Positions 1-32,825 of a stretch of DNA of 32,825 nucleotides are shown in pieces; positions within the stretch are counted from its first letter, which is position 1, and each line of letters begins with the position of its first letter. Origin of the DNA: Muribaculaceae bacterium Isolate-104 (HZI). Lineage in GTDB: Bacteria; Bacteroidota; Bacteroidia; Bacteroidales; Muribaculaceae. Location: the NCBI GenBank assembly GCA_003762715.1, contig RIBJ01000049.1, positions 1-32,825 on the forward strand, written 5' to 3'. The notes below the pieces were generated by a model. It did no database searches and had not been told where the DNA came from. It was given only the letters and a program-made list of their open reading frames with translations. A program made the position numbers and the translations under genes.

Positions 1-57
1 AAAATGTCTGATATAAAATATGACTATTTTCTTAACCCTAAAATTATGTTGTTATGA
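1..57 (+). CDS. 3' end of an upstream reading frame (partial)
   Basis: An open frame runs from the window edge to a TGA at 55-57, and its stop overlaps the next start as ATGA (54-57). It reads KMSDIKYDYFLNPKIMLL. It could be the tail of an upstream gene or a short ORF starting at position 4. Its YFLN segment is loosely like the middle of DUF3872 (TraQ) proteins, while the next frame looks like the C-terminal end of that family, so the two could be pieces of one frameshifted gene. That comparison is from memory and weak. Confidence 0.25.
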   Translation, partial: KMSDIKYDYFLNPKIMLL

Positions 58-260
58 TTAAAGTTAATGCACATATCCTTAATTACTTATCAAGTGATGC
101 AAACATAAATGTCATCGCCACATTAGAGGATAACTTCGGTTCCACTCCGTGGGAACAGACATTTGAGTTCAACGACAATGATAGCGATGACAACGGCGGT
201 ACAGGAAGTCTGGTCGTGACACCCATCAATCCCGGAACAGTAACACCCATCGGCAAATGA
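54..260 (+). CDS. Small hypothetical protein, possibly TraQ/DUF3872 C-terminal remnant
   Basis: A 68-residue frame with start ATG at 54, translationally coupled on both sides: ATGA overlap with the upstream frame and again with the lysozyme gene at 257-260. Residues about 12-41 include LEDNFGSTPWEQTFEFND, which resembles the final strand pair of the conjugative-transposon protein TraQ (DUF3872), whose members end in a DNFG...FxFN pattern. Family TraQ proteins are about twice this length and normally start with a lipoprotein signal, which is absent here. The tail is acidic then Pro/Thr/Gly-rich. A position just before a lysozyme gene is where traQ sits in many Bacteroides ICEs as I remember them. 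This may be a truncated or frameshifted traQ, or an unrelated small protein. Confidence 0.45.
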   Translation: MIKVNAHILNYLSSDANINVIATLEDNFGSTPWEQTFEFNDNDSDDNGGTGSLVVTPINPGTVTPIGK

Positions 261-784
261 AGAAACTCCTGATACTCTTTGTGGCATTGTTTTCCATTGT
301 GGGAACAATGCCCGGCAACGCCGCCTCACAGCGAACTGCCCCCGCAAGGGAGCAGAAAACAAAAAGAAGCATCTTGGAATTGCCGCTCTTTGAGCGTGCA
401 GTTCTGATAATCAAAAAGTTTGAAACACTGCACAAACCGAAACATTGGCCCTACGTTGGATATGGTCACCAAGTCCAACCCGGAGAACCCTATCGCCGGG
501 GAGTCCAGCTGACCGAAGCCCAAGCCGATGCACTTCTTCGCAAAGACTATTCCAAATTCTGCGCACTGTACGAGAAATACGGCAAAGACAAATATCTCCT
601 CGCTGCCCTCGCATACAACTGTGGACCCGGTGTAGTCAACAAGTCCAGCGTCCTCCGCCTCTTAAAATCAGGAAACCGCAACATCTTCAAAGCCTACACC
701 TCCCATTGCCACTATAAAGGCAAGAAACACAAAGGTTTGTTAACCCGGCGGCTAACGGAATTTGCCGCCCTGTTCATTCCTTAA
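257..784 (+). CDS. Secreted GH24-type lysozyme (conjugation-associated)
   Basis: A 175-residue peptidoglycan hydrolase with an N-terminal signal peptide (residues 1-23: MKK, hydrophobic stretch, then GNAAS), so it acts in the periplasm. The core from about residue 45 has the phage-lysozyme pattern: IIKKFETLHKP with candidate catalytic Glu56, then YVGYGHQ (66-72), the LTEAQADALLRKD helix and ALAYNCGPG, which matches the ALxSFxFNxG motif of GH24 enzymes. Family enzymes cut the MurNAc-GlcNAc bond. In Bacteroides ICEs a lysozyme gene closes the tra operon and is thought to open the wall locally for the mating channel. Here it is coupled by ATGA to the gene before it and followed by a hairpin at 808-838, consistent with the end of an operon. 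Confidence 0.85.
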   Translation: MKKLLILFVALFSIVGTMPGNAASQRTAPAREQKTKRSILELPLFERAVLIIKKFETLHKPKHWPYVGYGHQVQPGEPYRRGVQLTEAQADALLRKDYSKFCALYEKYGKDKYLLAALAYNCGPGVVNKSSVLRLLKSGNRNIFKAYTSHCHYKGKKHKGLLTRRLTEFAALFIP

Positions 785-807
785 ATTCAATACAATATGT
801 GACACCG

Positions 808-838
808 AGGGGATGCACTTTTTCGGAGTGCGTCCCCT
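808..838 (+). terminator. Hairpin after the lysozyme gene
   Basis: Inverted repeat AGGGGATGCAC / GTGCGTCCCCT (808-818 and 828-838) with a 9-base loop; 10 Watson-Crick pairs plus one G-T wobble. There is no uniform T-run behind it, so it is a probable rather than a textbook terminator. It lies 24 bases after the lysozyme stop and before the recombinase promoter region. Confidence 0.6.
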
Positions 839-866
839 TGCTGTATCTTATTGTAAAATAAATTTC
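838..866 (+). promoter_or_regulatory. Putative weak promoter of the tyrosine recombinase
   Basis: TTG at 838-840, an 18-base gap, then TAAATTTC at 859-866, one base off the Bacteroidota -7 consensus TAnnTTTG. The recombinase ATG at 875 would follow almost directly, giving a very short leader. Confidence 0.35.
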
Positions 867-874
867 AAAAAGAA

Positions 875-2077
875 ATGGCTTCGATAAAAGTAAAGTTCAG
901 ACCCTCGACTGTCGCTGACCACGAGGGTACAATCTACTATCAGATTCTTCATGAGAGAAAGCCGCGACAACTTCTCTCGGATTACCACGTCTTTCAATCT
1001 GAATGGGACGAAAGCCGGGCAATGGTGGTAACTACACAAAACAGTGAGAGAAAGGCTTTCATCCTCTCAATCCGGGAAAGAATCCGTTGGGATGTGGAGC
1101 GACTTACCAAGATAGTAAGAAAACTTGACGGTAATGGTCTGCAATACACAGCAGATGATGTCATTGATGAGTTCAACCGATATGCACAAGAATACTCACT
1201 GTTCAATTTCATGGAGAGCATCATCATTAAATTGAAACAGAATGGCAAAGTCAGGACTTCCGAAACATATACATCTGCTCTCAACAGTTTCAAGAAGTTC
1301 CGTAAAGATGAGGATATAATGCTTGACTGCCTTAACTCTGAAGTAATGGAGGCTTATGAGGCATGGCATCAAAGCCGAGGCGTTGCACCGAATACAATAT
1401 CGTTCTATACCCGTATTCTTCGGGCTGTATATAACCGTGCTGTTGAGGAAGATATTGTCGAGAACAAGAATCCATTCCGACATGTATATACTGGCGTGGA
1501 CAAGACTATCAAGAGGGCATTGCCTCTTCCTGTCATCAAGAAAATAAAAGCGTTGGATTTATCCCTTACTCCTGCGCTTGACTATGCCCGCGACATGTTC
1601 ATGATGAGTTTTATGCTCAGGGGAATGAGTTTCATAGATATGGCTTTTCTGCGTAAAACAGACCTACAGAACGGCTATGTCACATATCGCCGCCGAAAAA
1701 CCGGACAAAAGTTGGTGATTGAATGGACTAATGAAATGCAGCTTATCCTTGATAAATATCCGGAGAATGCGTCGGATTATCTACTGCCCGTTATCCGCAA
1801 TCCCGGAACCAACGAAAGATGTACCTACCACAACATGGGATATAACATCAATCACAGTCTTAAGGCTGTTGCCAAGGTTGTCGGAGTTTCAATCCCTCTT
1901 ACACTTTACGTTGCCCGGCACTCTTGGGCATCAATAGCAAAATCAAAAGGTATTCCCCTCAGTGTTATCAGTGAAGGTATGGGGCACGACAATGAGGCTA
2001 CGACTCAAATCTATCTCGCTTCTCTTGACTCATCAGCAGTAGATAAGGCCAACTCTCTAATTCTTAAATCCATATAA
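875..2077 (+). CDS. Tyrosine recombinase (integrase/invertase type)
   Basis: A 400-residue site-specific recombinase of the Bacteroidetes integrase group. Residues 1-100 fit the arm-binding domain, about 105-205 the SAM-like core-binding domain, and 215-395 the catalytic domain. Catalytic residues visible: Arg249 (MLRGMS), Lys about 276 (RRRKTGQKL), Arg348 and His349 (YVARHSW; the first His of HxxR is Tyr345, common in Bacteroidetes members), His371 (GMGHDN) and nucleophile Tyr380 (TTQIYLASL). The gene looks complete. Its stop is followed by a terminator (2088-2118) and then by a pair of palindromic sites with inverted centres (2130-2340). It could therefore be the invertase for that segment, or the integrase of the cargo element; position favours the first, but many integrases sit beside their own att site. 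Confidence 0.9.
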   Translation: MASIKVKFRPSTVADHEGTIYYQILHERKPRQLLSDYHVFQSEWDESRAMVVTTQNSERKAFILSIRERIRWDVERLTKIVRKLDGNGLQYTADDVIDEFNRYAQEYSLFNFMESIIIKLKQNGKVRTSETYTSALNSFKKFRKDEDIMLDCLNSEVMEAYEAWHQSRGVAPNTISFYTRILRAVYNRAVEEDIVENKNPFRHVYTGVDKTIKRALPLPVIKKIKALDLSLTPALDYARDMFMMSFMLRGMSFIDMAFLRKTDLQNGYVTYRRRKTGQKLVIEWTNEMQLILDKYPENASDYLLPVIRNPGTNERCTYHNMGYNINHSLKAVAKVVGVSIPLTLYVARHSWASIAKSKGIPLSVISEGMGHDNEATTQIYLASLDSSAVDKANSLILKSI

Positions 2078-2087
2078 AGACATGAAT

Positions 2088-2118
2088 GCCTCGGTGCCAA
2101 TCCGCATCGAGGCTTTTT
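2088..2118 (+). terminator. Rho-independent terminator of the recombinase gene
   Basis: Stem GCCTCG-g-TGC (2088-2097) pairs with GCA-t-CGAGGC (2104-2113), followed by TTTTT (2114-2118). It starts 11 bases after the recombinase stop and separates it from the invertible segment. Confidence 0.8.
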
Positions 2119-2129
2119 GTTTAGCGTTT

Positions 2130-2156
2130 ATCCAAATCTCTTGTTAAGAGATGGTT
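2130..2156. repeat. Left recombination site of the candidate invertible segment
   Basis: A 27-bp site made of ATCCAA, a palindromic core ATCTCTTgttAAGAGAT (2136-2152), and GGTT. The right site (2314-2340) is identical except that the 3-bp centre is AAC, the reverse complement of GTT. The cores are thus in inverted orientation. Short symmetric arms around an asymmetric centre are what a tyrosine recombinase crossover site looks like. Confidence 0.75.
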
Positions 2157-2165
2157 ATAGCCTTG

Positions 2166-2173
2166 CAAAGTTA
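2166..2173 (-). promoter_or_regulatory. -7 promoter box inside the invertible segment, facing left
   Basis: On the minus strand the bases read TAACTTTG, a full match to TAnnTTTG, followed by CAAGG. A T-rich run precedes it; no clear -33 TTG is present at the usual spacing. In the present orientation it would transcribe into the 3' end of the recombinase gene, where the terminator at 2088-2118 lies in the opposite sense. Confidence 0.55.
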
Positions 2174-2313
2174 CAAAAAAATGCTGAATTATGACGAATT
2201 GGCACAGGTATTTAACTGTTTTACGCGTCGAAAATTCTACAAAATTCAAAGGTGTTTAGGGATTTCAATTAAGTTGGCAGTGTACTCGGATGATAATCAA
2301 TAGAATATCTCTC

Positions 2314-2340
2314 ATCCAAATCTCTTAACAAGAGATGGTT
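2314..2340. repeat. Right recombination site of the candidate invertible segment
   Basis: ATCCAA, core ATCTCTTaacAAGAGAT (2320-2336), GGTT. It ends 11 bases before the ATG of the restriction gene, so a promoter brought to its left side by inversion would serve that gene with a short leader. Confidence 0.75.
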
Positions 2341-2351
2341 GCTCCGACACT

Positions 2352-5300
2352 ATGAAATTTGATGAAATTCTACATAAATTCAGGGCTGAATCGTTCACCC
2401 AGAGAGATAAAGGGACGCAGTTTGAACGCTTAATGCGCTCGTGGCTCCTATCGGATCCCCGATATTCAAACCTCACGGATGTTTGGCTATGGGAAGACTT
2501 TCCATGTCGCCGAGACTTCGGAGGTTCTGATACCGGAATTGACCTTGTCGCCCGTACCGACACCGGACAATACTGGGCTATCCAATGTAAATGCTACAAA
2601 GAGGATGCCGTTATTGACAAACCAGCTGTAGATTCTTTCCTCGCTACATCAAGTCGCACATTCACTGATGTAGATACGTTGCAAACCACATCCTTTTCAC
2701 AAAGGCTATGGATTTCAACAACAAACCATTGGGGTAGAAATGCTGAAGAATCCATACAAAATCAGCATCCCCCGGTCAATCGTGTCGGACTTGTCGATTT
2801 ACAAATTTCTCCCGTTGATTGGAAACTCCTTCTCGATGGATTGACAGGTAAAAGTGCTTTGGTTGAAGGAAAGAAACCAATGCACCATCAACTAAATGCT
2901 ATCTCTGAGGCTGATAAATATTTCTCGAACCACGACCGAGGCAAACTCATTATGGCTTGTGGCACAGGTAAAACCTACACAGCCCTGAAAATAGCCGAAC
3001 AGATGCTGCCAGATAAAGGACTCGTTCTTTTCCTCGTGCCGTCAATTTCGCTTCTCGGACAAAGTCTCAATGCGTGGTGCGCCGATGCAACAAAGCCAAT
3101 AAAGGCTATCTGCATTTGCTCAGACGCTCGTGCCTCTCGCAAAATCAAGAAAGATTTTGACGATACTAACGACTCGGTAGTTGACCTCGCAGTTCCGGCA
3201 ACCACCAATCCCAAAAGTATTGCCAAACAACTCGAATTATACCGCTCACACGATGGGTTGACAGTTGTGTTCTCAACTTATCAATCCATCGAAGCTGTCC
3301 GCGCTGCACAGGTTGAAAACCTCAAAGAAACCGGAGGCTCATACGGCACATTTGACCTTATCGTCTGTGATGAAGCGCATCGCACAACCGGCGTGAAACT
3401 CTCCAACACTGACGAGAGTAACTTCACCAAGATACATGATGCAGATTATATCAAAGGCTTAAAGCGTCTTTATATGACGGCAACTCCTCGCCTGTATGGA
3501 GACAATGCCAAAGCGAAAGCTTCTGAAAAAGACGCTGTCCTTTGTTCAATGGACGATGCCGCACTTTATGGAGAAGAATTTTTTCGTGTCAATTTCTCCT
3601 ATGCCGTTGAACATGGACTTTTGACAGATTATAAAGTGCTTGTCCTCACCGTCAACGAAGATGATCTGCCCGCCAACGTCCTCAAAGACATAAAAGACCC
3701 TAATAACACCGAACTTAATTTTGATGATACATCAAAGCTAATCGGTGTTATCAACGGTCTCTCCAAAATTATCCGTGGCGATAACAGAGTTACTTGGGAT
3801 AATGACCCCTGTGTAATGCAGCGTGCTATCGCTTTCTGCTCCGCAATCGGTGATGCCAAAAGTCCCGGTACTTCTGTGAATACCTCAATGGTATTGCCGA
3901 AAATTTGTGAGACATACCGCGACTCAATAGACCCCGAAGAACGCGAACACGTTGTAGAGGTGTCTGCCCGACATATTGACGGATCTATGAACTCGCAGAC
4001 TCGTAACGAACAACTTGCGTGGCTCGCTGATGAAAATCTCGCTGAAAACGAGTGTCGTGTATTGACTAATGTCCGCTGTCTATCAGAAGGCATAGATGTT
4101 CCGGCACTGGACGCAGTGCTTTTCCTTTCATCGCGCAACTCTCAGGTGGACGTGGTGCAGTCTGTTGGTCGTGTAATGAGAAACTTCCGGAAAGGTCAAC
4201 CCGGCGAGAAGAAATATGGCTACATCATTATCCCTATCGTAGTTCCTTCGGACGTGAAGCCCGAAGACGCTTTGGATAATAACGTCTATTTCTCGACCGT
4301 GTGGAGCATCCTCAATGCGCTACGCTCACACGATGACTGTTTCAATGCCGAGGTCAATAAAATTGCACTCAATAAGAACAAGACTTCAAAGGTTATAGTT
4401 GGTGGCCCCGGCATCGGGCATAATGCTCTTGGTGGTGACTCTCAAGACCAACGTGACGCAGAGCAACTCGAAAACGCAGAGGTAGCTCGTCAACTTGAAC
4501 TTCGTTTTGGGGAAATGCAGTCTGGCATTTACGCTAAACTCGTTGAGAAGTGTGGCGACCGCCTCTATTGGGAAAACTGGTCAAAGAAAGTCGGCCTGAT
4601 TGCACGAAAAATTATTGAGCGTATTACCAAACTCGTCAAGAACGTACCGGAAATTAACACAGAGTTCTCAATATTTGTCAAGGGCTTGCAGCAAAACCTC
4701 AATCCTTCCGTTGACGAAGGTCAGACGATTGAGATGTTGGCTCAACACCTCATTTCTCAGCCAGTTTTCGACGCATTGTTTAATGACTATAATTTTGTCA
4801 ATAATAATGCTGTCAGCCGCTCTATGCACCGCATGATTGAATTGCTGACAGAAGTCGGAGGTTTTGAGAAGGATACAGCTGAACTTGAACAGTTCTACAA
4901 TTCGGTTCGTGTAAATGTAGGTAACATTGATAATTTGGAGGGTAAGCAGACCATAATCAAGAACCTCTATGAGAAGTTCTTCAAAGGTGCGTTTCCTCTC
5001 ACTGTTGAAAAACTCGGTATAGTTTACACTCCTGTTGAGTGCGTTGACTTCATTATCCATTCGGTCAACGATATTCTGAAACGTGAGTTTAATTCATCGC
5101 TCTCCGATGAAAATGTCCACATCCTCGACCCATTTACCGGCACCGGTACTTTCATTACCCGATTACTCCAATCAGGACTCATCAAGCCCGAAGATATGGA
5201 GCGTAAGTATCTCCATGAAATCCACTGTAATGAAATTGTCCTCCTCGCATATTACATCGCAGATGTCAATATAGAGGCTGTGTATCATGAGCTTGTTAAG

Positions 5301-7289
5301 CCAGATCATTACGTCAACTACGATGGTATATGTCTGACCGATACTTTCCAACTCGCAGAGTCAAAACAAATGACCCTCTCAGAAGAATTTTTCCGCGAAA
5401 ATTCCGAGGGAGTTATGCGTCAGAAACGTGCTCCAATCCGAGTTATCATCGGCAACCCTCCGTATTCTGTAGGGCAGAAATCCGCAAATGATAACGCTGC
5501 AAATCTTACGTATCCAATTTTAGATAAGCGTATTTCAGAGACATACGCCAAAGATAGCAAAGCCAGTTCTGTGAAGGCTCTATATGATAGTTATATAAAG
5601 GCTTTCCGTTGGGCTTCTGACCGCATTGCTGATAACCCTGAGGGTGGTATTGTCGCGTTTATAAGTAACGGTTCTTGGATTGACGGTAACGGTAATGACA
5701 TTATGCGCGCTTGCCTTGAAAGCGAATTTAGCGACATCTATGTTCTTAATCTTCGCGGAAACCAACGCACCAGTGGCGAATTATCTCGCAAGGAGGGGGG
5801 TAAAATTTTTGGAGGCGGCTCTCGTACTCCCATTGCAATTACATTCCTCGTTAATAACCCTGCCAAAGCAGGTCTGAAAGCCACCATTCATTACCACGAC
5901 ATCGGCGACTATCTAACGCGCGAGCAAAAACTTGACCTTGTGAAGAAATTCCGCTCAGTTGACGGACATTCACTTGATTGGCAAATCATTGAGCCAACCG
6001 ATCGCCACGATTGGATTAACCAACGTGACGGCTTGTTTGATACTCTTATTCCTCTATTCCCAGATAAGAAATTTGATATGAACACAAAAAGTGTGTTCAC
6101 TACTTATTCATTAGGGACGGCAACGGCTCGTGATGCTTGGGTTTACAACTTTAGTACAGAGCAACTAAGAGAAAATATGGGAAAGACGATTGCTTTCTTT
6201 AATGAAGAAAGTAAGCAATCAAGCACCAATCCAGATTTTGAATTATCTAACGACAGTACAAAAATCAGTTGGAACGACTCTCTAAAAAGCCTTTGTCGAA
6301 ATGGGGAAAGCCTCACTTATGACTCGACTTTTGAAATAATTGGTTCTTATAGACCTTTCTCAAAAATGAACCTTTATTTTCAAAAGGAGTGGATACAACG
6401 TCCATATCAATTGCCTAAATTCTTTCCGGCCTCCACTGAAAATAATGTCGTTTTAGGCGTTAGTGGTATGTCGGGAAGTAAGCCTTTTTCTACACTCGTG
6501 AGTGATGTAACTCCCAACTTACATCTGAATGAGAATGGGCAATGTTTCCCTCTCTATTGGTACGAAGAAAATAAAGTTGTTGAAAGGTCATTGTTTGATG
6601 ACGAAACCAACTCTGAAAAATATGTCCGTCGGGATGGTGTCTCCGACTGGATATTGAAAGAAGTACGCAAACGTTTCGGAAATTCCAAAGCTATTACCAA
6701 GGAGCATATCTTCTATTATGTTTACGGCATACTTCACTCTCCACAGTATCGTGAGCGTTTTGCAACCGACTTAAAGAAGTCGCTACCACGCATCCCCATT
6801 GTGGATAAAGTAGAGGACTTTATGGCATTCTACAAAGCTGGTAAAGCCCTTGCAGAACTACATCTCAATTATGAGCAAGTTCCAGCTTTTCCAGCTGTCA
6901 ATGTAGTTCAAGCGTGTGTTGACCCTAAACCGGGTTATACCGATTTTGACTACTATGAAGTTGACAAAATGGTATTTCCAAAAGTCCGTAACAATTCTGG
7001 TAAACTCGTTTCTGACAAATCCCGCATCATCTACAACGGTAATATTACCATTGAGAATATACCGGCTAAAGCCTACGAATATGTTGTCAATGGCAAATCT
7101 GCTATTGAGTGGATTATGGAACGCTATGCTATCACGCAAGACTCCAAATCACTCATCATCAACGACCCCAACGCTTGGAGTCGTGAGCATAACAACCCCA
7201 CATACATCTACGATCTGCTCCTTTCAGTAATTAACCTCTCGGTACAGACCGTTGACATCGTCAACTCACTTCCTAAACTCAAACTCTAA
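2352..7289 (+). CDS. Type ISP (single-polypeptide) restriction-modification enzyme
   Basis: A 1645-residue enzyme combining all functions in one chain, the size and order of LlaGI/LlaBIII. N-terminal Mrr-like PD-(D/E)xK nuclease: GGSDTGIDLVAR (about 57-67) and QCK (78-80). Superfamily 2 translocase: Walker A ACGTGKT (202-208), DEAH (340-343), TATPR (376-380), and motif VI QSVGRVMR (603-610). Adenine N6-methyltransferase: motif I DPFTGTGTF (926-934) and motif IV NPPY (1035-1038). The remaining 600 residues hold the rest of the methyltransferase and the target-recognition domain. Family enzymes methylate one strand of an asymmetric site, and translocate and cut when two unmodified sites meet head to head. 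The chain looks intact. It is the first gene of the run downstream of the invertible segment, so both activities would switch together; no separate methyltransferase is needed for self-protection. Confidence 0.93.
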   Translation: MKFDEILHKFRAESFTQRDKGTQFERLMRSWLLSDPRYSNLTDVWLWEDFPCRRDFGGSDTGIDLVARTDTGQYWAIQCKCYKEDAVIDKPAVDSFLATSSRTFTDVDTLQTTSFSQRLWISTTNHWGRNAEESIQNQHPPVNRVGLVDLQISPVDWKLLLDGLTGKSALVEGKKPMHHQLNAISEADKYFSNHDRGKLIMACGTGKTYTALKIAEQMLPDKGLVLFLVPSISLLGQSLNAWCADATKPIKAICICSDARASRKIKKDFDDTNDSVVDLAVPATTNPKSIAKQLELYRSHDGLTVVFSTYQSIEAVRAAQVENLKETGGSYGTFDLIVCDEAHRTTGVKLSNTDESNFTKIHDADYIKGLKRLYMTATPRLYGDNAKAKASEKDAVLCSMDDAALYGEEFFRVNFSYAVEHGLLTDYKVLVLTVNEDDLPANVLKDIKDPNNTELNFDDTSKLIGVINGLSKIIRGDNRVTWDNDPCVMQRAIAFCSAIGDAKSPGTSVNTSMVLPKICETYRDSIDPEEREHVVEVSARHIDGSMNSQTRNEQLAWLADENLAENECRVLTNVRCLSEGIDVPALDAVLFLSSRNSQVDVVQSVGRVMRNFRKGQPGEKKYGYIIIPIVVPSDVKPEDALDNNVYFSTVWSILNALRSHDDCFNAEVNKIALNKNKTSKVIVGGPGIGHNALGGDSQDQRDAEQLENAEVARQLELRFGEMQSGIYAKLVEKCGDRLYWENWSKKVGLIARKIIERITKLVKNVPEINTEFSIFVKGLQQNLNPSVDEGQTIEMLAQHLISQPVFDALFNDYNFVNNNAVSRSMHRMIELLTEVGGFEKDTAELEQFYNSVRVNVGNIDNLEGKQTIIKNLYEKFFKGAFPLTVEKLGIVYTPVECVDFIIHSVNDILKREFNSSLSDENVHILDPFTGTGTFITRLLQSGLIKPEDMERKYLHEIHCNEIVLLAYYIADVNIEAVYHELVKPDHYVNYDGICLTDTFQLAESKQMTLSEEFFRENSEGVMRQKRAPIRVIIGNPPYSVGQKSANDNAANLTYPILDKRISETYAKDSKASSVKALYDSYIKAFRWASDRIADNPEGGIVAFISNGSWIDGNGNDIMRACLESEFSDIYVLNLRGNQRTSGELSRKEGGKIFGGGSRTPIAITFLVNNPAKAGLKATIHYHDIGDYLTREQKLDLVKKFRSVDGHSLDWQIIEPTDRHDWINQRDGLFDTLIPLFPDKKFDMNTKSVFTTYSLGTATARDAWVYNFSTEQLRENMGKTIAFFNEESKQSSTNPDFELSNDSTKISWNDSLKSLCRNGESLTYDSTFEIIGSYRPFSKMNLYFQKEWIQRPYQLPKFFPASTENNVVLGVSGMSGSKPFSTLVSDVTPNLHLNENGQCFPLYWYEENKVVERSLFDDETNSEKYVRRDGVSDWILKEVRKRFGNSKAITKEHIFYYVYGILHSPQYRERFATDLKKSLPRIPIVDKVEDFMAFYKAGKALAELHLNYEQVPAFPAVNVVQACVDPKPGYTDFDYYEVDKMVFPKVRNNSGKLVSDKSRIIYNGNITIENIPAKAYEYVVNGKSAIEWIMERYAITQDSKSLIINDPNAWSREHNNPTYIYDLLLSVINLSVQTVDIVNSLPKLKL

Positions 7290-7301
7290 TATGCAAAGTT
7301 T

Positions 7302-8279
7302 ATGAAGCAACCAATTCTATCACAAGAGATTGCTATTACTCTTCAACAATTAGAGGGAATAGGCAACAAGACAATATTATCTAAGATAGGTGGTATTGTT
7401 TCCTCTCCTATTACTACTTTGGAAGATCTCTTATCCTTTTGGAGAAATCTTAAAGGGAAGAAATTTGAGGCTATCTCAAATGATGATATTAAAGAGGCAA
7501 ACCGTATCGCTAAAAGGATTATTAGCCGTGCAGTAGATGAAAATGTCGGTATAATTACTTACTACGATGAAGAATACCCAGAAATACTACGCCAATGTAC
7601 TGATGAAAAGGGTAAAATAGATGTACCCCTCATTTTGTATTATCGGGGAAACCTCAAAGCATTACAAATTCCCGGCATAGCAGTAATTGGCACCCGAGAG
7701 CCGACACCTAATGGGGTTAAGGCTGGAGAGTATTTTTCTGGCGAGTTTGCTAAACGGGGCTTCAATATAGTTTCCGGACTTGCTGTTGGATGTGATACTA
7801 CCGGACATATAGGTGCTCTGCAAGTAAATGGAATTACCACAGCATTTCTTGCAAATGGACTCGATTGGGAATCCATTTATCCAAAGGAAAATCTCGAACT
7901 GGCTAAAAGAATAGTAGCTAATAATGGACTCTTGCTTAGTGAGTACCCCGTTGGACAGAGTTGCGGAAGGTATGGATTGGTTGCTCGTGACAGATTACAG
8001 GCTGGATTAGCGAGAGCAACTCTTGTTGTGCAGACTGGAGTGACAGGAGGCACAATGCACGCTGTCAATGCGACTATCGCATCAAAGAAACCACTTTTCG
8101 CTGTAGAATACAGAAACAATGTGGATATAAGCCATGAAAAAGTCCAAGGTAATATCATGCTTCTCCGTGAGAAAGGCGCGATACCTCTACGCTCTAATGG
8201 CATAGATTCCGCAGTAGCCATCATTAGAGGTACAGACGATAAGCAAGTCGCAGTTACACAACCATCATTATTCGATTGA
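7302..8279 (+). CDS. DprA/Smf-like protein (ShosA-like candidate)
   Basis: A 325-residue protein with the DprA Rossmann fold: IAVIGTREP (126-134), SGLAVGCDTTGHIGAL (158-173; canonical DprA has SGLARGID..AH), LANGLDWESIYPKEN, LLSEYPVG, and the distal helix LVARDRLQAGLARATLVVQ, where canonical DprA has RNRIISGL. The N-terminal part looks like the helical/HhH region (QLEGIGNK). DprA binds single-stranded DNA during transformation, but versions in defence loci pair with phosphoribosyltransferase toxins, as reported for ShosA/ShosT. The loss of the canonical ARGID and RNR motifs and the absence of a winged-helix tail suggest a specialised form. It starts 12 bases after the restriction gene and ends 3 bases before the HAD gene, so it is in one transcription unit with both. 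Confidence 0.85.
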   Translation: MKQPILSQEIAITLQQLEGIGNKTILSKIGGIVSSPITTLEDLLSFWRNLKGKKFEAISNDDIKEANRIAKRIISRAVDENVGIITYYDEEYPEILRQCTDEKGKIDVPLILYYRGNLKALQIPGIAVIGTREPTPNGVKAGEYFSGEFAKRGFNIVSGLAVGCDTTGHIGALQVNGITTAFLANGLDWESIYPKENLELAKRIVANNGLLLSEYPVGQSCGRYGLVARDRLQAGLARATLVVQTGVTGGTMHAVNATIASKKPLFAVEYRNNVDISHEKVQGNIMLLREKGAIPLRSNGIDSAVAIIRGTDDKQVAVTQPSLFD

Positions 8280-8282
8280 GGT

Positions 8283-8780
8283 ATGAAAAGCGTGATATTT
8301 GACTTAGACCTCACTTTGATAGATACGACTTGTTTAGAGCCATTACGCCATGAAAGAAGGTGGCAAGAAGCGTATCAAAGGATACCCGAAACTACGATGT
8401 ATGATGGTATGGCTGAAGTGTTGGATATTATACGCAGGCATAATATTCCTTGTTCCATTGTAAGCACTTCACCACGACCCTATATAGAGAAGATTGTCGC
8501 GCACTATAATCTTCCAATACAACATATAGTATCCTATCACGATGCCAAACCAATTAAGCCTCATCCTGCGCAGATGTTAAAGGCTCTTGAGATGATGGGA
8601 TTACCTGCTAATAAGGTTATCTCATTCGGAGATAGAGTCATCGACATTGACGCATCAAATGCTGCCGGAATTGAGAGTGTGGCTTGTTTTTGGGGCACCA
8701 AAGAGAAAGGAGAACTACTGCGTAGCCAGTACAGCCATGCCATTATCTATCCTAAAGAGATTCTTACTCTAATTCGTTAG
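8283..8780 (+). CDS. HAD-superfamily hydrolase
   Basis: A 165-residue phosphatase-type protein. Motif I is FDLDLT with nucleophile Asp7 and acid Asp9; motif II is the Thr/Ser of IVSTSPRP; motif III is the Lys in HDAKPIKPHP; motif IV is FGDRVIDIDASNAAG. A short helical cap lies after motif I, as in phosphoglycolate phosphatase and nucleotidase relatives. The substrate cannot be told from sequence. Lying between DprA-like and HIRAN genes with 3-base gaps on each side, it probably works in the same system, perhaps on a phosphorylated sugar, nucleotide or DNA end; this last point is inference. Confidence 0.85.
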   Translation: MKSVIFDLDLTLIDTTCLEPLRHERRWQEAYQRIPETTMYDGMAEVLDIIRRHNIPCSIVSTSPRPYIEKIVAHYNLPIQHIVSYHDAKPIKPHPAQMLKALEMMGLPANKVISFGDRVIDIDASNAAGIESVACFWGTKEKGELLRSQYSHAIIYPKEILTLIR

Positions 8781-8783
8781 TCT

Positions 8784-9860
8784 ATGTTTTCGCCAGCAGA
8801 TGCCCAATATATTGACGGAGTAGTAGAATTACATGCTCAACTAAATGCCGCTTATAGGGCCGCATATAAAATAGCCTCTCGATACATCCCCTTACCTGTA
8901 ACCGAAATAAATAGGTATTATGATACGGGAACTTTTCGTGTGTTTGTTGATTCAAAAGACGATAGAGAAATATACACACCATTAAAAGCCTATTTTATTT
9001 TCGGTAGGTATATATGTAGGTTTTTGCCTGTGACTATTGAGTTGGCAGCTCTATACCCAGTCCGAGACCTAACAGGATGTGATGATAGCAATAAACGGAA
9101 AGGTTTATCATCAGAAGATTTAGCTACTATTGGTTTATTCGATGAAGTACTTCTTTTTTCTCCTAAAGAAGATTCAAGAGTGTCTTATCCCTTGTATAAT
9201 ATATCTGAGAAGAACCAGTCTTCTGTTTGGGAAACAAAACTTGATGATATAGGACTGCCATTCTTTAACTTTTCTGATATACAATCATTGAGCTTGTTTC
9301 CTTTACCTGATTATATTTTATCAAGTCAGTACTCTTTAGTCGGGATACAACATTATGCACCCTTAACCAAATTGAACAAGGAAATAGACTGTGTGCTATA
9401 TGCAGAAATTTCAAATCCTCATGACCCTTGCGCAATTAAAGTGCTTAGATGGTTTCCTCAGAAAAGGAATGAAGTTCAGGAAAAGAAACTCAATGCCTTT
9501 CTTGCAAAAGAGAGACTTAAAAGAGTGCAAAGAAGTATAATTAAATATACCGATATAATGTTGGAGGCCAGTGGTCGAATAGATTATTGCGACACTGGTT
9601 TGCGAAATTACAGACAAAAAGAATCTGAGTTAAAGAAGACTATTGATTCGGAGGATTATGTAGGTGATTACTTTTTTGAGTTAGGCTATGTTTCACGCCA
9701 AGAAAACTCATCTCTACATTCTTTTATGGTTGAGAATAATTCTCGAATCCTTTTTGGCAAATGCAAAGATGGCCGAATAGTAATTACAGGAGGAATTAAC
9801 TCCTTAATAGACAGTGAATATAATTTACCATTTTGCTTATCTAATCTGACTATTGAATAG
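8784..9860 (+). CDS. HIRAN-domain-like protein of unknown function
   Basis: A 358-residue protein without a recognisable enzyme motif. Residues about 185-225 fit a HIRAN domain: LVGIQHYAP (185-193) and AEISNPHDPCAIKVLRW (207-223), close to the family signature EPdNpyDpnAIxV. HIRAN domains in HLTF/Rad5-type proteins bind exposed 3' DNA ends; bacterial copies are found with nucleases and in mobile elements. A Lys-rich helix follows (240-265). No signal peptide or membrane segment is seen. The sequence is clearly more AT-rich than the restriction gene upstream. It sits 3 bases after the HAD gene and one base before the ATG of the PRTase gene. A role in sensing abnormal DNA is a reasonable guess from the domain. 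Confidence 0.7.
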   Translation: MFSPADAQYIDGVVELHAQLNAAYRAAYKIASRYIPLPVTEINRYYDTGTFRVFVDSKDDREIYTPLKAYFIFGRYICRFLPVTIELAALYPVRDLTGCDDSNKRKGLSSEDLATIGLFDEVLLFSPKEDSRVSYPLYNISEKNQSSVWETKLDDIGLPFFNFSDIQSLSLFPLPDYILSSQYSLVGIQHYAPLTKLNKEIDCVLYAEISNPHDPCAIKVLRWFPQKRNEVQEKKLNAFLAKERLKRVQRSIIKYTDIMLEASGRIDYCDTGLRNYRQKESELKKTIDSEDYVGDYFFELGYVSRQENSSLHSFMVENNSRILFGKCKDGRIVITGGINSLIDSEYNLPFCLSNLTIE

Positions 9861-9861
9861 C

Positions 9862-11901
9862 ATGAATCCGATACTTTGCTACATATTTAATCACAAGCAT
9901 TACAAAGAGGTAGCTTCTACATATCAGGAGATAATAAAAAATTATCTTCCCGCATTTGAGGTTTGGCAAACTAATTCATCGCTGGAATTAGATTCATCTT
10001 TTGCTTCTAAAGAGATTGTATTCAACCATCTGTCTGAGATAAAAATCATTGATAGGTGGATAAAGATGGCTAACAATTTGGTAAACCGGAATCGTCTTGC
10101 TCTTGAATGGTTCTTTACGAAGGATAAGCAGTTAGGTGGGGTGCCAAATTTCACTTATGCAGAGTATCAAGCGATAGCAACAAATATAGGAACTATCAAC
10201 GGATATATTTCTTATTTGACGACATATAATTCGTTGTCATCTAAATATGACCGAGCAATTAAAGTCCTACTAAATTCAAATAACACTCCCGATTATTTTG
10301 ACAGGGTTAAATTCATTGCTCTGTCCGAAAATAAGATTATTGAGATAGATAAAGTCCTAACTTCCGCATTGAAGATTATTTCGGATTACCCTAATGCTTG
10401 GAATTATTTTTCTCAAGGTTCTGACATTCTTAGTCTAACCGAAGAGCGATTGCAGGACATCAAGCGTCATTCTTTTCAGATCAAAGAATCTTTTGTTTTG
10501 CTTTTAGAGGAAAAGTCAAAGATTATTCCGTTTGTGTTAGGAGAAGCACAACATAATTTTGAATCCTTTGATGATGATACTATTAAAAAAGAAGCATTTG
10601 CTCTTTCGTATTTCAATGATCGAGAAGCAGATGCTGGCTTTGGTTATGACTTTGCAATTAAATTGACGGATGAAACGAAGCTAAAAAGAGCCATATTAGA
10701 TTCCCAATATTATGGTATCAAATGCAACTTTACGGAATCGTTTGGTATTCCTCGCTTCTATAGGCTGAGACTTGATTTTGATGATATACATACTACGTTT
10801 GATGCCGCTGTCGATAAAATTGATGAAAATAGAAACGCAATTAAAACGTATAACAAAGAACATAGTGGTAACGAGGTAGTTTTCATTGAGAATTATTTTC
10901 AGTCCGTATCTGAAAATCATCCTTTATACAAGTATATTGAAACATATCGAACACAAAAAGAAACAAGAGAAGAAGCAAAGAACTTACAAAGCCAGTATTG
11001 TAAGGGGTATGATGCTCTTTACCCGTTCACGAACTTGGATACATGTGATTTTTCCACTGTAATTCAAGTACTAAATTCACGCTCTGCGATAATCGAAAAG
11101 CATAATGAAATTCTTAAATTAGAGCGACTTGAAGAACAGAAGAAGTGCAAAGAAAAGGCAACAACAATTATGTGTCTTAATCCAGATGGCTTCTCACACT
11201 ATTTCCCAAGGATTAACGGATATTGTTTAACTGATGAGGATTGTATCTCGATTATTAACAAGGAATATGACATAAAAAATTATCAAAATATAAAGAAAGT
11301 ATTATCATCGTCTGTTCATAATTGGGATAGAGTAAAAGGCATACCATTATATTTCTTCTGGTACTATTATCCGGTACGTTTCACTGATGTTTCATCGGAG
11401 TCAGAAAAGGCAAGAAGGATAATTTGGGACTTCAAAGAGGGGATTTCTGTTACGCCTTCTATACATAGACTTGTTGGTGATAAGTTAAAAGCCTCATTTG
11501 GAGAAGATAATCTTTCTAAGATTACTTTTGTCTGCATACCAGCTTCCACAAACGAGGCTAATAACTCACGATACCGTGCATTTATGGTTAGATTAACAGA
11601 ATACACAGGTATTCGTAATGCCTTTCCACACATTTCTATTGAGAAAGAGAAAATACCTGCTCATCTTTCTGAGTCTCATACAACCGAACCAGCGATTTAT
11701 AAATTTGATGAATCATTTTTTAAGGACTCATTCGTCGTCCTTTTTGATGATGTGGTTACGAAAGGCAGGTCTATGGATACAATGAAAGCAAATCTTGAAA
11801 AAATTGGAGCCACAGTTATCGGAGCAATTTCGTTGGGACGTACATATAGCGATTATTTTGGTGACAATCGACGACCACACCCTTTCTCTGGTGTATTGTA
11901 G
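9862..11901 (+). CDS. Large protein with C-terminal phosphoribosyltransferase domain (ShosT-like candidate)
   Basis: I start it at ATG 9862, one base after the previous stop; a TTG at 9853 would add three residues. The 679-residue chain has a long, largely helical, charged N-terminal part (to about residue 450) that I do not recognise, then a Type I PRTase fold. The PRPP loop is VVLFDDVVTKGRS (625-637), matching the DD..T.G.[ST] pattern, and the final helix and strand (LEKIGATVIGAISLGRT) complete it. Relatives with this loop include ComF and the defence toxin ShosT. The domain binds PRPP, and an effector of this kind could deplete PRPP or nucleotides. It closes the five-gene run, and composition is AT-rich as in the HIRAN gene. 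An adenine/uracil salvage role is unlikely given the size. Confidence 0.75.
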   Translation: MNPILCYIFNHKHYKEVASTYQEIIKNYLPAFEVWQTNSSLELDSSFASKEIVFNHLSEIKIIDRWIKMANNLVNRNRLALEWFFTKDKQLGGVPNFTYAEYQAIATNIGTINGYISYLTTYNSLSSKYDRAIKVLLNSNNTPDYFDRVKFIALSENKIIEIDKVLTSALKIISDYPNAWNYFSQGSDILSLTEERLQDIKRHSFQIKESFVLLLEEKSKIIPFVLGEAQHNFESFDDDTIKKEAFALSYFNDREADAGFGYDFAIKLTDETKLKRAILDSQYYGIKCNFTESFGIPRFYRLRLDFDDIHTTFDAAVDKIDENRNAIKTYNKEHSGNEVVFIENYFQSVSENHPLYKYIETYRTQKETREEAKNLQSQYCKGYDALYPFTNLDTCDFSTVIQVLNSRSAIIEKHNEILKLERLEEQKKCKEKATTIMCLNPDGFSHYFPRINGYCLTDEDCISIINKEYDIKNYQNIKKVLSSSVHNWDRVKGIPLYFFWYYYPVRFTDVSSESEKARRIIWDFKEGISVTPSIHRLVGDKLKASFGEDNLSKITFVCIPASTNEANNSRYRAFMVRLTEYTGIRNAFPHISIEKEKIPAHLSESHTTEPAIYKFDESFFKDSFVVLFDDVVTKGRSMDTMKANLEKIGATVIGAISLGRTYSDYFGDNRRPHPFSGVL

Positions 11902-12004
11902 GCATTCCTACCGTGTCTCATGACATTAAAGAGATATGCAAAATGTGGACTGTCGTGTAAATGTGGACAAAAACTCATTTATCAGAGAAAGACGCCCCGC
12001 ATTT
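11902..12004. other. Convergent intergenic gap
   Basis: About 100 bases between the ends of the PRTase and SIR2 genes. The 10-mer AAATGTGGAC occurs twice, 18 bases apart (around 11942 and 11960). I see no convincing terminator hairpin for either gene. Confidence 0.4.
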
Positions 12005-13951
12005 TTATTTCTTGATAGGGTCCTCACTCAAATGAATTGTTTCCATACCTTCCTGATGATCCATTCCGGGATTGTCAGAATACCATTTGTACATACTACC
12101 TGCTGAGAATTTAATCTTCATAGCGATGTTGCCATTGGGAAGAAGAGTGCGTTCAACAACCTCGCTATCTCGATATAATTCATGCTGGAACGGTATCTTT
12201 GTTGAATATCCGTTAAAAGACAGTTCGTCAGACGACTCACTGGTGATTCCAAAACAATATTTCTGACATCCTATCTGTAAGTCTTGCGCTCGTTCATCAT
12301 TTGGAATCATCTCAAACGACAAAATAGTATCCTTTGGCATTGGCTTTACGTAAACACCATTTTTGAGATAACTCAAAAGAATCATTGTCTTCTCATAATT
12401 GTCGGGAGTGTATTCCTCATATGATGAGAATGGCATTCCAATCAGATCTTCCAATTCGTTGACATTCTCATAATATGCTATCCTCTTGTCAAAGTCAGTT
12501 TCCCCGAGTGAATTTTTTGGTGTTTCAAGTGTAAAAGGAGAGCCTCCATTGTACAGGCGTGAAAAGATAACATGTTCTCCTCTCCATATTGCCTGCAATA
12601 GAGTCATCCAATGTAACGCTTGATTATTGTCAGTATATTTCTTTTTGAAATCTACTTGCATATTGACATTGAGGTTATTGGACTTTTGGAAGTCAAAAGA
12701 CATTTTAAGGAGATAGCTGTCGGTGTTCAACACAAATGTAGCTTCGTAACCCTTCGAGCTATATTTGATTAACTTTATATTTTCACGAAACCGTTGGCTT
12801 GGTATCTTTATCTGGCAACTAATCTCCTCGTGTACCGGAGCCACAAAAATATTGGAAATATCGGATTTATCAGAGAATAGAACACCATTGACCGTATAAT
12901 CAAAAAATTGCAGCTCATCCGATGTGATTTTCAGACTTGGGATAGGTACGCCATGATACATTAAGATGTCATTGTATGCCCTTTCGTCTGAAAGAAGTTT
13001 CCTTGCCAATTCATTAGAGGTACGGAATTTTATAGTGTGCTTGCCATCATCTAACACTCGTATATTCTCAACGCTATTTTTATCGGATGTTGATTTCAAT
13101 TCAACATCCAAATTTCTATGACGGCAGTAGATATGAAAGGTGTCCTCCGATACACGTCTGCGCTGTGCATCATGAACAATGTTTTTATCCAACTCAAGGA
13201 ATAAATCTTTGAAAAAAACTTCTGCTTTAGCATCGTAATACTGCACACCAATACGTTCAAGCCGTTTCCTCTTCTGGGAGGTCATTCCCGGAGCAATCAG
13301 GAAAATTGGATTCGTCACGCCGTTTGATTGCTCCTTTACACGTTTGATAAGAGTATAGATGTTATCATCTTCCAGACTATACCCTATGAAAAGAATGGGG
13401 TGAGTGGCAAATTCTGCCTTTACAACATCCCATATCAGTTCATTCCTTTGAGACCTATAGAAATCGAAGTAATCATCTTTCGTAATCAGTAAATCATCAG
13501 GATAATCAAAGTCTCCATGTATTTTGAAAACTGTAACCCTTGCGGCATTAACGTTGTGGACATCCTCGTTTCGCTTTACAACTACACAGCTATCACCGTA
13601 GGCTTTTTCCAAAAGATAGTCATAATTCGTTGTAAATATGCGCCTGAAATGTGGAATGGCTGCAAGTGATTGGTGATCCGAGAAATCTACGATGGAAAAA
13701 TCAAACAAGGGTCTCAGTAGTTCAATCAGTTTTCTACGATTCCCATCGTTATAATCGATGTATTCTTTTGCAAGAACATCCAATGGATGGTTAGCATACC
13801 ATTGTCTTTCATCTTTTTCAAAATCATTCAATATGTGCTCAGTAAGCAACTTGCAACTTGGAGCACCGGCTTTGAGGGAGAAGCCAGCGCCCAAAAACAA
13901 AGAAACCTGCTCTTTGCGTATTAAATCTATGACGGCTTTGTATTGGGACAT
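12005..13951 (-). CDS. SIR2-like NADase-type defence protein
   Basis: A 648-residue protein with an N-terminal SIR2_2 domain (about 5-260): FLGAGFS (19-25), TTNYD (107-111, Asn109 expected to contact NAD), KIHGDFD (143-149, His145 as catalytic His), and PILFIGYSLEDDNI. SIR2 domains of this type in phage defence (Thoeris ThsA, DSR1/DSR2, SIR2-HerA) usually degrade NAD+ on infection. The remaining 390 residues are rich in beta-strand-like alternation and match nothing I recognise; by analogy they are the sensor or regulator. It is transcribed towards the PRTase gene and is a stand-alone gene. Its start lies about 50 bases from the NUDIX gene, which runs the same way, so a shared transcript is possible. 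Confidence 0.85.
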   Translation of the reverse strand: MSQYKAVIDLIRKEQVSLFLGAGFSLKAGAPSCKLLTEHILNDFEKDERQWYANHPLDVLAKEYIDYNDGNRRKLIELLRPLFDFSIVDFSDHQSLAAIPHFRRIFTTNYDYLLEKAYGDSCVVVKRNEDVHNVNAARVTVFKIHGDFDYPDDLLITKDDYFDFYRSQRNELIWDVVKAEFATHPILFIGYSLEDDNIYTLIKRVKEQSNGVTNPIFLIAPGMTSQKRKRLERIGVQYYDAKAEVFFKDLFLELDKNIVHDAQRRRVSEDTFHIYCRHRNLDVELKSTSDKNSVENIRVLDDGKHTIKFRTSNELARKLLSDERAYNDILMYHGVPIPSLKITSDELQFFDYTVNGVLFSDKSDISNIFVAPVHEEISCQIKIPSQRFRENIKLIKYSSKGYEATFVLNTDSYLLKMSFDFQKSNNLNVNMQVDFKKKYTDNNQALHWMTLLQAIWRGEHVIFSRLYNGGSPFTLETPKNSLGETDFDKRIAYYENVNELEDLIGMPFSSYEEYTPDNYEKTMILLSYLKNGVYVKPMPKDTILSFEMIPNDERAQDLQIGCQKYCFGITSESSDELSFNGYSTKIPFQHELYRDSEVVERTLLPNGNIAMKIKFSAGSMYKWYSDNPGMDHQEGMETIHLSEDPIKK

Positions 13952-14001
13952 TTTCGCTTTTTATTAAGAATAGCAAAAATTATGCCAGAAGGGTTGATAT
14001 T

Positions 14002-14511
14002 TCAATCTGTTTTCAGTAATTCTTTGTACTTGCGGTAAAGGAGATGCTGTGTGTTGCCGGGGCGGTCGGGGAACATTCTTGTGGGGGCTTCCTCCAACGG
14101 TATCCATGAAACACCGTCAACCTCTGACGATGTGGAGAAGTCCGCTTTCTTGACAATGCCGATATAGGCGTGCATCAGTTGTTCTCGCTTGTCAAACCAG
14201 TGGGTGCCCTCATATATCAGATTCTCTACTGTCAGTCCAAGTTCTTCCTTGACTTCACGTGTTGCCGCTTCCTCAGCATTTTCGCCCGGTGTGATATAAC
14301 CTGCGACAAATGTTTCATACTGTTCGGAGATATATGACTGCTTGAGAAGTGCTATCTCATGCAGCTCGTTAACGACCATGACAATCACGCAACTTGAAAA
14401 CGAATCGAACCAATACCGCTTGCAGTTATTACAGTACGGCACAAGACCATCATCACCGGCTTGCCGTCCGATGAGTTTTGCGCCACATTCGGGACAATAC
14501 TTATATCTCAT
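14002..14511 (-). CDS. Zinc-ribbon NUDIX hydrolase
   Basis: A 169-residue NUDIX protein. An N-terminal zinc ribbon uses Cys6, Cys9, Cys27 and Cys30. The NUDIX box is at 71-93 (G..T/PGE...EAA.REVKEELG pattern, with Glu85-90 region binding the metal). The arrangement resembles the C-terminal half of NAD+ pyrophosphatase NudC, but NudC's following SQPWPFPxS motif is absent, so the substrate may be another nucleoside diphosphate derivative. It is the last gene of a HU / miniprotein / NUDIX operon, with its ATG three bases after the miniprotein stop. Confidence 0.88.
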   Translation of the reverse strand: MRYKYCPECGAKLIGRQAGDDGLVPYCNNCKRYWFDSFSSCVIVMVVNELHEIALLKQSYISEQYETFVAGYITPGENAEEAATREVKEELGLTVENLIYEGTHWFDKREQLMHAYIGIVKKADFSTSSEVDGVSWIPLEEAPTRMFPDRPGNTQHLLYRKYKELLKTD

Positions 14512-14514
14512 ATC

Positions 14515-14685
14515 TCAATCCCAGTCATTAAGGCTGGCTATTATTCGGTCGATGTCACTTTCATCAAAAATCTCCAGCTGTCTCTCGTGGCAATTATGGC
14601 AATGACATTCGCCCTCACAATGGCAGTTACAGTCAGGAGTCAGTTCTTCAACCGCGCTTTCGCCATATTGGTTTTCCTGTTCCAT
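14515..14685 (-). CDS. 56-residue Cys/His-rich miniprotein
   Basis: A small frame on the minus strand, ATG at 14685 and TGA at 14515-14517. It begins MEQENQYGES, has a central cluster CNCHCEGECHCHNCHE (residues 19-34; six Cys and four His), and an acidic C-terminal helix ending DIDRIIASLNDWD. It starts one base after the HU stop and ends three bases before the NUDIX ATG, so spacing supports a real gene in this operon. The cluster could bind Zn, Cu or an iron-sulfur centre. I know no named family for it. Confidence 0.7.
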   Translation of the reverse strand: MEQENQYGESAVEELTPDCNCHCEGECHCHNCHERQLEIFDESDIDRIIASLNDWD

Positions 14686-14686
14686 A

Positions 14687-14962
14687 TCACTGACCCACCT
14701 CCTTCTTGAACTCGGCCGATGGTTTGAAGAACGGGATATTATGTGCCGGGATTACGATAGTGGTATTCTTTGAGATGTTGCGTGCAGTTTTTTCAACACG
14801 TTCCTTAACTTGGAATGTGCCAAAGCCACGGAGATATACGTTCTCACCGTGTGCGAGGCTGTCTTTTACTACGACCATAAATTGCTCAACCATCGCGAGA
14901 ACACTTGCCTTGTCAATCCCTGTGGTCGTCGCTATCTCGTTTACTATATCTGCTTTAGTCAT
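14687..14962 (-). CDS. HU-family DNA-binding protein
   Basis: A 91-residue HU/IHF-fold protein, typical length. The N-terminal helices (MTKADIVNEIA, VEQFMVVVKDSL) are followed by the GENVYLRGFGTF signature, a basic KTARNISKNTTIVIPAHNIPFFKPS DNA-binding arm region including the Pro of the intercalating tip, and the C-terminal helix. It bends and packages DNA as a dimer. It is the first gene of the three-gene leftward operon and is preceded by a good -7 box at 14989-14996. HU paralogs occur both on Bacteroidales chromosomes and in their mobile elements. Confidence 0.93.
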   Translation of the reverse strand: MTKADIVNEIATTTGIDKASVLAMVEQFMVVVKDSLAHGENVYLRGFGTFQVKERVEKTARNISKNTTIVIPAHNIPFFKPSAEFKKEVGQ

Positions 14963-14988
14963 TTTGCGTACTTATCTGATTTATACTG

Positions 14989-14996
14989 CAAATTTA
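14989..14996 (-). promoter_or_regulatory. -7 promoter box of the HU operon
   Basis: The minus strand reads TAAATTTG, then C: a full TAnnTTTG match, 27 bases before the HU start codon. The -33 region is not clear. Confidence 0.65.
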
Positions 14997-15020
14997 CTAA
15001 TTTTTGAGGAGATAGCCTAT

Positions 15021-15048
15021 AAAAAAGCCTGTCCGAAACGAACAGGCT
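15021..15048 (-). terminator. Rho-independent terminator of the radical SAM gene
   Basis: On the minus strand AGCCTGT (15048-15042) pairs with ACAGGCT (15032-15026) around a 9-base loop and runs into TTTTTT. It lies 20 bases beyond the radical SAM stop and upstream of the HU promoter. Confidence 0.88.
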
Positions 15049-15067
15049 GAGACAGGAACGGGTGTCT

Positions 15068-15928
15068 TCACAGATGCCATATCCTGCTGCGGTAGGCTTT
15101 GAGTTCTTCTTCTGGAAACTCCGCTATCGCTTTGTCGAATTCCCGGAGGATTGCGACCTTGTCATCGGGCAATGCTCCGGTGATTGGTACCGTATTGGAT
15201 ATATGGTGTCCCATAAGGTTGACCTTGATTTTCAAGCGGTCAATGAGAGTTCGCATCTCAATCAGCCTCTCAATCTCAGGTTCTTCCTCATACGAGCCGT
15301 CAAGCACTTCCTGATATAGCTGTGCCTCAGGAAAGACAGTCAATGAAACGATATTGATGATACAAGGGTGCAGTTTGTTAAGCACTTCTGCTGTGGCGAT
15401 TGCGCTTTCAACTCCTTTGCCCTTCCCTCCAAGTCCATTGAGGTAGAACACGTTGTAGTGTATGCCCGCTTCATCAAGTTTTGACAACTGTTCAAGAATA
15501 TCGTTGGCATGATAGCCTTTGTTCATTCTTTCAAGAGTCGGATCATGTGCGGTCTCGATACCGATATTTATACTGTCGAGCTTCATGTGACGCAGATTCT
15601 TCAACTCCTCTACCGATTTGGGCGCAATATCTGTCACGCGGGCGAACATTCCGAATGAAACTAAGTGAGGAAGGTACTTGCGCAGAAGTATGGCAATATC
15701 CATCAGTTTGTTATAACTGAGAGCAAACGGGTTGGCACCTGTCAGATAAACACGACGTGCCCTTGGTTGCCACTGCCGGATTACTTTCAAGTCTGCCTCC
15801 ACCTCCGACAATGGAGACATACGGAATGGAGTACCGTGATACAGGCTGCAAAATTTGCACTTGTGCCATGTGCAGCCCGAGGTGATTTGGAGCAACTGCG
15901 AGTTTGCCTCGTATGGCGGTCGCCACAC
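15068..15928 (-). CDS. Radical SAM protein
   Basis: A 286-residue radical SAM enzyme. I use GTG at 15926-15928, because an in-frame TAG lies directly before it. The cluster motif is C19-x4-C24-x2-C27 (GCTWHKCKFC), a spacing found in one branch of radical SAM proteins (GCxxxKCxFC); it should hold a 4Fe-4S cluster that cleaves SAM. Further family signs: YLTGANPFAL (the GNPF/GE-like motif), NIGIETAHD, MNKG and YNVFYLNGLGGKG. The C-terminal part after residue 200 is short and no second cluster domain is seen. The substrate is not predictable; similar proteins are annotated only as radical SAM. It stands alone between its terminator and the flavodoxin-type gene. Confidence 0.88.
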   Translation of the reverse strand: MWRPPYEANSQLLQITSGCTWHKCKFCSLYHGTPFRMSPLSEVEADLKVIRQWQPRARRVYLTGANPFALSYNKLMDIAILLRKYLPHLVSFGMFARVTDIAPKSVEELKNLRHMKLDSINIGIETAHDPTLERMNKGYHANDILEQLSKLDEAGIHYNVFYLNGLGGKGKGVESAIATAEVLNKLHPCIINIVSLTVFPEAQLYQEVLDGSYEEEPEIERLIEMRTLIDRLKIKVNLMGHHISNTVPITGALPDDKVAILREFDKAIAEFPEEELKAYRSRIWHL

Positions 15929-15965
15929 CTACCCCGTGAAATGTAGTTCAGGATATATCATTTGT

Positions 15966-16622
15966 TCATTCTGTTTTTTTCAAGTAAGCGGTTGCTGTAT
16001 CAGCTCCTAACGTATAGGCTTTATGCAAATCCTTAGGGAATTGGTTTTCTCTCTGTTTAGCCTTTTCTGCTTCGTTAAATACATCTACTACATACTTGGA
16101 ATAGTCTGAGAATTGGTATGTATCGTATGAACACAACCGCTGTGGGGGTGAAAATATATGCCCCAAGAACATATCGACATTATTCATTGCCTCAACAGGA
16201 GCAAACTCCTTATTCGCATTCATGGTGTATATAGTCACAACATGCGCCTTCTTCGTTGCGAGAGAGCGATATCCTACTTCGTATGACCCCAAAGAGAAAC
16301 ATAGTCTTTCAAGAAATGCTTTTGCACTGCTATTCACATCCATAAGATATATTGGCGAGGCAAAGACTAAACAATCCGCCTCGTTAACAGCTGTGAGTAT
16401 TGTAGTTAGTTCATCATTTAGCGAACATCTGCCATATTGCTTGCTCCCTCTGAGTTTGCAAGCAAAGCAACTCTGACAACCTTTGAAATTGAGTTCGTTC
16501 AAGAAAACCGTAGTTATATCTGGATTCTTGTCAGTTGCCATCACACCTTTGCAGAAGGCATCACATAGCTTGGATGTGTTGCCTTTTCTTCGCGGGCTAC
16601 TATTTATGATTACTATTTTCAT
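15966..16622 (-). CDS. Flavodoxin-type NAD(P)H-dependent oxidoreductase
   Basis: A 218-residue FMN-dependent flavodoxin-fold protein. I choose the ATG at 16622, giving MKIVIINSSPRRKGNTSKL, so that the FMN phosphate loop SSPRRKGNTS starts at residue 8 as in the family; the 15 extra upstream residues have no counterpart. The Cys-rich stretch GCQSCFACKLRG...GRCS is typical of the iron-sulfur flavoprotein/multimer flavodoxin group and sits before the ADCLVFASPIYLMDVNSSAKAFLERL helix-loop. It probably reduces quinones or other electrophiles. It is divergent from an HxlR-family regulator, a common layout in which HxlR controls such reductases. Confidence 0.87.
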   Translation of the reverse strand: MKIVIINSSPRRKGNTSKLCDAFCKGVMATDKNPDITTVFLNELNFKGCQSCFACKLRGSKQYGRCSLNDELTTILTAVNEADCLVFASPIYLMDVNSSAKAFLERLCFSLGSYEVGYRSLATKKAHVVTIYTMNANKEFAPVEAMNNVDMFLGHIFSPPQRLCSYDTYQFSDYSKYVVDVFNEAEKAKQRENQFPKDLHKAYTLGADTATAYLKKTE

Positions 16623-16688
16623 AACAGTGTTATTAAATCCGTTATACCTTTTGATTCGATTCTTCATCTGAATATCATCGATTTTTAT

Positions 16689-16709
16689 TAACTTTGTAGT
16701 GCAAAATTA
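16689..16709. promoter_or_regulatory. Facing promoter pair between reductase and HxlR genes
   Basis: A rightward -7 box TAACTTTG (16689-16696) and a leftward -7 box TAATTTTG (16702-16709 on the minus strand) face each other 5 bases apart, so both polymerases cannot sit there at once. The leftward promoter has a TTG at 16730-16732 (minus strand), 20 bases from its -7 box. Confidence 0.6.
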
Positions 16710-16736
16710 GGTGAGAATCAGAGTCTAACCAACAAC

Positions 16737-16768
16737 TTACCGAAAGGTTTGACCCTTACCGAAAAGTT
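16737..16768. repeat. Tandem repeat, candidate HxlR operator
   Basis: CTTACCGAAAGGTTTG and CTTACCGAAAAGTTTG occur about 16 bases apart in the leader of the HxlR gene, next to the -33 region of the divergent reductase promoter. Two phased copies beside a regulator gene suggest an operator, but no clean dyad is visible. Confidence 0.45.
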
Positions 16769-16805
16769 TGTTTTACTCATTTTCAATCAATTCTGCAAAC
16801 ACGAT

Positions 16806-17156
16806 ATGGCAAAAAAATTGGACTATGAATATTGCAAAGCCGCTCCGATGCTTGAATGGCTCGGGAACAAATGGGCTTTGGTCGTTCTCGTGAAGATTTC
16901 CGAGAACGAACCGGTGCGCTTCAACGAACTGTACCGTAATATTCCATCCGTGTCTGAGAAAGTGCTGTCGCAGGTGTTGAAACAACTCACAACGGACGGC
17001 ATAATCGAGCGTCAGCTTTACCCGGATGTACCGCCTCGTGTGGAATATTCCATCACAGACTTAGGAAAAACACTATTGCCTCATGTCGAAGCGTTAATCA
17101 AGTGGGGACAGGACAACTTTGAACAGATAATGATTAACCGACACAATAATGAGTGA
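16806..17156 (+). CDS. HxlR-family transcriptional regulator
   Basis: A 116-residue winged-helix regulator. ATG 16806 gives MAKKLDYEYCKAAPMLEWLGNKW, the usual HxlR start; an upstream TTG frame adds unrelated residues. Family features: Cys10 before LGNKWALVVL, the recognition region RFNELYRNIPSVSEKVLSQVLKQL, and the wing VPPRVEYSITDLG. HxlR proteins often sense electrophiles or oxidants through the N-terminal Cys. It overlaps the next gene by 8 bases and leads an operon of small metabolic genes while facing the flavodoxin-type gene. Confidence 0.9.
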   Translation: MAKKLDYEYCKAAPMLEWLGNKWALVVLVKISENEPVRFNELYRNIPSVSEKVLSQVLKQLTTDGIIERQLYPDVPPRVEYSITDLGKTLLPHVEALIKWGQDNFEQIMINRHNNE

Positions 17157-17499
17157 GGCGTCCAATAGAAAACTTATAAGATGGATAGGCATAACCCTTG
17201 CGGTTATGTTCATTCTGCCATTTGCAGTAGCCAAACTTGCATCAGAATGTTCAGGTATGATACTGTGCATGATGTTGTTTTTTGTCATCGGCCCCAGCTA
17301 TTCCATAATACTTGGTATTGTCGCTGGACGAAACATAAAAGCATTATGGAACCTGCCTCTAATATCTGCGGTTGCATTTCTTGCAGGTACATGGCTGTTC
17401 TTTGATATTCATGAACCGTGGTTTATCGTCTATGCCACAACATATCTGTGTATCGGAGTTGTCGCAATGCTGATAACAAACTATATAAAAAGAAAATAA
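17149..17499 (+). CDS. Small integral membrane protein
   Basis: A 116-residue hydrophobic protein with four likely transmembrane helices (about 10-30, 37-60, 67-86 and 90-112) and a positive C-terminus KRK. No family was recognised. Its ATG lies inside the last codons of the HxlR gene, and the tautomerase gene follows after one base, so it is translated from the same message. Confidence 0.75.
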   Translation: MSEASNRKLIRWIGITLAVMFILPFAVAKLASECSGMILCMMLFFVIGPSYSIILGIVAGRNIKALWNLPLISAVAFLAGTWLFFDIHEPWFIVYATTYLCIGVVAMLITNYIKRK

Positions 17500-17500
17500 T

Positions 17501-17698
17501 ATGCCCTACATATCCATTGAAAGCGGAAAATTAACCGCTGAGCAAAAGAAAGAACTTATAGAACGCCTCACAGCGACAGCCTCCGAGATAACCCATATCC
17601 CGGAGCAGTTCTTCACAATAACCATCAAGGAACTCCCAGATGAAAATTTTGGCATCGGCGGCAAATCCATTGATGAGATAAAACGTAATTACAAATAA
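17501..17698 (+). CDS. 4-oxalocrotonate tautomerase family protein
   Basis: A 65-residue protein of standard length for the family. It starts MPYISIESGKLT, so removal of Met exposes the catalytic Pro1; the LTAEQKKELIERLT helix and the IPEQFFTITIKELP strand match the fold, and GIGGKSIDEIKR forms the tail. Such enzymes tautomerise or detoxify small unsaturated keto acids as hexamers. The stop overlaps the esterase ATG by one base (17698). Confidence 0.9.
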   Translation: MPYISIESGKLTAEQKKELIERLTATASEITHIPEQFFTITIKELPDENFGIGGKSIDEIKRNYK

Positions 17699-18468
17699 TG
17701 GGAACGATTCAACATTCTGTTTTTCATAGTGAGATATTAGACAAACAAATGGCTATATCCACTTATATTCCAGACACGCATAACCAATACGGGAAATTGC
17801 CCATCTTGTATTTTCTACATGGACGAGGTGGTGATGAAAACTTCATAGAGTTGTTGGATGTAAAAAGCGTTGCTGATTCTCTTATTTCATCAAATATTAT
17901 CAACCCTTTGATAATTGTCTGTCCTCGAATGGAAAACACACGAGGCTTAAATACCTATTCAGAATCAGCTTTTAGTGATAATTTAGGCTCTATTGTCAAC
18001 TTAGGACGATATGAGGACTATTTCATCAATGAAGTTATCCCATTTGCCGAAATGAAGTATGAAATATCTGAACGGTTTATCGGAGGTGCTTCTGCTGGGG
18101 GATATGCAGCGATTCATTATGGGCTGAAATATCCAAGTCTGTTTTCTCGTATAGGAGGACATATGCCGGCAATAGAAATAGAACTTGAAGAATCTGACAT
18201 TCAATATTACGGTGATGAAGAAGGCTTCCATCTAAACAATCCGTTGGAATTTAATGGATTTAATCAAGCTCATCAATTACAATCTTGGTATTTGGATGCC
18301 GGAGATAAAGACGAAGGTGGATTTAATATATCCATGAATATGTTTGCCAATCATCTAATAAAAAACGACATGAAAGTGGTACACCATATCTTTGACGGGC
18401 ATCATAATTTACAATATATCAAGGATAATATCTCCAAGTATCTGGTTTTCTACAACGGCAAAAGATGA
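17698..18468 (+). CDS. Alpha/beta hydrolase, esterase D-like
   Basis: A 256-residue putative esterase. LYFLHGRGGDEN gives the oxyanion-hole strand, GGASAGGYAAIHYGLKYP carries the nucleophile Ser132, LDAGDKDEG (about 199-207) supplies the acid Asp, and DGHHNLQY (about 234-241) the His. There is no signal peptide, so it is cytoplasmic. The closest well-known relatives are the esterase D/S-formylglutathione hydrolase group and ferulic-acid-esterase-like enterochelin hydrolases; the substrate is unknown. Overlaps both neighbours by one to four bases in the HxlR operon. Confidence 0.85.
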   Translation: MGTIQHSVFHSEILDKQMAISTYIPDTHNQYGKLPILYFLHGRGGDENFIELLDVKSVADSLISSNIINPLIIVCPRMENTRGLNTYSESAFSDNLGSIVNLGRYEDYFINEVIPFAEMKYEISERFIGGASAGGYAAIHYGLKYPSLFSRIGGHMPAIEIELEESDIQYYGDEEGFHLNNPLEFNGFNQAHQLQSWYLDAGDKDEGGFNISMNMFANHLIKNDMKVVHHIFDGHHNLQYIKDNISKYLVFYNGKR

Positions 18469-19034
18469 CACCTGTAAATATCCTCGACATCAAAGAGCGG
18501 GCGCAGTTCCGACAGTGGCTGATTGAGAATCATGCCACAGAACGGGAGTGCTGGGTGGTGGCGAAGCGTGGTAAAACTCCGCCGGAGGACGCGCTTTGGT
18601 ATCTTGATGCCGTTGAGGAGGCTCTGTGTTTCGGTTGGATTGACTCTACTTTGAAAAACGTCAACGGCGAGCCGCTGCAACGCTTCGGACCGAGAACGAA
18701 ATCCGGCAAGTGGACTGAACTCAACAAGGAGCGATGCCGCAGGCTGGAAAAATTAGGACTGATGACCGAAAGCGGGCGCAGGGCTTGTCCAGATCTTACC
18801 GCAGAATTTAAGATTATGCCGGAGATAATCAAGACTTTCAAAAAAACGCCCATTGCATGGGAGAACTTTCAGGCTATGCCACCTCTCTATCAACGCGTGA
18901 GGATAGACAATATCCACAGGGTAAAATCAAAACCGGAACTGTTCAACAATCGCCTGCAAAAACTGATAGAGGCAAGTGCCAATGGTGAAATGATTGGCGA
19001 CTGGCACGACTGCGGTCGCCTACTTAACTATTGA
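18465..19034 (+). CDS. YdeI/OmpD-associated family protein
   Basis: A 189-residue protein with the YdeI pattern: FRQWLIENHATERECWVVAKRGKT, ALCFGWIDSTLKNVNGEPLQRFGPRTKSGKWTELNKER, and a helical C-terminal part. The family is common and still poorly understood; members are linked to stress or peptide resistance in enterobacteria. Its ATG overlaps the esterase stop. It ends convergently with the response regulator, the two coding regions overlapping by 11 bases. Confidence 0.85.
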   Translation: MTPVNILDIKERAQFRQWLIENHATERECWVVAKRGKTPPEDALWYLDAVEEALCFGWIDSTLKNVNGEPLQRFGPRTKSGKWTELNKERCRRLEKLGLMTESGRRACPDLTAEFKIMPEIIKTFKKTPIAWENFQAMPPLYQRVRIDNIHRVKSKPELFNNRLQKLIEASANGEMIGDWHDCGRLLNY

Positions 19035-19701
19035 CTGTAAGCATATAACCTATTCCCCGTTGGTTGATTATTGAGATACGGTCATCATAACTAAGGTATT
19101 GTCTCAGTTTGTGAATGAACCCATGAAGTGAGTTGCGACTATATGGGTCGTCACGTTGCCATATCAGAACCATCAGAGCTGAAGCATCAACGGTACTTCC
19201 TTTGTTGACAATAAGTTCTTTTAATAATCGTGCTTCAATACTTGAAAGTTCAATGCTTTTGTTTGAATGAATGAGAGTCTGGGTATCTAACCGCAAAACA
19301 TAATCTCCAACCGGATATTCATAATCCTCATTGTGAATATTTCTTCGGAGTAATGCCTTGATACGGACAATAAGTTCGAGCATCTTGAATGGCTTTTTCA
19401 GATAATCGTTACCTCCAAGTTCAAAGCCGGTGACAATATCGTCAATTTCTGATTTTGCAGTAAGAAACAGCAACGGAACATTTTTATCAATCTGCCGTAT
19501 CTTCCTTGCCATTTCAAAACCATCCATCTTAGGCATCATGACATCAGCCACAATGATGTCGGGATTTATCTTGGAATAGCGAAGCAAGCCCTCCTCACCA
19601 TTGAAAGCAGTGAATACTTCAAAACCGTCACGCTGAAGAGTCTCCACAATAATCATGGAGAGTGTGTCATCATCTTCTACAAGCAAAATCCTATTCTTCA
19701 T
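19024..19701 (-). CDS. OmpR-family response regulator
   Basis: A 225-residue two-component regulator. The receiver domain has the acidic pocket EDDD (9-12), phosphoacceptor Asp53 (IIVADVMMPKMDG), the Thr of LFLTAK and the Lys of LKKPF. The C-terminal OmpR winged helix includes IELSSIEARLLKELIVN and RNSLHGFIHKLRQYL. Resembles RprY of Bacteroides. Its start overlaps the kinase stop by four bases, so the two are co-translated. Confidence 0.92.
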   Translation of the reverse strand: MKNRILLVEDDDTLSMIIVETLQRDGFEVFTAFNGEEGLLRYSKINPDIIVADVMMPKMDGFEMARKIRQIDKNVPLLFLTAKSEIDDIVTGFELGGNDYLKKPFKMLELIVRIKALLRRNIHNEDYEYPVGDYVLRLDTQTLIHSNKSIELSSIEARLLKELIVNKGSTVDASALMVLIWQRDDPYSRNSLHGFIHKLRQYLSYDDRISIINQRGIGYMLTVNS

Positions 19702-21026
19702 TGCGCCGTAAATTTTATGATAAACTTCGTTCCTTTTCCAACTTCACTCGACACAGATATATTCCAACCATGCTTTTCAACTATCGACTTTACATAGAAC
19801 AGGCCAATACCATAACCTCGTTGATTCTGGCGGTTTCCTGAAGGAACGCGATAGAATTTATTGAAAATCTCGGGCAAGTATTTTTTTGCGATACCTATTC
19901 CGTTGTCTGACAGAACGATTGAATTGTCATCCGCCGTTATTTCAATAACTACATCATCTTCGGAATATTTCACGCTGTTGTCTATGAGATTGTATATGAT
20001 ATTTGACAGATGCGTGGGATCGGCTGAAACATGCGCTCCTCCATCACAAGTCAATGAGAACGTGCATTTTTTACGAATCTTGATTTTATGTTGCTCTATT
20101 ATGCCTTCCAAAAACGGCTTCAACTGAATTTTCTCTTTAGCCATAGATAGATTTTTCCTCCGTTCCATGCTCATAGCCAAGATATTCTCAACAAGGCCTG
20201 TCAGTTTCGACAGCTGTTCAAGGGACGCTTTGAGGTATTTTCTTGTACGCGCTTGATCGGCAGGGTCCGGAAATTGAAGTAGCGAATCGTTTGCCGCATA
20301 AGCTATTGCGATTGGTGTCTTCAGTTCATGGGTCATATTGTTTGTGAAATCATCTTTCATCTCTTCAATAGTCCGTTGCCTGTTTATGACATGAAGCAGA
20401 TACCAGAATGCACAACCGAGCACAATGGCAATGGCTGCGTTTACCGCGATAACACCGCTCATTTCATGCAGAACCTTACCGGCGAGAGGTGAAATATATG
20501 CTTCAGTGATTAGTTTGCCATCAACACGGTTGCCAATCTCCCACATGCTTCCAGAATGCTCTATGGTATCTCCTTCTTTAAGTATTATGACATTCTCAGG
20601 ATAAAAGCCGGAGAAATTCAATTCGCGTCTAAATACTTCTTCAAGCAATTCGATGTTGGGTTCTCCTTCGTTCCCATAAGTTTCATGCAGATAATTGGTT
20701 ATGACAGAAATAAGCTGTCGGTCCATTCGTTTATAACCTTGCGAGTACTTTACCTTGATAAGTTCCTCAGGTGTCTTTGCCGCTCCAATATCAGATTTTT
20801 GCAATCCGAGCCACACTGTAATCACACCGTTTTCATCACCATATCCGGCAATATTAAGTCGGTCAATCAATTCGATCAGGTCGGCACGCATGAGACATTG
20901 CTCCACGTCACCGACATAACGTTCCTTTATGGAATTATACAGTGATACCATAAAAGTGACATCGGCTATAAACAGAGCCAAAAGTATTGATATTATAGAG
21001 ATTGTGATAATTCTAAAGTGTTTCAT
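19698..21026 (-). CDS. Membrane sensor histidine kinase
   Basis: A 442-residue kinase with ATG at 21026 giving MKHFRIITISIISILLALF; a longer frame upstream only adds unrelated residues. A first membrane helix (5-27) and a second (about 168-190) enclose a periplasmic sensor of about 140 residues. HisKA box FTNNMTHELKTPIA has phospho-acceptor His233. The ATPase domain shows the N box IIYNLIDNSVKYS, G1 LSDNGIGI, the F box and GYGIGLFYVK. Resembles RprX of Bacteroides. It is divergent from an outer-membrane barrel gene, a likely target of the pair. Confidence 0.92.
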   Translation of the reverse strand: MKHFRIITISIISILLALFIADVTFMVSLYNSIKERYVGDVEQCLMRADLIELIDRLNIAGYGDENGVITVWLGLQKSDIGAAKTPEELIKVKYSQGYKRMDRQLISVITNYLHETYGNEGEPNIELLEEVFRRELNFSGFYPENVIILKEGDTIEHSGSMWEIGNRVDGKLITEAYISPLAGKVLHEMSGVIAVNAAIAIVLGCAFWYLLHVINRQRTIEEMKDDFTNNMTHELKTPIAIAYAANDSLLQFPDPADQARTRKYLKASLEQLSKLTGLVENILAMSMERRKNLSMAKEKIQLKPFLEGIIEQHKIKIRKKCTFSLTCDGGAHVSADPTHLSNIIYNLIDNSVKYSEDDVVIEITADDNSIVLSDNGIGIAKKYLPEIFNKFYRVPSGNRQNQRGYGIGLFYVKSIVEKHGWNISVSSEVGKGTKFIIKFTAQ

Positions 21027-21138
21027 GAATACAAAATTAGCATAATTATTTGAGAGAATGGCGCGTACATGTTCAAGATTAAGACTAAATAAGGGAGTAT
21101 AAGTATTGATTAAGACTACTAACTGTAATTTCGCCGCC

Positions 21139-23205
21139 ATGAAAGCAATACTTCTACCCACAATCTTAGTAGCCTGTCAAGCATTCGGACAGGTGACATC
21201 CCCCGACTCAATACAAGCAAAAGAACTGAATGAAGTGACAGTCGTGGCAAAAAATCAACGCACGGATTCTAAAAAGACGGTATATATCCCAAATAATCGC
21301 CAACGCTCTGCGGCGTCTGACGGAGTGTCGCTTCTGGCACGGATGAACATACCGCAATTAGATGTAAACCCTCTTTCTGAATCAGTCAAGACTGCCGACA
21401 ATCAGGGGGTGAGTCTGTTTATAAACTACCATCAGGCAACAAAGGAAGATGTGGCCGGGTTAAATCCGCAGAATGTAAATAGGGTTGAGTACTACGATTT
21501 CCCTACCGACCCTCGGTTTATGCGTGCTCAACATGCGGTAAATTTTGTCACAAAAGCACAGATGTTCGGAGGTTATATTAAAATCTCCAGCAAGGAACGA
21601 ATCTTTGTACGGAGTGGTAACGCCTCTGTCTATTCCAAGTTCAGTTACAAGGCTATGGAGTATGATGTGATGGCGAATGGAGAACATGACGATAATTCCC
21701 ACATCGGCAATCAAACCGTCGAATCGTATAAATTCCCCGACAAAACATTAGAACGATTATCAAGCACTTCTTCCGGAAAATATCGTGAGCGTAATATGTT
21801 TGCCGCATTACGGGCCTCGTGGAATAAGGCTGATAATTTTTCCTTCCGTAACCTTATTTCACTCCGACGAAACCGTACTCCCATAAATAATACCTTTGGC
21901 AAGGTTGAGATTTTGCCGGGAGGAAAGATTGATGATTATGCTTCTAATAATAACCTATCATACCTGCAACTCGGATGGGAGAGCGATATTTATGCCTCTA
22001 TATGTAAGGGATGGTCGCTTAATGGTAATGTTCAGGCAGAATATGATGATAACAAGACGGGAAGCATCTATGATGCCGGAGAAACATCAATCATAAACAA
22101 TGCACAAGAGCACAATTGGACTATCAGAAGCAACATCCAGATTAACAAGACCATCAATGATAAATTCTCTTTATTCGCCACTCTTCTTGCCGGTGGAGGC
22201 ATAACAAAAATCAAATATTCCGGTTCAGATAATGCTCAAAACATATTCAAACCTATTTTTGGTGGAGCCTCAGTCGGTGTGTCCATCTCTTTGGGTAAAC
22301 TATCCGGCAGTGTTGATGGCGGTTTTGCTATGGAGTCGAGTACAATCAACGGCAAGACCATAAACGATAACTATCCATTTACGCACGTCAATCTTCAATA
22401 TGTCCCTAATCAAAAGAACTCTATAGGTGTGTGGTTTCAGTATGCGGCATTTTCTCCGGATGCTGCCATGAAGAATCCCAATATGGTACAGCAGAATGAG
22501 TTGCTGTATCTGTCCGGTAATCCGGAACTGCACAGTTCCAAACATATAGCTGCAAATCTTAGTTATACTTTCCTGCCCAATAATATGTGGCAACTTTCCG
22601 CATACGCCACCATGTTCCGAATAATGAATCGTCAGGCTCCGATATATCTGCCGGAAGCACCCGGAGGAATGATGGTGAAGAAATATTATAACGATGGCGA
22701 TTATAATCATGGGCAGATAGGAGCAAGTCTCTCGGGGAAATTCCTTAGTGGTAAACTTGCCGCGTCGGTTGCGCCACGCGTGCTTCTCTATCATACAACA
22801 GGAATCAACAGCATATCACGTTATCCATTCAGCATCAGCACGAATATTGACTATTACGCCGGAGCATTCTTCTTCAATATATACTGGAGCTCGGCAAACA
22901 GTTATGTTGACGGAGAAACATGTTATTACAGAAAGTTGCCAAGCGAATACTCAGTTTCTGCCGGATGGTCAAAAAATGGTTGGAATTTTCAGATCATAGC
23001 TGCAAATTTCTTCCGTTCATCATGGAAAATGAGCGACGACATATTTCAATCAAAATGGTTCGATAGTAAAATCACACAGTATGGAGCCGATTATCACCGT
23101 AAAATATCCCTGACAGTTTCATACACGTTCAATTATGGTCGAAAACTAAATGTCACCAATGAACTTAGGGATAACGGAGGAGGAAGTTCGAATATATTAC
23201 GGTAA
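21139..23205 (+). CDS. Outer-membrane beta-barrel (TonB-receptor-like) protein
   Basis: A 688-residue protein starting at ATG 21139 with signal peptide MKAILLPTILVACQAFGQ. A reduced plug-like region follows (LNEVTVVAKNQ, then NVNRVEYYDFPTDPRF), and the rest consists of alternating aromatic strands expected of a large barrel, ending in a strand rather than a clear terminal Phe. No N-terminal carboxypeptidase-like repeat is seen. Such proteins are widespread in Bacteroidales as outer membrane beta-barrel family proteins; ligand unknown. A near-consensus -7 box TAATTTCG (21126-21133) lies only 6 bases before the ATG with TTG at 21106, so the message may be almost leaderless. Confidence 0.82.
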   Translation: MKAILLPTILVACQAFGQVTSPDSIQAKELNEVTVVAKNQRTDSKKTVYIPNNRQRSAASDGVSLLARMNIPQLDVNPLSESVKTADNQGVSLFINYHQATKEDVAGLNPQNVNRVEYYDFPTDPRFMRAQHAVNFVTKAQMFGGYIKISSKERIFVRSGNASVYSKFSYKAMEYDVMANGEHDDNSHIGNQTVESYKFPDKTLERLSSTSSGKYRERNMFAALRASWNKADNFSFRNLISLRRNRTPINNTFGKVEILPGGKIDDYASNNNLSYLQLGWESDIYASICKGWSLNGNVQAEYDDNKTGSIYDAGETSIINNAQEHNWTIRSNIQINKTINDKFSLFATLLAGGGITKIKYSGSDNAQNIFKPIFGGASVGVSISLGKLSGSVDGGFAMESSTINGKTINDNYPFTHVNLQYVPNQKNSIGVWFQYAAFSPDAAMKNPNMVQQNELLYLSGNPELHSSKHIAANLSYTFLPNNMWQLSAYATMFRIMNRQAPIYLPEAPGGMMVKKYYNDGDYNHGQIGASLSGKFLSGKLAASVAPRVLLYHTTGINSISRYPFSISTNIDYYAGAFFFNIYWSSANSYVDGETCYYRKLPSEYSVSAGWSKNGWNFQIIAANFFRSSWKMSDDIFQSKWFDSKITQYGADYHRKISLTVSYTFNYGRKLNVTNELRDNGGGSSNILR

Positions 23206-23215
23206 AGAAGCCAGA

Positions 23216-23590
23216 TTATGATTGTCTATGATTTTTCAAATTCCTCGTTACGGTTTTCAAGTTTTGCTTGCCCCATTCGGATAATTGGTTGAGTATCGGT
23301 ATAAGCGATTTGCCCAGTTCGGTAAGTTCATACTCGGTGCGTGGAGGCACCTCAGCATAGAGTATGCGTTTGACAAGTCCGACGGATTCAAGTGTTTTCA
23401 GATGTCCTGAGAGAACTTTTGGGGATATGTCCGGAATGGCGCGTGACAACTCATTGAACCGCATGACTCCAAACTCATCAAGAATGACGAGAAGAAGCAT
23501 CGACCACTTGTTGGCGAAGTGAGCTATCACGTTGCGCATGGGGCACGTTACCACACACGAATATTTTTCTGAAATTTTTTCGGTCTTCAT
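23216..23590 (-). CDS. HxlR-family transcriptional regulator (second copy)
   Basis: A 124-residue winged-helix regulator with the signature CPMRNVIAHFANKWSMLLL; Cys12 and Cys16 precede the helix and are candidates for redox sensing. Recognition region RFNELSRAIPDISPKVLSGHLKTL and wing VPPRTEYELTELG match the family. It is divergent from the DJ-1 gene, and a perfect dyad lies between them, so it probably controls both. It differs from the copy at 16806 in about half its residues. Confidence 0.9.
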   Translation of the reverse strand: MKTEKISEKYSCVVTCPMRNVIAHFANKWSMLLLVILDEFGVMRFNELSRAIPDISPKVLSGHLKTLESVGLVKRILYAEVPPRTEYELTELGKSLIPILNQLSEWGKQNLKTVTRNLKNHRQS

Positions 23591-23630
23591 CTTGTTGATA
23601 CTGACTAAAAGTGAGTTTGAAGTAAGTGGC

Positions 23631-23643
23631 TACTTTCAAAGTA
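23631..23643. promoter_or_regulatory. Dyad TACTTTcAAAGTA, candidate HxlR operator
   Basis: A perfect 6-bp inverted repeat around one base, of the TACTT..AAGTA type known for HxlR/YodB-like regulators. It lies six bases upstream of the -33 TTG (23649-23651) of the DJ-1 promoter and in the leader of the HxlR gene. A second half-site GAAGTA is just to its left. Confidence 0.55.
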
Positions 23644-23648
23644 ACCTC

Positions 23649-23717
23649 TTGCGGAGCAATGTTTTGATGTATAACTTTGCGCTATCCAAAGGGTAGCTGT
23701 TATCCTTTGCAAAGTTA
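23649..23717. promoter_or_regulatory. Divergent promoters of HxlR and DJ-1 genes
   Basis: Rightward: TTG 23649-23651, 20-base gap, TAACTTTG at 23672-23679, leading to the DJ-1 gene with a leader of about 45 bases. Leftward: TAACTTTG on the minus strand at 23710-23717, for the HxlR gene. Transcripts would overlap at their 5' ends. Confidence 0.65.
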
Positions 23718-23728
23718 ACAAAAACATA

Positions 23729-24346
23729 ATGAATACTCAAATTATGACTGAAACCAGTATCAAAATTCCGGCATCGGTTAAGCCTGAGGGAAAGGCTACG
23801 TTTGTGATGCTCGGAACCGGCTTTGACGAAATCGAAGCCATCGCACCAGTCGATGTGATGCGTCGTGCAGGTATGGAGGTTTACACCGTTTCAATGACGG
23901 AAAACCGTCTTGTGAGAGGTGCTACCGGTAACAATATCGTAGCCGACATGACGGTTGCTGACCTTAATCCCTCGCAGATTGACTGGCTCGTATTTCCGGG
24001 CGCGGACAAAAGCGAAGCTGCCGTAAACCTTGACAGGGGGCTTCAGAATCTCGTAAAGGAACATTGGGAGAATGGTGGCAGAATTGCAGCCATCTGTGCT
24101 GCTCCGGCTCTCGTTCTCGGCCCGCTCGGAATTATCTCAGAAACCCCGGCAACAGGTTATCCATTCCTGAAAGATGAGTTTGAAAAGAACGGTGGCACAT
24201 ATTCCGAAGACAACGTGGTTGTCACAGACCGTCTGATAACCTCGAAAGGCCCCGGCACCACTCTTGAATTTGCCCTTGCCATAGTCAGGAAAGCAAAGGG
24301 TGAAGAAACGGAGAAAGCCCTTCGTGAAGGTATGGTGATTGCATAA
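23729..24346 (+). CDS. DJ-1/PfpI family protein
   Basis: A 205-residue DJ-1-fold protein, complete. Glu34/Glu36 lie in GFDEIEAIAP, nucleophile Cys123 in AAICAAPALVLG, and the closing motif TSKGPGTTLEFALAIV is present, all as in YajL/DJ-1. Relatives act as glyoxalases, deglycase-like or redox-stress proteins. The first 22 residues are an extension not needed by the fold; ATG at 23744 is a possible alternative start. Divergent from an HxlR regulator and followed by a terminator, so probably a single-gene stress unit. Confidence 0.9.
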   Translation: MNTQIMTETSIKIPASVKPEGKATFVMLGTGFDEIEAIAPVDVMRRAGMEVYTVSMTENRLVRGATGNNIVADMTVADLNPSQIDWLVFPGADKSEAAVNLDRGLQNLVKEHWENGGRIAAICAAPALVLGPLGIISETPATGYPFLKDEFEKNGGTYSEDNVVVTDRLITSKGPGTTLEFALAIVRKAKGEETEKALREGMVIA

Positions 24347-24376
24347 TCATATATCTCCGAAGGATACTTACCAAAC

Positions 24377-24404
24377 GCCGCCTCCAAAGGCGGCCGAAAT
24401 TTTT
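24377..24404 (+). terminator. Rho-independent terminator of the DJ-1 gene
   Basis: GCCGCC (24377-24382) and GGCGGC (24389-24394) with a 6-base loop TCCAAA, then CGAAATTTTT. Confidence 0.88.
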
Positions 24405-24417
24405 GGAATTTTTAGCG

Positions 24418-24455
24418 TAAAACAGCGGAGCAACTCTTCACAGGGTTACTCCGCT
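24418..24455 (-). terminator. Terminator of the DUF3873/PcfJ unit
   Basis: AGCGGAG-c-AAC (24424-24434) pairs with GTT-a-CTCCGCT (24445-24455). On the minus strand it is followed by GTTTTAC, consistent with ending the leftward transcript of the 24478 gene. Confidence 0.7.
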
Positions 24456-24477
24456 TGGCATATATTACGACTATTGG

Positions 24478-24687
24478 CTATTTCTTCTTCTCTGCAAGCC
24501 ATTCATCCCGCCATTGGCGACAAAGTTCAAGAGTGGATGCTGTTGCAGAGAATAATTCGCCATCGGTATGACGATATTCGTATATCCATTGGAATTTCTT
24601 TGAATATAGGCGATAGGGATTGTAGGCTTTAGAGTATAGTTCTTGTCCCAGCTGAGGGATTAAGAAGTCATATTCAGATTTGCACAT
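24478..24687 (-). CDS. DUF3873-like small ICE protein
   Basis: A 69-residue protein whose C-terminal half, YEYRHTDGELFSATASTLELC...RDEWL, fits the DUF3873 pattern found beside PcfJ in Bacteroidetes conjugative elements (from memory: YxYRxxDGELFS, then a TLExCRxxRDxWL helix). No enzymatic motif or membrane segment. It is the last gene of the leftward PcfK-PcfJ group, 50 bases after PcfJ. Confidence 0.72.
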   Translation of the reverse strand: MCKSEYDFLIPQLGQELYSKAYNPYRLYSKKFQWIYEYRHTDGELFSATASTLELCRQWRDEWLAEKKK

Positions 24688-24737
24688 ATAATGTTTTGAT
24701 TGTGACCTCCACCGGTGCGGTGGAGGTCGGGTTAAAC

Positions 24738-26000
24738 TTATGCTCTCTTTCTCTCTGCTATCATCTTGACGTTGTCATTGATGATTTGGGCAATGCGGTC
24801 TTGATATTGGCAGACCTTGTTGGCGAATGCTCTGCATTGGATGATTGAGTAGTCTTTGAGGGATATTTCAATCGTGGCGATTGTCTTATCCTTGATTTTG
24901 GCGGTGAAAACCAATGTGTTCTCTTTGAGGTAGTAGGACGATGAACCTACGCAGATGTGCTGACGGCTTCCCTCATCATAATACTCGGCTACGGAGTTGA
25001 GGGTATGGACAACGATTTCTCCGTCTGTCATCACCAATCCGACATATCTACCTTTGAGTTCCTCAAACTTGGCTTCATCTTCCTCCGCTCTCTTGCGGTC
25101 TTTTTCTTTCTGCTCCTTGATACGCTGACGTTCAGCCTTTGCCACATATTCATCGTGTACTGCTTTGAGGTCTTTGGGTGCTACCAACGTGGGGGAATGG
25201 AAGTCTCTGCCCATTCTATCCAACATCTTGATGTAGTCAAACCACATCTGAGGGTCGTCAATCTTGTAACCTGCCCTGCGTGCCACCTTGATTGTGTCCC
25301 AATATTTGTCAACCTCTTTAGGGTGGTGGCAAAGGTAACGGAACAATCCTTCCTCTCCGGCTTTCATCAGAGTCTCAGCCTTGGGGTTGGTGAGCAACTG
25401 CTGAAACATCATCACGGGGTGTGCGCCATAGGTAAAGGTTGTGTAGCCATTACGTTTGATGGTGTCAGTGACCTTTGTTCTTGGATACACCCATTGGTTG
25501 GCGATGTGCCAGAATGCGTCATTGTCGTGTCTGATTTCCAATGGAGAGCCGAAAGCGAATGAGTCAATGTAGTGACCCAATGTGCGCTGAAGCCCTACTA
25601 CGGTGGTGTGTCCGTGCTTGTCAATCCAATAGGAGCCGATTTCAACGAAGCCGGGATTTGCCTTCATACCCTTGCGGAACTCCACAATCATCAGAAACAT
25701 TCGGATTACTTGGAAACCCTTGACTGCGGTGACGATGTTGAAGTATGACCTCTCCCTTACAACTCGCAGGGTGGTAGCCTTGACCTCAACCTTTGCGCCA
25801 CAATGTGGGCAACGGCACATTCCTTCCTCGGCTTCCCATTCGTGACCGCATATCAGACATACGGCTTTCCCTTTCTTGAATTTAAGGGCATAGTTGTCGA
25901 TTGTATGGGTCAGTGCCCACTGCTTTTGGGCGGTGGTGAGTGGGCGAAGCTGCCCACTCATTGCCAATATCTGCTCTTGCTTCTTATTTCTCGGTTTCAT
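24738..26000 (-). CDS. PcfJ-like protein
   Basis: A 420-residue protein. An N-terminal zinc ribbon (CLICGHEW ... CRCPHCG, Cys48/51/62-67) precedes a helical middle with a strongly charged coiled-coil-like stretch (about 305-335, KAERQRIKEQKEKDRKRAEEDEA region). The PcfJ core is at the C-terminus: MTDGEIVVHTLNSVAEYYDEG...HICVG..YYLKENTLVFTAKI, then CRAFANKVCQYQDRI. PcfJ was named in the enterococcal pheromone plasmid pCF10; its homologues are common in ICEs and the role in transfer is unclear. Follows the PcfK-like gene by 11 bases. Confidence 0.85.
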   Translation of the reverse strand: MKPRNKKQEQILAMSGQLRPLTTAQKQWALTHTIDNYALKFKKGKAVCLICGHEWEAEEGMCRCPHCGAKVEVKATTLRVVRERSYFNIVTAVKGFQVIRMFLMIVEFRKGMKANPGFVEIGSYWIDKHGHTTVVGLQRTLGHYIDSFAFGSPLEIRHDNDAFWHIANQWVYPRTKVTDTIKRNGYTTFTYGAHPVMMFQQLLTNPKAETLMKAGEEGLFRYLCHHPKEVDKYWDTIKVARRAGYKIDDPQMWFDYIKMLDRMGRDFHSPTLVAPKDLKAVHDEYVAKAERQRIKEQKEKDRKRAEEDEAKFEELKGRYVGLVMTDGEIVVHTLNSVAEYYDEGSRQHICVGSSSYYLKENTLVFTAKIKDKTIATIEISLKDYSIIQCRAFANKVCQYQDRIAQIINDNVKMIAERKRA

Positions 26001-26011
26001 AGTCGTATGCT

Positions 26012-26467
26012 TTAGAAGTCATCTCCGAAGAGATTGGGTTGAACATTGATTTCTTCACCTGCTTTCGGTGCTGTAGTGGTGTGTTTGGGTGCGGTCGCCT
26101 TTGGCTGGTTCTGCCTGCGGATTTCTCGGAGTTGTTCCTCCTTGTACTGCTCCATAGCCTGTTCCTTTGCCTCGGCTCTCTCAGTGTCGGTGAGTTCCTT
26201 TGCAACCGCTATCTTGCAGTTGACATTGGGGACATTCTCCAAATTCTCATCGTAATAGTGAAGGATTAGAGAGAACACGCTATCCGAGTCCATAATGGTG
26301 AGTCCGCTTTTCTGCACCTCGTGAGCCACATAGTTCAGAGCCTTTTCCAATGATTTCGCCGGATTTGCATACTTGATAGCGAGGATAGGGTCGCTTGCGC
26401 AACGCTCCTCCATATAGTTACGGACAACATCCATAACTGCGTTTGATGATTTCATTTCGTTTGCCAT
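26012..26467 (-). CDS. PcfK-like protein
   Basis: A 151-residue, mostly helical acidic protein. The segment RCASDPILAIKYANPAKSLEKALNYVAHEVQKSG matches the PcfK pattern, followed by DSDSVFSLILHYYDEN and a Glu/Gln-rich helix, with the C-terminus ending NVQPNLFGDDF. It is the usual partner immediately upstream of PcfJ in conjugative elements. Confidence 0.83.
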   Translation of the reverse strand: MANEMKSSNAVMDVVRNYMEERCASDPILAIKYANPAKSLEKALNYVAHEVQKSGLTIMDSDSVFSLILHYYDENLENVPNVNCKIAVAKELTDTERAEAKEQAMEQYKEEQLREIRRQNQPKATAPKHTTTAPKAGEEINVQPNLFGDDF

Positions 26468-26480
26468 AGTCGTATATATT

Positions 26481-26696
26481 TTAGAATGTTAATACAAAGT
26501 ATATCATTGCGATAAGGGTCAGTATGCTGATGAGCCACCCGATACCTCTTATCATCGGTTTCACTACCACCCAAAGGACAATCCCGATTATCATTCCGAG
26601 TATTATCCCGACCACCTTAGTCAGCCGTCTTAATGCGGTTTGAGCTGGTGATGGTGTGAAGCTCGTATTTCTAATATGTCGGTTATTCTGTGTCAT
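26481..26696 (-). CDS. Small membrane protein of the ICE
   Basis: A 71-residue protein with a polar N-terminus (MTQNNRHIRNTSFTPSPA) and two membrane helices (about 28-48 and 51-71). No family recognised. Its stop lies 13 bases before the PcfK-like start, so it probably heads that operon. Confidence 0.65.
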   Translation of the reverse strand: MTQNNRHIRNTSFTPSPAQTALRRLTKVVGIILGMIIGIVLWVVVKPMIRGIGWLISILTLIAMIYFVLTF

Positions 26697-26748
26697 AAGG
26701 CGATATTTTTTTATTTGATTTTCCGCTTAATGCGTCTAATCACTGTTT

Positions 26749-26908
26749 GAAGTATGTTCGCTCGTTTACTATCCCTGCGTGACGGGGAAGTAGCGGGCTG
26801 TTCGCCGACGGCAGAAAAATACTACCCGTAGGGATGGAGATTTTTCTGACAGGCGGCAAAAGAATAGCCCGTTCCCAGCACGTTATTCCATCACGAGCGA
26901 ATATACTT
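26749..26908. repeat. Structured element A (long nested inverted repeat)
   Basis: Outer arms AAGTATGTTCGCTCGT (26750-26765) and ACGAGCGAATATACTT (26893-26908) pair with one mismatch over 16 bp. Nested inside are CGGGCT/AGCCCG, CGCC/GGCG and CAGAAAAAT/ATTTTTCTG, with a loop containing TAGGGAT, which can instead pair with an upstream ATCCCT. This is a folded RNA or single-stranded DNA shape rather than a gene. A diverged copy (element B) lies at about 31123-31262. Possible roles: transfer origin, regulatory RNA, or a non-autonomous repeat. Confidence 0.6.
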
Positions 26909-27105
26909 TCCAATAGTTGATTGCATTATGCTGAAATTGCCGAATAAACATAGAGCCGAAGTGCCTCTTTGGAGACACAGAATGACCGACATACGGAAAT
27001 GCTTTTCTCTAAAATCGGTCGAAGTGCGATCTATAAAAATGGAGATGCGAAATGTCGTATTCGTAAATTTATAATTGTTATATTTACCAATTAAATAATT
27101 ATTGC

Positions 27106-27113
27106 TAACTTTG
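27106..27113 (+). promoter_or_regulatory. -7 promoter box of the XRE-HNH pair
   Basis: TAACTTTG followed by C, full match to TAnnTTTG, 51 bases before the XRE start. The -33 region is AT-rich without a clear TTG at normal spacing. Confidence 0.65.
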
Positions 27114-27164
27114 CATACAAATTCAATAGAAGTGGTGGCAACACTTAAAATACGGCAAAACATT

Positions 27165-27653
27165 ATGAATAAAGAACTCAAAAAATTTATGACTACAGAG
27201 TTTAAGTCCGTGGCACGAATTCAGGATTCTAAAACTGTAGTAGTGACTGCTCCTGATGGAGAGCAGTTTCAATTGATGTGTTCAGTTGGGAAATACCTTG
27301 ATGAAGACTATCGCAAGTATGAACTACACTTAATCGAATGGATATTTGATAAATGCTTTTCAGATGATAAAGAGCAGATGCTCAATTCTATCTGGAGAGA
27401 ATCAATACTTAACGGAGTCTCTTTTCTTGGAATGAGTAGTGGCGATCGTCAAGGCGAAAGACTAAGAATAGGTACAAGGATTCGCCAAATTCGAGAAGAA
27501 AGAGGAATTGAAGCGCGCGATTTGGCTAAATTAGCCGGAGTAGATGCTGCAAATCTTAGCCGCATTGAAAATGGCAAATACTCTGTAGGTCTTGACATTC
27601 TTTCAAAAGTGGCCGCTGCGTTGGGAAAAAAAATTGATTTCGTTGATTTATAA
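27165..27653 (+). CDS. XRE-family HTH regulator with N-terminal extension
   Basis: A 162-residue protein from ATG 27165; the frame upstream starts at TTG within the promoter and is rejected. Residues about 1-95 form an unknown domain (VTAPDGEQFQLMCSVGKYLDEDY ... split helices), and about 103-160 a Cro/CI helix-turn-helix: IRQIREERGIEARDLAKLAG, then VDAANLSRIENGKYSVG. It starts the pair with the HNH gene, 11 bases upstream, and may act as controller of it. Confidence 0.85.
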   Translation: MNKELKKFMTTEFKSVARIQDSKTVVVTAPDGEQFQLMCSVGKYLDEDYRKYELHLIEWIFDKCFSDDKEQMLNSIWRESILNGVSFLGMSSGDRQGERLRIGTRIRQIREERGIEARDLAKLAGVDAANLSRIENGKYSVGLDILSKVAAALGKKIDFVDL

Positions 27654-27664
27654 AATCTGGGATT

Positions 27665-28717
27665 ATGTTGACTAATTTTGACTCAGCGGAATTATTGGGT
27701 AATTACACTCAGGTAAAAACTTGTATTTACAAGGGAGAGACGTATTCTGTGCGTGATAATGGTGCAGTGCTACGCCATAAACCGGAATGCAAACCTAAAC
27801 CACGACCTCTTGATGAAAAATGGACGTTTGGTAAGAAAGATCTAAACACAGGATATATGCTCATTGGTTCTCATCGGGTGCATATCATTGTGGCAACAGC
27901 GTTCCATGGTGAGCATGATACCACCAAGCTTGTAGTTGACCATATTGATACCAATCGCTGCAACAATCGCTTTGAAAATTTAAGGTGGCTGACTCGACTG
28001 GAAAATGCCCTGATGAATTCGGTCACATTCAAACGTATTGAATATCTGTGTGGAGGAGATATAAATAAATTCATTGCCGACCCATCATGTCTGCGTGATT
28101 TGGCGGGAACCAACCAAGATGTAATGTGGATGCGTACCGTAAGTTCTGAAGAAGCTCGCAATGCTTATGCCAGAGTAATGGAATGGTCAAAAAGACCTTA
28201 TTCGTCTGCTAAAGCGGAAACGGCTGTCAATCGTATTGATGATTGGATTTTTTCTCCTTATAATGGGGCGATTGCGAAAAAACAACTTGAAGATTATCCG
28301 GAAAAATCAGTTGAACAAGTAACAGAACCTTCCATCCAATTTTTTGATTCCCTTACTCCTACGGCTAAACAAATCGCTTGGAGAACACCAACAGAATTTC
28401 CTTTATGCCCATTAGATAAAGAACGACTATCATTGGAAGAGTATGTTTCCAATTTAAGCATTGGAAAAATTGTTACAAAGAATGAGTATGGCTGTCATTT
28501 TGTGGATGACTACAAATTAGTCAATGATAAATTATATATCAGAACCCATACTGCCGATGGGATAAAGCCTTATTCTCTAATAACTGTGACCTTAGATAAA
28601 GGTTTCTTTTGTCATGAGGGAACTACTTTCTTCCATGAAGATGGTTCACAAAAATATTTCACGTTGGCTATTGGAGAAGAATGGACTGGCGGGGATGTCT
28701 TTGATGACTATTGTTGA
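27665..28717 (+). CDS. HNH endonuclease-domain protein
   Basis: A 350-residue protein. An HNH_3-type nuclease motif is at 74-115: HIIVATAFHG, then DHIDTNRCNNRFENLRW (92-108) with His93, Asn101 and Asn105 in the expected positions, then LTRLENA. The N-terminal region resembles NUMOD4-like DNA-binding modules of homing endonucleases. Residues 130-350 are unknown. Phage and homing HNH proteins are usually shorter (150-220), so the long C-terminal half is unusual. Coupled to an XRE regulator; it may be a defence nuclease or a selfish one. Confidence 0.82.
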   Translation: MLTNFDSAELLGNYTQVKTCIYKGETYSVRDNGAVLRHKPECKPKPRPLDEKWTFGKKDLNTGYMLIGSHRVHIIVATAFHGEHDTTKLVVDHIDTNRCNNRFENLRWLTRLENALMNSVTFKRIEYLCGGDINKFIADPSCLRDLAGTNQDVMWMRTVSSEEARNAYARVMEWSKRPYSSAKAETAVNRIDDWIFSPYNGAIAKKQLEDYPEKSVEQVTEPSIQFFDSLTPTAKQIAWRTPTEFPLCPLDKERLSLEEYVSNLSIGKIVTKNEYGCHFVDDYKLVNDKLYIRTHTADGIKPYSLITVTLDKGFFCHEGTTFFHEDGSQKYFTLAIGEEWTGGDVFDDYC

Positions 28718-28936
28718 CTTTTGATTTAATCACTTCCTATCGAAGTCAAACTAATCATTCCAAGCCCTTAGTAAGGTATTTCATCATTGAAATGCCACAC
28801 TCCCGGAAAGGCGAATGTATGTGACGGAATCAGGAAATGGAGGCTTGCCGTAATGCACGGAGGCCGTAATATTCTTTCGCATCGTGGAGTGCTGACAACG
28901 GAAGAATGGCGCGACGGCTAAACGAAACGGGTAATG

Positions 28937-29031
28937 GAGCGGGCGTTAAGAATACGGAGTTGCAGATAAGCAAGAGCAGGATTGGCGAAGCTCCGGCTCC
29001 GGCGTTCAGCAACTCGGTGTTTAGCCCGCTC
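28937..29031. repeat. Nested inverted repeat in the GC-rich stretch
   Basis: Outer 8-bp and inner 7-bp perfect arms separated by unpaired bulges, total span 95 bp. No T-run follows on either strand, so it is not a plain terminator. Confidence 0.55.
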
Positions 29032-29212
29032 TCATTCTCAGGTAATGCGGTCGGCGGTAGAGCAGCCTCCGGCAAACGCCGCGGACGGCATTGCCATTAC
29101 CAGACATTGCCTCGCTGTGCGATGACAAGCCCAGCCGTCGTACCTCTCTGGAGTTTATATTTCTGAAAATCGCATCTGAATAAAGCATTGACCGTATTTA
29201 GCCTTGATTTTC

Positions 29213-29243
29213 TTGGAAACACCAAAAATTATGGCTAATTTTG
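29213..29243 (+). promoter_or_regulatory. Promoter of the RloA/RloB-like operon
   Basis: TTG at 29213-29215, 20-base gap, TAATTTTG at 29236-29243: a good Bacteroidota promoter, 45 bases before the ATPase start. Confidence 0.7.
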
Positions 29244-29287
29244 CAGTTGGCCTGCAATATGGGCTTGAATTTTAGGTATAATACAAA

Positions 29288-30487
29288 ATGATACGCGAAT
29301 TCTGGACTGAAAACTACCTGTCAATTCGGGAACGTCAAACGATGAACTTTGAGACGGACGGCGATGATGGAAACTGGATGAGTGCCGAAATCACAAAAGG
29401 TGTTCATCTTGGCCGTGTGGGAATAATATTCGGAGCCAACGCTTCGGGTAAATCGAATATGCTCAAAGCGATGCAGAACGCTTTTGAGCTTATGTTCATT
29501 GACCGTAAAGACCGAAATGAAAGGGTGCATTCTGAAATGCCTTTTGCTTTGACCAAGGATCAGCCGACAAAGATGTTCGTGTCTTTTTATGCCGACGGTG
29601 TCAGATATGATTACATGATTTTATATCTCGGAAGCCATATCATAAGGGAGGAATTGAATTACTATCCCAATAAGAGCAAGTCTCTGTTTTATGAACGCGA
29701 GTTTGTCGGCGAAGACAGACAATGCGAGATTAAATTTGGAACAAGCATTGGCATAAAGGCGAAGACGCTCCGGGTTCTGAAAGAGCATACTCTCAACAAT
29801 CATTCGGTCCTCTCCACATATGGAAAAGTGTCCTTGCCGGAAGACGCATGTAAGATTGCGGCACTGTACAATTGGATTAAGTCCCATGTACATGGAGTCA
29901 ACAATGACGGCGGAAGCCTCGTCTCTCTTCTGAAAGAGGTAAGTCAGAATGAGAAAAAGAAAGAATTCTTCATACAGATGTTGAAAAAGGCTGATTTCAA
30001 TATTTCAAATTTCAGCGTCATATCGGATGGCGTTGAAAACCATGTGGAGTTTGTAAATACATCAGATGAAGGTAACTTCATGTTGCCTCTCTCCACACAG
30101 TCTGCCGGAACAATTAAATATCTGGTTGATCTTAACTATCTGTATAATGCCATAACCGGAGACCATATCTATATGCTTGACGAATTAGGCGAGGATTTGC
30201 ATTATGATCTGCTACTGTATTATATTCAGGTCTTCCTTGCCAATTCGTGCCAATCGCAGTTGTTTTTCACAACACAGGAGATGACATTGCTTTCAGAAGA
30301 TCAGTTTAATGAAAACCGTCAATCAGTGTGGTTCGTAGAGAAGTCATCTGAAACGGCGGCATCTGAATATACCCGCGCTGACAAACTCGGCCTCCGCAGG
30401 GAACACTCACTCTACAATTCCTATCGTATCGGTCGGTTTGGGTCAAAACCTGTGTTGGGTTCGCCGTTCATCTTAAATCAGAAATGA
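29288..30487 (+). CDS. AAA_15/21 ABC-type ATPase, RloA/AriA-like
   Basis: A 399-residue ABC-type ATPase of the overcoming-lysogenization group. Walker A GANASGKSN (49-57), signature-like region LSTQSAGTIKYLVDL, Walker B YMLDELGEDLH with Asp298-Glu299, and FFTTQEMTLLS near the H-loop. The insertion between Walker A and the signature is short, so there is no SMC-like coiled coil. Such ATPases pair with a TOPRIM-like partner in defence systems: AriA with AriB (PARIS) or RloA with RloB. It has its own promoter and is 3 bases upstream of the RloB-like gene. Confidence 0.88.
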   Translation: MIREFWTENYLSIRERQTMNFETDGDDGNWMSAEITKGVHLGRVGIIFGANASGKSNMLKAMQNAFELMFIDRKDRNERVHSEMPFALTKDQPTKMFVSFYADGVRYDYMILYLGSHIIREELNYYPNKSKSLFYEREFVGEDRQCEIKFGTSIGIKAKTLRVLKEHTLNNHSVLSTYGKVSLPEDACKIAALYNWIKSHVHGVNNDGGSLVSLLKEVSQNEKKKEFFIQMLKKADFNISNFSVISDGVENHVEFVNTSDEGNFMLPLSTQSAGTIKYLVDLNYLYNAITGDHIYMLDELGEDLHYDLLLYYIQVFLANSCQSQLFFTTQEMTLLSEDQFNENRQSVWFVEKSSETAASEYTRADKLGLRREHSLYNSYRIGRFGSKPVLGSPFILNQK

Positions 30488-30490
30488 GCC

Positions 30491-31105
30491 ATGCCAAAAG
30501 TAAGGAAACAAACCACTGTGATTATCGGCGAAGGCCCTACGGAGTTCTTCTATCTCAATTCATTGAAGGATGAGTTCCGCCAGTTACAGAGCATCAAACC
30601 GGACACTCCGAAGAATACGAGCCTGCGTGAATTGGAACGCTCGATTGAATCTGCAATAGCAATCGGATATGACAGGATTTTTTGTCTTATCGACATGGAC
30701 AATAAGAAGAAAGACCCGACAAGTTGGGCAGCCTATTCTGAATTGAAACGGAAATATCATGGCAAGAAGGTCCACAATGAGAAAAAGGGGCTCAATTATG
30801 AAGTCCGTTTCTTTGAGACTGACCGCTGCACTGAACTGTTCTTCCTTTATTATTTCAGATATACGGGACAAAATTATGCCGATTCAAAAAGCATAGAGGA
30901 CGAGCTTTGCCGGATATGTGGATATGAAAAAACTCAACGGTTTTTCAGGACACATCCATTGCATCAATATTTCCAGAAGAAAGGCGGTGATTGGGTAAGG
31001 GCGATTGAGAATGCCCTGAAATCTGAGAAATGCCTGATTGACGGAGAACGGGATTATACCTATTCCGAAATAGGCTCAATGTTCAAAGAGCTGGGAATTG
31101 TCTGA
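30491..31105 (+). CDS. RloB-like TOPRIM-type effector
   Basis: A 204-residue protein. TVIIGEGPTEFFYLNSL carries the TOPRIM Glu14, and FCLIDMDNK carries Asp68 and Asp70 (the DxD). FFETDRCTELFFLYYFRYTG corresponds to the SNPCFEFWLLLHF motif of RloB. The fold is that of metal-dependent nucleases such as OLD and AriB; AriB and OLD partners act as RNases or DNases once released by the ATPase. All metal ligands are present, so it should be active. Follows the ATPase with a 3-base gap. Confidence 0.82.
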   Translation: MPKVRKQTTVIIGEGPTEFFYLNSLKDEFRQLQSIKPDTPKNTSLRELERSIESAIAIGYDRIFCLIDMDNKKKDPTSWAAYSELKRKYHGKKVHNEKKGLNYEVRFFETDRCTELFFLYYFRYTGQNYADSKSIEDELCRICGYEKTQRFFRTHPLHQYFQKKGGDWVRAIENALKSEKCLIDGERDYTYSEIGSMFKELGIV

Positions 31106-31122
31106 TTTTGTCAGTATAGTAT

Positions 31123-31262
31123 GAAGTGTGTTCGCTCGTCAACACCACGGCACGATGGGGAAAAAGCATGGCTATCTCAATAACTTAATTTCGGCAATAA
31201 GCAAGGTTCTATTGCCGAAATTAAGGAGGAGCGTGTTATTCCGAATTAATTCATATACCTTG
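31123..31262. repeat. Structured element B, diverged copy of element A
   Basis: Begins GAAGTGTGTTCGCTCGT (31123-31139), 16 of 17 bases as in element A. Then GCACGATGGGGAAAAAGCATGGCT parallels A's GCGTGACGGGGAAGTAGCGGGCT at about two thirds of positions, and later GTTATTCC and CATATACC parallel A's GTTATTCC and AATATACT. The outer right arm has decayed, and the inner stem has been replaced by a different perfect hairpin. Confidence 0.5.
31184..31225. repeat. Perfect 16-bp hairpin within element B
   Basis: CTTAATTTCGGCAATA (31184-31199) and its exact reverse complement at 31210-31225, loop of 10 bases. No T-run follows. It could end RloB transcription weakly, or be a recombination or protein-binding site. 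Confidence 0.65.
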
Positions 31263-31346
31263 CAGTGTTCAATGACATTGAACACCACGGTGTATTATAA
31301 CTGGGATTGATGTAAAATGTGTCCCTGTTAAAAAAATGAATCCTGA

Positions 31347-31354
31347 TATATTTG
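31347..31354 (+). promoter_or_regulatory. -7 promoter box of the AbiEi-like antitoxin
   Basis: TATATTTG, full TAnnTTTG match. Transcription would start near 31361, immediately before the operator repeats. Confidence 0.65.
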
Positions 31355-31363
31355 TAAAATTAG

Positions 31364-31417
31364 ATTATTCTCCGCAATTTTGCATTATTCTCCAACACTC
31401 GGAGAATAATGCAAAAT
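31364..31417. promoter_or_regulatory. Three-copy operator in front of the antitoxin gene
   Basis: ATTATTCTCC occurs at 31364-31373 and 31384-31393 (20 bp apart, two helical turns) and inverted at 31401-31410. The last two are the inner parts of a perfect 17-bp inverted repeat, arms 31377-31393 and 31401-31417, loop 7. It ends 10 bases before the ATG. AbiEi antitoxins are known to repress their own operon through inverted repeats, so autoregulation is likely. Confidence 0.75.
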
Positions 31418-31427
31418 ATCGTAGAAC

Positions 31428-32357
31428 ATGAAGGAGATAACAATCGCCGGACAGCAGATAGAGCTTCGGAATCTATCCAAGCAAGACCAAAAAGGTCTGT
31501 GGCTTGAACTCATTGCAAATTTCAAGATGATGCAGTTTGATTTCAATGGGCAGGTTATGCTTTTGCTTGTGGCCAAAGGTGAAATGGATTATACCAATGT
31601 GCAGCGTCGTAAGATTTCGGAAAGAATTGAAAGCATCAAGCATATTCCGGCTGTATTTTACTTTGACAATTTATTGACTTATGAGCGTGACCGATTAGTG
31701 GAGCAAGGAGTGTATTTTATCGTAGCCGATAAATTTGCATTTGTGCCTACCTTGATTATCAACAGGCTGTCAACAAAAAGTGAGATTAAAGAATTGTTTT
31801 ATCCGTCAACACAATATATTCTTTTTTATCATTTACAGATCGAGAGCCTTGACGGTTTGTCGCTTAAAGAGTTGGAGGATAAAGTACCTTATAAATATAA
31901 GACAATCGCCAAATCCATAAAGCAACTTGAAGCATTGGGATTGGTTAGTCTGGAAGGCAGCAGGAATAAGAAACTTGTGTTTGAACTGTCAGGGAAAGAA
32001 CTTTGGGATAAGGCGTCAACCAATCTAATTGATCCAATCAAAAGCATAGAATACACATCAGATGTATTTCCCGAAGGAGATATTGGCGGAATCTCGGCTC
32101 TGTCGCATTACTCAATGCTCGTCCCGGAGGATGTCCCGACAAGAGTTTTGACTGCGGAGTGGGTGCGTGAACATAAATACTCCATACCCGAATTGCACTC
32201 TTTTGAAGATACACAGCGCATCGAGATATGGAAGTATCCGCCGTCAGGCACTTCCGGCTATGTGGATAAATTGTCATTGTTCCTGACATTGAAAGATGAT
32301 AACGACCCACGGGTTGAGAAAGAAATTGCAATAATGATGAATAAAATAAAATGGTAG
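31428..32357 (+). CDS. AbiEi-like antitoxin of a type IV TA system
   Basis: A 309-residue protein encoded just upstream of, and overlapping, a nucleotidyltransferase toxin fragment. A winged-helix region lies around 135-180 (LSLKELEDKVPYKYKTIAKSIKQLEALGLVSLEG). The N-terminal 130 residues look like the nuclease-like fold seen in several Bacteroidetes antitoxins (LLLVAKGEMDY; FYFDNLLTYERDRLVEQGVYFIVADKFAF). The C-terminal part (DIGGISALSHYSMLVPED...) matches what partners of AbiEii carry. It looks complete and autoregulated. With its toxin truncated it is an orphan. Confidence 0.72.
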   Translation: MKEITIAGQQIELRNLSKQDQKGLWLELIANFKMMQFDFNGQVMLLLVAKGEMDYTNVQRRKISERIESIKHIPAVFYFDNLLTYERDRLVEQGVYFIVADKFAFVPTLIINRLSTKSEIKELFYPSTQYILFYHLQIESLDGLSLKELEDKVPYKYKTIAKSIKQLEALGLVSLEGSRNKKLVFELSGKELWDKASTNLIDPIKSIEYTSDVFPEGDIGGISALSHYSMLVPEDVPTRVLTAEWVREHKYSIPELHSFEDTQRIEIWKYPPSGTSGYVDKLSLFLTLKDDNDPRVEKEIAIMMNKIKW

Positions 32358-32470
32358 GAGGACTTGAAAAATTCAGGGAAGCGTTTGCCGACTTCTCTGA
32401 CAACTTTGTGATTATCGGAGACACAGCCTGCGATGAAGTCCTTTCCGAACATCCCTCAAACGAGCACTGA
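32351..32470 (+). pseudogene. Truncated AbiEii-type nucleotidyltransferase toxin
   Basis: A 39-codon frame starting at ATG 32351, overlapping the antitoxin stop by 7 bases. GLEKFREAFADFSDNFVIIG, then DTACD, matches the N-terminus of Bacteroidetes AbiEii/AbiGii toxins (consensus IIGGTACD). The second Gly of the active-site GG is Asp24 here, and the frame stops at 32468-32470, while full toxins have about 250-300 residues. Everything after codon about 35 is lost, and the transposase end follows 170 bases later, so an insertion or deletion probably removed the rest. Confidence 0.75.
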
Positions 32471-32641
32471 GATTCCAAGAGAGACAAGATAATTGAGATT
32501 TGACAGCAGTATAACGGCTAATATGCTGATTCCGATTGCAGAAACTTTAACATTTAGGATAGCGTGTACATCGCGGAAAATGAGGCTCAAGCCGAAATGG
32601 CGGTGCATATGTTAAATCGAGTCGAAGATAATGTTAAATTT
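32471..32641. other. Gap between toxin remnant and transposase
   Basis: 171 bases with no gene. TTTAACAT near 32547 is repeated inverted as ATGTTAAA near 32609 and 32630; one of these could belong to the IS end. The exact IS boundary could not be set without its other end. Confidence 0.4.
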
Positions 32642-32825
32642 TCAGGCGTATAGTTTGACCAGGCGGAAGATGAAGAAGTCACGGTCGCGGACACCACGCA
32701 TTTGTGAGCGAAAGATCTTGACTTTAGAGTTGAAAGCCTCGGCTGAGGCATTGGTCGCACGACGACGGAAGTAGTTCAGGATAGTTGGGGCGTGGTTCTT
32801 GAATGTCTTGATGACAGAGCGGAAA
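32642..32825 (-). mobile_element. 3' end of an ISL3-family transposase gene (cut by the window edge)
   Basis: The minus strand encodes about 61 residues ending RSQMRGVRDRDFFIFRLVKLYA and a TGA at 32642-32644. With the preceding NYFRRRATNASAEAFNSKVK this is the conserved C-terminus of ISL3-type (ISAon1-like) DDE transposases of Bacteroidetes, where the Glu of NASAEAFN is the last catalytic residue. The rest lies outside the window. Confidence 0.85.

Follow-up and report, generated by a model that had tools for sequence, protein, structure and literature searches.

The stretch of Muribaculaceae DNA analyzed here (the window, 32,825 nucleotides) carries, between a tyrosine recombinase gene and a five-gene defence operon, a short segment that we read as a recombinase-flipped promoter switching the operon on and off in individual cells. 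We put the probability of this reading at roughly 0.9. Action of the adjacent recombinase on the sites, flipping of the segment in this strain and the resulting transcription are inferred from the sequence. The features of the locus are as follows.

144-784, plus strand: end of a TraQ-like gene and a phage-lysozyme-like gene (257-784; Phage_lysozyme), the tail of a transfer operon
875-2077, plus strand: tyrosine recombinase of 400 aa, presumed invertase (Arm-DNA-bind_5, Phage_int_SAM_5, Phage_integrase)
2088-2123, plus strand: predicted intrinsic terminator of the recombinase gene (stem-loop 2088-2113, T-rich tail)
2130-2156, plus strand: putative left recombination site (palindrome 2136-2152, core GTT at 2143-2145)
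2153-2319, no strand: predicted invertible segment of 167 bp
2166-2173, minus strand: -7 box TAACTTTG, directed toward the recombinase gene and away from the operon (OFF)
2314-2340, plus strand: putative right recombination site (palindrome 2320-2336, core AAC at 2327-2329)
2352-7289, plus strand: type ISP restriction-modification enzyme of 1645 aa (Mrr_cat_2, ResIII, ISP_coupler, Type_ISP_C)
7302-8279, plus strand: DprA/ShosA-like protein of 325 aa (PF02481; ShosA 6.2e-62)
8283-8780, plus strand: HAD-family phosphatase-like protein of 165 aa (HAD_2; 79% identical copy in L218)
8784-9860, plus strand: protein of 358 aa with homologues in L179 and L218
9853-11901, plus strand: ShosT-like phosphoribosyltransferase domain protein of 682 aa (ShosT 3.6e-12 over residues 451-667)

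The segment is framed by a perfect 17-bp inverted repeat (2136-2152 and 2320-2336) enclosing 167 nt. The initial annotation had described two 27-bp sites, identical except for a 3-bp centre, GTT against AAC, that is inverted between them, and had placed the recombinase gene 52 bases to their left; both points were reproduced on re-reading the sequence (2130-2156 versus 2314-2340; open reading frame 875-2077 versus 2130). The size of the core needs amendment, however, as the variable inverted core in relatives is 5 bp long (e.g., AAATA/TATTT); the 3-bp centre appears to be the portion of a 5-bp core that happens to be non-palindromic at this locus. With up to two mismatches, the palindrome occurs three times in the window, twice perfectly, versus 0.25 expected from dinucleotide shuffles.

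The consensus -7 element of Bacteroidota promoters is TAnnTTTG. Its sole perfect occurrence in 2078-2352 is TAACTTTG on the minus strand, 13 nt from the arm; single-mismatch boxes number eight, of which two are on the plus strand. Inverted repeats around a promoter with the -7 consensus, as expected of an inverton, are thus present, and the earlier statements that the only full box points away from the operon and that the switch is presently OFF agree with the direction of this box. The segment is intergenic and without coding DNA, which sets it apart from hsdS-type inversions with specificity-subunit DNA inside the segment. Reflecting the segment arithmetically moves the box to 2299-2306, 45 bases 5' of the ATG at 2352, close to the approximately 40 bases estimated before. 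In the flipped order, the right site, folded alone, is predicted to make a 12-bp hairpin within the leader, before the start codon.

In the mechanism we propose, a 167-bp invertible promoter cassette would sit, together with a tyrosine recombinase gene, at the end of a conjugative element's transfer operon. The recombinase would pair the palindromic sites in inverted alignment, the only one in which the cores match, and invert the segment. In the present orientation the promoter would fire toward the recombinase gene and leave the five-gene operon silent, and inversion would bring the -7 box 45 bp before the restriction gene, with transcription of the whole five-gene run. Since nuclease and methyltransferase form one polypeptide, restriction and modification would be turned on and off together.

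A search for two perfect sites 135 to 195 nt apart in 397 Muribaculaceae genomes found pairs at 68 places, in 53 genomes and 11 of 30 genera, and the reversed pattern used as a control gave 0 in the same 397 genomes. The site consensus is TCTCTN5AGAGA. The core triplet differs between loci, and its two copies are reverse-complementary at all 68 places (68/68, read by eye from the listing). Since strand exchange needs matching overlaps, inverted, matching cores point to inversion as the outcome. Furthermore, 84 distinct segments, some of them near-alike, were picked by their arms and inverted cores and not by a promoter; they are 125 to 235 bp long (median, 169 bp). An outward-facing TAnnTTTG lies 8 to 20 nt from the arm in 80 of these, most often at 13 nt, compared with 0 facing inward and a mean of 1.8 (maximum, 7) in shuffled segments. 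Only one of the 84 has boxes at both ends, which suggests mostly one-promoter switches in this set. The genome of the window itself (G000; 2.84 Mb, 80 contigs) contains six perfect single sites, which make up three pairs: that of the window on contig C20 (GTT/AAC), C16:12078-12268 (GGC/GCC) and C49:2498-2709 (GGT/ACC).

A tyrosine recombinase adjoins the window switch, and the predicted terminator (RNA fold of 2078-2130, -23 kcal/mol, z = -4.9) sits between its gene and the switch. We examined the best 80 relatives of this recombinase; the titles of their records name Muribaculaceae, Porphyromonadaceae, Bacteroidales or similar taxa, and in a few cases others such as Clostridia. Allowing at most two mismatches in the fixed site letters and between the arms, and including near-copies such as L097 and L150, a switch lies within 1 kb downstream in 40 of the 80; when only the 66 loci extending 700 bp or more past the gene are considered, 38 have one and 28 do not. 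This linkage bears on the possibility that the switch is real but is inverted in trans by a recombinase encoded elsewhere in the genome, the adjacent gene being the element's integrase or redundant. G000 does hold three recombinases, namely the window's own (100%) and those on C16 (79% identical) and C11 (61%), both candidates for such action, and switches without a recognised adjacent recombinase occur (C49 in G000, and the one upstream of a type ISP gene in G163). The recurrence of recombinase and switch together in half of the relatives, and of a recombinase beside the switch in two genomes with type ISP cargo, speaks against it, and we consider action in trans unlikely, although it keeps some weight.

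The 42 linked switches comprise 32 OFF, 4 ON (L124, L136, L137 and L147), 1 scored as both and 5 without a box. In G383, two contigs with shared flanks carry a 91% identical segment that is inverted between them; by BLAST, the flanks agree at 95% over 148 bp on one side and in 21 identical bases on the other. This appears to be a naturally flipped pair that represents the kind of switch rather than the locus of the window, which is present in one orientation (OFF) in a single assembly. For the kind of switch, both orientations are therefore seen, in the G383 pair and beside the recombinase relatives. The site pairs in relatives, the fixed outward box, the two orientations and the inverted pair together support the invertible promoter that had been proposed. 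The excess of OFF among linked switches (32 versus 4) and a degenerate copy in G375 would also suit a former switch that is now locked OFF, or kept there by selection, leaving the operon effectively silent. At the window, though, the recombinase reading frame is open, the arms are perfect and the cores match, and ON copies exist at other loci, so we regard a locked switch as improbable.

The sequences around the palindrome differ by position. The seven bases adjoining TCTCT were compared in 41 single-orientation switches beside recombinases (36 of the 42 linked ones, the window, two on C16, L178 and L221), which are related loci and not independent. ATCCAAA, matched in at least 5 of 7 positions, occupies the recombinase-side outer half in 36/41 and the promoter-distal inner half in 30/41, compared with 0/41 for the promoter-proximal inner and 2/41 for the cargo-side outer half. 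In these latter two halves the commonest letters are ATAAGTA, weakly so on the cargo side. At the window, the left outer and right inner halves are of the ATCCAAA type (A) and the left inner half is of the other type (B). While the switch is OFF, both sites are therefore A|B hybrids, which makes them resemble direct repeats with an inverted centre; a flip would give A|A and B|B sites. A further 43 switches, at other loci, have an ATAAGTA-like promoter-proximal half in 29 cases and a mixed distal half (15 versus 15), which confines the full pattern to the recombinase-linked switches. Our hypothesis is that the half-site asymmetry biases the direction of switching; alternatively, some of the ATAAGTA bases may have a role in the promoter. 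In Escherichia coli fimS, the tyrosine recombinases FimB and FimE invert a promoter, and differences between half-sites bias the direction. Inversion by tyrosine recombinases is what we propose here as well, but the fimS sites are unrelated to those of the window.

Window positions 144-2125 align at 73.5% with C16 14569-12596 of the same genome, where TraM, DUF4138 and TraQ genes (TraQ at 14462-14983) precede the lysozyme and recombinase genes. The homology of C20 and C16 ends at 2125, just short of the left site, and the cargo then differs. In the window the transfer genes amount to the operon tail, at which the contig begins, plus PcfJ and PcfK. The cassette thus appears to be placed at the end of a conjugative transfer operon. 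Partial matches were found in 4 plasmid records, recombinase relatives of up to 55% identity in 68 phage records, and an 83% identical recombinase with a switch in a viral_contigs record (L221). That the conjugative element uses the repeats for attachment or resolution, without a promoter switch, could be suspected from the C16 recombinase following a tra operon and from homology stopping just before the left site, but it is very improbable, being disfavoured by the inverted cores at every one of the 68 places, which indicate inversion rather than excision, as well as by the fixed distance of the -7 box from the arm and the naturally inverted pair of G383.

The genes that the promoter would control form an operon, in which four genes follow the first with spacings of at most 12 bp or with overlap. 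The first gene encodes a single polypeptide that combines a Mrr-like nuclease with helicase, coupler, methyltransferase and specificity domains, as is characteristic of type ISP enzymes, and contains QCK, GTGKT, DEAH, DPFTGTG and NPPY, which we take to be its main catalytic motifs. Comparison with the PDB showed similarity to LlaBIII over the whole length and to LlaGI over most of it; the likeness to these enzymes, with their common type ISP domains, concerns the enzyme sequence. The remaining genes partly recall the Shosta layout, with a strong ShosA match (6.2e-62) and a weak ShosT match (3.6e-12) limited to the C-terminal domain. Ahead of that domain the 682-aa protein has approximately 450 residues without assignment, and near full-length homologues of it exist in L179 and L218. 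The HAD gene and the 358-aa gene stand between the ShosA-like and ShosT-like genes. The 358-aa protein had no match in Pfam, PADLOC or NCBIfam, and its predicted structure (mean pLDDT, 52) was set aside. G375 shows the same gene order, with a HAD match of just 29 residues, and the final four genes also occur together in G262 (L218), with no type ISP match in the 350 bp upstream of this module. With a type ISP restriction-modification enzyme and ShosA- and ShosT-like genes, the assignment as a defence operon made at the outset is supported. On the opposite strand, a SIR2-domain gene (12005-13951, minus strand) faces the operon; its product starts like ThsA and ends like AbiGii, and G091 has a copy with 57% identity at a distance of several kb from its type ISP operon.

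Type ISP relatives were found in 11 of the 397 genomes at E 1e-60, the window's own included. Eight other loci with the 5' end in view were compared, after L173 (without the N terminus and with an internal stop) and the partial L176 and L177 had been dropped. A switch lies just upstream of the type ISP gene in three of the eight (G274, G111 and G163), preceded in G274 and G111 by a 52 to 54% identical recombinase. The switches of G274 and G163 are in the OFF orientation, and that of G111 has no perfect -7 box. G375 has degenerate sites and a one-mismatch box facing the type ISP gene. The other four (G042, G150, G009 and G034) have no switch directly upstream, and in G150 a fixed -7 box faces the gene. 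None of the eight carries an intact switch in the ON orientation. No type ISP gene matched in the 80 recombinase loci and the other loci compared with them. The pairing of type ISP gene and switch thus seems to recur in several genera without being obligatory. In G163 (L185, reverse strand 4918-5123), the right arm overlaps the type ISP start codon, and no recombinase was recognised in the upstream stretch when its open reading frames were inspected by eye. A GGC/GCC pair lies approximately 1 kb upstream of the type ISP gene in G042 (L180, reverse strand 1729-1909); it was left uncounted because a lipoprotein-like gene stands in between.

Cargo was surveyed by listing the genes downstream of 37 switch loci and scanning 106 genes from 30 of them, seven truncated or near-duplicate loci being omitted. 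L090 carries SspB, SspC, SspD and PbeA, and tblastn found the same four in L145, the switches of both being OFF, and SspB with a cut SspC behind the OFF switch of L144. Further cargo includes an EcoRI-type methylase (L162), caspase-like proteins (L088 and L114), TerD (L089), a kinase with FHA domain (L092) and SrfB (L087). NusG (three) and the T6SS protein TssC (one) were also among the 106 scanned genes. Of 20 proteins scanned singly, six had no match; peptidases, transporters, HSP70 and surface-type repeats were among the matches to the others. The cargo behind these switches accordingly looks broader than defence alone. A wider reading, offered as a whole and tentatively, would be that recombinase and promoter form an interchangeable cassette on Muribaculaceae conjugative elements, behind which whole defence or conflict systems are swapped in: type ISP with Shosta-like genes, SspBCD-PbeA phosphorothioation, EcoRI-type methylase, caspase, TerD and kinase-FHA operons. 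The cassette might then be built to rest OFF, with ATCCAAA/ATAAGTA hybrid sites in the OFF state and A|A and B|B sites in the ON state, and the recombinase might read the state from the sites, so that the population keeps a rare ON minority.

Comparison with published switches draws on excerpts of the cited papers. Similar in layout are the invertible promoters on Bacteroidales integrative and conjugative elements (IP-ARG classes), with a recombinase gene, an invertible promoter just downstream and highly variable cargo in which genes for resistance and glycans predominate; in one class two switches adjoin each other, as on C16 here (PMC8748976). The cargo named in that excerpt consists of resistance, glycan-synthesis and T6SS genes, in contrast to restriction-modification and Shosta-like genes in the window. 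Capsular polysaccharide switches of Bacteroides and Parabacteroides resemble ours in their palindromic inverted repeats (such as GCTACTYRGNRAGTAGC) with a short asymmetric centre, an upstream integrase and an invertible promoter, and are operated by tyrosine invertases or integrases (PMC12118408). Their segments, as excerpted, measure 183 to 345 bp compared with 125 to 235 bp here, and they control surface polysaccharides rather than a defence operon; the site here is the TCTCTN5AGAGA palindrome. One capsule locus with an upstream recombinase and an invertible promoter, the inversion of which was shown by PCR, is interrupted by a gene with restriction-enzyme and helicase domains (PMC13114119). 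As excerpted, that is one gene inserted in a capsule locus beside a defective recombinase, whereas here the defence operon itself is the cargo.

Restriction-modification systems are among the listed targets of DNA inversion (PMC12632263), and inversion within restriction subunit S genes alters type I systems (PMC11892184). In the latter, as excerpted, coding segments are exchanged and the specificity changes, while a geneless segment here would affect how much of the entire enzyme is made. Control of methyltransferase expression by invertible promoters has been put forward as a widespread mechanism (PMC10333322, in part), so that a promoter switch on a methyltransferase is an idea already in print. 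A promoter switch for a whole defence operon was not found among the titles and abstract openings listed, in searches that did not include the names type ISP and Shosta. The mechanism is of a known kind; what appears to be new here are the site family and, as target, a complete defence operon behind conjugative transfer genes.

If the switch works as proposed, most cells of a clonal gut population could be spared the cost and possible self-harm of the operon while a few express it, as a bet-hedge against phages or incoming DNA, and the switch would ride on DNA that may move between strains by conjugation. Counts of defence genes in genomes could then overstate their expression, since the orientation of a 167-bp segment would decide it. 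The system also makes testable how cells survive when a restriction enzyme comes on over an unmethylated chromosome, and the half-site asymmetry offers a direct experimental handle on what sets the ON/OFF ratio.

Three further ideas were pursued and rejected. The core triplet as an address of the locus, with avoidance of shared cores, was not supported: across the 13 genomes that have more than one switch, a core class is shared by 3 of 17 locus pairs (counted by eye) compared with 1.2 expected, although the perfect pairs of G000 itself have three different cores. Switch-linked recombinases did not form one clade, with 20 changes on the tree against 23.2 for shuffled labels and 46 of 500 shuffles as low, the tree being a quick one with weak support and some of the "no" labels doubtful (e.g., L151, which has a pair). 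Contig breaks in the switch, taken as a sign of mixed orientation, were dropped, since 12 of 80 contigs end 60 to 320 bp past the recombinase but 8 of 80, counted by eye, start within 310 bp before it.

Several other switches and recombinases deserve mention. The third recombinase of G000 (C11; L026 7374-8537; 61%) adjoins a glutamate dehydrogenase gene, and no site pair was recognised in its vicinity. On C16 (L024 12078-12585), two switches stand in tandem with the cores GGC/GCC and AAACA/TGTTT, both facing the recombinase; the operon behind them encodes proteins of 450, 128, 535, 1126 and 827 aa, of which only two have Pfam matches, both weak. Tandem switches also occur in L087 and L089, and L115 has a second, 75% similar segment approximately 1.7 kb behind the first (3468 and 5174). 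The C49 switch (L025 1817-3390) lies between divergent NusG/UpxY-like genes of two polysaccharide loci, where one promoter would choose between the two loci rather than turn one on or off.
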